NCBI RefSeq assembly: GCF_000967915.1
Contig: NC_022549.1
Span: forward strand, 1,290,366 to 1,354,365
Length of the DNA: 64,000 nucleotides
Origin: Paracholeplasma brassicae
GTDB lineage: Bacteria > Bacillota_I > Bacilli_A > Acholeplasmatales > UBA5453
Direction: 5' to 3'
The stretch's first letter is position 1, and each line of letters begins with the position of its first letter. The notes below the pieces were generated by a model. It was not told the origin of the DNA. It made no database searches and saw nothing but the letters and a program-made list of their open reading frames with translations. The position numbers were made by a program, and so were the translations under genes. This document shows positions 1 to 64,000 of this stretch, piece by piece.

Positions 1-112
1 CATTTATTCCTTCAAGTGCAACCACATTTTGGAAGTTTTCACTTGATAAATCCCCACTTTGATACAAGAACGTGACTAAATCTCTAACACCGACTTTGTA
101 TGTTTTATTCAT
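1..112 (-). CDS. N-terminus of a possible PD-(D/E)XK/DinG-type nuclease-helicase (partial)
   Basis: Only the first 37 codons lie inside the window; the gene runs off the left edge. It starts at an ATG at 112 with AGGTG six bases upstream, and a TATAAT-like -10 lies at 130-135. The peptide contains VGVRDLVTFLYQSGDL and then VALEG. From memory this resembles the N-terminal nuclease-like segment of some clostridial helicases of the DinG/XPD group, which begin with a VRxLVEFxLRSGDI stretch and an EGxxIH motif. That is an inference from 37 residues; no catalytic motif is visible, so the function must be treated as unproven. Confidence 0.4.
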   Translation of the reverse strand, partial: MNKTYKVGVRDLVTFLYQSGDLSSENFQNVVALEGIN

Positions 113-150
113 CTAATTCACCTATTTCAATTATACCTTATTTGATAAAG

Positions 151-179
151 AATAAAACAAAAGATCCCTAAGGACCTTT
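151..179 (-). terminator. Intrinsic terminator of the Nudix gene
   Basis: Read on the minus strand, an 8-bp stem (AAAGGTCC / GGATCTTT, one G-U pair, loop TTAG) lies a few bases after the Nudix stop codon and is followed by a T-rich run. Confidence 0.6.
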
Positions 180-183
180 ATTG

Positions 184-567
184 TTAGTTTAAGATATCAA
201 TAATTGGTAAATCTGCTGCTGCAAAATCAAAAGCGGCCATTTCTTCTTTTGTTAACCATTTCTGATCTAAATGCTCTGTAGTATCAAGATCTCCCTCAAT
301 CACTTCACACTCATAAGCGTGCATCACTAAATTAAACGTATTATACTCATGATTCACTGTAATTAGAAAATCTTTTACCTCAATAATGGTGTTTAACTCT
401 TCTTTTATTTCCCTCTTTAGTGCCTTTGCTTGGGTTTCCCCTTTTTCAATCTTTCCGCCTGGAAACTCCCACTTTCTTGCAAGTTCTCCCTGATCTTTAC
501 GTTGTGCACAAAAATACGTGTTATCCTTTTTGATTACCGCTGCGACTACTTCTATTCTTTTTTTCAT
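184..567 (-). CDS. Nudix hydrolase, MutT/NudG-like (deoxy)nucleotide pyrophosphohydrolase
   Basis: About 127 residues, a usual size for a single-domain MutT-type enzyme. It would hydrolyse damaged or modified (d)NTPs, such as oxidised purine or cytosine nucleotides, to monophosphates. The Nudix box is complete in its acidic part: GGKIEKGET, then REIKEEL, around residues 40-60. WEFPGGK just before it and the AVIKKDNTYFCAQR strand are typical of the MutT/NudG group. The usual Gly after the EE pair is replaced by Asn-Thr. I chose ATG 567; a GTG nine bases upstream (576) is also in frame. It stands alone, with its own terminator downstream and a gene relic upstream. Confidence 0.85.
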   Translation of the reverse strand: MKKRIEVVAAVIKKDNTYFCAQRKDQGELARKWEFPGGKIEKGETQAKALKREIKEELNTIIEVKDFLITVNHEYNTFNLVMHAYECEVIEGDLDTTEHLDQKWLTKEEMAAFDFAAADLPIIDILN

Positions 568-634
568 TTTCTTCACTCTTTTCTATTTTTAATGTCAGTT
601 TTCTATACAAGTCGAAAGGGACTTCGTTTTCTAG

Positions 635-953
635 TTAAAATTGGAACGTGATCGGGTTATTCCCTTCGTAGTTCAATACTTTTACTTTGCCTAAGTAGAT
701 AAAATTCTCACTATAGCCACTTCTAAGACCACCATTTAGTGCGGATTTACGAACCAGTAAATGTAAGTTAAATCCACGCTTAACGTGTTCAATCATGTTT
801 TGACCATCCTCACTCATTTGAGTTGTTCGATTCATTGATTGCCACACTAAAAGAAAATCGTTTGCATCCTTCTAGTGAATTAATTAAATGATGATAGAAT
901 GACTTATCACGATCGTTTTTTATAAATTTTATCTGGTTTTGTATTAGATTCAT
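635..953 (-). pseudogene. Collapsed PLD/DUF3427-type helicase relic
   Basis: Two pieces of one protein family lie back to back in different frames. The first starts at ATG 953, with GAGG upstream, and reads MNLIQNQIKFI then SFYHHLINSLEG, ending in FSFSVA. This resembles the start of the phospholipase-D-like module of large DEAD-box helicases. Near position 845 the frame changes, and the rest reads WQSMNRTTQMSEDGQ, then HLLVRKSA, then YLGKVKVLNYEGNNPI. This matches my recollection of the DUF3427 C-terminus (YLGxVxxxxYEGxKPI). The whole helicase core between them, normally several hundred residues, is absent. I interpret this as a large internal deletion leaving a dead stub. The family match is from memory; the frame break and small size are directly visible. 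Confidence 0.6.
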
Positions 954-1029
954 TTGTTCAGACCTCATCTCTTATAAACCATTGTACCTCACAATAATCT
1001 ATTTAAGACCGAATAATTGATATCTAACA

Positions 1030-1060
1030 AAATAAAAAACCTAAGCTTTCGCAGAGGTTT
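1030..1060 (-). terminator. Terminator of the tro-like operon
   Basis: On the minus strand AAACCTCTGC-GAAA-GCTTAGGTTT forms a stem with a two-base internal mismatch and a GAAA tetraloop, followed by TTTATTTT. It lies about 10 bases beyond the stop of the regulator gene. Confidence 0.7.
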
Positions 1061-1070
1061 ATTTGTTATC

Positions 1071-1721
1071 TTACATTTCCCCAAACAACATATCGGCTAC
1101 TTTGCTTGAGATAATCATCTCTTTATCATTGACATCAATCTTCAACAAATCTTCAAATGCCATTTTTTCTACCACTTTGATGGTATCACCTAAATTGATT
1201 TGGTTTTTATTTAAAAAGGTTAAAAGCTCTTTATGGTCTAACACCCTTATTAATTTAAACGATTCATTCTGATTTAATGACAGTAAGGATAATCTTGCCG
1301 GATTTTGTGTCGGGCCTTTGATGCTTGGGATTGGATTACCATGACTACAATGCGTCGGTCTACCCAAGTAATCAAACAGTTTTTCAACCAGTCTTGGTGA
1401 GGTTGCGTGTTCTAAACGTTCGGCTTCTTCATGAACGTCTTGCCATAAAAAACCGAGTTTTTCAGTCAAAAAAACTTCCCAGATACGGTGACTTCTAGTC
1501 ATCCTTATGGCTTGTTCAAGGCCAGTTTCTGTCAGTTTAATTCCTTTATAGGGAATAAAGGTTACTAATCCTTTTTGACTAAGTTTTTTAATCATTTCAT
1601 TGACGGACTGATCGGTGTAGCCAAACTTAGAGGATAGATCGGAAGTCTTAATGAGCTCAACGTCATTTTCAATCGCAAGTTCGTATATTAACTTAATATA
1701 ATCTTCTTCTGCGTAATACAT
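1071..1721 (-). CDS. troR: DtxR/MntR/TroR-family metal-dependent repressor
   Basis: About 216 residues from ATG 1721, preceded by AGAAGG; a TTG 18 bases upstream is less likely. The N-terminal winged helix (residues 1-65: TSDLSSKFGYTDQSVNEMIKKL, then GLVTFIPYKGIKLTETG) is followed by the metal-binding dimerisation domain with HEEAERLEH and CSHGNPIP. The final 75 residues form a FeoA/SH3-like domain. Family members bind Fe2+ or Mn2+ and then repress metal-uptake genes. It is the last gene of the transporter cluster, 34 bases after the second permease, so it most likely autoregulates the operon. The order troA-B-C-D-R is the same as I recall for the Treponema tro operon. Whether it senses Mn, Fe or Zn cannot be read from the sequence. 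Confidence 0.88.
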   Translation of the reverse strand: MYYAEEDYIKLIYELAIENDVELIKTSDLSSKFGYTDQSVNEMIKKLSQKGLVTFIPYKGIKLTETGLEQAIRMTRSHRIWEVFLTEKLGFLWQDVHEEAERLEHATSPRLVEKLFDYLGRPTHCSHGNPIPSIKGPTQNPARLSLLSLNQNESFKLIRVLDHKELLTFLNKNQINLGDTIKVVEKMAFEDLLKIDVNDKEMIISSKVADMLFGEM

Positions 1722-1773
1722 AACATACCTTCTTTTCAAGTCTTTTAACTATAGTATACCAATTATTATGAAG

Positions 1774-2871
1774 TTAATCCAAATCAATTAAGAATTGTTT
1801 GTACTTTTGATAGCCATCATCTAAAAAGAACAGATGTCCTTGTTGGTTTATAAAATACCCTTTTTTGATGCCTTCGTTTAAAACACTTAAAAAACGTTTA
1901 TCACTCCAATTCAGTTCTATTGGTAGTTTCGTCAATTTTGTTCTTGAAGGATTGTCTTGGTGATTATCCAAATGAAGCATTAATGATAACATCAAAAAAC
2001 GTTTTTTCTTTTGATATTCCTTGTAGCTTCTTGAAATCGCACCGGATTCTTTTTGGAATAACAAGACGAGTAAAAAGCTAACAAGCGTGATTGTTGCTAC
2101 GACGCCTGAGACATTGATGTCAAGCAAATAGGCAACCATAAATCCAAGGACGGCATTAAAAATAGATACCCCCATCGCTACTAAAACCATTGGCTTAAAC
2201 TCTTTAGTGATTAATCGTGCGGTGGCCGCTGGTCCAACCATTAAGGCCACAACCAGTATTGATCCTACCGCATCAAACGCACTCACAGCCGTTAATGATA
2301 CAAGCGTCATCAACAAATAGTGAATCAACACCACTGGAATCCCAATGGTTTTCGCAAATAACTCATCAAATGTAATTAGCTTAATCGATTTGTAATTTCG
2401 AATGAAGAATAAGACATTAATCAATGTCACTACGCCCGTGACGTATAACAGTCTGGGTCCTAAGTTGACTTGATTGATCACAAGTTCATCAAAAATGGAC
2501 AATTCAAGCTTACCTAAAAGCACCGCATCGATGTCTAAATGAATGCCACTGAATTTCGTCGAAACTAAAATGATTGCGACACTAAATAAGAGCGGGAAAA
2601 CGAGCCCGATCGCAGCATCCTCTTTCGTCTTTGATGACTTTATTAGCGCTTCGGTCAAATAAGTGGTAAATAATCCCATCAGAGTCGCTCCGATGATTAA
2701 AAAAGGCGAATTAAGGTCTTTTACAAGCATGTATGCCAACACAATCCCTAAAAGAACCGTATGAGAAATGGAATCAATCATCATAGCGGTTTTCTTAAGA
2801 ACCAAGTAAACACCTAAAATGGATGTTGAGATTGACGTTAGTATGAGAATGATTAAAATTGAAATGGTCAT
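1774..2871 (-). CDS. troD: Metal ABC transporter permease (TroD/MntD-like) with winged-helix-like tail
   Basis: 365 residues of the ABC-3 family. About 280 residues carry 8-9 hydrophobic segments with the conserved VSLTAVSAFDAVGSILVVAL and GPAATARL signatures (around residues 190-220). The extra 80 or so C-terminal residues (about 285-365) are soluble and basic, ending in a segment that reads KGYFINQQGHLFFLDDGYQ, like the helix-wing part of a winged-helix fold. Typical family members stop near 280 residues. The start ATG overlaps the upstream permease stop by ATGA, indicating translational coupling. It forms the channel with the other permease for Zn2+/Mn2+ import. Confidence 0.88.
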   Translation of the reverse strand: MTISILIILILTSISTSILGVYLVLKKTAMMIDSISHTVLLGIVLAYMLVKDLNSPFLIIGATLMGLFTTYLTEALIKSSKTKEDAAIGLVFPLLFSVAIILVSTKFSGIHLDIDAVLLGKLELSIFDELVINQVNLGPRLLYVTGVVTLINVLFFIRNYKSIKLITFDELFAKTIGIPVVLIHYLLMTLVSLTAVSAFDAVGSILVVALMVGPAATARLITKEFKPMVLVAMGVSIFNAVLGFMVAYLLDINVSGVVATITLVSFLLVLLFQKESGAISRSYKEYQKKKRFLMLSLMLHLDNHQDNPSRTKLTKLPIELNWSDKRFLSVLNEGIKKGYFINQQGHLFFLDDGYQKYKQFLIDLD

Positions 2872-3899
2872 GATACCCCTCCCATCAATGAGTCAATCAA
2901 TCGGACGCCTTCTTTACTGACGACATAATCGTCATTTCGTTTGATCACATAGCCTTGTTTTAAGTAAGTCGGACAAGCAAGGACAAAGGGGTGACTATAC
3001 TCATTGGTTTCATAAAACAAAATGAGTGGCAGATACACTTTAATCTGTTTTTTAAATCTAAAGTCTATATAAATTTCTCTAACAAGTCCATTCTTTGAGA
3101 ATAACAACATCATCAGGGCTACCGAAGAGGTAATTACCACGATCACAGGGCCTGTTGGTAATCGTTGTCCTAAAAACGTCCCTATGACTGCAGATAAAAT
3201 CCCAATCATCATGGCTAACACTAAGTTATTTTTAAACTGATTTGATAATAGCCTTGCTGCGATGGCTGGGGCGATTAAGAGCGCACTCATTAAGATAACA
3301 CCAACCATTTGAATCCCTGAGATGACGACCAAAATAAGCAGAAAGTTGATTAATACCTCGGCTAGTTTTTTTTGATAACCTAAGCTTTGATAGAACACCG
3401 GGTCAAAGACATAAAGCTTCATCGGTCGGTAGAATACGACAATCACTAAAATCACGATAAATAAAATCCCATAAAGAACGAAAACATCGGTTTGATTGAT
3501 TGTTGCTGCTTGGCCAAATATAAACGCATTGAGTCTGGCTTGATTACTTCCTGCTGTATCTCTAATTAGTGATAATAGCACTTGTCCAAACCCAAAAAAT
3601 GACGATAAGATTAAGGCTAGACTTGTATCATTCTTAATTGGACTATATTTCTTAATAAAGTCAATTAAGATTAACGCAAACACGCTTGCAACAAACGCAC
3701 CAAACATAAAGACCAAACCACTCGCTTCTTTTGTTATGATGAAAGCCAACACCACACCAGGTAATGCACTATGAGATAACGCATCACTGACCAAACTTTT
3801 TTTAGAAAGTGTTAAAAAGACACCTAAGATGCCTGAAATAGCACCAATCATTGCCGTTGCAATCATGACCAATCGAAAGGTATAACTAAACTCAAACAT
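2868..3899 (-). CDS. troC: Metal ABC transporter permease (TroC/MntC-like) with winged-helix-like tail
   Basis: About 343 residues from ATG 3899, which has AAGGAG eight bases upstream. A longer open frame to 3983 would overlap the ATPase gene by 92 bases and lacks support. ABC-3 permease signatures: GAISGILGVFLTLSKKSLV, DALSHSALPGVVLAF and GVILMSALLIAPAIAARLL. As in its partner, about 65 residues follow the last helix, including LKQGYVIKRNDDYVVSKEG, which resembles the wing of DtxR-type domains. It overlaps the ATPase stop by 8 bases and the next permease by 4. Together they build the membrane channel of the importer. Confidence 0.88.
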   Translation of the reverse strand: MFEFSYTFRLVMIATAMIGAISGILGVFLTLSKKSLVSDALSHSALPGVVLAFIITKEASGLVFMFGAFVASVFALILIDFIKKYSPIKNDTSLALILSSFFGFGQVLLSLIRDTAGSNQARLNAFIFGQAATINQTDVFVLYGILFIVILVIVVFYRPMKLYVFDPVFYQSLGYQKKLAEVLINFLLILVVISGIQMVGVILMSALLIAPAIAARLLSNQFKNNLVLAMMIGILSAVIGTFLGQRLPTGPVIVVITSSVALMMLLFSKNGLVREIYIDFRFKKQIKVYLPLILFYETNEYSHPFVLACPTYLKQGYVIKRNDDYVVSKEGVRLIDSLMGGVS

Positions 3900-4626
3900 C
3901 GATTTTACTCCTTGTTTTAGTGCCTTTAAAGGTCTCTGCAATGTTTTCATTTGTAAATACGTCCTTGACATTCCCATGGGCAATTAGTCTTTTATTGATC
4001 AAGATAACCTCATCAAAATATTCACTAACCGTTGATAAGTCATGATGCACAACAAGGACGGTCTTCTTTTCTTGTTTTAATAGTCTTAAAACGTCAATGA
4101 TTGCTTTTTCAGTTTGATCATCTACGCCTTGAAACGGTTCATCCATTAAGTAAAGTGAGGCGTTCGTAAAAAGCGCTCTTGCTAAAAACACTCTTTGTTG
4201 TTGCCCACCAGAAAGCTTGCTAATCTGTCTATTTTCAAACGCCAACATACCCACTTTTTCTAACGCAGCACGTGCCTCGCTAATGTAGGTTTTACTTGGT
4301 TTTTGATACCACTTGAGTTCATGATATCGCCCCATGAGCACCACATCTTTTACCGTGGTTGGAAAATCCCAGTCGACGGTATTGCGTTGTGGCACGTACG
4401 CGATATTTTTTTTATAGTCTTCGTATGTCTTTCCATCAAAAAACACATGACCCGTTGTTTTTATTACTAGATTAATCATTGCTTTGATTAACGTCGATTT
4501 ACCAGCCCCATTTGGTCCAACAATCGCAATCAATTGCCCTCTATTTATTGTTAAATCAATATCAAACAGTACGGGTTTGTCTTCATAAGCCACGATTAAA
4601 TTTTCGATTGTAACGTGTGTTTTCAT
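3892..4626 (-). CDS. troB: Metal ABC transporter ATPase (TroB/MntB/ZnuC-like)
   Basis: 244 residues with every ABC motif in order: Walker A GPNGAGKST (about residue 37), Q-loop AYVPQRNTVDWDFP, signature LSGGQQQRV (about 139), Walker B LYLMDEP and H-loop VVHHDL. The VDWDFP stretch after the Q-loop is typical of Zn/Mn importers. The start overlaps the binding-protein stop by ATGA. It powers import of the divalent cation delivered by the TroA-like lipoprotein. Confidence 0.92.
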   Translation of the reverse strand: MKTHVTIENLIVAYEDKPVLFDIDLTINRGQLIAIVGPNGAGKSTLIKAMINLVIKTTGHVFFDGKTYEDYKKNIAYVPQRNTVDWDFPTTVKDVVLMGRYHELKWYQKPSKTYISEARAALEKVGMLAFENRQISKLSGGQQQRVFLARALFTNASLYLMDEPFQGVDDQTEKAIIDVLRLLKQEKKTVLVVHHDLSTVSEYFDEVILINKRLIAHGNVKDVFTNENIAETFKGTKTRSKIDV

Positions 4627-5543
4627 TTGTCTTTCAACCCCTCAACAATTAAGTCAACGTTTCGTTTAAACGCTTCAATATAGCTTTGATAAACCCCATC
4701 ACCTAATGAGTCGCTATAAAGTGTCCCACCAATTGATAGTTCATAACCTCTACTCTTTGCCTGGTTAATTAAAGCTTCTACGGTTTTAGAAGACACAGAA
4801 AGTTCAACAAAAATCGCTTTTATATTTCTTGAAATGATTAGATTTACCATAGCGTTGATGTCTTCGATTGTGGCCTCTGACTCTGTCGATATCCCTTGTA
4901 CACCGTGGATTTCAAACCCGTAAGCTTTGCCAAAATAGCCAAAGGCATCGTGTGCCGTAATTAACACACGACTTTCTTCATTGATTAATGACACCTGTTG
5001 TTTAATGTATTGATCAAGACTGGCCAGTTTAGTCAAATAGGTATCCAGATTTTTTTCATAGTTTGGCTTGTTTTCCTGATCTATTCTCATGAACTCATTG
5101 GCTAGGTTCTCAGCCACAATCATCCAGTTTGAGACATCAAACCAAATGTGAGGGTCAACGTTATCAAACGCGTCTGTCAATAGAGAAATCCCGCGTTCTT
5201 CAATACTTTTAGCTGCGTCTAGTCCGTGCTTATCCTGAATAATCGATTCAAGTATTGTCGTCATCTTACCTTCTAAATGTTCGCCATTAAAAAGCACAAA
5301 GTCTGCTTTTTTGAGCGCACTCGTGTCACTAGGCTTTGGTGTGTATAAGTGCGGGTCAACCCCAACACCCATGAGCGTCGTAACACTAACGTCCTCACCA
5401 CCGATTTGTTTTGCCAAATCGCCCAGCATCGTTGTGGTTGCAACCACATTGATTTTACCTTCTTGGTACTCATAGCCCTTCACACAGCCTTGTAAAGCAA
5501 CGATCGTTAGTATTAAATTGATTAGTATCAAATATCTCTTCAT
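4623..5543 (-). CDS. troA: Zn/Mn-binding ABC transporter lipoprotein (TroA-like, cluster A-I)
   Basis: 306 residues. ATG 5543 is preferred over 5546 because AAGGAG then lies six bases upstream. A lipoprotein signal ends in VALQGC near residue 20, so the mature protein should be a membrane-anchored lipoprotein. The four expected ligand positions are present: His in DPHLYTP (about 65), His in DPHIWFD (about 132), His in ITAHDAFGYF (about 198) and Asp in YSDSLGDG (about 278). Three His plus Asp is the TroA/ZnuA-like set as I recall it; Mn-specific PsaA-type proteins carry Glu at the third site. It is first in the operon. Zn2+ and Mn2+ are both plausible substrates. Confidence 0.9.
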   Translation of the reverse strand: MKRYLILINLILTIVALQGCVKGYEYQEGKINVVATTTMLGDLAKQIGGEDVSVTTLMGVGVDPHLYTPKPSDTSALKKADFVLFNGEHLEGKMTTILESIIQDKHGLDAAKSIEERGISLLTDAFDNVDPHIWFDVSNWMIVAENLANEFMRIDQENKPNYEKNLDTYLTKLASLDQYIKQQVSLINEESRVLITAHDAFGYFGKAYGFEIHGVQGISTESEATIEDINAMVNLIISRNIKAIFVELSVSSKTVEALINQAKSRGYELSIGGTLYSDSLGDGVYQSYIEAFKRNVDLIVEGLKDK

Positions 5544-5584
5544 CATGTTCTCCTTATTTTATGGTATACCTTAAAACTATTTTT

Positions 5585-5614
5585 AGTATATCATTATTTT
5601 ACAAGCATAATCAA
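5585..5614 (-). promoter_or_regulatory. Promoter of the tro-like operon
   Basis: On the minus strand TTGATT (5614-5609), an 18-base spacer and TATACT (5590-5585) precede the troA-like gene. Just downstream lies a short palindrome GGTATACC (around 5564-5571). A similar GGTATACTATAG stretch precedes troR (around 1747-1760). These are candidate repressor contact points, but the match is too short to be decisive. Confidence 0.6.
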
Positions 5615-5664
5615 GCTAATATATTTTAATTCTAAATAAGATGTTTAATTAGAATGCGTATTTG

Positions 5665-5693
5665 TTGTGAAAAGTACAAACGTTTGTCATAAT
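5665..5693 (+). promoter_or_regulatory. Promoter of the DsbA-family gene
   Basis: TTGTGA (5665-5670), 17 bases and CATAAT (5688-5693), followed 35 bases later by the start codon with GGAGG at 5715-5719. A 12-mer TTTAATTAGAAT at 5644-5655 sits just upstream and recurs upstream of feoA. Confidence 0.55.
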
Positions 5694-5727
5694 AGAGTCG
5701 ATCAAATACTTAATGGAGGTATATCAA

Positions 5728-6426
5728 ATGAATATTGAAGTATGGTCTGATTTCGCATGCCCTTTTTGCTACATCGGTAAAAAGCACTTCGAAAAAGCTT
5801 TAGAAAAGTTTCCTCACAAAAAAGAGGTTAACCTCACCTATAAAGCCTATCAATTAAACCCAAATGCACCAAAAGAAATGAAGGAAGACGCGTATCATAG
5901 TTTTGCTCGTTCACACAACATGAGTGTTGAACAGACAAAAAAACGCTTTGATTTGTTTACACAAACAGCCAAAAGCGTCGGTTTAACATATCGTTATGAC
6001 TTAATTCAGATGACAAACACACGTGATGCGCATCGTTTAGCCAAGTGGGCAAACACATTTAATCAAGAAGCGAGCCTAACCGAACGCTTCATGCACGCAT
6101 ATTTTACCGAAGGAAAAAACTTGGCAAACCATGAAACGTTATTAGAACTCGTCGAATCACTTGGTTTCGATGTCTTAGAAGCGAAAAACGTGCTTGAATC
6201 TGATTTATTTGAAGATGAGGTAAACAATCAAATTCTTGAGGGCAGACAAATTGGCGTTCAAGGTGTCCCCTTCTTCGTCTTAAACCGCAAATATGGTATT
6301 TCAGGTGCACAAGATGAGGCATATATCCTTCAAACACTAAACCAACTTTGGCAGGAACAAAATCCAATTCAACCATTAGATAGTCAAAATAGCGGCTCGT
6401 GTAAAGCAGACGACTGTGACATCTAA
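5728..6426 (+). CDS. DsbA-family (FrnE-like) thiol oxidoreductase
   Basis: 232 residues from ATG 5728, with GGAGG eight bases upstream; an in-frame ATG at 5713 overlaps the ribosome-binding site and is rejected. The N-terminus reads EVWSDFACPFCYIGKKHF: a thioredoxin-fold strand and a CPFC redox motif at about residues 12-15. A helical insertion and the cis-Pro loop GVQGVPFFVLN (about 180) follow. This is the FrnE/2-hydroxychromene-isomerase-like subgroup, which is cytoplasmic; no signal peptide is visible. It probably catalyses dithiol/disulfide exchange or glutathione-like isomerisation. A Cys-containing tail (GSCKADDCDI) is unusual and could be a second metal or redox site. Convergent with the TetR gene across a shared terminator. 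Confidence 0.85.
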   Translation: MNIEVWSDFACPFCYIGKKHFEKALEKFPHKKEVNLTYKAYQLNPNAPKEMKEDAYHSFARSHNMSVEQTKKRFDLFTQTAKSVGLTYRYDLIQMTNTRDAHRLAKWANTFNQEASLTERFMHAYFTEGKNLANHETLLELVESLGFDVLEAKNVLESDLFEDEVNNQILEGRQIGVQGVPFFVLNRKYGISGAQDEAYILQTLNQLWQEQNPIQPLDSQNSGSCKADDCDI

Positions 6427-6460
6427 AAAAAGGAAGTCTCAACTTTGAGGCTTCCTTTTT
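6427..6460. terminator. Bidirectional terminator between dsbA-like and tetR-like genes
   Basis: A strong hairpin, AAAAAGGAAGTCTCA with TGAGGCTTCCTTTTT (one mismatch), has A and T runs on the two sides, so it can serve both converging genes. Confidence 0.8.
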
Positions 6461-6462
6461 GA

Positions 6463-7056
6463 TTAATTTACAATCCTTAATATTTCTTCAATGAAGAATT
6501 TTCTAAACTCTAGATCACTTAATAAGGTATCTTTTTCCTTAGTCTGGTTTTTTGAGATTGAAATAAAAAGAGGCATAGCAAAACTAGAGAACAAAACCAT
6601 ATATCTGGCTTTGATTTGTGTTTGATTGAGCAGTTTTGAGGTTAACCCGACCTCTTGGTAAATGAATCTTGTGAACTCGTTATCACTAAAAAATGTATCG
6701 ATTAGCAAATTTGAAGATGAAATCTGATAATCCGTAGACAAAAACAAGTAAGAAATAATGCCGATATTCTCTAAGCAATAGGTGTAAATATAGTCGATTA
6801 TCTCTTCTAATAACTGATGTTTGTTTCGATTTTCACCTTCTTTTAACAAAATTGAGACCACATCATTTTTTAGTACATCAATGGCTTCTTTGGTTATTCG
6901 TTCTAATAACGCTTCTTTTGAGCCAAAGTGGTAATTCACACTTGCAATGTTGGTATAGCTAGCACTTGTGATGTCTTTGATTGTCACTTGTCCTTGTTCA
7001 ATCAACAATCGCTTGGTTGTTTCTAAAATACGTTCTTTGATGTCATTTGCCTTCAT
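6463..7056 (-). CDS. TetR/AcrR-family transcriptional regulator
   Basis: 197 residues from ATG 7056, with AAGGTGAG upstream; the in-frame GTG at 7065 lies inside that ribosome-binding site. The N-terminal helix-turn-helix (residues 5-50) reads ILETTKRLLIEQGQVTIKDI, then ASVNYHFGSKEALLE, the classical TetR signature. The remaining helices form a ligand-binding domain with no recognisable specificity. It is divergent from the MMPL exporter across about 110 bases that contain a 13-base tandem repeat, so it most likely represses that exporter and itself, relieved by a hydrophobic ligand. That link is inferred from layout. Confidence 0.88.
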   Translation of the reverse strand: MKANDIKERILETTKRLLIEQGQVTIKDITSASYTNIASVNYHFGSKEALLERITKEAIDVLKNDVVSILLKEGENRNKHQLLEEIIDYIYTYCLENIGIISYLFLSTDYQISSSNLLIDTFFSDNEFTRFIYQEVGLTSKLLNQTQIKARYMVLFSSFAMPLFISISKNQTKEKDTLLSDLEFRKFFIEEILRIVN

Positions 7057-7120
7057 TTTTCTCACCTTCCATTTTCAAACGTCATTTCATATCTCATTTA
7101 TATCATATTTCGGTTAAAAT

Positions 7121-7146
7121 TAAAATGTCTATTTAAAATGTCTATT
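7121..7146. repeat. Two tandem 13-base repeats in the TetR/MMPL intergenic region
   Basis: TAAAATGTCTATT occurs twice in perfect tandem (7121-7133 and 7134-7146) and is preceded by a partial third copy (TTAAAAT). It lies within 25 bases of the MMPL start, where a repressor would block transcription. A TetR site would normally be an inverted repeat, so this may be an operator of unusual geometry or a simple duplication. Confidence 0.5.
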
Positions 7147-7169
7147 TGATTTGAAACGAGGTGAACCAA

Positions 7170-9218
7170 ATGAAGTATCAGTTAACCAAAAAAGGTGCTT
7201 TTATCACGGTATTTGTAACGTTAGTCCTGGTTGTTTGTTCGCTTTTTTTAATGTCTAACATCAAGATTAACTACGATTTAAGTACTTATTTACCAGAGGA
7301 TTCGAACACCAAACAAGGTTTAGTCATCCTTGAAGAAAACTTCGCTAATGAAGCGGCCATTCAATTAATGCTAAATCAAGTGACTGCAAGTGACGTCATC
7401 AAGCTTAAAACGGATTTGACGAATGTCTCTCATGTCTCATCGGTCGTGTGGTTAGATGATTTTGTAGATTTGAGGGTTGTTCCGATTGAATTCGTTCCTA
7501 AAGAGATTAGAGAACAATTTTATAAGGATAACCACGCATTGATCCAAATCACATTTGATTTTGATGGTTATGATATTCGTCTACAAGATAGCATTGATGA
7601 AATAAAAACCATTTTAATCAGCAAGGATTTTGACCTCAGAGGGGAAGTACTAACAAACATAGAGGCAAGGAATGTCGCAAGTGGGGAAACCTTTAAAATT
7701 TTATTTATCATATTACCCATTTGCTTACTCATTTTACTGATCGCATCAAAAAGCTATCTTGAACCAATTGTGATTTTAATTGCACTTGGTGTAGGTATTT
7801 CTCTAAATCAGGGAACCAATGCGTTTTTGCCAAACGTTTCTTACATCACAATGACGATGGCGCTCGCCTTACAACTTGCTATGAGTCTTGATTATGCGCT
7901 GTTTTTAATTCACCGATTTTATGAACATCATGAAGCTGGTTCTTCTATAAAAGACGCTATTTCTAGCGCTTTTAAAGAAAGCTTACGTGTCATCAGTGCA
8001 TCGGCACTAACCACGATCGCCGGTTTTGTTGCTTTATTCTTTATGGACTATAAGATTGGGTTTGACATCGGTTTGGTCTTATCAAAAGGTATTTTTCTAT
8101 CCTATTTAGCTGTTATCTTAGTTTTACCCGTTCTTCTGTTTTTGTTTGGTGACTTAATAATCAAAACAAAGCACCGCACGTTCTTACCTTCATTTAAACC
8201 AATTGGTCAGATGGTTTATCGACTTAGAAAAATACTGCCACTTGTCTTTCTCTTGTTATTCCTTGTGGTTTTCATTTTTTCAAGAAACGTAACCTATCTG
8301 TATGGTAATCAAACAAGTAGCCACGCAAAGACAAACCTAGAGCTGCAAGATGAACGTATCACTGAGGTCTTTGGCTACTACAACCCAGTAGTAATCCTTG
8401 TTAAAAACCAATCGATTGAAGATGAAATCGAATTAAGTAATCAATTAAGCGAGCTTAAAGGCGTTACCCAAGTACTATCACTCGTTACAAGCGTTGACCC
8501 AGCCATCGATCGCAGTTTAATTGACCCAGCCATCAAAGACAATTTTCTTTCACCTGATTATAGTCGATTTATCATTTATACTTCCATCTATAAGGAATCC
8601 GATGAACTTTATCAATTCAATGAGTCATTAAAAGACGTGGTTAAAGAGGTCTATGATGATTTTTACTTCGTTGGTCTATCCACATCAATTTACGATATTA
8701 AAACATCGGTATCAAATGATCAGACCTTCATCATTCTACTTAGTGCGTTAAGCGTCTTAGTTGTCATCCTGATTTTATTCAAATCCTTTTTAATCCCTAT
8801 TCTACTTGTTTTAGTCATCGAATTTGCTATTTTTACCAATCTATTTGTCTTATATGTCACTGATACCCCTATTCTATTTATCGGTTATTTAGTCGTTATG
8901 TCAATACAATTAGGCGCAACCATCGATTATGCGGTGTTAATTGCTGACCGATATCAATTAGAGCGAAAACATCGAACACCTAAGAATGCGTTTTTAGTCA
9001 GTTACCACCAGTCCATACCAACCGTCTTTGTTTCGATGATTATTCTATTTTCTGCTGGGTTGGTTGAAGGGCTATTTTCAGACATTGAATCGATCCAATC
9101 GATTGGTCTGTTTCTTGCCAAAGGCACCCTAATCTCATTCTTAAGTGTGCTATTTTTTACGGGTCCACTACTTCTACTTATCACAGAGCACTCACGAAAA
9201 AACAAGCAAAGCACTTAA
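7170..9218 (+). CDS. MMPL/RND-family membrane transporter
   Basis: 682 residues from ATG 7170, with GAGGTG six bases upstream; the GTG at 7161 is part of that site. The layout is the two-fold RND plan: helix 1 at about 10-30, a large extracytoplasmic loop (about 35-165), five helices to about 335, then the same pattern again (helix near 355, loop about 375-520, five helices to the end). Conserved MMPL motifs include ALQLAMSLDYALFLIHRF in the first half and SIQLGATIDYAVLIADRY in the second, holding the Asp-Tyr pair of the proton relay. The substrate is unknown; relatives move lipids or other hydrophobic molecules. Probable regulon partner of the divergent TetR gene. Confidence 0.85.
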   Translation: MKYQLTKKGAFITVFVTLVLVVCSLFLMSNIKINYDLSTYLPEDSNTKQGLVILEENFANEAAIQLMLNQVTASDVIKLKTDLTNVSHVSSVVWLDDFVDLRVVPIEFVPKEIREQFYKDNHALIQITFDFDGYDIRLQDSIDEIKTILISKDFDLRGEVLTNIEARNVASGETFKILFIILPICLLILLIASKSYLEPIVILIALGVGISLNQGTNAFLPNVSYITMTMALALQLAMSLDYALFLIHRFYEHHEAGSSIKDAISSAFKESLRVISASALTTIAGFVALFFMDYKIGFDIGLVLSKGIFLSYLAVILVLPVLLFLFGDLIIKTKHRTFLPSFKPIGQMVYRLRKILPLVFLLLFLVVFIFSRNVTYLYGNQTSSHAKTNLELQDERITEVFGYYNPVVILVKNQSIEDEIELSNQLSELKGVTQVLSLVTSVDPAIDRSLIDPAIKDNFLSPDYSRFIIYTSIYKESDELYQFNESLKDVVKEVYDDFYFVGLSTSIYDIKTSVSNDQTFIILLSALSVLVVILILFKSFLIPILLVLVIEFAIFTNLFVLYVTDTPILFIGYLVVMSIQLGATIDYAVLIADRYQLERKHRTPKNAFLVSYHQSIPTVFVSMIILFSAGLVEGLFSDIESIQSIGLFLAKGTLISFLSVLFFTGPLLLLITEHSRKNKQST

Positions 9219-9234
9219 CCTGCTTTGCTTGTTT
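9200..9234. terminator. Bidirectional terminator whose loop carries both stop codons
   Basis: A perfect 14-bp stem (AAACAAGCAAAGCA / TGCTTTGCTTGTTT) has the loop CTTAACC. The TAA of the plus-strand MMPL gene (9216-9218) and the TAA of the minus-strand photolyase (9217-9215) share the palindrome TTAA in that loop. Confidence 0.8.
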
Positions 9235-10624
9235 CATATTGATTCATCAGCTCATTCATTTGTATAACATAATTTTCTATATTAAACTTTCTAGTTAACC
9301 CTGAGGCGTTCATATACCTTAGCTTACCAAAGACGAATCTTTCTGTCCAAGCGCGATCGTGTTTACCAAAACACCAAGCAACACCGGCGTAAGAATTAGG
9401 GTCTCTTCCATCAATAAAATACGAGTTATTTAACTCAAGTATCGTTTGATAAGCTTCTTTGTAGGTAGGCTTCCATTCAATTATTTTTTTTGCCCAGTAC
9501 ATACGCATATAATTGTGCATGTAACCTGTGATTCGCATCTCTGCCATGGCGGCATTAAAATACGGATCGTGTGTTAACCCAAGTTGAAGCTGTTCTTTCG
9601 TATATAGAAATTCTCTAGGGTCTTGTTCATGATTTTTCATGGTTTCGTATGCCCAAGGTTCAGTCATTTGTTCAAATGAATCATAGCCTTGATTAAAGGT
9701 CACGTAATTAAAGGCAAGCGTCCTTCTAACTACGAGTTGTTCGATGTAGGCATCATAAGGCGTTTGATCGATTTTTCCTTCATTTAAGAGCATGTTTAAT
9801 TTGTCAATTAATTCTAAAACAGATATTTGGCCAAAATGAAGATACATCGACATCTTAGAGGTCCTGTTTTCAGATGGATCATTTGACTCATGATATCGAT
9901 TCATACCATTGGTCATAAACCGAAACCACCATTTTTGTGCTTCTACGTACCCGCCTTTGTATATCGGACTACGTTTGATTGATCGATCAATCGACAATGA
10001 CTGAAGAATTGATTCAATTTCAAAGGGTTGTTTTTTATAGACATCTGTGTAGCTAAATGGTTTATTGACTTCATAAATGCGTTTATAATCTAAATAGGAC
10101 GGGTATAACTTCATCAATTTCGGTCTAATGGTATATGCCCCATATTCGAGTTTATTAGAAATGCTTTTAATTGGCATGACCATATCGGAATCGATCTCAA
10201 CAATCATCAAATCAGGGGCTTGATGATTAATTACTTGTTTTACATGATCTCTAATCTCTAGTTGATATTTTTGGTATCCCTTATCAAATACCACATAAAA
10301 GGCATCCTCAATTAGTGGTTTGATGCCCTCTTTCGCTGTCGATTGTGCGTAATGAAAACCAATCTTAAAGGTTTCAAGCGTGTTTTTAACCTCACTTAGT
10401 CCTTCTAATAAAAACGAAAAATGCCGCTCATTGGCGTTGTAAAAAACGTCGTCAATGAAAAAGCACACCAGCACTTCTAAATCATAGAGATTGGCAACGT
10501 GAATCGCATGATTGAGCGCGTGGTTGTAATGCACGCGTTGTGATTGTTGCATCCAATAAAGGACGTACTTTTTGTTTGATTTCTTAACCCCTTGTTGAAG
10601 AACCTCTAATCTCTCTTTGTGCAT
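9215..10624 (-). CDS. phr: Class II CPD photolyase
   Basis: 469 residues from ATG 10624, which has GGGAG eight bases upstream; the ATG at 10639 overlaps that site. The N-terminal Rossmann-like domain opens with YVLYWMQQSQRVHYNHAL, diagnostic of class II rather than class I photolyases. The C-terminal FAD/DNA-binding domain has YMHNYMRMYWAKKI, DGRDPNSYAGVAWCFG and HDRAWTERFVFGKLRYMN. It would use light to split UV-induced cyclobutane pyrimidine dimers via reduced FAD. It is convergent with the MMPL gene; 48 bases separate its start from the stop of the upstream cyclase gene. A photolyase implies a life stage exposed to light, unlike obligate host-associated mollicutes. Confidence 0.93.
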   Translation of the reverse strand: MHKERLEVLQQGVKKSNKKYVLYWMQQSQRVHYNHALNHAIHVANLYDLEVLVCFFIDDVFYNANERHFSFLLEGLSEVKNTLETFKIGFHYAQSTAKEGIKPLIEDAFYVVFDKGYQKYQLEIRDHVKQVINHQAPDLMIVEIDSDMVMPIKSISNKLEYGAYTIRPKLMKLYPSYLDYKRIYEVNKPFSYTDVYKKQPFEIESILQSLSIDRSIKRSPIYKGGYVEAQKWWFRFMTNGMNRYHESNDPSENRTSKMSMYLHFGQISVLELIDKLNMLLNEGKIDQTPYDAYIEQLVVRRTLAFNYVTFNQGYDSFEQMTEPWAYETMKNHEQDPREFLYTKEQLQLGLTHDPYFNAAMAEMRITGYMHNYMRMYWAKKIIEWKPTYKEAYQTILELNNSYFIDGRDPNSYAGVAWCFGKHDRAWTERFVFGKLRYMNASGLTRKFNIENYVIQMNELMNQYETSKAG

Positions 10625-10649
10625 ATAATCAACTCCCATATCATTATTC

Positions 10650-10684
10650 TATCAAAAAAGTCATAAGATATCCTATGACTTTTT
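10650..10684 (-). terminator. Terminator of the c-di-GMP gene pair
   Basis: A perfect 11-bp stem AAAAAGTCATA / TATGACTTTTT with an 8-base loop overlaps the stop codon of the diguanylate cyclase and gives a T run on the minus strand. The photolyase ribosome-binding site lies just beyond it, so photolyase expression needs read-through or its own promoter. Confidence 0.7.
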
Positions 10685-12007
10685 ACTTCGTTTGTTTTTA
10701 TACATTTTGATATCGGCTTTGTGAATCACGTCATTGACTAAATCGCCATTGGTTAAACGTTCAATACCGTAGGATATCTCCACATCAAATAAGTAATGAT
10801 TGATTGCTTTTACTTCACTAATGATACGGTTTAATATTTTTTCTGCAATTTCGATTGGACAGTCTTCAAGGATTAAGACGAATTCATCGCCACCAAATCT
10901 GAAGAATAAATCGTTTGCGCGTAATGAATTTTGAATCCTAGATCCAACTTCTCTTAAGACGTCATCACCTAAGACGTGCCCGTAAACGTCATTGATTTGT
11001 TTGAGGTTATCCACGTCAATCATAATCAGTGAGGCAAACCATCCTTCTTCTTTTGCTTTTTGATGAAATTCCTTTCGCCATCTTTCAAAATAGGAGCGTG
11101 AAAGTGCATAGGTTAAGGAATCATAATCCGCGATTAATCGATACTCATTGGTCTTTTGTGCGGATTTCAACATTGCTTTTTTTACCTTATAAATCGTCAT
11201 TCCATTGAATATAAAGAAGACCACAAAGACAAATGTAATGATCACTGCCACATTGTAATAAATGCGTTCTAAATGTGGTTTTAACAGCGTTTTATCAATT
11301 GAAATCATATAAAACCCGTAAATGTCTTTGATTTGTCCTACTACTAAAATTTTTGAATTTGTTTCATAAACAAGCTTGCCATCCAGTGTATAGTAATCGT
11401 ATGCTTCTAGGTACTCAGTCACTTCATTTAATGTCGAAAATAGCTCGTAAGAAATCCCTTTTTGATTGTTTTCATCGACATAGATTGACAAATCAAAGTA
11501 GTACAGGTCGTGCCCTAAATAAAGACTCTCATGGATGATTGGTTGATAAATGATTAAAAATGTTTTTTCTTCAAACGTGACTAACCAACTTTGTTCGTTA
11601 AACGTTTGTTGATAAACAAATTCAAACAATTGAGTCCCTACCTCATCTAATAAAACTTGATTGACTTCTCTTCTTAAGTAACATGCCTCACTAACTAGAT
11701 AGTTTTGGTTAAAACGAATGGCAAGTTCTTCTTTTAGTTCACTTCTTGTTTTTTCATCGTTCAGATATTCAATGATGCCATGACCATTATGTGAATCACT
11801 CGTCATCACATTTGATAATTTGGCTAAATTTTTAATGTAGTGATTAATTGAGGATTCGTAGGCGTCAACACTGATAACAAAATTTTCTTTGTTACTTGTT
11901 TCAATTTGACGATCAAGCGGAATGAATAAACCGAAAAACATCATGACAAATAGCATGATGATTAATCCTAAGCCCATCCATTTAATTCGCTTAACTAACG
12001 ATTCCAT
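10673..12007 (-). CDS. Membrane diguanylate cyclase (GGDEF)
   Basis: 444 residues. Helix 1 (about 8-30) and helix 2 (about 247-268) flank a 215-residue outside domain that should be the sensor. The GGDEF domain follows (about 285-444). The active site GGDEF is intact (FRFGGDEFVLI) and is preceded by RAND, an RxxD inhibitory site at the canonical five-residue distance. So it should make c-di-GMP from GTP with product feedback. The upstream neighbour, an HD-GYP phosphodiesterase, ends 8 bases before it, so the two are one transcript. The sensor domain is not one I can name; its ligand is unknown. Confidence 0.9.
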   Translation of the reverse strand: MESLVKRIKWMGLGLIIMLFVMMFFGLFIPLDRQIETSNKENFVISVDAYESSINHYIKNLAKLSNVMTSDSHNGHGIIEYLNDEKTRSELKEELAIRFNQNYLVSEACYLRREVNQVLLDEVGTQLFEFVYQQTFNEQSWLVTFEEKTFLIIYQPIIHESLYLGHDLYYFDLSIYVDENNQKGISYELFSTLNEVTEYLEAYDYYTLDGKLVYETNSKILVVGQIKDIYGFYMISIDKTLLKPHLERIYYNVAVIITFVFVVFFIFNGMTIYKVKKAMLKSAQKTNEYRLIADYDSLTYALSRSYFERWRKEFHQKAKEEGWFASLIMIDVDNLKQINDVYGHVLGDDVLREVGSRIQNSLRANDLFFRFGGDEFVLILEDCPIEIAEKILNRIISEVKAINHYLFDVEISYGIERLTNGDLVNDVIHKADIKMYKNKRSKKS

Positions 12008-12015
12008 GTGACCTC

Positions 12016-13434
12016 TTACTCAAAGAGAGTTAAAAATACCTCGACCAAATCAGGATCAAACTGTGTCCCCTTACAGCGAATAATCTCATCAAGTGCCTCT
12101 TGCTGAGTCATTTTTTTTCGATATGGTCTATCTTCAGTCATTGCATCATACGCATCGATGATGCTCACTATTCTTGATAAAAGCGGTACTTGCCTGCCAA
12201 TTAATCCTTGAGGGTATCCTTTGCCATCCCATCGTTCGTGATGCGATAAAATACCTTCTGCGATAGAGTGCAGATCAAGTGAAGCCTTTGCAATATCATA
12301 ACCAATCATTGGATGCTTTTTCATTTCGATCCATTCCGCATCCGTTAATGGTCCTGGTTTTGTAATAATGTGTGTTGGTATACCAACTTTACCTATGTCA
12401 TGCAGCATGGACAACAAATAGAGATCATCTGTCGTGGATTGCTTCATTTCCATTTTTTTTGCGAACAATAAGGCAAGCTCTGCCATTCGGTTCATGTGAT
12501 CATCAGTCTCATGAGAATTATTGACCATCATCGCTTTAATCGATGCTAGTCCATCTTTTCCTGAGTGTTTGTGTGCGATGAACTTTCGTCTCATCATGTA
12601 GTCTTCTGCTACTTTTATAATTGCATTAATATCTTCTGTTTCATGTTTTTTTATGTTGTATCCAAGACTGACTTGAAGTGTAAAACTTGAATCAAACAAT
12701 TCGTGTTTTATGCTTTGAAACTTTTCTTGTAATTCTAACATTAGTTTATAGAGGACATCATTTGATGTGTTTGGTGTAATAATTCCAAACTCATCATCGC
12801 CAGTTCTTGAAATAACATACCCATAATCTTCATAGGGTCTCAGGATTTCTGATACCGATTGGATGACATAATCCCCCGTTGTTCTACCAAAATTGCTATT
12901 GATTTGTTTCATGTCGTTGATGTCACAAATGATGATCCCTAAGGGATAATAATTTAGGTTATCCATCGCTTTTAAAACTTTATCAAAATACGTGCGATTT
13001 GAAAGCCCGGTAATGACGTCATAGTAAACTGCCTTTGACTCCTCAACAATCAGGGGGTCACCATAGACCTTTGAAGAAAAATCACATTTGGTTAAGTATA
13101 CCGCTACATCATCTTTTGAAAAAGGAAAAAAACTAAATGTGAAATGTTCGCCGCTGATGCGAGAATACTTCGTTATCGTATAACCTTTATTTGATGTGTA
13201 TAAATCATAACTCTCAATAAATCGTTTTTTATCTAGGTTAAACCCCAAATTTACGTCATTAAATTGTTGATTGATAATCTCTCTTTGATCTTTTTTTACT
13301 ATGTTAGAAAACACTTCATTCACTTCGACAAATAAAAAATCATTCAAACGCCCCAAATCATCATAAACATGTTTAAGATGAACATACCCTATTGGACCAT
13401 TAAATATCAATGACTTATAATGCTGGTCATTCAA
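12016..13434 (-). CDS. PAS-like / degenerate GGDEF / HD-GYP c-di-GMP phosphodiesterase
   Basis: 472 residues, soluble. It starts at TTG 13434 with GGAGGG six bases upstream; the nearby ATG is out of frame. Residues 1-120 look like a PAS-type sensor. Residues 130-290 form a GGDEF-fold domain whose signature is GDDEF (TGDDEFGII), so the second Gly is lost and cyclase activity is doubtful. Residues 300-472 form an HD-GYP domain with HDIGKVGIP, HHERWDGKGYP and DAYDAMTEDRPYR, all metal and GYP residues in place. It should degrade c-di-GMP, perhaps with GTP binding to the degenerate domain as input. It precedes the cyclase gene, giving opposite activities in one operon. Confidence 0.9.
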   Translation of the reverse strand: MNDQHYKSLIFNGPIGYVHLKHVYDDLGRLNDFLFVEVNEVFSNIVKKDQREIINQQFNDVNLGFNLDKKRFIESYDLYTSNKGYTITKYSRISGEHFTFSFFPFSKDDVAVYLTKCDFSSKVYGDPLIVEESKAVYYDVITGLSNRTYFDKVLKAMDNLNYYPLGIIICDINDMKQINSNFGRTTGDYVIQSVSEILRPYEDYGYVISRTGDDEFGIITPNTSNDVLYKLMLELQEKFQSIKHELFDSSFTLQVSLGYNIKKHETEDINAIIKVAEDYMMRRKFIAHKHSGKDGLASIKAMMVNNSHETDDHMNRMAELALLFAKKMEMKQSTTDDLYLLSMLHDIGKVGIPTHIITKPGPLTDAEWIEMKKHPMIGYDIAKASLDLHSIAEGILSHHERWDGKGYPQGLIGRQVPLLSRIVSIIDAYDAMTEDRPYRKKMTQQEALDEIIRCKGTQFDPDLVEVFLTLFE

Positions 13435-13470
13435 ATTGATCCCTCCAACTTATAATCGTTACTATATGCT

Positions 13471-13499
13471 ATTATACTTAAAACGGTCTTGAGATTCAA
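13471..13499 (-). promoter_or_regulatory. Promoter of the c-di-GMP operon
   Basis: On the minus strand TTGAAT (13499-13494), a 17-base spacer and TATAAT (13476-13471), 37 bases upstream of the TTG start of the HD-GYP gene. Confidence 0.75.
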
Positions 13500-13595
13500 T
13501 GAAATATCGATAATTTATATCATTTTCGTTATTTTGCTAAAATCGCTTTCTTAAAATAAATGATGATTAGTTCAAATTATAGATATTTAGAGATT

Positions 13596-13610
13596 TAATT
13601 AGAATAATTA
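13596..13610 (+). promoter_or_regulatory. Candidate metal-regulator site upstream of feoA
   Basis: TAATTA-GAA-TAATTA is a symmetric element 9 bases upstream of the feoA -35 box. The 12-mer TTTAATTAGAAT within it (13594-13605) also occurs at 5644-5655 in the tro/dsbA intergenic region. In AT-rich DNA this could be chance or an UP-like element. Confidence 0.3.
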
Positions 13611-13619
13611 TGATATCTT

Positions 13620-13648
13620 TTGACAATAATACTCGAATTCTCTATCAT
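13620..13648 (+). promoter_or_regulatory. Strong promoter of feoAB
   Basis: TTGACA (13620-13625), exactly 17 bases, and TATCAT (13643-13648). Transcription would begin near 13655, which rules out the ATG at 13653 as the feoA start and supports ATG 13674. Confidence 0.8.
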
Positions 13649-13673
13649 ATAGATGAAGATTGGACGGATAACT

Positions 13674-13928
13674 ATGAATCAGACAAATAAAAAAGAAGTC
13701 ACACTTGATACTCTAAAAATCGGACAGCGTGGTGTTGTCGTAAAACTCTTAACCACCGACAAAGCCCTACGTAGACGCTTACTCGATATGGGATTAACCA
13801 GAGGCGTTCAAGTGCTTATAAAAAAAGTAGCACCACTTGGAGACCCCTACGATATATTGATTAGAGACTATGAACTGTGTATTAGAAAACTCGACATGAA
13901 AAACATTTTAGTAGAGGTAGAACGATGA
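13674..13928 (+). CDS. feoA: FeoA, ferrous iron transport protein A
   Basis: 84 residues from ATG 13674, chosen because the promoter -10 box lies at 13643-13648. It is a small SH3-like cytosolic protein with GQRGVVVKLL, RRLLDMGLTRGVQVLI and GDPYDILIRDYELCIRK, the full FeoA pattern. FeoA is needed for FeoB-driven Fe2+ uptake, probably by binding its cytoplasmic part. The stop overlaps the FeoB start by ATGA. Confidence 0.93.
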   Translation: MNQTNKKEVTLDTLKIGQRGVVVKLLTTDKALRRRLLDMGLTRGVQVLIKKVAPLGDPYDILIRDYELCIRKLDMKNILVEVER

Positions 13929-15901
13929 AAGTCGCGTTAATCGGAAATCAAAACAGTGGTAAAACCACATTATTCAATGCCTTAACTGGTTCAAATCAGA
14001 AAATCGGAAATTGGCCTGGTGTGACGATTGAACATAAGTCGGGTATGATCAAAGGCACGCAAATCGAGTTGATCGATTTGCCTGGGATCTATTCGTTAAG
14101 TCCTTATACCATTGAAGAATCAATTTCTAGACAATTTTTGATTGAAGAAAAACCAGATTTACTCATTAATCTGGTTGATGCAACCTCGATTGAACGCAGC
14201 TTATATTTAACCACACAACTAATGGAACTTGAAATTGATATGATTCTTGTGCTTAACATGCAGGATCGTTTCGAGTCAAAAGGTTTAAAACTAGACACAT
14301 TAGGTCTTCAAGAACGATTAAAAATGAGTGTCGTTAGCATATCTGCACTAAAAAACACCAACTTACAAGAACTCATCTGTATGGTTCAAAATAAGACTTA
14401 TCAAAAACACCAAACCATCGAAATTTTTGATGATAAAACCGAATCACTCATTAAGGCTGTTTCTAATGAACTAGAAACAAAACATCAACGTTTCTTAAGT
14501 ATTAAACTTTTGGAGAAAGACCCTTTAATTGTTGATTATCACTCAGAAATCTTGAGTTCATCGATCAATGAACTTGAAAAAGAAATGGACACAGAGGAAT
14601 TATTTGCCTCAAAACGGTATGACTATATAGAAGCATTGAAGAACGATACCGTCATCCAGAATAAAACTGAAATTGAATTTACAGATAAACTAGATAAACT
14701 TCTACTTAATCGCTATTTAGCACTTCCGATTTTTGTTGTGGTCATGTTCTTAATCTACTACTTATCGGTTGGCGTTGTTGGCTCATTTACCGTGGATTTA
14801 ATCGACGGATTGGTAGGCTCTTTTAGTGATTGGACCAATGCTTTTCTTGAAACGGTTAATGCCTCTAGCTGGTCAAGATCACTGGTAGTTGATGGCATGA
14901 TCGCCGGTGTCGGTGCTGTACTCAACTTTGTGCCTCAGCTAATCATCTTATTTTTGATGATTTCACTTTTAGAAACCAGTGGGTACATGACGAGAATCGC
15001 ATTTTTCCTCGATCGCTTGTTTAAAAAATTTGGTTTAAGTGGAAAAGCACTCATTCCATTTATCGTTGGCTCTGGTTGTAGTGTACCAGGTATTATGGCA
15101 ACAAGAACCATTGAGTCACAAGACGAAAGACGTATTTCAATTATGGTCACCCCATTTATCCCTTGTAGCGCAAAATTACCCATTATCGCTATGTTTGCCG
15201 GTTATTTCTTTAAAGATTACGCGGGATTTATTTCATTTTCACTCTATTTTTTATCTATCATCATAATTGTCGTATCCTCAATCATCATGAAGAAATTCTT
15301 CTTTAAAGGCGTTCCTTCATCGTTTATTAGTGAGTTGCCTAGTTATCAAATACCAAACGTTAAATACGTACTAAAAGACGTCTACTATAACGTTAGTGAA
15401 TTCATCACAAGAGCTGGAACCATTATCTTATTTTCATCAATCATTATTTGGTTTATGGCATCTTTTTCATTTACACTTCAGTATGGCGTAGACATCAATC
15501 AATCCATACTAGCTGGCGTTGGAAATGTATTTTCTTTCTTGTTTTACCCAATACTTGGTGAATTATCTTGGGCTGCTTCTGTTTCAGCTATTCAAGGGCT
15601 AGTTGCCAAGGAACAAGTCGTTTCATCAATGGCGGTGATTGCTGGTTTATCATCAGATGTTTCTGATGGTAACCTCATCTTTGGATCAACTGTATTTCAG
15701 TTCTTCACACCTGCTTCAAGTTACGCTTTCATGGTGTTCAATTTGTTTTCTGCCCCATGCTTTGGAGCAATTGGCGCAATGCACAGAGAACTTGGCAGTG
15801 CTAAGAAAACTTGGTTTGCCGTCTTGTTTCAAACAGGCTTAGCCTACATTTTAGCCAGTTTGACCTTTATCATCTTAAGTGTTTTGGGAGGTATATTATG
15901 A
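13925..15901 (+). CDS. feoB: FeoB, ferrous iron transporter
   Basis: 658 residues. The N-terminal G domain has G1 GNQNSGKTT (about residue 7), a G2 region with WPGVTIE, G3 DLPG (about 55) and G4 NMQD (about 115). A helical GDI region follows to about 240. The membrane part carries the two conserved Gate motifs, GSGCSVPGIMATRTI and PFIPCSAKLPI, each with the Cys proposed to line the Fe2+ path. Length is slightly below the usual 700-770. It imports Fe2+, driven or gated by GTP hydrolysis. Overlaps feoA upstream and the small Cys-rich gene downstream by four bases each. Confidence 0.95.
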   Translation: MKVALIGNQNSGKTTLFNALTGSNQKIGNWPGVTIEHKSGMIKGTQIELIDLPGIYSLSPYTIEESISRQFLIEEKPDLLINLVDATSIERSLYLTTQLMELEIDMILVLNMQDRFESKGLKLDTLGLQERLKMSVVSISALKNTNLQELICMVQNKTYQKHQTIEIFDDKTESLIKAVSNELETKHQRFLSIKLLEKDPLIVDYHSEILSSSINELEKEMDTEELFASKRYDYIEALKNDTVIQNKTEIEFTDKLDKLLLNRYLALPIFVVVMFLIYYLSVGVVGSFTVDLIDGLVGSFSDWTNAFLETVNASSWSRSLVVDGMIAGVGAVLNFVPQLIILFLMISLLETSGYMTRIAFFLDRLFKKFGLSGKALIPFIVGSGCSVPGIMATRTIESQDERRISIMVTPFIPCSAKLPIIAMFAGYFFKDYAGFISFSLYFLSIIIIVVSSIIMKKFFFKGVPSSFISELPSYQIPNVKYVLKDVYYNVSEFITRAGTIILFSSIIIWFMASFSFTLQYGVDINQSILAGVGNVFSFLFYPILGELSWAASVSAIQGLVAKEQVVSSMAVIAGLSSDVSDGNLIFGSTVFQFFTPASSYAFMVFNLFSAPCFGAIGAMHRELGSAKKTWFAVLFQTGLAYILASLTFIILSVLGGIL

Positions 15902-16074
15902 GTATCGCTGACGTTGTTATATTAATATTTACTACTCTAATATTAGGCTCTATTGTCTATTTCAAATGGATAAAAAAGAGCGATAAACTCTCATGTAACT
16001 GTTCTAAGAATAAAAGTTGCAATCTTAAGATTGAAGAACTGCGTGATTTATTTAAAGACATTAAAAAAACGTAA
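15898..16074 (+). CDS. FeoB-associated Cys-rich membrane protein
   Basis: 58 residues starting at ATG 15898 inside the feoB stop (ATGA overlap). A single N-terminal helix (about 5-25) is followed by a basic stretch and CNCSKNKSC near residues 42-50. Small Cys-rich single-helix proteins at this exact place after feoB are a known group (sometimes called FeoB-associated or P12-like) and may act as accessory Fe2+-handling or FeoC-like subunits. The role is inferred from position and Cys pattern. Confidence 0.8.
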   Translation: MSIADVVILIFTTLILGSIVYFKWIKKSDKLSCNCSKNKSCNLKIEELRDLFKDIKKT

Positions 16075-16077
16075 AAA

Positions 16078-16116
16078 AATAAGGGCTTATGCGATTGCAT
16101 GAGCCCTTTCTTTTTG
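16078..16116. terminator. Bidirectional terminator after the feo operon
   Basis: Stem AAGGGCTTATGC / GCATGAGCCCTT with one mismatch and loop GATT, followed by TTTCTTTTT on the plus strand and by an A/T run on the other. It serves feoAB and the converging pepF gene. Confidence 0.85.
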
Positions 16117-16132
16117 TTATAAAATTATGTAA

Positions 16133-17926
16133 TTATTCGGTTAAATTAATAATGTCATCAATAATTAGTGAAATCTCTTCAATGACTTCAATCAATGGTT
16201 TATAGGTTGATAGATCGACATTGACCATTTTTGCAAGTTCAAGTGGTGTTTTTGTCCCACCTGCTTTTAATACCTCAATCCATTCTTGTGGTTTAATCTC
16301 TTGATTTTCAATCATCTTAGACACCTTAGTACCTAATGTTAAACCAGCTGAATAAGTATATGGATAAAGCCCCATAAAGTAATGTGGTTGTCTCATCCAA
16401 GTTAATCCAGCCCAAGAAGGAATCGTCACTTCTTCTCCCCAAAACTTGGTCAACATTTCAAGTTTTATTTCATTTAGTGTATTTGCTGAAAGTGGTTGTT
16501 TTTGATCTACTCTACGATACACTTCTCTTTGGAATGCTGCCTCAAGTAGATGAGTAACAAAATTATGGTAATAGGTTCTTGATATCATGACTGATTTTAA
16601 CCAGCGCTTTTCACGAGCAGTTTTGGCTTTTTTAATTAAATGATTTGCCATTAAAAGCTCATTTGTTGTTGATGGAGCCTCAATAAAATACATTGAAGGT
16701 CTGGTATTTAAGATGGCTTGATTTGCATTTGCGTATTGAAAATGACCCGCGTGTCCAATTTCATGAGCAAGGACCATCACTTCATCCATTTGACCATTCC
16801 AGTTAAGTAAAATATAGGAAGGGGCGCCATAAGGTGATGAACAAAAGCCACCCGTTGATTTGCCTTGGTTTTGTGGAAAATCAATCCAGCATTCGTCAAA
16901 CGAACGTTTGACGATTTGATTGTATTCATCGCCTAAAACGGATAAGCCTTCAATCAAAAGTTCTCTTGACTCTTCAATCGAAACTTTTGGTTCAAATTGT
17001 GGGTCAACTGCAATCTTTAAATCCGCATAAGTCATTTCATCTAACCCATGAACTTTTTTTAGTAGTTTCGCATAACGTCTCATGGCTGGTGCGAGTTTTT
17101 CCATAATTAAGTCGATTTGTCGATCTAAAAAATCAATACTGACTTTTTGATCATGTAGTAGATAGTCAAATACACTATCAAACCCTCTTAACTCTGACAT
17201 AATTTTTTCTTTTTGAACGTGTGCTTGATAATTATTTGCGAAACCATGTTGGTATTCTGCTAATTTTTCATAAAACGACTCATATGCTTGACGTCTTATT
17301 TTTGTGTCAATCTCATATTCATACTCATTTTCAAAGAGTGTAAATGAATTTGGGTAAATATTTCCATCTGCTTCAAAATCGTTAAATTTCATATCAGCAA
17401 GCTTAAAACGGTTATAGTTTTGATAAGGTACAGATAAGACAGGTGATAAACTCACAAGCGCTTTTTCGACCTCAGGGCTTAATGTGTGGTCTTTATCCTC
17501 AATTAATTCTTTAATATAATAGCCGTTACTATTTGATGCTTTTGCTGCTTTTAATAGCGTTTCATTATCGACTTGTTTTAATTCATTTGATAAAAATGTC
17601 AATTTTTTGGAGAATTGTTGAAAACGCATCATTGCTTTTCCATGTCTCATTTGGTTTTCTTCTGATAATGAATCTGTGCTAGTTTGAAGTGAGCTGTACG
17701 CACCTATTCTTGAAAGATTACCTTGAATGACTTGATACGCATCAAGTGCTTTATTGATAACTTCACTTGTTGCTAATTTGCCTGAATAAGTTGATTCAAA
17801 TTCATCAATCAAACTGGTAACCTCATCGAATGCTTTTAAATACTTTTCTTCTGTTTCAAACAGATTGGTCATCGCCCACGTATGGTTGATGTTTAATTCA
17901 TTTCTTTTTGGTAGTTGTTTTTTCAA
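16133..17926 (-). CDS. pepF: Oligoendopeptidase F
   Basis: 597 residues, the usual M3B length (about 600). The zinc site HEIGHAGH (HExxH) lies near residue 385 within VMVLAHEIGHAGHFQYA. The later E (SMYFIEAPSTTNELLM) supplies the third ligand. It is a cytosolic zinc metallopeptidase that cuts peptides of roughly 7-17 residues, used in peptide nutrition and turnover. The start is a TTG at 17926 with AGGAG upstream; no ATG fits. A TATAAT -10 is at 17953-17948 on the minus strand. Stands alone, converging on the feo terminator. Confidence 0.94.
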   Translation of the reverse strand: MKKQLPKRNELNINHTWAMTNLFETEEKYLKAFDEVTSLIDEFESTYSGKLATSEVINKALDAYQVIQGNLSRIGAYSSLQTSTDSLSEENQMRHGKAMMRFQQFSKKLTFLSNELKQVDNETLLKAAKASNSNGYYIKELIEDKDHTLSPEVEKALVSLSPVLSVPYQNYNRFKLADMKFNDFEADGNIYPNSFTLFENEYEYEIDTKIRRQAYESFYEKLAEYQHGFANNYQAHVQKEKIMSELRGFDSVFDYLLHDQKVSIDFLDRQIDLIMEKLAPAMRRYAKLLKKVHGLDEMTYADLKIAVDPQFEPKVSIEESRELLIEGLSVLGDEYNQIVKRSFDECWIDFPQNQGKSTGGFCSSPYGAPSYILLNWNGQMDEVMVLAHEIGHAGHFQYANANQAILNTRPSMYFIEAPSTTNELLMANHLIKKAKTAREKRWLKSVMISRTYYHNFVTHLLEAAFQREVYRRVDQKQPLSANTLNEIKLEMLTKFWGEEVTIPSWAGLTWMRQPHYFMGLYPYTYSAGLTLGTKVSKMIENQEIKPQEWIEVLKAGGTKTPLELAKMVNVDLSTYKPLIEVIEEISLIIDDIINLTE

Positions 17927-18315
17927 TATTATTCACTCCTTTTTATGATTATAACACAAATGAGATTAATGAAACACATTTACTTTAGATTATCAAATTC
18001 ACTGAAGAAAAAGCACTTGCTTTCACAAAGTCCTTTTAACATCACATATACCGTAAATACTTTGAACGTCAATAATGTTTTTTTTTCTTAAAATAATATT
18101 AGATACTCAGCTTATGTTTTCTTATAGTACATACTAAATTGAAATATGCTTTTTAAGCCATTAGTGATATCTTTTTATCTTTGCTTGATAGTGCCAAATT
18201 TAATGAATTACTTGTCGGTATTACTTTAAGTTTTAAGAAAAAAAAGACTTAAGATTTTAAACTCTACCTTAAGTCTAACTACTTACAGTGAATATGAAAG
18301 TGCTATATTCGCTTT
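17927..18315. other. Non-coding gap upstream of pepF
   Basis: 389 bases, very AT-rich. The left end holds the pepF promoter (-10 at 17948-17953). The right end holds the terminator of the MscS-like gene. Between about 17980 and 18230 I see no convincing ORF, RNA fold or repeat. Confidence 0.5.
18236..18276 (-). terminator. Terminator of the MscS-like gene
   Basis: Stem AGACTTAAG / CTTAAGTCT with a 14-base loop, followed on the minus strand by a run of eight or more T. A second weaker hairpin (GTGAATAT / ATATTCGC, about 18289-18312) lies nearer the stop codon. Confidence 0.7.
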
Positions 18316-19566
18316 TTATTTGTTATTAATTATTTGTGAAATGTCATAGCCTGAAGGTTCTTGGAATATTCTTAGTTCAAAATAATCTGTAGTCGCGTAG
18401 ATATGATCAAATATATCTGACATAGTATCTTCATAGTCTGCCCATGCTGTTTTATTAGAGAATGCATATACTTCTAATGGTATCCCCATATTTTTATTTT
18501 GAAGTTGTCGAACAAGAATAAACATGTTTTGATTTACGTTAGGGTTCCTTTTTAGGTATTCCGTCAAATATATTCTAAAGACGCCTAAATTGGTCAATCT
18601 TCTACCATTTAAATCAACAGATGTGTCAATCTTACCTTCTTTGTTATATTGATCGATTTCAATTTTCTTACTTGTCAAGTAAGCCTTAATAAAATCCACT
18701 TTTAATAATTTTTCATATAACTCATCATTTACTATCTTAACACTTTTACTATCTATATTGATTGAACGCTTTATTCTTCTTCCACCAATGTCAAAAACAC
18801 TCCGCCAATTGACAAATGACTCAGATATTAATTTATATGCAGGCACCGTTACGGTTGTTTTATCCCAGTTTTGGACTCTAACAAAAGTCAAGGTGACATC
18901 GATAACGTCCCCGTCAACGCCATAGTCTGGCATCTCAATCCAATCACCGATTCTAATTAAGTCATTGGCTGACATCTGAAAACCTGCAACAAGACCTAAA
19001 ATGCTATCTTTAAATATCAACATGATGACTGCAGAAAGTGCTCCAAGTCCTGTTAAAATTACAACCGGACTTTCTCCAACAAAATGGGCAACAACAATAA
19101 TAACAACCACCATGAAGATGATAATTTTAATGAATGCCAGTACACCTTTAATCGGTTTCAAACTGGATTGATCATTGTATTCAACATAGAGTTTGTTGAC
19201 TAAATCAAGTGCGGAGCTAATAATCTTAAGTATTAAAAACGCTATATAAAGTATTAAGAAAAAATCAAGTAAACTCTTTAAAGTTGGTAAATAAATAATC
19301 ATTTCAAACAAAAATAACGTTGGAATCAATTTAATAACATTCGCAATTAGCGGGCTTTTTAAGAGCGTCACAATAAATTTGTTTCCTCTTCTTAGTCCAA
19401 CATTTTTAACTGTTACATTAAATACTATCTTAATAATAAAATAGCCGACAATACTTGTTAAAAGCAACAAGGCAAATATAGCAACATCTGATATAACTGG
19501 TACTAATGTTCCTTCAAATCCTAACTTTGTTAAAAATTCAATAAACTTTTCTCTTAAAATTTCCAT
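18316..19566 (-). CDS. ybdG: YbdG-type MscS-family mechanosensitive channel
   Basis: 416 residues. Five hydrophobic segments (about residues 18-185) are followed by the MscS beta domain: GLGALSAVIMLIFKDSILGL forms the pore-lining helix end, then GDWIEMPDYGVDGDVIDV. The C-terminal half shows GGRRIKRSINID, TNLGVFRIYLTEYL and EVYAFSNKTAW, which match E. coli YbdG/MscM nearly feature by feature, and the length is almost identical. It should open under membrane tension to release solutes after osmotic downshock. It has its own terminator; the start ATG has only a weak ribosome-binding site. Confidence 0.9.
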   Translation of the reverse strand: MEILREKFIEFLTKLGFEGTLVPVISDVAIFALLLLTSIVGYFIIKIVFNVTVKNVGLRRGNKFIVTLLKSPLIANVIKLIPTLFLFEMIIYLPTLKSLLDFFLILYIAFLILKIISSALDLVNKLYVEYNDQSSLKPIKGVLAFIKIIIFMVVVIIVVAHFVGESPVVILTGLGALSAVIMLIFKDSILGLVAGFQMSANDLIRIGDWIEMPDYGVDGDVIDVTLTFVRVQNWDKTTVTVPAYKLISESFVNWRSVFDIGGRRIKRSINIDSKSVKIVNDELYEKLLKVDFIKAYLTSKKIEIDQYNKEGKIDTSVDLNGRRLTNLGVFRIYLTEYLKRNPNVNQNMFILVRQLQNKNMGIPLEVYAFSNKTAWADYEDTMSDIFDHIYATTDYFELRIFQEPSGYDISQIINNK

Positions 19567-19823
19567 CTCATAAATTCTAACATCTAGGCTTTCTCATAAA
19601 AAGATTAGTTGTTAGTTCTCCTTTCAAATAATAAGCAAGACTTACAAAACTACTTAACGATACCATAAATAGGTTCGTTCTTATAAATGCGTTAAGTTTC
19701 CTGATACCATAGGACCACATTAATAATCGCATGACCAAACATTAAATCATAACCAGCAAGTCCTATATTATAATAATACACTTACTGTTACCTAACTAAA
19801 TCTACGCCTATCGGTTAAAAATA

Positions 19824-21308
19824 TCATTTTGTGTGCGTTGTTTCTTCATAAGCAATTTCATATTCTGTTTTATTTGCTTTACTAACAACCCGCATTCTAC
19901 CTTTAATTGGTGTTTTTTGCAAGGCTTGATAGACGATTTCACCTTTGTTATTCAGTATTTCTACAAAGGTTGAGATGTCTAATATGGTTATAACACCAAT
20001 ATCTGTTGCTGTAAGTTCTTTTATATTACAAATCGCTCCAACAATATCAGATGGTCTCATTTTCGTTTTCTTACCTGCATTGATGTGAAGTTTCATAATT
20101 TCTTGCTTGAATTCAAATCCTTTGTCCATTTTGATTTGTTTTGTTTTTTCTTGTTTGTTATTAAAAGCTTCTAATGCTTGTTTAACATCTAATTCAGTAG
20201 GAATTTTAAGTTCCTCTATTTTTTGATTTGTTTGTGCTGTGATTTTATCTAAATATTTGTATTCTCTATTACTGATAAATGAAATGGCTTTACCACTAGC
20301 ACCAGCTCTTGCACTTCTACCGATCCTATGGATGTAATTATCAATGTTTCGTGGTAGATCAAAATTTATAATCAGCGAAACTTGATCGATATCAAGCCCA
20401 CGAGCAGCAACGTCTGTTGCTACCAAATACCGATAAAGACCATGTTTGAAGTCGTTGATTACTTTAAGTCTATCTTTTTGATCCATATCACCGTGAAGTT
20501 TTATTGGTGAAAAAGACTTTCTATTTAAAATCTGGTAAACCTCGTCAACCGACTGTTTTGTGTTACAAAATATAATTGCGCTGTTTGGGTTTTCTACAAT
20601 AAGAACTGAACTAATCAAATCTGATTTTTCCTTATTTTCTACTTCATAGTAATATTGAAGCAACTTATTTTCTGTTTCTATCGAATCTTTTGCAACTATT
20701 AATTGTGGATTTACCATGTGTAAATTAGATAATTCGACAATGTCTTGTGGCATCGTTGCTGATAAAAGAATCATTTGTATGTTCATCGGTACATGAGTCA
20801 ATACCTCTTTGACTTGATCGATAAAACCCATTTTAAGCATTTCATCAGCTTCATCGATTACTAGATGAGTAATCGCTGTTAGATCAATTGTTTTACTTAA
20901 AATATGATCAATTAGTCTTCCTGGTGTCGCTACAACAACATGTGTCCGTTGTTTTAATTGTTTGGCTTGATTATCAAATGATGATTTCCCGTGCACAGCT
21001 TCTACCTTAATTCTTAGAAATCTACCAATATTGAATATGTCGTCTCTAACCTGAGTTGCTAGTTCTCTTGTCGGCGTCAAGACCAAGACCTGTGGTTCCT
21101 TTTTATCCCAAATGATTTTATTTAAAACCGGAATAGCAAAAGCTGCCGTTTTACCACTACCTGTTTTTGACTTTATAATTACATCCCTGTTGTTTTTAAT
21201 CGCTGGTATTACTAAACTTTGAACGTCGGTTGGTGATTCATACCCAAGCACAGTTAAAGCTTTTAATAAGGGTTCGATTAACTCGAATTGTTCAAATGAT
21301 TTTACCAT
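19824..21308 (-). CDS. dbpA: DEAD-box RNA helicase DbpA/YxiN
   Basis: 494 residues. RecA-like domain 1: Q motif GYESPTDVQ, motif I SKTGSGKT, Ia PTRELA, II DEAD (VIDEADEML), III SAT. Domain 2: IV IIFCNTK, V ATDVAARGLD, VI HRIGRSARAG. The C-terminal 75 residues (KMRPSDIVGAICNIKEL, then DIGVITILDISTFVEIL) are the DbpA RNA-recognition domain that binds hairpin 92 of 23S rRNA. The resemblance to B. subtilis YxiN runs through the whole length. It acts in large-subunit assembly. The 257-base region downstream (19567-19823) holds no feature I can name. Confidence 0.94.
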   Translation of the reverse strand: MVKSFEQFELIEPLLKALTVLGYESPTDVQSLVIPAIKNNRDVIIKSKTGSGKTAAFAIPVLNKIIWDKKEPQVLVLTPTRELATQVRDDIFNIGRFLRIKVEAVHGKSSFDNQAKQLKQRTHVVVATPGRLIDHILSKTIDLTAITHLVIDEADEMLKMGFIDQVKEVLTHVPMNIQMILLSATMPQDIVELSNLHMVNPQLIVAKDSIETENKLLQYYYEVENKEKSDLISSVLIVENPNSAIIFCNTKQSVDEVYQILNRKSFSPIKLHGDMDQKDRLKVINDFKHGLYRYLVATDVAARGLDIDQVSLIINFDLPRNIDNYIHRIGRSARAGASGKAISFISNREYKYLDKITAQTNQKIEELKIPTELDVKQALEAFNNKQEKTKQIKMDKGFEFKQEIMKLHINAGKKTKMRPSDIVGAICNIKELTATDIGVITILDISTFVEILNNKGEIVYQALQKTPIKGRMRVVSKANKTEYEIAYEETTHTK

Positions 21309-21677
21309 ATACTCATCTCTTTTCTTTTGTACTTATATTGTATCATGTCTGTGTTAGAAAAATGTCTGACTTATGCATTTCAAATAGAGCAAGACCGATA
21401 AAATGACCTTTCATCGCGAAATGTTCGGTTCTTGACTTGTTGTCTTAAGCCTTTATGACTTCGATTAGGATACTCTTTAATATTCTACCTTTATTTTCTT
21501 ATCGATCCTAACAAATAGAAATGCTTTATCGATAGAGCTATTAATTTTGTTATCATTTGAATTTAACTGCATACAACACGTGTGCGATTGATAAAACACA
21601 TATGGACATAAAAATTTGCGACAAAATTGAAGAAAAAGGGCCTTGCATAGGCAAGGTCCTTTAACGTCATTCATCAG
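21309..21677. other. Non-coding gap upstream of dbpA
   Basis: 369 bases. Near the dbpA end a TGATACAAT extended -10 box lies on the minus strand (about 21335-21345). The other end holds the giant-gene terminator. A 65-codon minus-strand frame at 21477-21674 has no ribosome-binding site or recognisable motif and covers the terminator. Nothing else seen. Confidence 0.45.
21633..21662 (-). terminator. Terminator of the giant surface-protein gene
   Basis: Stem AAAGGACCTTGC / GCAAGGCCCTTT with loop CTAT (one mismatch), followed by TTCTTC on the minus strand, 16 bases past the stop codon. Confidence 0.8.
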
Positions 21678-24600
21678 TTAAACACTTACAAAATAAGCAA
21701 CAATTGCAGCTCTTGTAAATCTTGTTCTACTAACATCTGTGAAGTCACTTTGTGGTAGGTCATCAAGATATAGTTGCGGTAAATCATTGATTAACATATC
21801 CGATACAAGGTGATAAACAATTGTATTTGGTGCTGCAACGAGTAATGCAATATCCGCATCGTCTAATGATTGAAGATTAGTTAATGTGATTGAACTAGCG
21901 ATGTCACCAACGTTAGTAACACTTAAAATCGTCATTGCTTGGACAAGTGCTTCTAGTTCAGCAACTTTAATATCGTCACCGATTGCATTTGCGTCATAAT
22001 TTGAATCACCACTTACAGCTAACGATTCAGTCGTATGGATGTTTGCACCCTTAACGCCACTAGCAACTAAGCGGTAAACAATTAGTGAATCTACGTTTAA
22101 CAAGTCATCTAACTTCGCAGTTGTTAAATTAGCTGGTGCGATGGTTGTTAATGTAAGATCATCCATTGTTTTGCTTGTGTCAGTATCAGCTAGAATCACT
22201 AATGCAGCGATCATACCTGTAATTTCACTCTTAACTAAATGTTCATTTATTACTGTGTAAGCACCGGTTGGCACATCCATAGCGCTAATAATAGCGCTTG
22301 ATAGGATGCGGTCAACGATACTTGAATTTAGGGCATCAAGTTGTTGAAGTTGTGCGATTGTGATGGTTTGGGCATCCATTGATACGGTAATGTCTGAGAC
22401 AATCATAATACCCATTGCATCAATTAAGGCACTTAGTTCACTACGTTTGATGTCTTTGCCTGGGTGGTTCGAATCAAAGTTTGAATCACCAAGGACTGAA
22501 ATTGCTTCGGTTGGAACAGTAATTGCAGTTGAAGCGATTAATTCTTTAGAAATCATGCGATCTACTAATCTTGAATCTAGGTTGTATAAGTCATCTAACT
22601 GACCTTGTGTTAGAGACGTTGTATCAATACCAGCAGATAGGTTATTAACACCTAAAATACCGAGTGTTTGAACAAGTTTCTCCAATTCAGCGTTTGTGAT
22701 GTCTAATTGATCATTGTCTACGTAACTTGATGTTGGTACATCAACAACAATTTCGATCACACGTTCAGAAATGATACGGTCAATAATTCTTGAGTTATAG
22801 TTAACTAATACGCTTAGATTTGCTCTTGTTACTGCGTTAGGATCAACGCCGTCTGTTAAGCTAATGTTCAATGTTTGCATTGTGTTAGATAGTTTCGTTA
22901 ATTCACTTCTTAGAATGTCACTGCCTACTGCGTTACTATCAAATTCGATGTCACCAGAGACTGCAAGTGCAGACGCTGGAACGTCGATTGTTGAATCTAG
23001 AATTGATTTAGAGATCAAGCGATCAACCAATCTTGAATTTAATGCAAGTAACGAATTGAATGTCATGTACGTGATTGCATCCACATCGATTGGTGCTGAC
23101 AAGTCAGCGTTTAATGCGATAAGGGCATCAAGCACATTAATTAATTCTGCTTTGCTGATGTCTAAGGTTGATCCGACTTCATAAGATGATGTAGGAACGC
23201 TTGAGACATTGGCAATTACTTCTTTAGATACTAAACGGTTAACGATGATTGAATCTCTAGAAACCGCTGTCTTAATCACACTTGGTGTTAAGCTAGCTGG
23301 ATTAATACCGGTTGTTAAGTTGACGTTTAGATCGCCTAAAGCAAGAATGATACGTCCAACTTCTAGGTAATCAAGGTCTAACTTGTTATTTAATTCATCT
23401 TCTTCAGAGGTTGCACTAAATGCGTCATCTCTAATATTTGCTCTTCCAACGCTATCGATGATACCTTCAGATAGTAAGCGGTTAATGATATCTGAGTCTA
23501 GTGCATGTAATTGTTGTAATTTAGCGGTTGTAATTGAATCGACACTAATATCATCTGCTAGTGAAGCCACATTAATGATACCTAATGCATCAATTAATGA
23601 TTGAACCTCAGTTCTAGCGATGCGAGTACCAGCGTATGAAACGGTCGGTACACTTGTTAATGCATTTTCGATTTCATCACTAATGATTTGATCAATCACG
23701 CTGCTGTTTAAATCATGTAATTCTTGTAGTTTAGCTACAGTAACTGTGTCAACAGTAACGTCTGCAACATCAGTTACACCTAAGACACCAAGTGCATCAA
23801 ATAGGCTTGTGATTTCAGTTACCTTAATCATACCATCAAAGTTTCCACTGGTTTCTAATGCGTCTGCTGGAATTGTAATATCAGTTTGACCCTTAAGTAC
23901 TAAGTCAACAAATGCGTATAGATAAGTCGAATCTAAGACTTGATCAAGTTGAGTTTGAGTTAATCCAGTTAATGTAGATACACCTACATTTGGATTAGCA
24001 AAATCAGTAATACCTAAGACATCAAGTGCAACAAATAGTTTTCTAAGTTCAAGCGCGGTTAAGCGTTGTCTTGTGCCAACGGTTTCAGTTGCAACACTTG
24101 GAATGTTAAATAAGTTTGGATCAAATAAATCGTTCGCCAATAAGTCGATAAAGCCTGGTGCTTGAAGTAACAAGTCAAGTTTATCAACAAGGTACTTAGA
24201 CTCTAATACTCTGTCTAAATCATCTTTAGTTCCCACCACGTTTTGACCAATTAGGCCAGTTAACATGTCTGGAGAAACTGAGGATAAATCGGTACCAATG
24301 TTTAGTAAGCTTAAGGAAACCATTAAGTTTCTAATTTCAGCTTTAGAGAATCGGTTTAACTCGATACCTGAGGTACCTAGTGTGTCTACTGGTGCTGAAA
24401 CATCAAAGGTGTCTACCACTTTAACAAGGACTTGAGTTAATTGTTCATTAGCAAGGGTATCAAGCTCATCCATTTCAAATACTTTAGCTAGAATAACGTA
24501 TAGAATACCTGAATCTAAGACTCTGTCTAAGTCATCTTTCGATCCTACTAAGTTACGTCCGACTAAATCAGTAAATGTATCTAGATTAACGGCTTGTCCA

Positions 24601-27600
24601 CCAGTTAATGTATCTAATCCAATGGTATCAACGGCAACAACTGCGTTTCTTAATTCAGAAACTTTAACAAGCGTTCCATTCATTACGGATGGATCGAATG
24701 CAAATAAGTCAGAAGTTGCAGTAAATGTGGTTTGAATTTCATTTGCTTTTGAAACTAAGTAGTCAATCACATTAGAATTTGTTAATGCGTTAGAAATTAG
24801 TGAGTGTACTACTTTTGATACTAATAATTCATCAAAATCGTCATAGACGTTGTTGTTTACATTTTGACCAACTAGATTAGCAAATGAATTAAAGTCCACT
24901 TGAATACTCCAGTCGATTAATGAAGCTGCCCTTACGATTGCGATGACTTCAGATGCTTTTAACACACCATTTGCATCAACTGCATCTGGATGAATATTGA
25001 ATAATGAAGCAGTCACAGTTAAATCAGCGAAGTCCGCATTTTCGCTAGCAAACTTATTAATATAGTTTACTGCAAAGTTAGCGACAACTGCGTGTTCGTT
25101 AAAGTTTAATACCTTATCAAAGATTGCAACTAAGATATTTGATTGCATCATGTAATCAATGTTGGTAGTAAACTCTTTTTCGTCATTTAAAGCTGTGATA
25201 ATTGCTTGTGGGTTACCTAAATCGACATCTAACCAGTCCACACGTGTCAAGCTTAATACAAGTTGAACAAGTTCTTCTCTCTTTAATAAACCTTGGTCGT
25301 ATAGATTGTATTTAACGTCATTGAATAAGAAGAATTCTTTGCTTAGATTTGGACTAATGCCAAGTTGTTCTTGTGCAAGTTCGTTAATTTCGTTTGCTGC
25401 GTTTTGAAGTAATTCGTCATTTGCATGCGTTTCAAGTACTAAATTATAAGCAAGTTCTGTATCGAATAACTTTTCAACCGCATCGGTGCTATGAATCTTA
25501 GAGTACATTAATTTTTGATTACTTAGATCTCCAAAACCATCTAATTCAAGCGAATTGAATAGAACCACATAGTTCATTAATTCATCTTTCTTAAATCGGT
25601 TTGTGTTGTCGAGTAAGTAACTTGGAATTTCCATCTTAGTTTCATCGATTTGAATATTGAAGTCAAGTTTTGCTGCTTCGGTTTCAATCACGTAGGCAAC
25701 AATCGACATCACGTCTTCTGATTTCACTAAACGGTTAATGTAATCATAAATAATACCTGAATCAAGTACTTGGTAGAAACGAGCCTTGGTTTCACCATCA
25801 AGTAACATTGGTGCTTCCCAGCTTGCAATGGTATTCACGTCAAATGCTTTATCGACATCAAAACCAACGGCATAAGCGCTAAGTAGTAATTCTGCAATGT
25901 CAACGGCTAATAGACGTTCGTTGTAAACAAAGAGGTCTCGGTTGATTTCAAATAAGCTAGCATCTACTTCTTGATTGTAATTATTAAGTACTTTAGTGTT
26001 CACCAAATCAGCCACAAGTGTTGTCCAAATGTCTGATAATAAGACTTGATTTAACATGTGAAGAACGATTGGTGTATTTAGAGCTTCTACTAATAGGTCA
26101 CTTGAAGTTTCAACATCAAAGAGATCCGCGTAGGCTTTAATATTCTTTAATTGTTGCATGTCTTCAAATTGACTAATGCCTAGCTTGTTAAATGCAACGA
26201 TTAAGCTTCTTAATGAGGCTTCATTTACAAGTTCGTATGAGATTGCTAGGTCTTCTTTTGTGATAACACGGATGTCAACACCTAATGAAGTAGCGAAACT
26301 TGGGACTTGTTCGTTGATCAAATCTGCTAGTTTTTGGCTAGTTGATTCATGGTTGGCTAATTTTTCAATTAAACCATTAATAACTTCTGAACCAAAGATT
26401 AAGCCTAAACGGTCTTTAGTGACGTTAGCGTTTTGTTTTTCTAGTAGATTAACTAGGAACGCCGGTGTTACCATTTGATCCATAATTGGTTTAAATTCGA
26501 TAGCTGAGGCTGCAAATAAGATTTCAGCCGTTGCTTTTACAGATAGTCTACCATTTGTATCTTCATAACCTTCGATTCTTAAATCTGAAGGTGAATAGAA
26601 GATTTGGAATTCATCAAAAATGAAGTCTGAAGCAAATTCATAAAGACCATCTTGTTTAAGCGCTGCGTCGATTAAGTATCGAACAAGATTCGTATGAGCG
26701 ATGTATGAAAGGTAATTAGAACCTTCAATGGTCATATTAGATAACGTTGTTAAGCTATTGACATCAACGTTTTCAAAGTCGTCTTGACTATTGATGTTAA
26801 GTGCCTTTAATACGTTTCTAACTCTGACAAATTGTTGGTAATCAAATAGGCCATTTTCATCGTTTACTTCACTAATTGCGACTAAGAATTCTTCAACGTC
26901 TAGTGATAAGTCGTTTAATACTTCGATGTTTTGATCACTAATCAAATCATTAATGAAGTTAACAGCAAAGCTACGAACACCAGTATCTACTAAAACATTC
27001 GTTAGTAACGAGTGAACAATCTTCGACTCAAATAAATCATCAATATCTTTTGAACCATTAAAGTTCATGTCTTTATCAAATAGATCAAAGGCGAATTGAA
27101 CGTTAAGGTTGTCTAAATCGATGACTTGTGCAAATTCTAGAATACTAATTAAGTGTTTAACTTCAAAGACACCCTTAGCATCTGAAATATGATTAAAGTC
27201 AAATAAGTTTTCTGTGACTTGTAAGCCGACAAGTTCGCTTGAAATTTCTGGTAAATACTTGTTTGCTAATTCTGCGTATAAGACATTTAAGTCAAGCGCA
27301 GGATTGCCTTCTGTATTTAAAAGTTTATCGAATAATGCAACTAGAATATTTGATGAGAAGATGTAATCAATATTCTTAACGTTGTCATTACCTTCTTCAA
27401 GTAATAAATCAATTAGATAGAAAATATCGTCGGTCGTATTAAAACTTAACGACGTATAATCAATTCTTAGACCTGATTTAATCAACTGTTTGATTTCTTC
27501 ACGTTTAAAGTAGCCATAATAATCTTCATCAATGCTGACAAGATCATATTTGAATTCAGCAAACATAAACGTTTGTGCTTTAACTTGGTATGAAATACCG

Positions 27601-30600
27601 AGTTCATCGTTTAAAACAGTCGTTAATGCTTCTGCTAGTGATTCACGGTTATCTGGTGAAGCTAATAAGCCACCAATCACGTAATATAACCAGTCAGAGG
27701 CTAATAGGTGATCAACTACCATGGTTTCATTAACTTTTTTTGAGATGAATGATAAATCACTAAATTGATCAAAATCATTCCATGAAACTAATTCTAATGA
27801 AACAAAGGCATTTAATAACGATGTAATTTCCGTTTTCTTTAAACGTCCATTTTCATCTAATGCTTCTTTTGGTGCATTTAATAGTTTGTAGTCGATTTCT
27901 AAATCAAACCCTTGCGCTTGTGCTTGATCCATGATTAAGTCAGCAAGTGCTTGTTTGATTGTCATATCTGCAAACAATTTATCGATGTAAGTGAAAAGTA
28001 CTTCAGAATTAAGAACTTGATCCACACGGACGACCATTTCACCTGCGACCATGGTTTGTTCAACCATTTGAGCCACAAATTCAGGGTTCAATTCCGCATC
28101 AACGTCATAACCCGTTGCGTAAAGTGCTTTAACCAAATCAACGATATGAACAGTGTCAATGACGCCGTTAGTAAATAATCTTTGATCGAGCATAAATAGT
28201 TCTTCATCTAATGTGATGTCGACTAAATCCACATCAACTAATAAGTCATTAACTAAATCGGTTACAAATGAGCTCCATAAATCACTCACTAATACCGTAT
28301 TTAATACGAACTTAACGAGTGGCGTGTCAATTAATGAAACAAGAATGTCATCGGATTGATCCAAACGAACAAGACTTGTTACGTCACTGATTGTCTTAAT
28401 CGATGTTAGTTGATCAACGGAATAAATACCCGCATTTTCAACCGCACTGATTAAACTTCTCATGGCGTCTTCATCAATTAAATCGTAACTTAAATTAAGG
28501 TCATTTGAGTTAAGTTGTCTAAATGAGTAATCCATTTGTTCAGAAACGTTTGCAAGTTGTTCATTTAATAAATCAAGAACTGCAATTTCTGTTTCTTCAT
28601 TTTCGATGACGTTTTGCAATAAAGCACGAACGTATCTTGAACGGTAAATAAAACCTAAGGCATCTTTACTATCATTAGAGAACGATTGATTGTTTAATGA
28701 GTAAACATAAGCAATGATGTCGTTGGTTGTGATTTCTTGGCCTTCAACAATCAGCTCATGAATCTTGAGTGATGCCGCAGCAACCATTAAATCATAGAAG
28801 TCTGCTTGTTCTAAGTAACCTTTTTGGTCTAGGTATTGAGGATCAATTTCTAAACCAGTTAGGTCTGATTTTAACAGAACATCTGATAGAACCATATCAA
28901 AATCAACTAAGATTGGGTTTAGTTCTTCTTCTGCTAAATCATAAGCCCATGATAAGACACCATTATCTTGGAGTAGGGTTGTAATCACACCTCTTAAGAC
29001 ATAAGAACCTGAGACATAATAATAGACGTTTTTACCATCAACTTCGTTGTAGTAATAATCCGTAATCATGCGAAGTTCAAAGTTAGTTAATTCATCAAGG
29101 CTTGAAATATCAAGTGCGTTAAACGCATTTAATAAATTTTTAATTTCGACATGGTCGAATAGTCCATTGTCGTCTTTGATTGAAGTCACTACAGCAAAGA
29201 GTGCTTCAAAATCAAGAGTTAATCCTTCTAACATTTCTTCTTGTGCAACGATCTTATCAAATTCTTCATTTGCTAGATCAATGACGTAAGTTTCAAGGTT
29301 TGGATGATCAACGACGTTTGTAATGACTTGGTGTAGAAGTTTCGATCCAAAGACCGCATCGATGGTTTCATCGTTAATTGTCTTCACGTAATCAAGCAAT
29401 ACATCGACGCTAAAATCAGTCACTAAGGCTGAAGGAACTTGTAGTGCAAGTGCACCTAGTAATAACTTAGAAATTTCGCCTGCATTTAAAACACCATTAG
29501 TGTATGCTGCATCAAATCTTAAGCTACCTGTAATAACGTCAACAGGTAATTCGATACTTGATAATTGGTCATAAATGTAGTCAATCACCACTGGATTAAC
29601 TAACGCTTCACCAACAATACCTTCTAATATCGCCATGCGACCAAACGCATCAAGTGTTTGTGCATTCATTGTATTAAAAGCAGAAAGGTATTCGTCAATT
29701 TCTTTAACGTCTAACGCGTCTTCAATTGTTTGGAATGCCAACTGTTGGTTTAATTCATCAATCACAGCCGCTGTGTTTGTGATTAGTTCGCTTAATACGC
29801 CCACTTTTAATCCATTTTCGTCGGTTGTAACCTCAGGCAAGCTTAACACATACCCTGGAATTAATTCATCAAGTGCGTCACTAAAGTTATTAACAACTTT
29901 TGGAACAGAGGCACGGAAGATAAATGAACTTTCAAGTTGTCCAAAAGCTCTTGAAGTTAACGCTTGATCTTTAAATTGAGTCACTAATGAAACCGGAAGT
30001 GCTGTTGGCTCATCCGCGATTTCTTTAATGCCATTGATTGATAAGGTGATGTTTGGATTTGCACCAACTTCAACACCTAGGTTAAATGCACCATTAATTA
30101 AACGATTTAACTCAGATTCCCATTCAGCAGATTCTGGGTTCTTGTTCATTAAGTCGGCAGGAATTTCTACGTAATCAATGAGCACTTGTTCATTTTGAGC
30201 AAGATCCATTAAATTGTATGCGATGTTTGCCATCAACAAGTTTGAATGTCTATTTTGATTGGTTATGGTTAAATAACTTCTAAAATTGTCATTAGACAGC
30301 AGTGGTGTGAAGTCAATGTCTTCTAATTCTTTACCTGCTTCTACTTCTTGATTGGCAAATTTACCTGCTTCATAAGCCACATTTAAGATGGTCGTAAGAT
30401 CCTTCTTAAGTTCGACTTGACCAGGTACGTACAAGAAATCAAGTGACATCGCTTCTTTAACGTAACTTAAAATGTCGCCATTGAGACGTGTAACCATTTG
30501 TAAGTTCGTAAGTTTAGTCACCATTGTGTTAAATTGTTGAGTCGATAACCCACCAAAACCAGCAAGAACGTCTACCATTTCATTTGCGCCTAACGTTTGG

Positions 30601-32729
30601 TTCGTAAATGTTCCAATTGAGGCAAATTGGTAGAATACTTCAACAACACTTAAGACGTCATTGACTTCTTTACCATAGTTGAAATTTGTTTCTCCTGAGG
30701 TTGGATTAACACCTAAGCCATCTTTAATAAGTGTTGCAAGATCCTCATCATCAACAAATTTATCAACTAACGCTGGTGCTAGTATTTCTAACGCACGATT
30801 GATGGCATCTGAACCATCAAAAATAGTGGTTGTAATTTCTTTAATTGCCGTTAAACCTTCTTCTGATTTTGCCATTTCTTCTAAGAGAGCGTCAACAGCA
30901 TCAATCATTTCAACGTCATCAGCAAATAAGCCTTTGATACCTAAGGAAAGAACTTGGCGGTAAACATCAACGATGTTTGTTAACTCACCTTTCCAAGCAG
31001 TACCATCTAATTCGGTTGCTAATTTATCGACTAAGGTTTCTTCAAAATCTTCACCTAAGAAGGTGTAAATTGAATAGTCTGCTGCAATTGGCATTGCTTG
31101 AATGACTAAATCCAAATCGATAACCGCAAGTAACACTTCATTAACCCATGCTGAATAAACCGGATCGTCACTTAAGAGCACATCCAGATTAGAAATATTA
31201 TCAACAATGTAGGTTAAATCCAAGTCACCACTATATTCTTCACTAAATACGGCACGAACAACATCCGATAACTTACCAATTTGATTTTGAAGGTATTTTA
31301 AATCTTCTGTCATAAAGGCAGAACGGTTATTAATGTAGTCTTGTCTTTCTTCTTCTGGTAACCAGTCGATGAAATCAAGAACCATTTCATTAGAACGCGC
31401 GTAATCCACGCCCGCATTAGCAAGTACTAACATCTCTAACTTAGATAATGCATCAATCGCGTCTGCAACAAGTGCACCTTGCTCCGGTGTTAACTCAAGT
31501 AGCGCTTTTGGATTATCTGCGTAAACTAATAAATCTTTGACTGATGCGAAGTTAAGTGCAACTTCGAGAACGTCATAAATTCGATCAAATTCTTCATCCC
31601 AATTAATTTGATCAAACGCATCAAGTGCACGCTTTGAATCTTCACTACCATAGAAGTCAAATTCGAGTTCATCTGATAAGTATTCGGTGATTAACACACG
31701 AGTGGCAATCGGAATCACTGCATCAACTAAACGTGAACGTTGTACGCCATCAAGCATTCCTCTAATGTCTTCAAGGTCTTCTTTTGAAATGTCTTCGTAA
31801 TCAAACGAATTATCAAGAATGCCTCGATCAATCAAGAAACGACCAACGCCAACAAACGCTTCGACTTCGTCTGCAAGGTTAAGATCGGTTGTTTTCCCGT
31901 TTTCTTTAATCTTAGTCGTAAACACCTTATCGAAGATGTATTTGTCTAAGTTTTGTTCATTCACTTTGAATTGTCTAGCAAACGCGCCTAAACCGAGTTC
32001 GTTAAAATCCCTTAGCGCATCAAGAAGATCATTAACCATTTCAGCATTTTCACCTGTAGTATCCGCATAAGGTGTTGCTGAGGTTGAACCGGTTGCTGCT
32101 GTTGAAGAGGTTTCAACAGGACTAACCATGTTAGATAAGACCATGATTGGTAACAAGAAGATAAAGGCAACAATTACCCCTCTTACTGCGCCAATCCCAC
32201 CGCCAATAAAACGACTAGAAAGTTTTTTCTTCTTCCCTGAGCGTTGCCCTACAGGAACAAGATCATAACTTTTCGCATGACCATTGACTAAAACAACACG
32301 CTTTTTACCTTTAACATTCTTTTGAAGTCTTGGCTCAATTAAACGTGTCCAGATCATCTTAAAGAAGATCAACGTCAAAGCGTATTTGACAATCGGGTAC
32401 AAAATAAAAAATGCAACTATCTTCACAACTAAATCAACAAGCGCAAAAATTACTGCACCGACCCCAGGGTCAGACAGATATGCCTCGTATTCAGTTGGGA
32501 AGGCTTCCCATAATCCCTTGACTTGAGCAATCAAAGAGGTCGGTGTATAAAACCACCGAATGGTAAACATCGAAACAATAAACAGTGTAACTACTGTCAT
32601 TATCAAGCTGACAATGAAGTAGTACAAACTCTTAGTTGTTCCCCTCTTAAAGCCAAGGAAAAAGTGGAATAATACAAAAAGCAAAATGATACCCCACTGT
32701 GCAAGTAGTACAATCGAATTCAATTCCAT
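21678..32729 (-). CDS. Giant CvpA-like membrane-anchored repeat protein (3683 aa)
   Basis: By far the largest gene here. Residues 1-200 form a CvpA-like module: helices at about 5-27, 35-58, 90-125 and 176-200. A basic loop at 135-172 marks the cytosolic side, and GGGIGAVRGVIVAF precedes helix 4. A Ser/Thr/Ala linker (200-230) then leads to about 3450 residues without further helices, signal or LPxTG, so by the positive-inside rule the bulk lies outside. Residues 230-1180 are acidic and helix-rich. Residues 1180-2690 consist of units of about 107 residues; at least eight open with an EF-hand-like loop (for example DENGRLKKTE at 1625). They form two copies of a seven-unit block. Residues 2900-3640 are shorter units marked by DSRLVDRLIS-like segments. 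Monocistronic, with its own terminator; AAAGGCGGG precedes the ATG. No function can be named; adhesin, surface-layer or scaffold roles are guesses. Confidence 0.85.
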   Translation of the reverse strand: MELNSIVLLAQWGIILLFVLFHFFLGFKRGTTKSLYYFIVSLIMTVVTLFIVSMFTIRWFYTPTSLIAQVKGLWEAFPTEYEAYLSDPGVGAVIFALVDLVVKIVAFFILYPIVKYALTLIFFKMIWTRLIEPRLQKNVKGKKRVVLVNGHAKSYDLVPVGQRSGKKKKLSSRFIGGGIGAVRGVIVAFIFLLPIMVLSNMVSPVETSSTAATGSTSATPYADTTGENAEMVNDLLDALRDFNELGLGAFARQFKVNEQNLDKYIFDKVFTTKIKENGKTTDLNLADEVEAFVGVGRFLIDRGILDNSFDYEDISKEDLEDIRGMLDGVQRSRLVDAVIPIATRVLITEYLSDELEFDFYGSEDSKRALDAFDQINWDEEFDRIYDVLEVALNFASVKDLLVYADNPKALLELTPEQGALVADAIDALSKLEMLVLANAGVDYARSNEMVLDFIDWLPEEERQDYINNRSAFMTEDLKYLQNQIGKLSDVVRAVFSEEYSGDLDLTYIVDNISNLDVLLSDDPVYSAWVNEVLLAVIDLDLVIQAMPIAADYSIYTFLGEDFEETLVDKLATELDGTAWKGELTNIVDVYRQVLSLGIKGLFADDVEMIDAVDALLEEMAKSEEGLTAIKEITTTIFDGSDAINRALEILAPALVDKFVDDEDLATLIKDGLGVNPTSGETNFNYGKEVNDVLSVVEVFYQFASIGTFTNQTLGANEMVDVLAGFGGLSTQQFNTMVTKLTNLQMVTRLNGDILSYVKEAMSLDFLYVPGQVELKKDLTTILNVAYEAGKFANQEVEAGKELEDIDFTPLLSNDNFRSYLTITNQNRHSNLLMANIAYNLMDLAQNEQVLIDYVEIPADLMNKNPESAEWESELNRLINGAFNLGVEVGANPNITLSINGIKEIADEPTALPVSLVTQFKDQALTSRAFGQLESSFIFRASVPKVVNNFSDALDELIPGYVLSLPEVTTDENGLKVGVLSELITNTAAVIDELNQQLAFQTIEDALDVKEIDEYLSAFNTMNAQTLDAFGRMAILEGIVGEALVNPVVIDYIYDQLSSIELPVDVITGSLRFDAAYTNGVLNAGEISKLLLGALALQVPSALVTDFSVDVLLDYVKTINDETIDAVFGSKLLHQVITNVVDHPNLETYVIDLANEEFDKIVAQEEMLEGLTLDFEALFAVVTSIKDDNGLFDHVEIKNLLNAFNALDISSLDELTNFELRMITDYYYNEVDGKNVYYYVSGSYVLRGVITTLLQDNGVLSWAYDLAEEELNPILVDFDMVLSDVLLKSDLTGLEIDPQYLDQKGYLEQADFYDLMVAAASLKIHELIVEGQEITTNDIIAYVYSLNNQSFSNDSKDALGFIYRSRYVRALLQNVIENEETEIAVLDLLNEQLANVSEQMDYSFRQLNSNDLNLSYDLIDEDAMRSLISAVENAGIYSVDQLTSIKTISDVTSLVRLDQSDDILVSLIDTPLVKFVLNTVLVSDLWSSFVTDLVNDLLVDVDLVDITLDEELFMLDQRLFTNGVIDTVHIVDLVKALYATGYDVDAELNPEFVAQMVEQTMVAGEMVVRVDQVLNSEVLFTYIDKLFADMTIKQALADLIMDQAQAQGFDLEIDYKLLNAPKEALDENGRLKKTEITSLLNAFVSLELVSWNDFDQFSDLSFISKKVNETMVVDHLLASDWLYYVIGGLLASPDNRESLAEALTTVLNDELGISYQVKAQTFMFAEFKYDLVSIDEDYYGYFKREEIKQLIKSGLRIDYTSLSFNTTDDIFYLIDLLLEEGNDNVKNIDYIFSSNILVALFDKLLNTEGNPALDLNVLYAELANKYLPEISSELVGLQVTENLFDFNHISDAKGVFEVKHLISILEFAQVIDLDNLNVQFAFDLFDKDMNFNGSKDIDDLFESKIVHSLLTNVLVDTGVRSFAVNFINDLISDQNIEVLNDLSLDVEEFLVAISEVNDENGLFDYQQFVRVRNVLKALNINSQDDFENVDVNSLTTLSNMTIEGSNYLSYIAHTNLVRYLIDAALKQDGLYEFASDFIFDEFQIFYSPSDLRIEGYEDTNGRLSVKATAEILFAASAIEFKPIMDQMVTPAFLVNLLEKQNANVTKDRLGLIFGSEVINGLIEKLANHESTSQKLADLINEQVPSFATSLGVDIRVITKEDLAISYELVNEASLRSLIVAFNKLGISQFEDMQQLKNIKAYADLFDVETSSDLLVEALNTPIVLHMLNQVLLSDIWTTLVADLVNTKVLNNYNQEVDASLFEINRDLFVYNERLLAVDIAELLLSAYAVGFDVDKAFDVNTIASWEAPMLLDGETKARFYQVLDSGIIYDYINRLVKSEDVMSIVAYVIETEAAKLDFNIQIDETKMEIPSYLLDNTNRFKKDELMNYVVLFNSLELDGFGDLSNQKLMYSKIHSTDAVEKLFDTELAYNLVLETHANDELLQNAANEINELAQEQLGISPNLSKEFFLFNDVKYNLYDQGLLKREELVQLVLSLTRVDWLDVDLGNPQAIITALNDEKEFTTNIDYMMQSNILVAIFDKVLNFNEHAVVANFAVNYINKFASENADFADLTVTASLFNIHPDAVDANGVLKASEVIAIVRAASLIDWSIQVDFNSFANLVGQNVNNNVYDDFDELLVSKVVHSLISNALTNSNVIDYLVSKANEIQTTFTATSDLFAFDPSVMNGTLVKVSELRNAVVAVDTIGLDTLTGGQAVNLDTFTDLVGRNLVGSKDDLDRVLDSGILYVILAKVFEMDELDTLANEQLTQVLVKVVDTFDVSAPVDTLGTSGIELNRFSKAEIRNLMVSLSLLNIGTDLSSVSPDMLTGLIGQNVVGTKDDLDRVLESKYLVDKLDLLLQAPGFIDLLANDLFDPNLFNIPSVATETVGTRQRLTALELRKLFVALDVLGITDFANPNVGVSTLTGLTQTQLDQVLDSTYLYAFVDLVLKGQTDITIPADALETSGNFDGMIKVTEITSLFDALGVLGVTDVADVTVDTVTVAKLQELHDLNSSVIDQIISDEIENALTSVPTVSYAGTRIARTEVQSLIDALGIINVASLADDISVDSITTAKLQQLHALDSDIINRLLSEGIIDSVGRANIRDDAFSATSEEDELNNKLDLDYLEVGRIILALGDLNVNLTTGINPASLTPSVIKTAVSRDSIIVNRLVSKEVIANVSSVPTSSYEVGSTLDISKAELINVLDALIALNADLSAPIDVDAITYMTFNSLLALNSRLVDRLISKSILDSTIDVPASALAVSGDIEFDSNAVGSDILRSELTKLSNTMQTLNISLTDGVDPNAVTRANLSVLVNYNSRIIDRIISERVIEIVVDVPTSSYVDNDQLDITNAELEKLVQTLGILGVNNLSAGIDTTSLTQGQLDDLYNLDSRLVDRMISKELIASTAITVPTEAISVLGDSNFDSNHPGKDIKRSELSALIDAMGIMIVSDITVSMDAQTITIAQLQQLDALNSSIVDRILSSAIISAMDVPTGAYTVINEHLVKSEITGMIAALVILADTDTSKTMDDLTLTTIAPANLTTAKLDDLLNVDSLIVYRLVASGVKGANIHTTESLAVSGDSNYDANAIGDDIKVAELEALVQAMTILSVTNVGDIASSITLTNLQSLDDADIALLVAAPNTIVYHLVSDMLINDLPQLYLDDLPQSDFTDVSRTRFTRAAIVAYFVSV
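21790..23710 (-). repeat. About nine degenerate 70-90-residue tandem units at the giant protein C-terminus
   Basis: Nine segments such as LDSDIINRLLS, LNSRLVDRLIS, YNSRIIDRIIS, LDSRLVDRMIS and LNSSIVDRILS recur every 205-270 bases. Linkers alternate between a VPTSSY type and a SGDSNxD type (SGDIEFDSN, LGDSNFDSN, SGDSNYDAN), so the true repeat is a pair of units. Confidence 0.7.
24650..29175 (-). repeat. Two copies of a seven-unit coding block (about 2.2-2.3 kb each)
   Basis: Within the giant gene, segments about 740-770 codons apart are more alike than adjacent units. NIDYIFSSNILVALFDKLLN near 27375 pairs with NIDYMMQSNILVAIFDKVLN near 25163. SDLWSSFVTDLVN pairs with SDIWTTLVADLVN, and FFLFNDVKYNL pairs with FMFAEFKYDL. 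Loop positions 1186, 1625 and 1850 have partners at 1957, 2374 and 2585. Boundaries are approximate; DNA identity was not computed. Confidence 0.7.
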
Positions 32730-33151
32730 AACTTTTATCCCGCCTTTTTATTTAATTTCTAATGTCATTCTAACAAAAAAACGGTTACATTTCAATCACA
32801 TATGTGCACACACCTATCAATATATGTCAAAACCAAGCTTCTTCTTTTTTCACATTTTTATGGTTTTTTTCACATTTTTAGATTAAAACAACTGAAATAT
32901 CGTGATTTATCGCGATTTTTTTTGAAATTCAAAGCATTTTTATAATTTTCACTATTTAAAAAGATTATAATTTGCAACACGGTAATTTCTTTCATTTTTC
33001 CTTATCTTTACAACAAACCTACTTTTTTTTACAATTTTATCTATTTTAGCACACTTACGCAATAATCCATCTTTTGATTTTGGCTTTAAAATTCGCTTTT
33101 TTTAGCGTATTTTGATACAATGTAAAGAGTAAAAATTAGGGAGTGTATAAA
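32730..33151. other. AT-rich divergent intergenic region with a 16-base direct repeat
   Basis: About 420 bases between the giant gene and the pseudouridine synthase. TTTTTTCACATTTTTA occurs twice with a 20-base period (32845-32860 and 32865-32880). TGATACAAT near 33113-33121 is a plausible extended -10 for the plus-strand gene. Long T/A tracts suggest intrinsically curved or nucleosome-excluding-like DNA. No ORF of credible coding character. Confidence 0.5.
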
Positions 33152-33862
33152 ATGATGCGAATCGATAAATACCTTGCGCATTGTGGCTATGGTTCAAGGA
33201 CTGAAGTCAAGAAAATCATCAAAAATAAACTCGTATTTTGTAACGAAATACTCGTGACGAAAGACGATTTAAAAATTAACCCAGAATTAGATGAAATCAT
33301 CGTTGAAGGTGAACGTTCTAGCTATCAACAATACGTCTATATTATGTTAAACAAACCCGCTGGCTACATCAGCTCAAACTACGATCCCATTCACAAAGTA
33401 ACCAAAGAACTCATCAAAGAGTTCGATCACTTTCAAACCTTTCCTGTGGGAAGGTTAGATTTAGATACTGAGGGTCTTCTACTTTTATCTAACGATGGGA
33501 AACTTGCTCATGATTTATTAAGCCCCAGGAAGCACGTTGACAAAATGTATTACGTTGAGTTTAGTGGTACCTACCGAGAAATTTACACTTCTTTGTTTGA
33601 AAGTGGCATTACCCTCGAGGATGGCTATTTAACGATGCCAGCAAAAATTGAGTTACTCGCAGATAACAAAGCCAACCTCACCATCCAAGAAGGAAAATAC
33701 CACCAAGTTAAACGCATGTTTGAAGCGCTAGACATGAAAGTGACCTACCTTAAACGCATGACTTTTGGACCGCTTCACCTCGATCCAAACTTGAAAAAAG
33801 GAAGTTACCGTTTGTTAAGTGATGATGAAGTGCTTTTATTAAAAAATCACAAGGAGGCTTAA
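33152..33862 (+). CDS. rsuA: RsuA-family 16S rRNA pseudouridine synthase
   Basis: About 236 residues from ATG 33152, with GGGAG eight bases upstream (another ATG follows at once). An S4 RNA-binding domain (MRIDKYLAHCGYGSRTEVKKI) is followed by the catalytic domain with the Asp motif GRLDLDTEGLLLLSND and the C-terminal KYHQVKRMFEA. This is the RsuA/RluB/E/F group. RsuA, modifying U516 of 16S rRNA, is the usual single member in small genomes, so it is the likeliest identity but not proven. It is followed after one base by an aldehyde dehydrogenase gene, so the two are co-transcribed. Confidence 0.88.
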   Translation: MMRIDKYLAHCGYGSRTEVKKIIKNKLVFCNEILVTKDDLKINPELDEIIVEGERSSYQQYVYIMLNKPAGYISSNYDPIHKVTKELIKEFDHFQTFPVGRLDLDTEGLLLLSNDGKLAHDLLSPRKHVDKMYYVEFSGTYREIYTSLFESGITLEDGYLTMPAKIELLADNKANLTIQEGKYHQVKRMFEALDMKVTYLKRMTFGPLHLDPNLKKGSYRLLSDDEVLLLKNHKEA

Positions 33863-33863
33863 T

Positions 33864-35219
33864 ATGAAATACTTAAAAAAACAGGACGATTATTTCGGAC
33901 AAAATTTCACAAGAAACAATGGTTTTCGAAAAAACCAACTTCGTAAACTGTACTTCGCGATTGAAAAATACGAAAAAGAGATTGAAAAAGCACTTTACCT
34001 TGATTTAGGTAAAAGTCAAACCGAAGCACAAATGACCGAGATTGGACTAGTCAAACAAGCCATACGCTTTAACATAAAAGAAATTAACCGCTTTTTTAAG
34101 GTAAAACGAGTAAAAACACCGTTAAGTAATCAACCTGGTAAGAGTTACTTTTTACGACAACCTTATGGCAAAGTCTTAATTATCAGCCCATGGAATTACC
34201 CTTTTTTACTGACTCTAGAACCACTTGTTGGCGCAATAGCTAGTGGAAATGTTGTTACTTTAAAACCATCTGAATATTCAGAGAACACCTCTTTGATCAT
34301 TAAAGAAATCATCAATGAGGCTTTAGATCGTACGGTTTGTGAAGTTGTGCTCGGTGATTATAAAGTCGCCGATCATCTACTAAACCAACCGTTTGACTAC
34401 ATCTTTTTTACTGGTTCTACTGCCGTTGGTAAGATTGTCATGGAAAAAGCAAGTAAGCACTTAACACCCGTCACATTAGAGCTTGGTGGTAAGTCACCCG
34501 TGATCGTAGATAAATCGGCCAATCTAAAGTTAGCCGCTAGACGCATTGTTTTTGGTAAGTATTTAAACCTTGGACAAACCTGTATTGCACCTGATTACTT
34601 ACTTTGTGATGAAACCATTTTAGAGGAGTTACTCAACCTGATTAAACAAGAAATAATCAAACAGTTTTCACATGACCCACTAACCAATCAAAACTATGGG
34701 AAAATTATTAACGAAAGACACCATTTGAGATTAAGACGGTTGATGGAAAGTGGAAAAATCTATTATGGCGGAAAACTCAATGACACACAAATTGAACCAA
34801 CCATCATCACCGAGGTATCTCTTGAAGACGCCATCATGAAAGAAGAGATATTTGGGCCATTACTACCGGTTTTAACGTTTAAAGACATAAGAGACGTCTA
34901 TGACATCATCGAAAAGAATAAAACACCACTTGCCCTATATTTATTCACACAAGACGAAGTGGTCAAACGACTCATCATGAGAAACATCCCTTTTGGTGGT
35001 GGTGCAATCAACGATACAATCGTTCATATTGCAAATCATCATTATGGTTTTGGTGGGGTTGGAAGTTCTGGCATGGGCAGTTATCATGGTAAGTATACCC
35101 TTAAGACCTTCACACATGAAAAATCAATACACGAGAAAAAAAATTGGATTGATATCCCTTTGAGATATCAACCCTATTCAACTAAAAAAACAAAGTGGAT
35201 TAAATTTTTCCTAAAATAG
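33864..35219 (+). CDS. Aldehyde dehydrogenase, class 3-like
   Basis: 451 residues, starting at an ATG with AAGGAGG upstream. Short, membrane-associated-type ALDH like YwdH or AlkH. Cofactor-binding segment ISPWNYPFLLTLEPL, nucleotide site FFTGSTAVGKIVMEKA, general base Glu in LELGGKSPVIV and catalytic Cys in LGQTCIAPDY (about residue 240). EEIFGPLLPVLTF and PFGGGAINDT follow. It oxidises a range of aliphatic or fatty aldehydes to acids with NAD(P)+. The natural substrate cannot be read from the sequence; in this context detoxification of lipid-derived aldehydes is plausible. Second gene of the rsuA transcript. Confidence 0.9.
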   Translation: MKYLKKQDDYFGQNFTRNNGFRKNQLRKLYFAIEKYEKEIEKALYLDLGKSQTEAQMTEIGLVKQAIRFNIKEINRFFKVKRVKTPLSNQPGKSYFLRQPYGKVLIISPWNYPFLLTLEPLVGAIASGNVVTLKPSEYSENTSLIIKEIINEALDRTVCEVVLGDYKVADHLLNQPFDYIFFTGSTAVGKIVMEKASKHLTPVTLELGGKSPVIVDKSANLKLAARRIVFGKYLNLGQTCIAPDYLLCDETILEELLNLIKQEIIKQFSHDPLTNQNYGKIINERHHLRLRRLMESGKIYYGGKLNDTQIEPTIITEVSLEDAIMKEEIFGPLLPVLTFKDIRDVYDIIEKNKTPLALYLFTQDEVVKRLIMRNIPFGGGAINDTIVHIANHHYGFGGVGSSGMGSYHGKYTLKTFTHEKSIHEKKNWIDIPLRYQPYSTKKTKWIKFFLK

Positions 35220-35228
35220 CCTTAACCC

Positions 35229-35259
35229 TAACTGTTACGTTTGTTGTAACAGTTTTTTC
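35229..35259. terminator. Terminator between aldehyde dehydrogenase and antiporter genes
   Basis: Stem AACTGTTAC / GTAACAGTT with loop GTTTGTT followed by six T on the plus strand. It overlaps the stop codon of the converging antiporter gene. Confidence 0.8.
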
Positions 35260-36401
35260 TTTGTTAAATCAATTAAAAATGCCCCCACGGGTGCTGTTAC
35301 CAAAATCGCAAACACCGCAGCAGATAAGATTAAATCGCCTGCTTCTAGGCCTTGTTGTAGGGGTATTGCCCCGATGGCTGCTTGCACCGTCGCCTTAGGC
35401 AGATAGGCAAAGCCAACGAATAAGCGTTCCTTTTGATTAAGTTTCGACTTGATTGAAGCAATAAACACACCAACAATTCGAAACAGCAATCCAAAGACCA
35501 CCATTAATAAAACCAAAAACCAAATAGATTTTAGTCCGTCAAGATTAAGTGCTGCCCCAATTAAGACAAATAATAAAATTTCGGCAAACACCCAAATCTT
35601 ACTAAACTTCAGTTGTAGCCTCGAAGCTAAAATTTCGTATCGGTAGCTGATCATCAAACCTAAGCTCATCACACCAATCAACCCTGAAATCATGAAATAA
35701 TCTTCCATATACAATAGGATAAAACCAAACGATAGGATGATCAGTACTTTGACTGAATCTCTCATGTGAATCCGTTTAAATAACCAAATTAGTGCCCCGC
35801 CAAGAAGTGCACCTATGAGTGCACCTAATACAATCGAAATTGGAATCGTTATTAACGAACCAAAATCGAACTGGTTTTTTTCATACATCGTAAGAAAACT
35901 CGTAAATAAAACAATGACAAAAACATCATCAACCGATGCCGCTGCTAAAACCATTTGTGGTATTTTTTTAGCTGTCCCACGTTTTTCTTCGATTAACTCA
36001 ATCATTTTAGGTACGATTACAGCGGGCGATACCGCCGCAAGTACTGAACCTAAAATTAATGCCTCTAGTAACGTGATATCAAAAAGCATTGGACCAACAA
36101 TTGCAATACCGATGATTTCAAGTGTTGCTGGCACAAAGCTCAGTAAGAGTGCGGTTATGCCTACTTCTCTTAATTCATTTAGTTTTAAAGACAACCCTGC
36201 TCTTAATAGTATGATGACCAGAGCCACTTTCCGAAGTTCAGTCGAAATATCTAATAAACTTTCATCGATTAAGTCCAATAAAAAAGGGCCTAAAATAATA
36301 CCCGTAAATAACATTCCTAATAGCTTCGGTAACTTCATTTTTTCAAACAAACTGCCCAAGCTAAGTGCAAGCAGTAAGATTAACGCAAGACTGATTAACA
36401 C
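35235..36401 (-). CDS. Cation/proton antiporter (CPA family)
   Basis: 388 residues, starting at GTG 36401 with GGAG eight bases upstream. About 12 hydrophobic segments. The core motif is AAASVDDVFVIVLF, with the Asp-Asp pair of electrogenic antiporters (about residue 155), plus an unwound-helix region VLAAVSPAVIVPKM before it. No cytosolic regulatory (RCK/USP) domain is attached. It exchanges Na+ or K+ for H+ to control pH and ionic strength. A second, distinct antiporter lies at 56900-58129. Ion specificity unknown. Convergent with the dehydrogenase gene. Confidence 0.87.
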   Translation of the reverse strand: MLISLALILLLALSLGSLFEKMKLPKLLGMLFTGIILGPFLLDLIDESLLDISTELRKVALVIILLRAGLSLKLNELREVGITALLLSFVPATLEIIGIAIVGPMLFDITLLEALILGSVLAAVSPAVIVPKMIELIEEKRGTAKKIPQMVLAAASVDDVFVIVLFTSFLTMYEKNQFDFGSLITIPISIVLGALIGALLGGALIWLFKRIHMRDSVKVLIILSFGFILLYMEDYFMISGLIGVMSLGLMISYRYEILASRLQLKFSKIWVFAEILLFVLIGAALNLDGLKSIWFLVLLMVVFGLLFRIVGVFIASIKSKLNQKERLFVGFAYLPKATVQAAIGAIPLQQGLEAGDLILSAAVFAILVTAPVGAFLIDLTKKKLLQQT

Positions 36402-36526
36402 GCTATCATCTCCAATAAAATGATTATATCACCATTTAATTAATGATTAAATAATTTTTCCTAAAATTCCATTTTTCTATTAGAATATGTTAAAATAGGT
36501 TTAGACGAAAAAAGGCGGGGTATAAC

Positions 36527-37090
36527 ATGATTGACAGACTCATCGAAATCTTAACAATTACATCTTTCTTAGAACTTTTCTTGATTTTTTTTGCAAAAAT
36601 CATTGAGGTATCGATTGGTACACTGCGTATCATCTTAATTAATAAAGGCTACAGACGCATTGGCGTTATCTTGGCATTAATCGAAATCATCCTATGGGTA
36701 TTTATTGCCTCACGAGTAATTAATGGCATCCAAGAATCACCAATGAAGGGCATCATGTATTCTTTAGGGTTTGCTGTAGGGGTTTATGTGGGTTCCAAAT
36801 TGGAAGAAAAGATTGCCTTTGGAAAAGTACTTATTCAAACCATCACAAGTGTTGCCTCCGGTAAGGAAATTGCCGATTTTTTAAGAAAAGAAGGTTATGG
36901 TGTGACCATCATCGATGGCCGCGGTAAAGACGAGACACGTTCGGTACTAATGCTTTATTCGAATCGAAGAGGCTCAAATGAAGTCATCGAAAAAATACAA
37001 AAGATTAACCCAAAAGCCATGGTTATTATCAACGACGTATCAACGTTATCCGGCGGATTCATTTCACCGATGAAATCACTATTAAAATAA
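36527..37090 (+). CDS. UPF0316 membrane protein (DUF5698 + DUF2179)
   Basis: 187 residues. The first 95 carry three helices (AKIIEVSIGTLRIILINKG is the diagnostic start). Residues 100-187 form a soluble DUF2179 domain with GYGVTIIDGRGKDETRSVLM and the ending KAMVIINDVSTLSGGF. DUF2179 also ends YitT-family proteins and may bind a small ligand. Function unknown. AAAGGCGGGG precedes the ATG. Monocistronic, with its own terminator. Confidence 0.85.
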   Translation: MIDRLIEILTITSFLELFLIFFAKIIEVSIGTLRIILINKGYRRIGVILALIEIILWVFIASRVINGIQESPMKGIMYSLGFAVGVYVGSKLEEKIAFGKVLIQTITSVASGKEIADFLRKEGYGVTIIDGRGKDETRSVLMLYSNRRGSNEVIEKIQKINPKAMVIINDVSTLSGGFISPMKSLLK

Positions 37091-37108
37091 GCCCATTGAC
37101 TATTTATG

Positions 37109-37163
37109 CAAACTGAAAACAGACGATTTTTATAAAATGTCTGTTCTCAGTTTGTTTTATTTT
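37109..37163 (+). terminator. Terminator of the UPF0316 gene
   Basis: Long stem CAAACTGA..ACAGAC / GTCTGT..TCAGTTTG with a two-base internal mismatch and a 14-base AT loop, followed by TTTTATTTT. Confidence 0.85.
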
Positions 37164-37217
37164 ACATCCTTTGTTTGATTTGCTACAATATCGATAGTTA
37201 CAAGGAGGAAATAACTA

Positions 37218-37856
37218 ATGAAAAATATAAGTAAAGCTTTAAAAGCGGAGTTTTTTGGAACACTGTTTCTCGTCTTGTTAGGTTCAATTGCCGCACTTGA
37301 GTCTGGCGCTTTAATCTATGCCGCCTTAGGATTTGGTGGAACACTCGCCTTGATGGCCTATATCTTTGGTGGTCACTACAACCCTGCGGTTTCGATTGGT
37401 ATGTTTGTTTCTAAACGCATTAATAAGAATGAACTGATTACCTACATTGCTGCACAATTTGTTGGTGCACTAGTTGCTTCATTCTTCCTTGCCTTGATGT
37501 ATGGGTTTGGACAAAACATTGCTGCAAACGTCGTTTCTAGTAACGTCCCAGGATCTGATTTCATTCAATTATTCAATGGGTTATTGATTGAAGCCGTTTT
37601 GACCTTTGTGTTTGTTTTAAACATTCTTAACATCACGAAGAATAAAGAAAATGCTTCAATTGCACCACTAGTGATTGGTTTTGGATTAGTCATCTTGATC
37701 GTTGTAGGTGGTAACTTGACTGGTACGTCAGTTAACCCTGTGCGCTCATTGGCACCTGCTATTTTCCAAACAAACGCGTTAAGTCAAGTTTGGGTCTATA
37801 TTTTAGGTCCATCGCTTGGTGGTTTACTTGCTGGTTTATTTTATAACCGTCTATAG
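37218..37856 (+). CDS. Aquaporin / MIP-family channel
   Basis: 212 residues with six helices and two half-helices. The first pore motif is canonical (GGHYNPAVSIG, about residues 51-61). The second is NPV instead of NPA (GTSVNPVRSLAPAIF), still with the selectivity-filter Arg. AEFFGTLFLVLLGS at the start is a MIP signature. Length fits AqpZ-like water channels rather than longer glycerol facilitators. With the MscS-type channel and two antiporters it points to osmotic adaptation. AAGGAGG precedes the start. Confidence 0.88.
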   Translation: MKNISKALKAEFFGTLFLVLLGSIAALESGALIYAALGFGGTLALMAYIFGGHYNPAVSIGMFVSKRINKNELITYIAAQFVGALVASFFLALMYGFGQNIAANVVSSNVPGSDFIQLFNGLLIEAVLTFVFVLNILNITKNKENASIAPLVIGFGLVILIVVGGNLTGTSVNPVRSLAPAIFQTNALSQVWVYILGPSLGGLLAGLFYNRL

Positions 37857-37870
37857 TTTCTAAACGAACA

Positions 37871-37918
37871 AAAGGATTGATTTACTTGTTAATAAACAAG
37901 CGAATCAATCCTTTTTTT
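37871..37918. terminator. Bidirectional terminator between aquaporin and recD2
   Basis: Stem AAAGGATTGATT..CTTGTT / AACAAG..AATCAATCCTTT with a two-base mismatch and loop AATA, followed by a T7 run. Confidence 0.85.
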
Positions 37919-37969
37919 ATTTAACCTAGTAAGCAAATACAAACGAATCAGAAAATCACCTTATTCTCA

Positions 37970-40192
37970 TCATTCATCTAAGAAATCAAAAGGCGATAGT
38001 TCATCTTCGTTCGTTTCTAATTGAATGTCTTCTTCAACTAAAAATGACTTTAGCGCGGTTTGTCTTTTCTCATTTAATATGTTGGCTGATTTTTCAATCA
38101 GTCCTAAGGCACCAATCAGTGATAAATGTGACTTAGTTCTTGTAATGCCAGTATAGAGCAGTTCTTTTCTTAGCATCACCTGATAACCATTAGCTAAAGG
38201 CATTATAACAATCGCATACTCACTACCCTGTGACTTATGAATTGAAATGGCATAAGCCAAATTGAGTTCTTCTAAATCCGGTTTATGATAAAACACTTTG
38301 TTGCCATCAAACATCACCGCAATTAAATCATCGTTAGTGGCTGTTTTTGTCATGTCGTGAATATAACCAATATCGCCATTCATAATGCCTCGTTCAGGCG
38401 AATTAACCAGTTGAATGACTTTATCGCCAACATAATACGTTTTGTCTGCGTATTGAATGTTTTTTGCCGTTTTTGGATGAAAATGCTTTTGCATGACTTT
38501 GTTAATTTGATCGATGCCTATCGGTCCACGATACATTGGTACTAATATTTGAACATCTTCAATCAAATCGTAATTCGCATCTAGCGCTTGATCAACCGCA
38601 TCAATGATTAAATCCATCATATCGTCTTGATTTGAGGAGATGAAAGTCAGATCATTCGAATCAGTTAGGACTTCTTTATTTAGTGACTGCTGATTAATGG
38701 CAGTTGCTAGTCGGATAATACCAGAATTCTTGGCTTGTCTGTGAATTTCATTTAATTCAATTACCGTGACAATTTGAGAACTTAGGATGTCACCTAGAAC
38801 ATGACCTGGTCCAACCGAAGGTAACTGATCTTTATCACCTACGATGATTACAATCGACTCATTTGAAATTGACTTAAATAGCTGATTAGCCAAAAATACA
38901 TCGATCATCGACGATTCATCAATGACAATCAATTTTTGTGGTAATTGATAAACGTCGTCAAACAAAAAGTGCCCTTCGTAATTATAACCAAGTTGACGGT
39001 GTATGGTTTGAGCAGGTATCCCCATCACGTCTTTCATACGTCTAGCCGCTCTACCTGTGGGCGCAATTAGTGCGATGTGCTCTTGAATTTTATCACTAGC
39101 AAGATCTAAATCATATAACCTTGCGTAAACTTCAATGATGCCTCTTATCACCGTTGTTTTACCTGTACCTGGGCCTCCCGTAATCACTGATATCGGTGAG
39201 TTCAAAGCTTCTTTAATCGCTTCTACTTGTTTTTCTGTGTAGCTAATCTGCAAGATTTTTTCTACTATACCGATGTAGGTTGATAACTCTTGTTTTATAA
39301 TTGAGGTTTGATCTCGATGAATCAACCGTTTGATGTCTTTGGAAATCGCTTGTTCAGCTTCATAGATAAATTTAATGTAGTAGCGTTGATTATTTTTGAT
39401 TAATCTTTCCTGATCGACTAATCGAACAACTGCATTAATTATGTAATCTTCTTGGATTTGACCTAAAACCATTTTTGATGACTGGATGAGTTGTTTTTCT
39501 GTGATGTACGTGTCCCCTTTTTTAAACGAGTATGTGTGACAAGCAAATAATACCGCCGCTTCAATTCGTCTTTCATCCGTTTCAGATATATCGAATAATT
39601 TTGCAATTTCATCGGCTCTAACGAATCCAACACCCTCGATGTCATCGATTAACTTATAAGGGTTACTCTTTAACACTTTTAATGTCTCTGAACCGTATTT
39701 ATTAAATAACTTCATGGCCATACGTGAGGTTAGTCCGTAACCGTATAGTTTGACAAGTGTTTCTTCTACGACCTGATTTTGAAAGAGTTGTTGATAAAAT
39801 CGTTCAATTTGTAACGGATTAAGTCCAATGTCTTTTAGTACGTTTTTGTCTTCAAGAATTTTAATGATGGCATCATCACCAAGGGTATCGACAATTTTTC
39901 TTGCACGCATCGGTCCAATACCAGTAAATAGGTCTGAGGAAAGATAGGCTATTAACCCCTCTTTATTTTGAACGTCTGCTTTAGAAAAACTGTTGACTTT
40001 CCACTGAACCCCATATTTAGGGTGCGATACTTCTTCAACTTCAAATTCGTAACTCACATCTTTTGCAAGTTCAGGAAAATAACCTGTGATGATGACTTCT
40101 TTTCCATCTTCAATTACAATTTTTGCAATTGAGTACCCATTGTCTTTGTTCTTGTAAAGATAATGGGTGATGTTGCCTATGATTTTAGTCAA
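37970..40192 (-). CDS. recD2: RecD2 / RecD-like SF1B DNA helicase
   Basis: About 740 residues. I set the start at TTG 40192, with AGAGGTG six bases upstream; an in-frame GTG at 40201 lies within that site. The N-terminal OB-like and helix-hairpin-helix region (1-220: FTGIGPMRARKIVDTLGDDAI, DDIEGVGFVRADEIA) is the RecD2 hallmark. Helicase motifs: Walker A GGPGTGKTTVIRGI (about 342), Walker B VIDESSMID, GDKDQLPSVGPG, and the final AISIHKSQGSEY. It is a 5'-3' helicase working without RecBC in repair and replication stress. Last gene of the nadD-nadE-mnmA-MFS operon. Confidence 0.93.
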   Translation of the reverse strand: MTKIIGNITHYLYKNKDNGYSIAKIVIEDGKEVIITGYFPELAKDVSYEFEVEEVSHPKYGVQWKVNSFSKADVQNKEGLIAYLSSDLFTGIGPMRARKIVDTLGDDAIIKILEDKNVLKDIGLNPLQIERFYQQLFQNQVVEETLVKLYGYGLTSRMAMKLFNKYGSETLKVLKSNPYKLIDDIEGVGFVRADEIAKLFDISETDERRIEAAVLFACHTYSFKKGDTYITEKQLIQSSKMVLGQIQEDYIINAVVRLVDQERLIKNNQRYYIKFIYEAEQAISKDIKRLIHRDQTSIIKQELSTYIGIVEKILQISYTEKQVEAIKEALNSPISVITGGPGTGKTTVIRGIIEVYARLYDLDLASDKIQEHIALIAPTGRAARRMKDVMGIPAQTIHRQLGYNYEGHFLFDDVYQLPQKLIVIDESSMIDVFLANQLFKSISNESIVIIVGDKDQLPSVGPGHVLGDILSSQIVTVIELNEIHRQAKNSGIIRLATAINQQSLNKEVLTDSNDLTFISSNQDDMMDLIIDAVDQALDANYDLIEDVQILVPMYRGPIGIDQINKVMQKHFHPKTAKNIQYADKTYYVGDKVIQLVNSPERGIMNGDIGYIHDMTKTATNDDLIAVMFDGNKVFYHKPDLEELNLAYAISIHKSQGSEYAIVIMPLANGYQVMLRKELLYTGITRTKSHLSLIGALGLIEKSANILNEKRQTALKSFLVEEDIQLETNEDELSPFDFLDE

Positions 40193-41363
40193 CGTATTCA
40201 CCTCTTAACTTAGTATAGTAGAGTAATAACCCTGCTGATACTACAAGAATTAACGATAGAATGTAGAACATACCTACGCCTAAATCCTTGTATAAATAAC
40301 CCCCAAGTAGTGGGCCAATCACAGCCCCTAATGAAATTGCACTTTGTCTGATTCCCATGATCATACCAGGTGAGACCTCATCAAAGTTTGAAAGATGGTA
40401 AGTAAGTGTTGGTTCGTAGATTGCTTTACCAACAATATACATTAAATAAAACGTATAAACATAAAAGTAAATGTGCGTTTGATCCAAGTAAAAAGTCAAA
40501 AACGAGAAAACTGCTGAAATAATAACCGCTGAGATTAAAGTCGTTGTGGCCTTAACGTGTTTAATCATTTTTGGAACAACAAACCAGTTAATAACTAACG
40601 TCAATAACCCAGTCACAGCAACGAGTTGTCCAATGTCTTTTGACGAATAACCTAAATCATTGATATAAAGATCCAAATACTTTGAAAAGTTTGTGTGTGC
40701 AATTGAGATAATCACCGCAATCAATATGAGAAGCATCAACGGTTTAGAAAGTGTTTTAAACTGTTTAATTTGATTAATGAAACTTGGTCGCGCTTTATTT
40801 TGATGATTAAAGTTTGGTACATCCACAAATATCAAGAAAAATACCACCACCAGCATCGTAACAATCGCTTGGGTGAATAGCACATAGGATTCTTGACCGA
40901 CAAAATAAGTACCTACCCACCCACCAAGATAATAGCCAGCCGCACCACCAATGGCGAAAAATGATACAAAACTTGAAATCGTACGTTTTCTTATCGTTTC
41001 ATAATACGGGTCTTCTGAAATGTGTGCTAACCCATTTGAAATGACACCAGCAGCAAAAAAACCAGCAGCAAATCGAACCAAAATAATTAAATATATATTA
41101 GAAAAATACCCAAAAAAGAATTGCGAAACCCCATAGAAAAACAAGGTAGTCGCAATGATGTATTTTCTGTTTTTAATGTCACCAAGATTTCCCCAAACTG
41201 GCGCCATTAAGAAGTTTCCCAAATTCATTGATGCGAAAATTATACCAAACATGTCCGCGGATATCGAAAGTGTTCTTAAATAAGCAGGGGTGGCAGGATG
41301 GGCTATATTCATAGCCAATCCAACCAACCCCGAAAATAGGATGATTAGAACTTGTTTACTCAT
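40185..41363 (-). CDS. MFS transporter, drug/proton antiporter-like
   Basis: 392 residues, 12 hydrophobic segments. The motif-A loop after helix 2 is degenerate but recognisable (PVWGNLGDIKNRKYIIA). RQSAISLGAVIGPLLGGYLY near residue 350 resembles DHA1 efflux proteins such as TetA(L)/YfmO. The substrate is unknown. The start overlaps the mnmA stop by one base (TAATG), and the gene ends inside recD2 start, so it is part of the same transcript, with no obvious functional link. Confidence 0.85.
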   Translation of the reverse strand: MSKQVLIILFSGLVGLAMNIAHPATPAYLRTLSISADMFGIIFASMNLGNFLMAPVWGNLGDIKNRKYIIATTLFFYGVSQFFFGYFSNIYLIILVRFAAGFFAAGVISNGLAHISEDPYYETIRKRTISSFVSFFAIGGAAGYYLGGWVGTYFVGQESYVLFTQAIVTMLVVVFFLIFVDVPNFNHQNKARPSFINQIKQFKTLSKPLMLLILIAVIISIAHTNFSKYLDLYINDLGYSSKDIGQLVAVTGLLTLVINWFVVPKMIKHVKATTTLISAVIISAVFSFLTFYLDQTHIYFYVYTFYLMYIVGKAIYEPTLTYHLSNFDEVSPGMIMGIRQSAISLGAVIGPLLGGYLYKDLGVGMFYILSLILVVSAGLLLYYTKLRGEYVD

Positions 41364-42496
41364 TAATAATTACGCTTCTTTCCGTCTTGATAAACCGTAT
41401 CAATAAACCCACCTGCCACACAAACATCGCCTTCATAAAAAGCCGCTGCTTGCCCAGGTGTTACCGCTCTTACGCCTTGGGAATAAGTCACTCTAAGGGT
41501 CGTTTCGTCTAACCATTCAAGGTTAACGTCGTTGTCTTTTTGTCGGTATCTAAACTTAGCGGTGAAGGTGCGGTTTGTTAACTCTTTATTTCCTCTAAAT
41601 ACGACGTCTTTTACAATACATTCGTTTGAGTATAGGTAAGGATGATCAAACCCTTGTTCAACAAATAGAACATTGTTTTCGATGTCTTTTCCAACCACAA
41701 ACCAAGGTTGTGTATCAAATTCACTATTCCCACCGATGCCAAGACCTTTTCGTTGCCCGATGGTGTAATACATTAGGCCGTCATGATCTTTGATATAGGT
41801 ACCATCAAGCGTGGTCATTCTTCCTTTTTGAGCCAATAAATAGTTGCTTAAAAATTCCGTAAAGCGACGTTCACCAATAAAGCAAATGCCAGTAGAGTCC
41901 TTCTTTTTGGCAACCGCTAAGTTATGTTTTAACGCAATTTCACGAACTTCAGGTTTATCGATATCCCCGATTGGAAACATCGCTTTTTCGATTTGTTTTT
42001 CAGTTAACTGAGACAAAAAATACGTTTGGTCTTTGTTGTCATCTTTTGCTCTTTTGAGTGCTTGTTTGCCGTCAACTAAGCCTACATTGGCATAGTGACC
42101 CATTGCAATGTAGTCAGCATTTAAAGATTCTGCGTAAGCTAAGAAGGCTTTAAATTTAATTTCGGTATTACATAAAATATCTGGATTCGGTGTTCTTCCC
42201 TTTTGGTATTCACTTAAAAAATATTGAAATACTTCATCCCAATATTCTTGTGTAAAATCGACACGATGAAGCACAACGCCAAGTTGATCTGCCACTTTTT
42301 TTGCGTCCATGTAATCAACTTCTTGTGCACAAACTTCATCGTTAACCGTTGGATTTCCTAAAACGTCATCGTTGGTTGCCGAATCCCAGTTTCTCATAAA
42401 CACGGCTTCAACGTCATAACCTTGTTCTAGTAAACGCACAAGTGCCACACTAGAATCCACACCCCCAGATAAACCAAGGATTACTTTTTTCTTCAT
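41363..42496 (-). CDS. mnmA: tRNA 2-thiouridylase MnmA
   Basis: 377 residues. PP-loop GLSGGVDSSVALVRL at the start, then FMRNWDS. The catalytic Cys pair is in PDILCNTEIKF and DSTGICFIGERRF, separated by about 100 residues. GQRKGLGIGG and the C-terminal beta-barrel (PGQAAAFYEGDVCVAGG) complete the family pattern. It thiolates U34 of tRNA Lys, Glu and Gln using sulfur relayed from a cysteine desulfurase. Four bases after nadE. Confidence 0.96.
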   Translation of the reverse strand: MKKKVILGLSGGVDSSVALVRLLEQGYDVEAVFMRNWDSATNDDVLGNPTVNDEVCAQEVDYMDAKKVADQLGVVLHRVDFTQEYWDEVFQYFLSEYQKGRTPNPDILCNTEIKFKAFLAYAESLNADYIAMGHYANVGLVDGKQALKRAKDDNKDQTYFLSQLTEKQIEKAMFPIGDIDKPEVREIALKHNLAVAKKKDSTGICFIGERRFTEFLSNYLLAQKGRMTTLDGTYIKDHDGLMYYTIGQRKGLGIGGNSEFDTQPWFVVGKDIENNVLFVEQGFDHPYLYSNECIVKDVVFRGNKELTNRTFTAKFRYRQKDNDVNLEWLDETTLRVTYSQGVRAVTPGQAAAFYEGDVCVAGGFIDTVYQDGKKRNY

Positions 42497-42500
42497 AAAA

Positions 42501-44354
42501 TCACCATTTCTTTATATCACTTGGCATACGATAGTCACCTCTTGGTGACAACGATATGTCAAGTACTTTTGGACTGTCAGGAAGTGTTTGACGTTTAAAC
42601 TGTTGTTGATAAAAACGTCTTAGGAAATAAGCAACCTGACTTCTTGCTAATTCCTCATCGATATTGAAAGTCTTTTTAATCATGAATACAAGTTTTTCTT
42701 CATCATCACCACATCTTAAATGACGGTGAAGCAAGAAATCATTATAAACGTATTTACCCAGGATGTTTTCTGTCACCTGGTCTTTAATGAGTTCAGGCGA
42801 TATTGGTGTATCGACCACATCTTCTAAGATTGTCTTTAGCGTTGGGTATTCTTTTGCAAATTCTAAGACCATAAAAGACACCAATGTTTTAGGTAGACCC
42901 GCATTAATGCCGTACATGCTCATTTGATCCCCATTATACGTCATAAATCCTAAGGCAATTTCTGATAAATCGCCCGTGCCTAAGACAATACCATTGTGCA
43001 TGTTTGCAAGATTCATCAACACCATCGTTCTGATTCGAGCTTGTGTATTTTCGTATGTAATGTCGGTATTGAATTTATCATGTCCAATCAAATCAAAATG
43101 TAGGTTTGTCTCATCTATGATTGGTTTTTCCATGTGAGTAATTCCTAATTTTTTCATTAGCTCAAGCGCATTGTTTTTGGTTCGAGACGATGTACCTAAC
43201 CCGGGCATCGTCACACCAATAATGTCTGCTAGAGGACGTTCTAGTCTCATCATTGTTTCATATGCAATCATAAGTGCTAGGGTAGAATCTAGCCCCCCTG
43301 ATACACCGATGATTAGTTTTTGATCACCTAAGTGGATCAATCGTTTCATTAATGCTTGAATTTGAATGCCTTTGATTTTCAAGAAGTCTTTCTTGATATT
43401 CTTTTTTGGTACAAAAGGCGTTTGGTCAATTGGTTCTGTAAAGGTATAATCGCTTGATTCATCAAAAGATACATTGATGTAAGTGATCTCAGATTCTAAT
43501 CTGTGAAGTACGTCTTTTAAATTGGTATCTCTTCTTCTTTTGTAGTTAATTTCACCAAAGTCAATGTCTGCGTAAAGGATTTGCGTTTTAGGCTCATTAA
43601 AAATTTCTTCTTTAACGAGTGTCCCTGCGCTTGCAACCATATTATGACCACTAAAAACCGTGTCTGCACTGGATTCCATCATTCCAGATGAGGCGTAAAG
43701 GTACGCGCCATTATTTCGTCTTGAATGGTCAACCACAGCCGTCCGTCTTGTTTCTTCTTTGTAAAGGTATTCATTGCTCGCGCTCAGATTAAGAATCATA
43801 TTTGCACCAGCTAAACTTAATAGGTTACCAGGTGAAATAGTTGTCCACATGTCTTGACAAATCTCTACACCAAATTTGATGCCTTTTTCTAAATCTTGGA
43901 AAAGCAAGTCACCAAATGGCACGTTCATACCAAACAGTTTAACCTGCTTGATGTGTGTGTCAAGTCCCGAATTAAACCATCGTTTCTCGTAAAATTCACC
44001 CGTATTTGGTAAGTACTTCTTTGGGATCATCCCAAGCACCTGGTGTTTTTTGATCACCACGGCCACATTATATAAAACACCATCGATGTCAAAAGGCATA
44101 CCAACGGCTAAAAAGCCATCGAATGGGTTTTTTTCTAGCAATTCACTTAAGGCTTTAAGCGCGTCATCACTCAGTGATTCTTGATAAAAAAGATCACCAC
44201 AATTATAACCAGTAATTGCTAACTCAGGAAAAAGTGCAATCCCCGCTTTAATGCTTTTTAAAGCATCAATCATCTTTGACACATTGAATTTAGGATGCCC
44301 AAGTTCTAAGTCAGGCGTGACACAAGCCACTTTTAAAAAACCTTTATTGTACAT
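42501..44354 (-). CDS. nadE: Glutamine-dependent NAD+ synthetase
   Basis: 617 residues, two-domain form. The nitrilase-type glutaminase (1-290) shows the catalytic triad: Glu in LFPELAITGYNCGDLF, Lys in IPKKYLPNTGEFYEKRWF and Cys in GVEICQDMW. The synthetase domain (320-617) has the PP-loop GVSGGLDSTLALMIA, MPGLGTSSRTKNNA and GTGDLSEIALG. It converts nicotinate adenine dinucleotide to NAD+ with Gln as nitrogen donor. It follows nadD by two bases, so the last two steps of NAD synthesis are encoded together. Confidence 0.96.
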   Translation of the reverse strand: MYNKGFLKVACVTPDLELGHPKFNVSKMIDALKSIKAGIALFPELAITGYNCGDLFYQESLSDDALKALSELLEKNPFDGFLAVGMPFDIDGVLYNVAVVIKKHQVLGMIPKKYLPNTGEFYEKRWFNSGLDTHIKQVKLFGMNVPFGDLLFQDLEKGIKFGVEICQDMWTTISPGNLLSLAGANMILNLSASNEYLYKEETRRTAVVDHSRRNNGAYLYASSGMMESSADTVFSGHNMVASAGTLVKEEIFNEPKTQILYADIDFGEINYKRRRDTNLKDVLHRLESEITYINVSFDESSDYTFTEPIDQTPFVPKKNIKKDFLKIKGIQIQALMKRLIHLGDQKLIIGVSGGLDSTLALMIAYETMMRLERPLADIIGVTMPGLGTSSRTKNNALELMKKLGITHMEKPIIDETNLHFDLIGHDKFNTDITYENTQARIRTMVLMNLANMHNGIVLGTGDLSEIALGFMTYNGDQMSMYGINAGLPKTLVSFMVLEFAKEYPTLKTILEDVVDTPISPELIKDQVTENILGKYVYNDFLLHRHLRCGDDEEKLVFMIKKTFNIDEELARSQVAYFLRRFYQQQFKRQTLPDSPKVLDISLSPRGDYRMPSDIKKW

Positions 44355-44356
44355 AA

Positions 44357-44923
44357 CTACACCTCATATAAGTGATTTTCTTTGACATAGGCAAGCACCT
44401 CATCGGAAAGAAAATCTTGATATTTATTTAAATCTTTACGAACTAAGCTTGAGGCTTCTCTTAAAGATAATTTTACGTTTAAAAACTGTTTTTGATCATT
44501 TGGAAACTTCGAAACAATTAACCCATTGATGTCAAGACGACCACGATCAATTACAATGAATTTGAACCGTTTAATTAATTTCTCGTAATTAATCCATTCC
44601 TCGATCGAAAGAAGGTTATCCGCACCAATGACAAATGCAATTTCATCTTGATGGATTTTTTCTAATTTTTCTAACGCATCAAGCGTGCCTTTATAAGACT
44701 CATTATTTTCGATGTCTGAGATAACAACTTCACTATACTCTTTTGAAATCAACTTTAGCATATCGACTCGGTTTGCAAACGGAATAAGCTCTGGTTTGGC
44801 ATAGTTATTGCCAACCGGTAAAAAAACAAACTGTTTTGGTTTATAAGTCTCTATTAAATGAACCATAATTGATTTGTGTGCTTTTGTTGGTGGGTTGAAC
44901 GAACCCCCATAGACAATAATCAT
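44357..44923 (-). CDS. nadD: Nicotinate-nucleotide adenylyltransferase
   Basis: 188 residues from ATG 44923, with GGGTG upstream (ATG 44929 and GTG 44932 are also in frame). The nucleotidyltransferase signature GGSFNPPTKAHKSIM opens the protein. FVIGADNLLSIEEW and the late SSLVR (ISSTxxR-like) motif follow. It makes nicotinate adenine dinucleotide from NaMN and ATP. First gene of the five-gene operon, divergent from the acyltransferase gene. Confidence 0.94.
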   Translation of the reverse strand: MIIVYGGSFNPPTKAHKSIMVHLIETYKPKQFVFLPVGNNYAKPELIPFANRVDMLKLISKEYSEVVISDIENNESYKGTLDALEKLEKIHQDEIAFVIGADNLLSIEEWINYEKLIKRFKFIVIDRGRLDINGLIVSKFPNDQKQFLNVKLSLREASSLVRKDLNKYQDFLSDEVLAYVKENHLYEV

Positions 44924-45032
44924 ATCCATCACCCAGTTAATTATAACATAATTAGCAATTAATATTGCACTGATACATTCTAAACTTATGATATAATAAT
45001 GATACTGTTAATCGGTGGGGGTGATTTCGACT

Positions 45033-45800
45033 ATGGAAGAACATAAAAAACCAGACAATGAAAATGAGCATAGTTTCCACACAATTGAAGCAAAACCCGT
45101 AGAATTAGAAGATAACTTTGATTATTTTGGTCAAAAATGGTTTATCCGTGTCAGATCATCTATCCTAGTGTTTTTAGTAAAAATCATCATTGTTGGCATT
45201 TATGGTCGTATTTTTTTGGGTTTTCGTGTGATCAATCGAGCCTATTTTAACGAGGTCAAAAAAAAGGGGCACGTAGTCATTTCAAATCACGCACATCAGT
45301 TTGATGCTTTTTTACTTGGTGCAACGTTTTTTCCTAAAAAGTTCCACTACACTATGTTAAAAACAAACATGGGCTTGCCAATTGTCGGTAAACTCTTTTA
45401 CTTGCTTGGTGGTGCTCCGATTCCAGATAAAAAAGACCATTTAAAAACATTTCAACAACAAATGAACGACGTTCTGTCATTAAACCATATGGTAGCCGTT
45501 TTCCCTGAGGCGGCGTTAATGCCTTATCACCCCAAGATTAGGCCATTCAAAAAAGGAGCATTTCGTTTTGCTTTCAACTCGAAAGTTGATATAATACCAA
45601 TGGTATTCATATTTAAGAAACCGACGGGTTTATACAAATACCTGAAGAAAAAACCATGTGTTCACTTACACGTTTTAAAGCCCTATCAAGTAATTGAGCT
45701 AGATACCAAATATGAAACACTTAATTACAATACCGAAAGACTACAAAAAATCGTAAGCGACTATTATGATGAAAATAGTGATTACAAAGGGGGAAACTAA
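45033..45800 (+). CDS. plsC: PlsC-like 1-acyl-glycerol-3-phosphate acyltransferase
   Basis: About 255 residues from ATG 45033, preceded by GGGGGTG; GTG codons at 45015 and 45021 are alternatives. A membrane-associated segment (about 45-70) is followed by the HxxxxD motif VISNHAHQFDAF, GGAPIPDK and the acceptor motif FPEAALMP. It would add the second acyl chain to make phosphatidic acid; acyl transfer to another glycerophosphate lipid is possible. The acidic, hydrophilic N-terminus of about 40 residues is an extension. It is followed after two bases by a Fur-family gene. Confidence 0.88.
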   Translation: MEEHKKPDNENEHSFHTIEAKPVELEDNFDYFGQKWFIRVRSSILVFLVKIIIVGIYGRIFLGFRVINRAYFNEVKKKGHVVISNHAHQFDAFLLGATFFPKKFHYTMLKTNMGLPIVGKLFYLLGGAPIPDKKDHLKTFQQQMNDVLSLNHMVAVFPEAALMPYHPKIRPFKKGAFRFAFNSKVDIIPMVFIFKKPTGLYKYLKKKPCVHLHVLKPYQVIELDTKYETLNYNTERLQKIVSDYYDENSDYKGGN

Positions 45801-45802
45801 AG

Positions 45803-46228
45803 ATGGATTCGAAAGAAGTTTATTTCAATAAATTAAGAAAAAAGAATCTTCGTATCACAGACAGCCGAAAAGCCATGATCGATGTTCTTGAAAATAACCA
45901 TCTAACGTTCAAAGAAATCCAAAATGCATTGGCAAAACGCGGTTTTACTAACGTTTCTACCATTTATAATAACCTTGATTTTTTAATTGAACAAAAGATT
46001 GTTGTCGAATTATACATCAACGATACCAAATACTACGATTTAGCAATTGATAATCCGATGCACAACGCTGATAGTCACATCCACGTCGTATTAAAAGATA
46101 CCAATAAAATTAATGAAATTAATAACACCGATGTCTTTGAATATATTAAGAATACGCCTGAATTAAAAGACTTACACGTTGATTATATTCGTATAACGAT
46201 TGGTGCTAGAAAAAAGAAAACTTACTAA
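45803..46228 (+). CDS. Fur/PerR-family regulator without cysteines
   Basis: 141 residues, the normal Fur size. The winged helix (residues 15-85: LRITDSRKAMIDVLENN, GFTNVSTIYNNLDFLIE) is convincing. The regulatory metal site is partly kept (DSHIHVVLKD, an HxH plus Asp). There is no cysteine in the whole protein, so the structural Zn(Cys4) site of Fur, PerR and Zur is missing. It may sense Fe, Mn or peroxide, or be a divergent member. It is co-transcribed with the PlsC-like gene. With the DtxR-type protein it is a second metal-type regulator in the window. Confidence 0.85.
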   Translation: MDSKEVYFNKLRKKNLRITDSRKAMIDVLENNHLTFKEIQNALAKRGFTNVSTIYNNLDFLIEQKIVVELYINDTKYYDLAIDNPMHNADSHIHVVLKDTNKINEINNTDVFEYIKNTPELKDLHVDYIRITIGARKKKTY

Positions 46229-46235
46229 CTCAACG

Positions 46236-46267
46236 AAAACATTTGACCTTGTCGAATGTTTTTTTTA
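46236..46267 (+). terminator. Terminator of the plsC-fur transcript
   Basis: Stem AAAACATT.GAC / GTC.AATGTTTT with a single mismatch, loop CTT, and a run of eight T. Confidence 0.8.
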
Positions 46268-46282
46268 TTGCTTGATTTAATA

Positions 46283-46306
46283 AAGAAAAAAGAGTGTTTC
46301 CACTCT
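46283..46306 (-). terminator. Terminator of rsmH
   Basis: On the minus strand AGAGTG-GAAA-CACTCT followed by TTTTTTCTTTATT. The first stem arm overlaps the rsmH stop codon. Confidence 0.8.
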
Positions 46307-47201
46307 AATTTTTAATTGCTACTCTCAGCTTTGCTGAACGGCTTCTTGAATTTTCATTTAACTCTTCTTCTGTCGGAAGTATCGGTTTTCGTTGTTCAAT
46401 ACGAAGTGCAGGTTTTACATGACTTTGAATTGGTAGTCCTTTAGGTAGATTTAGTTCACTATGTTTTTTAAAAAAGTGTTTAACGATTCGATCTTCTAAG
46501 GAATGAAAAGTGATGATTGAAAATACCCCGTTTGGATTCATCATCTCTAATAAATCAGGCAAAGCTCTTTCTAATACACCTAACTCATCATTTACAGCAA
46601 TTCGGAGTGCTTGAAAGACTTTCTTAGCCGAATGACCTTTTTGTTTATATTTGTATTGATCGGTAATTTTTACCAAATCAAACGTTGTTTCTAGTGGTCT
46701 ATTTTCCACAATCTTCTTTGCGATTGGTCTGGCAAACTCTTCTTCCCCATAAGTTCTAAGAATGTAGGTCAGGTAGTCAAGGGATTGCTCATTAACAATC
46801 GTTTTTGCGGTAATCTTCGATTCACTATTCATGCGCATGTCAAGCGGTGCATCTTGCATGTAAGAAAAACCTCTAACGTCTTCATCTATTTGAAACGAGG
46901 ACATCCCTAAATCCATTATCACACCATCAATGTGGTAAATACCAAGTGAATTTAGCTCTTTTTTAACAAACTCGAAATTTGATTTAATGATCGTATAGTT
47001 TTGACTACTGCCTAATCGTTCTTTGGCAATTTTAATCGCAACCTCGTCTTGATCAAAACAATATAAATGACCTGTGGTCAACTTCTTCAATAATTCCTTT
47101 GAATGACCGGCACCACCCATCGTACAATCGACATAGATGCCATTTGGTTTAATATTTAAGGCATCGATTGTTTCTTTTAATAAAACAGAGTAGTGTGTCA
47201 T
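46305..47201 (-). CDS. rsmH: 16S rRNA m4C1402 N4-methyltransferase RsmH (MraW)
   Basis: 298 residues, standard length. SAM site YVDCTMGGAGHSKELL (about residue 23), then GVIMDLGMSSFQID, GFSYMQDAPLDMRMN, ALRIAVNDELG, TFHSLEDRIVKHFF and the C-terminal NSRSRSAKLRVA. It methylates N4 of C1402 in the 16S decoding centre. In walled bacteria it sits between mraZ and ftsL; here it follows an LTA-synthase-like gene (ATGA overlap) and ends the transcript. No cell-wall gene is near. Confidence 0.96.
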   Translation of the reverse strand: MTHYSVLLKETIDALNIKPNGIYVDCTMGGAGHSKELLKKLTTGHLYCFDQDEVAIKIAKERLGSSQNYTIIKSNFEFVKKELNSLGIYHIDGVIMDLGMSSFQIDEDVRGFSYMQDAPLDMRMNSESKITAKTIVNEQSLDYLTYILRTYGEEEFARPIAKKIVENRPLETTFDLVKITDQYKYKQKGHSAKKVFQALRIAVNDELGVLERALPDLLEMMNPNGVFSIITFHSLEDRIVKHFFKKHSELNLPKGLPIQSHVKPALRIEQRKPILPTEEELNENSRSRSAKLRVAIKN

Positions 47202-49189
47202 TTATTTGCCTCATTGATTAATTTGAAGTAATGATACCTTAAAATTGAATCATTCATCTCTTTTTGATGATAAAACTTCTGTATATATTCTTCTAAAAGC
47301 GTTGGATCATAGTCATTAATATTAATACTTTCATTAGGCATATTGATGTGAAAATCATCGCTAAATAAATCCATGGTAATTGCGTTATAAGTCCAAGTCT
47401 TAGCCCCACTTAAAATATCCACACCAAAATGATACTTCTCGTCTAGTCCAAATAAATTTGAAATGGTGCGCTTTAAGTCGGTTTGACCACGTGTCATTGT
47501 TCGGTCTACGCCATAATTCGATAAATCCATACCTGGTGCTAAAATCATGAATGGCACGTTATGACTGTATTGTTGATAGCTAAATAGATTAATGTTTGGA
47601 TCTAATTGTCTTAAATCGTCCATCGTTAACCCACCCGTATGATCGCCATACATAACAAAGACAACGTCATCAAGTAACGCTTCTTCCTTTAACCCTTCAT
47701 ACCAATCTTCAAAGACTTGATCGAAGCGATGAGCATAATCTAGGTAATTGCCTAAATCCCCTTTAATCAGGTTTTCCCAAGGATTAATACCAGTCATCCA
47801 TTCCACATCAGCGTAAGGCGTATGAAGAACGGTTGAAAGTGCAAACACAAACTTTTTATGGTCACCATCTTTTAACACATTTGTTACGTATTCAAACGCA
47901 ACCGGGTCATCAACCCAACCATTGACAGTCTCTGTTAACGGATCATATAAGCCAAGCGCTTCTAATGACTCCATGTTCTGGTTATTATCCTTATTAAAAC
48001 CTAACATTGGGTAAACTTCGTTTCTCCGATAAAAATTATAAGTAGAACCAAAAACAGTGTACGTCTCATACCCTTTGTCCGTAAATAATTTTGGTAAGGT
48101 CTCGAAATACTCATTAACGTAATCAAAGTATGTAACGATAAATCCCATTGGACTTAGCCCAGTTAGTGAGGCAAATTCGGCATCAGAGGTTTTACCAACC
48201 CCAATATTTGAATAAAAATTATTGTAATAGACGGTAGACTCTTCTTTTAATAATTGATTAAAATATGGCATCACTTCATGAATTTCGCCATCGACATCAA
48301 AACTCAAGTTTAATAAGTAATTGTTAAATGACTCCATTTGAAGCATCACAATGGTCTTACCTTCGAAAATTGATGAAGTCATTAAGTCGTTACAAGTCGC
48401 TTCTCCTAAGTAATTTTTAGGACAATTTTCTGTTTTTTCGTTGACGTAGATGTCAATGTTCTCATTGAGTTCTTCATCCGCTAATATTGGTTCTGGTTTT
48501 GTAAAGACAAAACTAACCAAGTCATTAATATAATAGTTGTAAACACCCATCGTTTGGACGCCTTTTTGAGCCACACGATTGGATTCATAATAGGTGTTTT
48601 TGATTTCTGTAAAATAACCGATTTGTGACCAAGAGAATAAAATCAATCCCACGACAAAGAAATTTAGAACCCTCATCATTTGTGGTTTTGTCTTATCTAG
48701 ACGTTCTTGATGTAAATAACGATTTTTAAGCTCCATGATGGCTAATACAAACACTATAATTGCCGGAATGACCGCGACATACTGTGCGGTAATAAATAAA
48801 TTCTTCCATAAGTGGAAAGTCAATTGTTGACCTAAGACCGGTGCAGAATTCGAGAAAGTTCTTGCGTTAAAGAAAGAAAATGCCGTACCATAATAGAAAG
48901 CATAGACTTTTAACGAAAATATCATAACCGATAAACCAATGGTTGTTAACGTCACTAAGTAGATAAACGTCCTTTTTTTCTTTGCGATAAAGTAAAATAT
49001 CGTAATCAAGATGACGAGTAGACCAGAATCACCCATAAAAGAGTTCAAAGTTGTTTGTAAGTTTCCTTTAAATAAATTCATACCCGGATTAAAGAGTTCA
49101 GTTGTAATAACCAAACGATTCAATAAATTCAAGACAAAAAACAAAATAATCATCAGTAGAAAATACGTTTTCTGATTTAATTTTTTCAT
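47198..49189 (-). CDS. LTA-synthase-like sulfatase-domain membrane protein
   Basis: 663 residues from ATG 49189, with GGGGTGAG upstream; the GTG at 49198 lies in that site. Five N-terminal helices (about 10-190) are followed by an extracellular sulfatase-fold domain. Probable nucleophile Thr is in GVGKTSDAEFASLTG (about 330), equivalent to LtaS GKTSDSEF. Other metal/active-site pieces are FEGKTIVMLQMESFNN, VMYGDHTGGL and HNVPFMILAPG. Members transfer glycerophosphate from phosphatidylglycerol to build lipoteichoic acid or modify glycans or lipids. If this organism lacks a wall the product may be a lipid-anchored glycerophosphate polymer. Coupled to rsmH. Confidence 0.85.
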   Translation of the reverse strand: MKKLNQKTYFLLMIILFFVLNLLNRLVITTELFNPGMNLFKGNLQTTLNSFMGDSGLLVILITIFYFIAKKKRTFIYLVTLTTIGLSVMIFSLKVYAFYYGTAFSFFNARTFSNSAPVLGQQLTFHLWKNLFITAQYVAVIPAIIVFVLAIMELKNRYLHQERLDKTKPQMMRVLNFFVVGLILFSWSQIGYFTEIKNTYYESNRVAQKGVQTMGVYNYYINDLVSFVFTKPEPILADEELNENIDIYVNEKTENCPKNYLGEATCNDLMTSSIFEGKTIVMLQMESFNNYLLNLSFDVDGEIHEVMPYFNQLLKEESTVYYNNFYSNIGVGKTSDAEFASLTGLSPMGFIVTYFDYVNEYFETLPKLFTDKGYETYTVFGSTYNFYRRNEVYPMLGFNKDNNQNMESLEALGLYDPLTETVNGWVDDPVAFEYVTNVLKDGDHKKFVFALSTVLHTPYADVEWMTGINPWENLIKGDLGNYLDYAHRFDQVFEDWYEGLKEEALLDDVVFVMYGDHTGGLTMDDLRQLDPNINLFSYQQYSHNVPFMILAPGMDLSNYGVDRTMTRGQTDLKRTISNLFGLDEKYHFGVDILSGAKTWTYNAITMDLFSDDFHINMPNESININDYDPTLLEEYIQKFYHQKEMNDSILRYHYFKLINEANK

Positions 49190-49308
49190 TTGTCTCACCC
49201 CTAACCTTTTTTATAATTGAAATACCATATTATTTTATAATAAACCCGTTTTATTGTAAAGACAAACCCCTCTAAGAATCGGTTTATGTGAAAGTATCGT
49301 TGCACTTA

Positions 49309-49336
49309 TAAAAGAAAAAGATGCCATTGGCATCCT
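49309..49336 (-). terminator. Terminator of yceD-rpmF
   Basis: On the minus strand the perfect hairpin GATGCC-AAT-GGCATC is followed by TTTTTCTTTT. Confidence 0.8.
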
Positions 49337-49343
49337 TCTTATC

Positions 49344-49529
49344 CTATTCGGATTCTTTTACACTAACTACTTTAATACCTTTGTATTCACCAGTTTTAGG
49401 TGATACTCTGTGAGGTAATACTAAATCACCAGTTTGTGGGTCAACCACTAAGGTAGGTTTAGATAGTTTATAGTGTGTACGACGTTTTCTTTTTGCTGTC
49501 TTACCAGTACGGCGAAAAGGAACTGCCAT
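49344..49529 (-). CDS. rpmF: Ribosomal protein L32, zinc-ribbon-less form
   Basis: 61 residues from ATG 49529, preceded by AGGAGGTG; the upstream GTG is part of that site. [20 protein letters not shown] is the conserved basic start. Where the usual form has CPxC and CKxCG, this one reads DPQTGD and SPKTGEYKG: all four zinc ligands are gone. It is thus a C-minus L32, independent of zinc. It follows yceD by 12 bases, the standard pairing. Confidence 0.95.
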
Positions 49530-49541
49530 GTCAAACACCTC

Positions 49542-49985
49542 CTATTTTTTTAAAAGATCTTTCAAGCTTGAAAAAGCAGGATTAACCTCTTTTTCTTTAT
49601 CAAACAAACCCTCAGGTGCGTCTTCTGAAACTACAGCAATTGGAACTTCAGGTACTAGTGCACCCCAGACCATTTCTGATAAATCAATTTGATCACCTTG
49701 GATTTGATATTCGGTTTGTTCAGTCTTGCTCACTTCTTCTTCAAAATCAAATGAAACTTGATATTTCACAGGTTTTAACGTAATTGCACAAGAGAGTGTT
49801 AATGTTGTCTCAACATGTAAGTTAAATAACAAATGTTCTGAAGTCAAAAATTGATAAGAACCAGTGACATGTACTTTTTCAATGTCATTGATTAAGTCTG
49901 ACGTTTCTAACATCGACTTAAAATCTAGTTCTAAATCAAGCGTAGATTCGATATTCTTTTTTAATTGGTCAACACTTAAAATCAT
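49542..49985 (-). CDS. yceD: YceD/DUF177 family protein
   Basis: 147 residues from ATG 49985, with GGTGAT upstream; the open frame extends further but lacks a site. DUF177 features are seen: VTGSYQFLTSEHLLFNLHVE, LSCAITLKPVKYQV, then acidic FEEEV, and the tail IDLSEMVWGALVPEVPI. Located directly upstream of rpmF as in most bacteria. The family affects 23S rRNA accumulation or L32 production; its molecular role is unsettled. The usual Cys of the CxRCL segment is a single CAI here. Confidence 0.85.
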   Translation of the reverse strand: MILSVDQLKKNIESTLDLELDFKSMLETSDLINDIEKVHVTGSYQFLTSEHLLFNLHVETTLTLSCAITLKPVKYQVSFDFEEEVSKTEQTEYQIQGDQIDLSEMVWGALVPEVPIAVVSEDAPEGLFDKEKEVNPAFSSLKDLLKK

Positions 49986-50052
49986 ATTATCACCAGCTTG
50001 ATTAATTATACACGTTTTATATATCAATGTCAATTAGAAACATTGATTATTT

Positions 50053-50087
50053 CATAATAAAAGAATACCCAAGTTTCGGGCACTCTT
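50053..50087 (-). terminator. Terminator of the unknown gene at 50102
   Basis: On the minus strand a ten-base stem AAGAGTGCCC / GGGTATTCTT with two G-U pairs, followed by TTATTATG. Confidence 0.55.
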
Positions 50088-50101
50088 CATCACTTTAAAT
50101 G

Positions 50102-50683
50102 TTATTGTTTTCTTCTGATTAATTTGCGAATGTCGTTAATTAAAACAAGGGTTTCATCGTCAATAGCGACGTGATCACTCTTAACTGAATCTTTTGACAA
50201 TACGTCTTTTAAGCGAACACTAATTTCTGCGCCATCAACAAACGCAAGATTAAGTAGTACACGTTGGTGTACGGCATTTTCTTCAATAACTGTGTCGTTT
50301 GAAGTCTCAATGGTCACTACGTGTTTATATGGCACTTCTAAGCCGTAATCATTAGCGATTAACGCATTTTCGTAGTCAACGAGTGCACTGTAGTAAAATA
50401 GGTTGTTCTTTCCAAATAAAAGGACATTGACTCTTGCTTGGTCATATCTCACTTTATCGGCTTGTTTACCATATTTAAACTTAACGGTTCCGCCTTCAAA
50501 GAAAGCCTCAGGATAACTAATCACTAATGGATTTAATTCATTAGCTTCATTCATATCAATTCCAAATAAATTTCTGGCTCTTAAGACAGCTCTATCGTGA
50601 TCTTCTTTTTGATATTGATCGAACTCTTCAGCACCCTTTGTATTCTTCTTAAAATAGTCTTTCATGAATTTCTTACGGTCCAT
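50102..50683 (-). CDS. Uncharacterised soluble protein
   Basis: 193 residues; I do not recognise a family. The ATG has AGGGAGG upstream and the gene has its own terminator, so it is real. The first 35 residues are highly charged (MDRKKFMKDYFKKN, KEDHDRAVLRARN) and helical. The remainder is mainly beta, with patterns such as VNVLLFGKNNLFYYSALVDYEN and VPYKHVVTIETSNDTVI that would suit a PH-like or SRPBCC-like barrel. The tail is helical (LVLINDIRKLIRRKQ). No signal or membrane helix. It stands between secG and yceD without close spacing to either. Confidence 0.75.
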   Translation of the reverse strand: MDRKKFMKDYFKKNTKGAEEFDQYQKEDHDRAVLRARNLFGIDMNEANELNPLVISYPEAFFEGGTVKFKYGKQADKVRYDQARVNVLLFGKNNLFYYSALVDYENALIANDYGLEVPYKHVVTIETSNDTVIEENAVHQRVLLNLAFVDGAEISVRLKDVLSKDSVKSDHVAIDDETLVLINDIRKLIRRKQ

Positions 50684-50812
50684 AGTAAACCTCCCTAGTA
50701 TACTAAAACTTTTGTCTTTATTAAGATTTTATCAATTTTATCGATTTTAGTCAATTAGAATTAAAAAACCACTCAAAATAGCAAAAATAGAACACGAAAA
50801 TGACAAAAACAA

Positions 50813-50838
50813 ATAAAAAAATGAGCAAATGCTCATTT
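50813..50838 (-). terminator. Terminator of secG
   Basis: On the minus strand the perfect hairpin AAATGAGC-ATTT-GCTCATTT is followed by TTTTATTTG. Confidence 0.85.
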
Positions 50839-50853
50839 TCTACTTTTTAATGA

Positions 50854-51087
50854 TTAAGCGTTTTTGTGTAATAATAGTGAAACAAAAACCATACCAACAA
50901 AAAGTAAAGACGTTGCCATAGTTACTCTCATAAGAAGTAAGTCAAGCCCTCTTGCTTTTTGATTTTTAAATAATTCTGATTTTTCTCCACTAAAGGCATC
51001 TTGTACACTATCTTGAGATTGTTGCACAGCAACCGATAGAATTAAAATAACCGCAAGCACTAAAACAATAATATCTGCCCAGTTCAT
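50854..51087 (-). CDS. secG: Preprotein translocase subunit SecG
   Basis: 77 residues from ATG 51087, with AGGAGGGTG upstream; the open frame extends 18 codons further without support. Two helices (about 3-22 and 52-72) flank a polar loop with QQSQDSVQDAFSGEKSELF and ARGLDLLLMRVT, the SecG pattern. It assists SecYEA-driven export. Monocistronic. In Firmicutes secG often precedes rnr and smpB; not here. Confidence 0.9.
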   Translation of the reverse strand: MNWADIIVLVLAVILILSVAVQQSQDSVQDAFSGEKSELFKNQKARGLDLLLMRVTMATSLLFVGMVFVSLLLHKNA

Positions 51088-51159
51088 AAAACACCCTCCT
51101 AAAATACACCCTATTGTAACAATAAAATGTTTTTTTGTCAATCATTAGAAATCTTTATC

Positions 51160-52170
51160 TTATCGATTAAATACCTTTTGTGCATCAGCAATCATCACAA
51201 GTGTTGAATTATAACCACCTGAAACCAAATACCAAGCCGTTGAATCGAGTAAAATAACACGATTATTTTTACCTGCATTCGTTTCGTTGACAAGCGTCAC
51301 ATCAAGAATTTGTGAAGAGGTATCATCTGAGGTTGCTGCGGTACGGTCAACAACAAAAATAACGTCTGGGTTCAACTCTGAAATGTATTCAAAGCTTATG
51401 TTGTCGCCGTGTGCATTAGTATCGCCATTCCCGAACTTATCATCCGCAGCAACAAACCCTAGTTCGTTATGAACAAAGCCAAATCGAGAACCAATGCCAT
51501 AACCGGATATCGCACTACCGTTTGTCATGACAATTAACGCTTTTAAACCACTTTGTGAGACCATTTCTTTTAGTTCACTTGTCTTTGTACTTAGCGTCGT
51601 TTTTAACGCATCAAACGCAGTATTGCCATCGAAAATTTGTTTTAAAATGTCTAAGTTGTCTAAGACGCTATTTAAATAGTCTGTGTTATCGACTGCAAGC
51701 GATAATACCGCAACGTTATTTAATTCCTTTTTCAATGAGTTATATGCCCACGCGGAACGGCCACTAATGATGACTAAATCCGCATCAAATAGATCAAGCT
51801 CATCGAAACTAGGTTCGAATAACGAGGCCCCAGCGATGCCGTAAGTTTGACCGCTGTATTTTGATAAGTACGTTGGAAGATTGGATTTGACAACCGCTAG
51901 TTTTTCGATCCCTAAAGTTTCTAAGCCGACTTCGTCTAAAATATCTAGAATGCCATAATCAAAGACGGCCACGTTTTTTGGATTAACCGGAACCACCTCA
52001 CTGATGGTTTCTTTTGTTGCGTTCTCATCGGTTCTTGAATCCGCTTTGGTTACTTCTTGAGTAATTGTGATTGTTTCAAAATCATCGTCTTTATCATCAA
52101 CAATGTTGACACATCCCGTTAAAACAACAATACTAAGTATTAAAATCAAACTGCTAACTATTTTTTTCAT
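51160..52170 (-). CDS. yclQ: Siderophore-binding lipoprotein (YclQ/FatB-like)
   Basis: 336 residues from ATG 52170 (AAGGAAGG upstream, ATGA overlap with the ATPase). Lipobox LTGC near residue 20, then an acidic linker. The class III binding-protein fold follows: NPKNVAVFDYGILDILDEVG, SKYSGQTYGIAG, EPSFDELDLFDADLVIISGR and AWYLVSGGYNST. It captures ferric siderophore and feeds the permeases. The order permease-permease-ATPase-binding protein is that of B. subtilis yclNOPQ (petrobactin) and Campylobacter ceuBCDE, so a catecholate is plausible. No siderophore biosynthesis genes are near, so it may scavenge foreign siderophores. Confidence 0.9.
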   Translation of the reverse strand: MKKIVSSLILILSIVVLTGCVNIVDDKDDDFETITITQEVTKADSRTDENATKETISEVVPVNPKNVAVFDYGILDILDEVGLETLGIEKLAVVKSNLPTYLSKYSGQTYGIAGASLFEPSFDELDLFDADLVIISGRSAWAYNSLKKELNNVAVLSLAVDNTDYLNSVLDNLDILKQIFDGNTAFDALKTTLSTKTSELKEMVSQSGLKALIVMTNGSAISGYGIGSRFGFVHNELGFVAADDKFGNGDTNAHGDNISFEYISELNPDVIFVVDRTAATSDDTSSQILDVTLVNETNAGKNNRVILLDSTAWYLVSGGYNSTLVMIADAQKVFNR

Positions 52171-52949
52171 ATAAGAACCTTCTTTTCCTCTTCTTGATAA
52201 TAGATACAATATTTTTTTCCATTCACACCAGCAATGCAAAATTCATGATCATACACATAATCGAGTGTCTTTTTATCCATGATTTCATCTGGGCTACCTT
52301 CTTTGATGATTTTTCCATCTTTCATTGCCACAATGTGATCTGCAAAAGTCGCTGCTATATTGATGTCATGTAGCACAATAATGACGGTCTTCCCTAGTTT
52401 TTTAACCAAGTTTTGCAAAATCAACATCATATCAACCGCATACTTCATGTCTAAGTTGTTTAAGGGTTCATCTAATAACACGTATTTGGTGTCTTGAGCC
52501 ACAATCATCGCAATATAAGCCCTTTGTTTTTGTCCACCTGATAAGTGATTAATCGATTTGTTTTCGATTTCTTTAAGGCGCATAAACTTAATTGCCTCAT
52601 CGATTTTTTCCTCATCAATCTTGGATAAATTCCCCTTAGAGTGTGGCCATCTTCCAAACGTCACGAGTTCCCGTACCGTCAAATTCACATTGATTTGATT
52701 GGTTTGTTTTAGAATTGCGATCATTTTTGCGTAGTCAACGGGTTTGATTTTCTTTTGTTCTATTCCGTTAATAAAAACCTCACCAGAATCTTGTGATAAC
52801 AGCCTTGAAACGACACCAAGTAATGTTGATTTACCAGCACCATTTGGACCAATTAGTGCCGTTACCGCACCATCTTTTATCGTTAAATTCACGTCATCTA
52901 AAACCACAAGTTGATCGTATTTTTTATTTAAATTCTTAATTTCAATCAT
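52167..52949 (-). CDS. yclP: Ferric siderophore ABC transporter ATPase (YclP-like)
   Basis: 260 residues. Walker A GPNGAGKST (about residue 35), Q-loop ILKQTNQINVNLTVRELV, signature LSGGQKQRAYIA, Walker B YVLLDEP, and H-loop VLHDIN. The FGRWPHSKG segment after the Q-loop and the C-terminal KTLDYVYDHEFCIAGVNGK tail are typical of the FecE/YclP group. Overlaps both neighbours by four bases. Confidence 0.92.
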   Translation of the reverse strand: MIEIKNLNKKYDQLVVLDDVNLTIKDGAVTALIGPNGAGKSTLLGVVSRLLSQDSGEVFINGIEQKKIKPVDYAKMIAILKQTNQINVNLTVRELVTFGRWPHSKGNLSKIDEEKIDEAIKFMRLKEIENKSINHLSGGQKQRAYIAMIVAQDTKYVLLDEPLNNLDMKYAVDMMLILQNLVKKLGKTVIIVLHDINIAATFADHIVAMKDGKIIKEGSPDEIMDKKTLDYVYDHEFCIAGVNGKKYCIYYQEEEKKVLI

Positions 52950-53917
52950 TTCTTATTCTCCTTTAAAAGCAGATAAATCATGTATAATCCACCAATTAAA
53001 TTGATGAATACAGCCAAGCTTGTATTCAGTCGGAACGTTTGTAAAACAAACTGTCCGCCAACTAGAAAAATCACACCAGCAAGCGTACTCAATATTAAGA
53101 TTGGTTTATGGAAATCTGTTTTCAATCGTTCTCTTGCTAAATTCACAGTAATTAATCCTAAGAATGTCAATGAACCAACCAGTGCGGTAGATACAGAAAT
53201 CATGATTGCAATATAGACCAAACTACGATTGGTCACTTTCAAGTAATCAACACCTAACCCCTTAGCTTGATCCTCACCTAAATTCATAATATCAAAGTAT
53301 TTTAGATCGCGTAACATCAATACCATGACCACAAGTGTAATCGGTAATGCCAAATACCATAGGATATCGGTATTCATGTTATTTAGACTAGGCATCGTAT
53401 TTGAAACGACTGTTACGAAATCATCCGGGTCAATGATACGGCTTAAAAATGAGGTAAGTGATGACATTAATGTTCTAAACACTAGTCCCACTAGTAATAA
53501 CAGTGCCAGGTTATTCTTCCCCTTACGAAGAATCAATCCGTAAAGTAAAAACGAGAATAGTACCATAAACGTCGTTGTGATTATAAAATTATAATAAGGG
53601 TTAGAAATAAGCGTACTAAATCCACCAAAAACAAATACAATTACCGTTTGAGTCAAGACAAACGTCGAATCAAAACCAATCATAGATGGTGTTAAAATTC
53701 GATTTTGGGTCATCGTTTGAAACTTAAGACTCGAAATTGCCATAATTGCTGCGATCATGATCATCGCAACCACTCTAGTCGATCTTCTTGATAATCCCCT
53801 TGTTAACTGCCCTATGGTGATTTGTTCTAGACCAACTAACCAATAAAACAGATAAAGGACAACCACACTTAACGCAATCGCGCCAAAAATAAAATACGTC
53901 TTTGTTCGATTACGCAT
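52946..53917 (-). CDS. yclO: Ferric siderophore ABC permease (FecCD family, YclO-like)
   Basis: 323 residues with about nine hydrophobic segments. FecCD features: LTRGLSRRSTRVVAMIMIAA, ILTPSMIGFDS, GEDQAKGLGVDY (coupling-helix region) and GSLTFLGLITVNLARE. It forms the channel with the other permease; overlaps it by 8 bases and the ATPase gene by 4. Confidence 0.9.
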   Translation of the reverse strand: MRNRTKTYFIFGAIALSVVVLYLFYWLVGLEQITIGQLTRGLSRRSTRVVAMIMIAAIMAISSLKFQTMTQNRILTPSMIGFDSTFVLTQTVIVFVFGGFSTLISNPYYNFIITTTFMVLFSFLLYGLILRKGKNNLALLLLVGLVFRTLMSSLTSFLSRIIDPDDFVTVVSNTMPSLNNMNTDILWYLALPITLVVMVLMLRDLKYFDIMNLGEDQAKGLGVDYLKVTNRSLVYIAIMISVSTALVGSLTFLGLITVNLARERLKTDFHKPILILSTLAGVIFLVGGQFVLQTFRLNTSLAVFINLIGGLYMIYLLLKENKK

Positions 53918-54863
53918 GATTTACCCTCCGATAGATGAGGAATAAGAAAACCACACTACCAATGACACCCATGGTTAGTGAAATTGGAATCTCATATGGG
54001 TAGATGATTAAGCGCGAAAAGATATCAGCGAATAACACAAATACACTACCAAACAAGCTGACGTCAAAGATGGTTTTTTTCAGATTGTCTCCATAATAAA
54101 GACTAATCAAATTCGGTACTACTAAGCCAATAAATGGTATCGAACCGACAACCACGTAGGTTGAGGCCGTAATCAATGAAATTACAACTAACCCGACCAT
54201 CAGAGTTTTTTGATAATTAACACCTAAATTTTTTGCGAAATCCTCACCAACACCGATGATGTTAAACTGAACCATGTAGATAAACCCAATCATGAGTGGC
54301 ACAATCACGACATAGAGAAGTTCATAATTCCCTGATACAATCGACGAAAAGCTACCTACGCCAAAAGTTTGAATGAACTGTGTTAGGTTAAATTGATAAG
54401 CGATAAATGACACAATAGAGCCAATAATTCCCGCAAACATCATCCCAACAAGCGGTACATAAATCGCGTTTTTAAATTTGATTCGACTTAAAATCGACAT
54501 AAAAACAAACGCCCCAAGTACAGCAAATAAAAACGCAAATACCATTTTAAAGGTTAGTGATAACGACCCGAAAAACACGAAGGCAATCAAAATACCCAAT
54601 TGTGCAGAATCGGTAATTCCAACAACCGATGGTGAGACAAATTTATTTTTTGAGATGGTTTGCATAATCAACCCAGAAACGCTCATTGAGGTAGCCGTTA
54701 ATATGATCGCTACCGTACGCGGTAATCTTGAGTTAAAAACAATGAACCAAGCCCTTTGATCTAAACTTAATAAATCTTTAATATTGACATCAACAACACC
54801 CGTTGCTAAGGACAATATTGTTAATATGACAAATGCGATAACAAGCATTACTCGCTTTTTCAA
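53910..54863 (-). CDS. yclN: Ferric siderophore ABC permease (FecCD family, YclN-like)
   Basis: 317 residues, first gene of the operon. It starts at TTG 54863 with AAAGGTGG upstream; the next ATG is six codons inside. SRLPRTVAIILTATSMSVSGLIMQ, VSPSVVGITDSAQLGI, GEDFAKNLGVNY and GSIPFIGLVVPN are FecCD signatures. About nine hydrophobic segments. Confidence 0.9.
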   Translation of the reverse strand: MKKRVMLVIAFVILTILSLATGVVDVNIKDLLSLDQRAWFIVFNSRLPRTVAIILTATSMSVSGLIMQTISKNKFVSPSVVGITDSAQLGILIAFVFFGSLSLTFKMVFAFLFAVLGAFVFMSILSRIKFKNAIYVPLVGMMFAGIIGSIVSFIAYQFNLTQFIQTFGVGSFSSIVSGNYELLYVVIVPLMIGFIYMVQFNIIGVGEDFAKNLGVNYQKTLMVGLVVISLITASTYVVVGSIPFIGLVVPNLISLYYGDNLKKTIFDVSLFGSVFVLFADIFSRLIIYPYEIPISLTMGVIGSVVFLFLIYRRVNHA

Positions 54864-54906
54864 AAAAACGCCACCTTTATTGTTCTATTTCATTTCTACA
54901 ACGTAA

Positions 54907-54935
54907 ATTATATACAGTTACAAAGCCTATTTCAA
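54907..54935 (-). promoter_or_regulatory. Promoter of the siderophore-uptake operon
   Basis: On the minus strand TTGAAA (54935-54930), 17 bases and TATAAT (54912-54907), 44 bases upstream of the TTG start. I see no convincing Fur-type palindrome over it. Confidence 0.75.
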
Positions 54936-54987
54936 AAGAAACGATAACCTTTCTAAATAACGGCCTTATTCATACTAAAATACTAAA

Positions 54988-55013
54988 AAAGAACCCTTTT
55001 TACGGGTTCTTCT
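54988..55013 (-). terminator. Terminator of the GH16 gene
   Basis: On the minus strand AAGAACCC / GGGTTCTT with a seven-base loop followed by TTTTTAG. Confidence 0.8.
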
Positions 55014-55039
55014 TAATTTTCGATACGTCGAAGTTATTT

Positions 55040-55789
55040 TTATTTTTTATTAAAATTAATTATTTTTCCATACCCATCAATTGAGAACACTTTGATACTA
55101 GCGACCTCAAATAAAAATGGTAAATCCGTATCAATGATTTCCTTACCATACATCCCACCAACGGCTTGATTGATAATCAAGTAATATGGTTTGTTAAATG
55201 GGTATTCATTTGGTGTATCCGTCTCTTTCTTTTCTAGATGAAATATCTCTTCGTAATCCACTTGAAACGACAAATAGTTTGGATGCCACTCTAAAATAAA
55301 ATCGTGAAACGTATCGGATAAATCTGGAAGTTCAATTTTACCACCTAAATCCGTTTGTATTCGATGATTAAAGGATTGGGTGTGGATCGCACAAGTTGAT
55401 TGTCGTGGCTGATTACCCGCATACTCCATTAAATCAATCTCACCGCATTTTGGCCAACCAACTTCTTTTATGTCCTCACCTAAAAACCAAATCGCAGGCC
55501 ATGAGCCTCTGCCTTTTGGTAGTTTCGCTCGAATGACAAACCTGCCATACATAAAATGAACCTTATTTTTTGTATTAATACGTCCAGAAAGGTATTTGCA
55601 AGGTGAATCATTTAAGGTTGCTTGTAATTGTAATGCCCCATCTTTAACCATGACATTTTCTTTTTGATCGGTGTAACACTGTTTTTCGTCATTGTGCCAC
55701 CGATCGCCCACTTCAATTGTCCAAATCGATTCGTTTGGTTTGCCTTGATAGTCAAAGGATTCTTCAAATAACAATTGTTTTTCTTTCAT
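55040..55789 (-). CDS. GH16 family beta-glucanase (laminarinase-like)
   Basis: 249 residues, a single catalytic domain. The active site is intact: GEIDLMEYAG with the nucleophile Glu, Asp and acid/base Glu in ExDxxE spacing (about residue 118). RGSWPAIWFLGED, FHDFILEWHPNYLSFQVD and PYYLIINQAVGG surround it. Such enzymes cut beta-1,3 or mixed beta-glucans such as laminarin. No signal peptide, lipobox or helix is present, unusual for an enzyme with polymeric substrates: it may be cytosolic on oligosaccharides or leave by another route. AGAGGTG precedes the ATG. Confidence 0.88.
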   Translation of the reverse strand: MKEKQLLFEESFDYQGKPNESIWTIEVGDRWHNDEKQCYTDQKENVMVKDGALQLQATLNDSPCKYLSGRINTKNKVHFMYGRFVIRAKLPKGRGSWPAIWFLGEDIKEVGWPKCGEIDLMEYAGNQPRQSTCAIHTQSFNHRIQTDLGGKIELPDLSDTFHDFILEWHPNYLSFQVDYEEIFHLEKKETDTPNEYPFNKPYYLIINQAVGGMYGKEIIDTDLPFLFEVASIKVFSIDGYGKIINFNKK

Positions 55790-55919
55790 TTAAGACACCT
55801 CTATCTCTTGTACTATTTTATCACAAATCCGTTATGTAAGCTGATGATTTGTTCCATAATTACATCAGCTAGAGGAACTTTCCAACCTCTTACCCATACT
55901 ACTTTTTTTATATAAGCCG

Positions 55920-56720
55920 TTAGTTATCGTAAGGGCTCTTTCTTTGGTCATTGATAAATCGTTTGACATAAAAAAGGAAATTCGCCTGATTTGTCGGTTT
56001 TTGATTGGTAATTACGTAATAAATACGTGTTTTATCGTGACTAATAAAAACGTATAGTGTTGTCTTTAAATTTGATTCAAGCAAAGGTTTGTAGTAACAA
56101 TCATAGAAATCAATTCCACAAGTGGTTGAGTTCGAATCAAAGTCAGCGTCATTTTTATTCTCTAATTCGATTATTTGATCATAAGTAACCGCCATAGAGA
56201 TTGAAAATGCGTCCTGATAACCAAATATTGAGGAAATACGAACTAAGGTGTATTCGTAAGAAAGAACGTCTTCTTTTGCAGGAAGTAGGTGACGCCAATG
56301 TATACCATCATCTTCTACTAATGGGTCATATAAGCCATAGTGATTTATGTCTCTTGTATAGCTTGCTAACGATCTTGTCTCCTTAATTGAAACAACAAGT
56401 CCACCAATTCCTGTGAAGACAAGAATAATAAAAATCATCGATCCAGTAAATAAAACATTGATGTCCTTTTTTCTTAACACGACGTAGAGTGAGAAAGCAT
56501 ATAAAAACAAGAAAGCTAATACGACAAATGAAAAAGTCAATCGATAGTTTCCATACCCAACCGCATACAAATAATCACTTTTCAATTCCGGATTTAATCC
56601 AAAGTAAGTCAAACGTCCATAGCTATAACACAAAACTAACACGCCAACTAATGCAAATAACAGCGCTTGGATAAACCCTTTTTTCGTCGTTGTGATTTCT
56701 TTCAATCGATTTGGTTTCAT
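55920..56720 (-). CDS. Uncharacterised membrane protein
   Basis: About 266 residues from ATG 56720, with GAGGG upstream. Three helices (about 16-36, 60-85, 94-118) are followed by an external-looking domain of 150 residues with IHWRHLLPAKEDVLSYEYT and two Cys-containing segments (TTCGIDFYDCYYK). The Cys pair could form a disulfide. No family recognised. It lies between the GH16 gene and an antiporter with gaps of 130-180 bases either side, so probably its own transcript. Confidence 0.75.
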   Translation of the reverse strand: MKPNRLKEITTTKKGFIQALLFALVGVLVLCYSYGRLTYFGLNPELKSDYLYAVGYGNYRLTFSFVVLAFLFLYAFSLYVVLRKKDINVLFTGSMIFIILVFTGIGGLVVSIKETRSLASYTRDINHYGLYDPLVEDDGIHWRHLLPAKEDVLSYEYTLVRISSIFGYQDAFSISMAVTYDQIIELENKNDADFDSNSTTCGIDFYDCYYKPLLESNLKTTLYVFISHDKTRIYYVITNQKPTNQANFLFYVKRFINDQRKSPYDN

Positions 56721-56839
56721 TAAATTACCCTCACACACTCTAACTTATTTAACTAATTATATCACATTTAAACTAGATAGAAAATCACCACTTATAAAAT
56801 AATTATCAACCTCATCAGTTAGATATACCACTGGTTAAA

Positions 56840-56876
56840 AAGGAAAAAAAAACAGAGGATCAAAAAGACCCTCTGT
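56840..56876 (-). terminator. Terminator of the PII-like/antiporter operon
   Basis: On the minus strand ACAGAGG / CCTCTGT with a ten-base loop, followed by a run of nine T. Confidence 0.85.
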
Positions 56877-56899
56877 TCCTATCATTTTATTAGACTCTA

Positions 56900-58129
56900 T
56901 TAATGAGCCATTTTTGTTTTTGCCAGTTCGCTTGAAATCTCGCCAGCTGAGGTTAAAGCTTTCTTAGTAATTAATGGCCCAACCATTTCATAAACAAACG
57001 TTGCAGCTAAGACAACCGCACGAATTTCTTTTGCATGTTCAGGAATGACACCTGCAGCAACGATCGTCAAACCAATTGCTACCCCGGCTTGAGGAATTAA
57101 GCCAAACCCTAGGTAACGCTTGACGTTTGGACTACCTTTGGCAATGGTTGCCCCAAGATAAGCACCTGAAAGTTTACCGATCACACGACCTAGAATGTAG
57201 ATAACACCAATACCGCCTACGGTTAATAAGACATTTAATTGTAGTTCTGCGCCACTTAAGACGAAAAACATAATGAAGATTGGTGGGGTGACGCGATCAA
57301 TTAAATACATCACTGTATCAATGATTGATTCTTTGGTTAAGTTTGTAAATATCGCACCAAGCATCATGCAAGATAGTAAGCTCGAGACTTCAAAACCAGG
57401 TGCGAAATGATGAACAATTTCGGTCATCGCGATTGTAATAAATATCAACGCAAGTATCAGTGAGATGCGGTTTCCACGGCCTGTAAACCATCTTAGACCA
57501 TAAGATAATACAAGACCGAGGAGTGCACCAATCCCAAGACTTGCTAATATTTCGATAAATGGTTTAATAATCATCCATGCAAGGTTTGATTCTCCCGTGT
57601 TTCCAATCGATTTTGCAATGGCAACAAACAACCCAAAGAACACAATTGCGGTTGCGTCATCGATTGCAACAACACTTAATAAATTCTCTGTCACTTCACC
57701 TTTGGCTTTGTACTGCTTGATTACCATAATGGTTGCCGCTGGTGCGGTAGCCGCCGCGATTGCTGAAAGTACTAAGGAGAACTTAAATTCAAACCCAAAC
57801 AGGATTAAAAGGAAAAACACCATTAAAATTGCAAATAATGATTCAAAAATTGCAATGACCACCGGTAATTTCCCGACGCGTTTAAAGTAAGATAGCTGAA
57901 ATTCAGTCCCAATTGAAAACGCAATAAACCCCAAAGCGATTTCTGCAATCACATGCATTTCTTCAAGGATGTCCTCAGGCACTAAATCAAAACCTGATAA
58001 TGAGATCAATGGTCCAATTAATAGACCACCAAGTAAATAGCCTGTGACGTTGGGTAAATTAAACTTTTTTGCCAGCTTACCAAATAGTAAGCCAGTTATA
58101 ATAACTAAAGACATGTACGCTAAAATCAT
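56900..58129 (-). CDS. CPA2-family cation/proton antiporter
   Basis: 409 residues, about 12-13 hydrophobic segments. Core motif VVAIDDATAIVFFGLFV with the Asp-Asp pair (about 153), an unwound region AAATAPAATIMVIK before it, and VTGYLLGGLLIGPL near the start, typical of the Kef/NapA side of CPA. No RCK domain is attached. It overlaps the upstream PII-like gene by four bases, which suggests that the small protein controls it. Likely Na+ or K+/H+ exchange. Confidence 0.88.
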   Translation of the reverse strand: MILAYMSLVIITGLLFGKLAKKFNLPNVTGYLLGGLLIGPLISLSGFDLVPEDILEEMHVIAEIALGFIAFSIGTEFQLSYFKRVGKLPVVIAIFESLFAILMVFFLLILFGFEFKFSLVLSAIAAATAPAATIMVIKQYKAKGEVTENLLSVVAIDDATAIVFFGLFVAIAKSIGNTGESNLAWMIIKPFIEILASLGIGALLGLVLSYGLRWFTGRGNRISLILALIFITIAMTEIVHHFAPGFEVSSLLSCMMLGAIFTNLTKESIIDTVMYLIDRVTPPIFIMFFVLSGAELQLNVLLTVGGIGVIYILGRVIGKLSGAYLGATIAKGSPNVKRYLGFGLIPQAGVAIGLTIVAAGVIPEHAKEIRAVVLAATFVYEMVGPLITKKALTSAGEISSELAKTKMAH

Positions 58130-58473
58130 TTGTGTTTAAACCCTCTAACGTAGTCAACAGGTATTGTAAACAATATCCCGGTGTTTGGTTCATCTAAGTT
58201 ACCAACCACTTCTTCAATAATCTCTTCAACTCTTTCAACATTTTTTTCTGATGTTACCATCATCAACGTCTTATTGTCTTTCTTTGTATCTTTTAAAATT
58301 TGTCTTAATGAACCAAAAATATTGCTTAACGATTCATCGTTTGAACTAATAAGGCTTGTCGCCATTCCAGAGGAACTAAATACCGTTGCACCCGTTAAGT
58401 GCTCTTCAGCTAAACGCTTGAGTAAGCGATCTAGTTTTTCTGGTTTGTTTAAAATAAAAACAAGTAATTTCAT
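58126..58473 (-). CDS. PII-like small regulatory protein paired with the antiporter
   Basis: 115 residues. Two beta-alpha-beta halves: MKLLVFILNKPEKLDRLLKR, then GATVFSSSGMA; and KTLMMVTSEKNVERVEEII, then GILFTIPVDYVRGF. The last stretch resembles the C-terminal PII strand (GKIFVxPVExxxRI). So a trimeric PII-like fold is probable. The PII uridylylation Tyr and GlnB T-loop are absent; the T-loop region is FSSSGMATSLISSNDESL. Family members placed beside transporters bind adenyl nucleotides and gate the partner. Function here is inferred from fold and the ATGA coupling. Confidence 0.7.
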   Translation of the reverse strand: MKLLVFILNKPEKLDRLLKRLAEEHLTGATVFSSSGMATSLISSNDESLSNIFGSLRQILKDTKKDNKTLMMVTSEKNVERVEEIIEEVVGNLDEPNTGILFTIPVDYVRGFKHK

Positions 58474-58536
58474 AAACTCAACTCCTAACGATTTTTAATT
58501 ATACGCTCATCTTGAAAAATTTCAATACTAAATTAG

Positions 58537-58563
58537 AAAAAACCGCTTTCTAACTAACGGTTT
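58537..58563 (-). terminator. Terminator of cysK-cysE
   Basis: On the minus strand AAACCG / CGGTTT with a 12-base loop followed by TTTTC; overlaps the cysE stop. Confidence 0.55.
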
Positions 58564-59170
58564 GTTTTAAATGATTCAATTCTTCCTCGAGTATTTTTAC
58601 CCGTTTCATCAGTTCTTCTAAGGTTGGTTCTTGACTGATGACTTTTTTCCCATCTTTTTTGATTAGTCTTGCAGGATTGCCATAGACCACACTATTTTCA
58701 TCTACGTCGTGTTTGACTACGGAATGTGCACCAATAATCGAGTTCTTTCCAATTGTAATGTTTCCGATGACACTGGAATTCGCATAAATCGTTACCCCAT
58801 CTTCGATGTTCGGGTGTCTCTTACCATACGTTGTTACACCATTTGATCCTAGTGTAACCCCGTGGAATAACACCACGTTATTCCCAATAACCGCGGTTTG
58901 ACCGATCACAACCGATGCCCCGTGATCGATAAATACACCTCGACCAATTTTTGCCTCAGGATGAATGTCGACGTTTGTAAAAAAACGGCCTAGATTAGAA
59001 ATAAACCTTGCCAATCCTCTTAAACGAAGCAGACTGACTGCGTGGGCAAATCGGTAAAACATCAGCGCATGAATGCCTGGATAAGTTAGTAAAATACAAA
59101 ACTTTGATGGCGCTGATGGGTCGTTTTTCTTTGCCATTCTAATATCCGCTCTTAAATGACTAAACCACAT
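58550..59170 (-). CDS. cysE: Serine O-acetyltransferase
   Basis: 206 residues from ATG 59170; the open frame extends 20 codons upstream into cysK without support. Helical N-terminus, then hexapeptide repeats from about residue 75: DIHPEAKIGRGVFIDHGASV, VIGQTAVIGNNVVLFHGVTL and KRHPNIEDGVTIYANSSVIG. The catalytic His in IDHG and the CysE loop GKRHP are present. It makes O-acetylserine from serine and acetyl-CoA. The tail (ILEEELNHLKQTVS) is a short coiled coil. Overlaps cysK by 11 bases. Confidence 0.93.
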   Translation of the reverse strand: MWFSHLRADIRMAKKNDPSAPSKFCILLTYPGIHALMFYRFAHAVSLLRLRGLARFISNLGRFFTNVDIHPEAKIGRGVFIDHGASVVIGQTAVIGNNVVLFHGVTLGSNGVTTYGKRHPNIEDGVTIYANSSVIGNITIGKNSIIGAHSVVKHDVDENSVVYGNPARLIKKDGKKVISQEPTLEELMKRVKILEEELNHLKQTVS

Positions 59171-60095
59171 GATTAAATACCCCGGTCGATAAATAGCGTT
59201 CCCCTGTATCAGGTAGAATAACGATCGCACGTTTGCCGTGGTTCTCTTTTTTCTTTAACGCCATTACCGTTGCGTGCAGAGCAGCACCGGATGAAATTCC
59301 AACAAAGACCCCTTCGAGTTTTGCTACTAATCTAGTCATAATCATGGCGTCTTCATCACTCACCGTCATGATCTCATCAATGACGTCTCTTCTAAAAATC
59401 GGTGGTACAAATCCGGCACCGATGCCCTGAATCTTATGTGATCCACTTTGATTTCCAGACAAAACAGCTGAGTTTGAAGGCTCTACCGCAATCACTTTTA
59501 CGTTTGGCAACTGTTCTTTTAATACCGTTCCAACCCCACTGATCGTGCCACCCGTACCGACACCTGCTAAAAATAAATCAAATTGCCCATCGGTATCTCT
59601 AATCACTTCAAGTGCGGTTGTTTTCTCATGCATTCTAACGTTCGCTTCATTATCAAACTGCTGAGCCATGACGTAACGTTTGTCTTGTTCCAGTTGATTA
59701 TTACAATAAGCTATCGCGCCTTTCATTCCGTCCTTCATATCCGTTAAAACGACCGTTGCACCAAACGCTTCGATAATTTGAATGCGCTCTTTTGTTACTG
59801 AACTTGGCATCACAATGGTTAATCGATAGCCACGTTGTGCACAGACAAAAGCTAGTCCCACGCCTGTGTTACCTGAGGTGGGTTCAATAATGATGGTATC
59901 TTCTTTAATTAAATCTTTTTCCTCTAAGTTTTCAATTAATGCCAAACCAAGTCGATCTTTCACACTTGATAATGGATTGAACCTTTCAACTTTGGCGATA
60001 ATTTCGCCTTCGATGTTAAAATAATTGGCTAACTTGCAAAGCCTAACAAGTGGTGTATTTCCGATTAATTTCGTATAGTCCTCGTGTATTTTCAT
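59160..60095 (-). CDS. cysK: Cysteine synthase A (O-acetylserine sulfhydrylase)
   Basis: 311 residues, fold-type II PLP enzyme. PLP Lys in NPLSSVKDRLG (about residue 44), substrate loop PTSGNTGVGLAFV, phosphate loop GVGTGGTISGVG, and PHKIQGIGAGF-like SHKIQGIGAGFVPPIF. It makes cysteine from O-acetylserine and sulfide. The operon cysK-cysE gives a complete two-step serine-to-cysteine route. No T-box or SAM riboswitch is visible in the 110 bases upstream. Confidence 0.95.
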   Translation of the reverse strand: MKIHEDYTKLIGNTPLVRLCKLANYFNIEGEIIAKVERFNPLSSVKDRLGLALIENLEEKDLIKEDTIIIEPTSGNTGVGLAFVCAQRGYRLTIVMPSSVTKERIQIIEAFGATVVLTDMKDGMKGAIAYCNNQLEQDKRYVMAQQFDNEANVRMHEKTTALEVIRDTDGQFDLFLAGVGTGGTISGVGTVLKEQLPNVKVIAVEPSNSAVLSGNQSGSHKIQGIGAGFVPPIFRRDVIDEIMTVSDEDAMIMTRLVAKLEGVFVGISSGAALHATVMALKKKENHGKRAIVILPDTGERYLSTGVFNHVV

Positions 60096-60213
60096 CAGAT
60101 GACCTCATTTCACACCTATTTTATACAAATTCAAAATAAAACGCAAATAGATTCATCTTTTTTCCTTAGGATATCTCTTTTTGATGTTGTATAATAGATA
60201 AGAGGTGCTATTT

Positions 60214-60822
60214 ATGACGATTAAACGATTTACACTTGGAGCTGTTCAATCAAACTGCTATATTCTACACATCAATAACAAAGCCTTAGTCATTGATCCT
60301 GGCTACGAATCTGATCTTGTGCTTAATTACTTAACTAATCATTCACTTGACGTCGAAATCATTTATATCACACACGGTCACTTTGATCACATCGGTGGCG
60401 TTAATCAATTAAAAACCATTTATCCAAATGCGAGCGTCTATGCCCCTTTATTAGACGCCGAATTGATGGATAAAGACTACGGCATTCAAACGATTGAGAA
60501 GGTCATGGTCGATTTTTATATCAAGGAAGCGGATTTTCAAGTTCTTCCTTTTTCACAAAAACCATTTAGAGTTCTTTATGTACCTGGTCACTCAAAAGGG
60601 TCTACTGCACTTTATGCACAAGGTATTTTATTTAGCGGTGACACGTTATTTCGAGGCAGCATTGGTAGAACCGATTTATATTTAGGCAATTTTGATGAAT
60701 TAATCCATTCCATCAAAACTTCCTTTTATACCCTACCTGAGGACACCATTGTCTATCCTGGTCATGGGTTTCAAACAACCATCAATCAAGAAAAAAAATA
60801 TAACCCTTTTGTTAGAGGGTAG
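60214..60822 (+). CDS. Metallo-beta-lactamase-fold hydrolase (glyoxalase II-like)
   Basis: 202 residues from ATG 60214, with AGAGGTG six bases upstream. Zinc motif ITHGHFDHIGG (about 52-62), then His in VPGHSKGSTALY, Asp in LFSGDTLFRGSIGRTDL and His in VYPGHG: a full two-metal site. NSYL-like QSNCYILH at the start is typical of the YcbL/GloB-like group. Substrate probably a thioester such as a glutathione or bacillithiol analogue, but unknown. Followed 18 bases later by a polymerase-like gene; a TATAAT box is at 60190-60195. Confidence 0.88.
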   Translation: MTIKRFTLGAVQSNCYILHINNKALVIDPGYESDLVLNYLTNHSLDVEIIYITHGHFDHIGGVNQLKTIYPNASVYAPLLDAELMDKDYGIQTIEKVMVDFYIKEADFQVLPFSQKPFRVLYVPGHSKGSTALYAQGILFSGDTLFRGSIGRTDLYLGNFDELIHSIKTSFYTLPEDTIVYPGHGFQTTINQEKKYNPFVRG

Positions 60823-60840
60823 TTACTAGAGGAAGTACCT

Positions 60841-62214
60841 ATGAAAAAAATAGAGCGTTTTTTAAATTCAAATTATTATCTCATTCTCATTACACTTATC
60901 GGGTTTTTAACTTGGGTAATGAAGGATGATTATCAACAATATAACGAGTATGGTATGCTTTTACTCTTAATTCCAATGTCACTGATATTCATGTTGTTTG
61001 AAAACACCATGTATACGATGCCATTGTTTGCAACCCTACTCTACATCTACAACGTTCAAGGCATGAATCTTGAGACAATCAGTGGTTTTCACTTCGTCTA
61101 TGTGTTGTTCTTCTTTTTAGTGATTGGTCCTATTGTCCACTTGATTCGGTTTAAACCAACGTTCAAAAAAGGCGCATTATTCCTTGCCTTCTTCTTATCT
61201 GCACTAGCGCAAATATTATCAATTTTCTATGTGAAGGTCACACCAACCTACCTACAAATCTCACTTTTCGGTTTCTTTTATTTGTTGCTTTATGTGTTTT
61301 TTGTGAGCACATCAAAACCATCTTTAGCGTATGTCATGAAAATCATGTTTTTCATGAGTTTACTCTTAAGTGGGGAGATTTTATTTAATATCTATCAAGG
61401 ATTTCAATCCTACGGCATTGAAATTGGAATTAAAGAACGCATTAAATTAGGCATGAAAACGTCCTGGGGTCGTGGCGATTACGGTTGGGGCAATATCAAT
61501 GACGTTGTTATCCACCTCGTTTTAATGATGCCTTCACAAGTGTATTATCTCCTCAAATACCCAAAACGCTTGGTTCTGTGGTTTTTCCCGCTACTAAGTA
61601 GTTTTACCATCTTCTTATCTGCTTCAAGAGGCGGCTATATTTCACTAGGTCTTTCCATCTTATGCTTCGCAGTCATACTCATTCGCTACGGTAAGAGACA
61701 CACCTATTACAACGGATTGATCGCTCTTGTTGTCACAAGCCTAATTCTAATTAAATTTCCTGTGCTTGTTGAGACCGCTGTTGAGGTCTTTATGCAAGGT
61801 GGTCTTGATGATTTAGATCAGTTCTCCTCTTCAAGAATCACATTATACAAGCACGCTGTTGAATTATTCAAACAGTACCCGATTTTTGGTGCTGGTTGGG
61901 AATCAATGACCGACATTGGTAATCCAAATCGAATTCAAGTCTTTCATTCAACGTTGTTTCACACCATGGCGGTCATGGGAAGCTTTGGTTTAATCGCACT
62001 AGTTGTCTATTTCTATCAAACTTACCGATTAATGATTGAAAAAAGAAAATTTGAAGTCCTCTTTATTATAATTGGTGTAACTGTGACACAAATTCATGGC
62101 TTAATTGATAATACACAGTTCATGCTTGTTTACACATTCATCACGATCATATTAATGGTCTCAATCGAAAATAACACCCAAATAGAAACAAAAACCGTGC
62201 CTATCCTGAATTAA
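60841..62214 (+). CDS. O-antigen ligase/polymerase (Wzy/WaaL) family membrane protein
   Basis: 457 residues with about 11-12 hydrophobic segments. A long soluble loop between late helices (about 310-375) holds SSSRITLYKHAVELFKQYP, GAGWESMTD and HSTLFHTMAVMGSFGL, the conserved Wzy_C region. SASRGGYISLGLSIL precedes it. Members polymerise or transfer lipid-linked glycans on the outer face. No other glycan genes are adjacent, so the substrate is unknown. With the LtaS-like protein it indicates outer-surface polymers. Confidence 0.85.
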   Translation: MKKIERFLNSNYYLILITLIGFLTWVMKDDYQQYNEYGMLLLLIPMSLIFMLFENTMYTMPLFATLLYIYNVQGMNLETISGFHFVYVLFFFLVIGPIVHLIRFKPTFKKGALFLAFFLSALAQILSIFYVKVTPTYLQISLFGFFYLLLYVFFVSTSKPSLAYVMKIMFFMSLLLSGEILFNIYQGFQSYGIEIGIKERIKLGMKTSWGRGDYGWGNINDVVIHLVLMMPSQVYYLLKYPKRLVLWFFPLLSSFTIFLSASRGGYISLGLSILCFAVILIRYGKRHTYYNGLIALVVTSLILIKFPVLVETAVEVFMQGGLDDLDQFSSSRITLYKHAVELFKQYPIFGAGWESMTDIGNPNRIQVFHSTLFHTMAVMGSFGLIALVVYFYQTYRLMIEKRKFEVLFIIIGVTVTQIHGLIDNTQFMLVYTFITIILMVSIENNTQIETKTVPILN

Positions 62215-62232
62215 TCAGAAGGCACGGTTTTT
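62190..62232. terminator. Bidirectional terminator between ligase-like and methyltransferase genes
   Basis: Stem AAAAACCGTGCC / GGCACGGTTTTT with an 18-base loop containing the plus-strand stop codon; T runs on both sides. Confidence 0.85.
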
Positions 62233-62234
62233 CT

Positions 62235-63506
62235 TTATTTTAATTTTAAAACTACGACTGTTTCATTTTCTACGGTACGATAAAACATTTTTACTGGTTG
62301 GACACTTTCAACCTCATAGACTTCTTTTAGATACATCAAATCTCTTGAAAGTGATTTAAGATCACAAGAAGCGTAGATGATTTTATTGACAGGGTTTTTA
62401 ATTAGTGCATCAATAATCGTTTGGTTAAGCCCCGCCTTTGGTGGATCAAAGACGATAACATCCGCTTTTAACCCATCTGTTTTCAATGCATCTTCAACGG
62501 TTTGTTCAAGTATTTCTAAGTTCTTGATGTGATTTACCTCAATCGATTCTTTTGCGCTAATTACGGCGTCGTGATTAGATTCAATCGAAATCACTTTACT
62601 AGCGACATCACTAACGTATTGTCCGATTGAAGATACACCTGCGTAAGCATCAATAACAACGTCATTATTATCAACATTGGATTTGATGTAATCATACATT
62701 AAAATGGACGCTTCAAAATTGATTTGAAAAAATGCTTGTGGGTATAATTTAAACTTTAAGTGTTCAAATTTAACGTCTAGTGTTCGTTTTCCTTTTAAGA
62801 AAATATTTCTATTTCCTAAGTTTTTGGCTGAGTCTTCTTTAATATTTTGATAAATCGATGCTGATTCATAGTTTTCTAAGAAAAACTCTTTTTCTTTCCA
62901 TTGTTTCTTAGAGGTAACAAAAATGGTAAGCACTTCAATCCCATTGGTCCTAAGAACGATGTGTTCTAAACTACGATCGGTTAATGTGACGGTAGAAAAC
63001 AGTTTGTTTAATTGCTTGATTTTCTCATTTATCACTGGTAAAGCCAAAATGTCTTCATCAATTTGATTTAATTTGTGCGATTTATTTTCAAACACACCTA
63101 AGTTTAGGCGATCATTAAAAAATCGAACATGAAGTGTCACTTTATTTCGGTAGTTTGTTTCTTTACTTCCGGCTAACGTCTGATTCACTTTCACGTCAAG
63201 GTCGCTGATTTTTTTTATCGTTTCTTTAGTAATGCGTTCTTGCCATTTTAATTCCTCTTTTGGATTTAGATGATAGAGTGTTGCATTCGGGTATGTCAAC
63301 GTCGAAAATCGATCAATTGAAGGTTCAATTATCGAAACAATCTCACCTTCACAATAGTTTTTTTTGACCTTTTTGATGCGGACAATCGCCTTCTCATCTT
63401 TAAGTAACTTGGGTACAAATACAAGTAAATCATTTAATTTACAAATGCCTTGTCCTTGATAGTCAAGTTCAAAAGCGGTTAATTCATAAGTGTTATTTTC
63501 AATCAT
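62235..63506 (-). CDS. rlmD: RNA m5U methyltransferase, RlmD/TrmA-like
   Basis: 423 residues. N-terminal TRAM domain (about 1-55: YELTAFELDYQGQGICKLN), then the methyltransferase. SAM site DAYAGVSSIGQYV (about 285), VFDPPKAGLNQTII, and the catalytic Cys in IIYASCDLKSLSRDL, with the final Glu in RTVENETVVVLKL. It methylates C5 of a uridine in 23S rRNA or tRNA. The 4Fe-4S Cys cluster of RumA (CxxxxxCGGC) is missing: the region reads LTYPNATLYHLNPKEEL. Coupled by ATGA to the serine dehydratase gene. Confidence 0.88.
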   Translation of the reverse strand: MIENNTYELTAFELDYQGQGICKLNDLLVFVPKLLKDEKAIVRIKKVKKNYCEGEIVSIIEPSIDRFSTLTYPNATLYHLNPKEELKWQERITKETIKKISDLDVKVNQTLAGSKETNYRNKVTLHVRFFNDRLNLGVFENKSHKLNQIDEDILALPVINEKIKQLNKLFSTVTLTDRSLEHIVLRTNGIEVLTIFVTSKKQWKEKEFFLENYESASIYQNIKEDSAKNLGNRNIFLKGKRTLDVKFEHLKFKLYPQAFFQINFEASILMYDYIKSNVDNNDVVIDAYAGVSSIGQYVSDVASKVISIESNHDAVISAKESIEVNHIKNLEILEQTVEDALKTDGLKADVIVFDPPKAGLNQTIIDALIKNPVNKIIYASCDLKSLSRDLMYLKEVYEVESVQPVKMFYRTVENETVVVLKLK

Positions 63507-64000
63507 TTATTTTTTCCTTTATAGAAGTAAGCCATGCCTGCCTCTGCTGTTTCTTTGTATTTTGGGTGCATATCTAAACCAGTTTGATACATGGTTTCTA
63601 CTATCATATCGAATGATATTTTCCTCGTATCGCTTAAGAAATAAGATAACCCTGAGGCATTAATTGCACGAATCGCAGCCACTGCGTTTCGTTCAATACA
63701 TGGAATTTGCACATAACCATCAATTGGATCACAGGTTAGCCCTAGATGGTGTTCCATTGCAACCTCGGCTGCGTATTCAATTTGGTCAATGGTTTGTCCT
63801 TCAACGTAAGCGTGTGCGCCAGCCGCCATGCTACATGCTGAACCTACCTCAGCTTGACAACCACCGACTGCCCCACTAATGGTGGCGTTGTGTTTAATCA
63901 GATTACCGATTAACCCCGCGACCGCTAGTGATTCAATTAGTTTTGATTCATTAACTTGCTCTACTTCTTTTAAAAAGTATAATACGGCTGGTAAAACACC
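63503..64000 (-). CDS. sdaAA: L-serine dehydratase, alpha (C-terminal part, partial)
   Basis: The last 165 residues; the gene runs off the right edge. Visible motifs: TISGAVGGCQAEVGSACSMA and GLTCDPIDGYVQIPCIERNA, which include the cysteines of the 4Fe-4S cluster that binds serine. The enzyme deaminates L-serine to pyruvate and ammonia. The beta part should be in the same protein or the next gene upstream, outside the window. The C-terminus (YKETAEAGMAYFYKGK) matches the usual end. Confidence 0.9.
   Translation of the reverse strand, partial: GVLPAVLYFLKEVEQVNESKLIESLAVAGLIGNLIKHNATISGAVGGCQAEVGSACSMAAGAHAYVEGQTIDQIEYAAEVAMEHHLGLTCDPIDGYVQIPCIERNAVAAIRAINASGLSYFLSDTRKISFDMIVETMYQTGLDMHPKYKETAEAGMAYFYKGKNK

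Follow-up and report, generated by a model that had tools for sequence, protein, structure and literature searches.

A giant cysteine-free repeat protein with a distant CvpA-like membrane head: a candidate surface rod in wall-less Acholeplasmatales and their relatives

The source organism is a wall-less mollicute of the order Acholeplasmatales, and the stretch of its DNA analyzed here (64,000 nucleotides, referred to below as the window) gives 17% of its length to a single gene. The open reading frame is intact, starts with ATG and has 3683 codons, as a preliminary description of the region had reported; it lies on the minus strand, which that description had left out. The features of the gene and of its product are collected in Table 1. 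Chance can be set aside as the origin of so long a frame because homologous ORFs of similar size occur in many genomes and close pairs of them give a dN/dS of ~0.1. The gene stands alone, preceded by a promoter-like site and a ribosome-binding site and followed by a terminator-like hairpin. The promoter-like site lies 38 bases before the ATG and ties for the best score in the region, where sites of this kind are no more frequent than in shuffled sequence. In several relatives of the giant, AAAGGCGG precedes the start codon. The flanking genes, named from their sequences, encode a DEAD-box helicase downstream and a divergently oriented pseudouridine synthase upstream. None of the neighbors is conserved between the window and the relatives, and an operon or partner-gene reading was rejected on these grounds, although tandem pairs of giants occur elsewhere. 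The window also codes at 47198-49198 for a sulfatase-family protein, which adjoins rsmH, and at 60841-62214 for an O-antigen-ligase-like protein (Wzy_C); neither mraY nor sortase was found in the genome.

Table 1. Positions in the window of the giant gene, its putative signals and the parts of its product.
Feature	Position	Strand	Remarks
Giant-protein gene	21678..32729	-	product 3683 aa, 407 kDa, pI 4.1, no Cys
Promoter-like site, TTGAAA-N17-TAGAAT, TG before second hexamer	32767..32795	-	consensus match only
Ribosome-binding site region, AAGGCGG upstream of ATG	32730..32746	-	
CvpA-like four-TM head, residues 1-210	32100..32729	-	TM about 8-28, 33-58, 88-127, 173-203
Basic loop TM3-TM4, predicted cytoplasmic, residues 128-172	32214..32348	-	basic in 34/34 family heads
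Membrane-proximal helical region, residues 225-996	29742..32057	-	collinear in close relatives
18 long repeat units, ~105 aa each, residues 997-2888	24066..29741	-	
10 short repeat units, ~76 aa each, residues 2889-3658	21756..24065	-	
C-terminal cap, last half-repeat, residues 3659-3683	21681..21755	-	similar in relatives
Intrinsic terminator-like hairpin followed by T run	21641..21656	-	~22 bases past stop of giant gene

The first 208 residues of the protein contain four strongly hydrophobic segments, and an AlphaFold2 model of residues 1-1060 (mean pLDDT 73) places the helices of the head at 3-29, 31-54, 88-139 and 170-200. The basic loop is thus followed by a last helix, as had been described. 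When the protein was compared with the Pfam family CvpA (PF02674), the score was 11.3 bits (E 0.34) for the whole protein and 19.8 bits (E 8e-4) for the head taken as a 220-aa piece, neither of which reaches the gathering cut-off of 29.3 bits. Among 34 heads from across the class, 15 matched PF02674 (best E 6e-10), and one family member of 1078 aa scored 32.5 bits, which is above the cut-off. In a profile comparison with hhalign, the 34 family heads matched eight bona fide CvpA proteins at 94.8% (E 5.6e-8, 178 columns). The relation is called distant because a profile restricted to the 10 closest heads reached only 4%, which is not significant, where the profile of 34 heads matched. The earlier assignment of the head to a CvpA-like module consequently holds at the level of the family profile, and the head is a distant CvpA relative on that basis only, its own score lying below the Pfam cut-off. 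The features shared with CvpA are four TM helices, basic cytoplasmic loops, a GF.RG motif after TM1 and an R..GG..G..RG motif before TM4; the head glycines and the basic motif are retained across the class. A first alignment of the heads yielded no usable pattern for a genome scan.

The distribution of charge in the heads bears on their orientation. On average the loops between TM1 and TM2 and between TM3 and TM4 carry a net charge of +2.6 and +1.7 per 10 aa, respectively, while the other sides are negative, and the two loops taken together are net positive in 34 of 34 heads. This asymmetry predicts that both termini, including the C-terminus that leads into the giant domain, lie outside, in agreement with an N-out/C-out inner-membrane topology of the CvpA type. 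There is one strong hydrophobic peak later in the protein (residues 532-550, mean hydropathy 2.0); in relatives the value there is only 1.3-1.8 and charges are conserved, against 2.3-2.8 retained by TM3 and TM4. No conserved membrane helix follows the head, so the earlier statement to this effect stands.

Directly after the head come ~790 collinear residues that precede the repeats, and over residues 997-3658 a single unit recurs 28 times in diverged form. BLAST of fragments against each other found repeat-to-repeat matches of up to 45% identity as well as a duplicated 750-aa block of units (about 1040-1930 versus 1850-2665, ~31% identity); self-BLAST of the whole protein was blank, probably owing to the loss of any hit that falls within the full-length match of the protein to itself. 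The part after the head is acidic and helical, and the short repeats were modeled as helices with a pLDDT of 84. The ectodomain has no cysteine, where 15 would be expected from the other proteins of the window (P 3e-7), and cysteine is also absent from all 14 relatives examined. The repeats anticipated by the preliminary description are therefore present, and their external location is predicted from the charge bias of the head together with the absence of cysteine. The models suggest a rod, in which confidence is only local.

Searches of Pfam, NCBIfam, PHROG and PDB returned no match for the part after the head. Beyond CvpA, NCBIfam and Pfam gave no match in the protein, including the trypsin-like protease domain and the DUF5776 and SH3 domains, and it has no G.SGG motif, no LPXTG motif and no C-terminal TM. 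Against the solved structures, which include repeat folds such as HEAT, ARM and TPR, Foldseek gave no match at E <= 0.001 for either model and VIA-align none at Z >= 5 for the repeat model, a result that does not establish the repeat fold as new. Turns of the form D.NG.L...E might be read as EF-hand or dockerin elements; the ectodomain of the window protein contains three half-like D.NG.[IL]...E turns, against 0.15 expected, and no canonical DxDxDG loop, and this reading was rejected. No enzyme, ligand-binding or partner domain was found in any family member scanned. As neighbors are not conserved either, the earlier suggestion of an intercellular system has no direct support.

Relatives of the N-terminal 351 residues were detected in 29 of 61 genomes (own genome included), among them Peloplasma aerotolerans, Acholeplasma laidlawii and many Acholeplasmataceae MAGs. 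Of 296 genomes sampled from the class, 125 match a profile built from 19 heads when the limit is E <= 1e-3. At E <= 1e-10 there are 112 carriers in 11 families, and the head nearly always sits on a giant ORF; the window protein is not a lone case. Most head matches lie at the beginning of an ORF, with ORF lengths of 700-6056 aa. Members from other families are matched by the repeat HMM as well, including one family whose carriers have mraY. Genomes of 0.7-0.9 Mb within the Acholeplasmataceae-like family, probably phytoplasmas judging from their size, have no CvpA-headed giant. In a wider sample, whose reach beyond the class is uncertain, head matches were confined to the same class.

Several members of the family differ in arrangement. 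Another CvpA-headed protein is encoded in the window's genome (G000:C1:775968-779615; L032 4469-8116); it has 1215 aa, and no copies of the window protein's repeats can be detected in it. The head of this second protein is like the ones found in the other species of the genus, whereas the window protein is like those of the Acholeplasmataceae-like family. Tandem CvpA-headed giants of 2941 and 955 aa (L135 1150-14816) and of 2636 and 1322 aa (L142 1013-14824) occur, and each pair is followed by a reading frame of ~580 aa, similar in size at the two loci, which in L135 looks like a lipoprotein with 5'-nucleotidase/metallophosphatase domains. The 1078-aa protein mentioned above (L131 1153-4386) lies ~6 kb from a 4557-aa CvpA-headed giant (L130 675-14345) on one contig, and the window-type repeat HMM finds nothing in the latter. 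In-frame stops occur near the start of two giant genes (L104 9983-10960, MO-XQ after 325 codons; G044:C1:982547-983611, TAG) and could be broken copies, sequencing errors or phase variation. Single-contig genomes of families f8 and f18 (G168, G323, G338 and others), which are Mycoplasma-like, encode proteins of about 170-370 aa with a CvpA-type head and no giant ectodomain, and several of them read TGA as sense within the match.

Selection was examined in two pairs of close relatives that are 85-86% identical overall. The dN/dS was 0.06-0.07 for the head, 0.09 for the membrane-proximal region and 0.10-0.12 for the repeats, and the head was 92% identical compared with 83-88% for the rest. The giant protein is under purifying selection and constrained along its whole length. 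One of the close pairs differs by a clean indel of 169 residues, about two repeats; the reach of the protein changes by gain and loss of whole repeats.

Carriage of the giant was compared with genes for sortase, the enzyme by which bacteria usually attach proteins to their surface, and for the cell wall. Sortase was found in 0 of 112 carriers and in 77 of 184 non-carriers, and when only genomes with mraY are considered the numbers are 0 of 34 and 76 of 94; the split follows families and whole clades and is in part phylogeny, so the tiny Fisher values overstate its independence. The pattern among carriers agrees with a published genome survey in which sortases were missing in RFN20 and ML615J-28 and from which reduced surface proteins were inferred (PMC10868615). 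Of the carriers, 34 have mraY; in one family this is true of all six carriers, and in a second family of 10 of 11. The giant is for this reason not tied to the loss of the wall, and it is not simply a wall substitute.

Four groups of known proteins offer points of comparison. CvpA itself has a short tail, whereas the window protein has a predicted external domain of 3,470 aa and a head below the curated cut-off. MarP of mycobacteria resembles the window protein in that four N-terminal TM helices, which we take to be CvpA, carry a C-terminal domain outside the cytoplasmic membrane. MarP (Rv3671c) is a periplasmic protease (PMC4992679); its homologue has 397 aa and a trypsin-like protease, unlike the window protein, which is without protease motifs or domains and has an external part nine times that length. 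The statement that no described family has this architecture is correct for the libraries searched, although MarP is a known case of a CvpA-type head joined to an external domain. Giant1-3 of Apilactobacillus kunkeei are giant extracellular proteins of imperfect helical repeats that are predicted to form long rods (PMC12863079). They begin with a signal peptide, lack TM segments and carry SH3b-like wall-binding domains at the C-terminus, in contrast to the polytopic N-terminal anchor of the window protein, which matches no wall-binding domain. Sortase-anchored LPXTG proteins likewise have a long repetitive external stalk tied at one end, but the window protein is anchored N-terminally in the membrane, with no LPXTG, no C-terminal TM and a genome devoid of sortase. 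The leg proteins Gli349 and Gli521 of gliding mycoplasmas are giant surface proteins of wall-less bacteria; the likeness rests on size and on the wall-less host, and Peloplasma, which carries the giant, is described as non-motile.

The reading frame, the homology of the head, the repeats, the family and the selection were computed directly, and on balance they probably describe a membrane-anchored giant surface rod or tether that is independent of wall and sortase and has a role in adhesion or spacing. In this model the CvpA-type four-helix head would insert in the cytoplasmic membrane, its N- and C-terminus both on the outer side, and serve as signal, anchor and start of export. The ~3,470 residues after it would be exported and would form a cysteine-free helical stalk consisting of the ~790-residue membrane-proximal region and the 28 repeat units. 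By analogy, this stalk may be adhesive or structural, acting at the cell surface as a rod or tether for adhesion or spacing; it would require neither peptidoglycan nor sortase, and gaining or losing whole repeats would determine its reach. Purifying selection of this strength is less typically seen in adhesins exposed to a host or its immunity and counts against a surface rod. The head may also do more than anchor, since CvpA proteins themselves play a part in cell physiology.

This last point leads to a rather unlikely alternative, in which the CvpA head is the working part, related to a channel, transport or stress, and the giant domain is an external sensor or recruiter, as in MarP. The greater conservation of the head (in both dN/dS and identity), the class-wide retention of the glycines and the basic motif and the collinearity of the ectodomain right after the head in close relatives would fit, as would the requirement of CvpA for deoxycholate resistance in EHEC (PMC6705877). 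The scanned members nevertheless lack enzyme and ligand-binding domains, and with lengths between 700 and more than 6000 aa and with repeats that come and go, a spacer fits better than a sensor. It is improbable that the giant is a substitute envelope, with a coat of protein taking the place of peptidoglycan in lineages that have no wall. The absence of mraY from the organism's own genome and from all sampled carriers of f1 (the window's family) and f4 (the Acholeplasmataceae-like family) speaks for such a coat, as does the wall-less state of the carrier Peloplasma (PMC11122141), but the carriers that do have mraY weaken the idea. Least probable is an oppositely oriented head with the repeats as a cytoplasmic scaffold: helical arrays resemble solenoids and Foldseek weakly ranks cytosolic scaffolds (none below E 0.001), but the charge bias in every one of the heads, the lack of cysteine and the predicted C-out topology, as in MarP, argue against it.

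The combination of features seen in the surface-rod candidate is absent from CvpA, MarP and the A. kunkeei giants, and no library searched describes it. We tentatively suggest, as a possibility somewhat short of even, that the family is a class-wide, undescribed surface-display system in which CvpA-type polytopic N-terminal anchors hold giant rods in sortase-less lineages, walled or wall-less; it would predate the wall losses in this part of the Bacilli and would be a main structural surface protein of acholeplasmas and of uncultured relatives. How surfaces are built independently of sortase in wall-less and thin-walled Bacilli is poorly known. If the suggestion is true, the giant family would be a main candidate for such a surface, given that it has no entry in the libraries searched, is under strong selection and occurs in 11 families of the class, and the CvpA domain would gain a new role.
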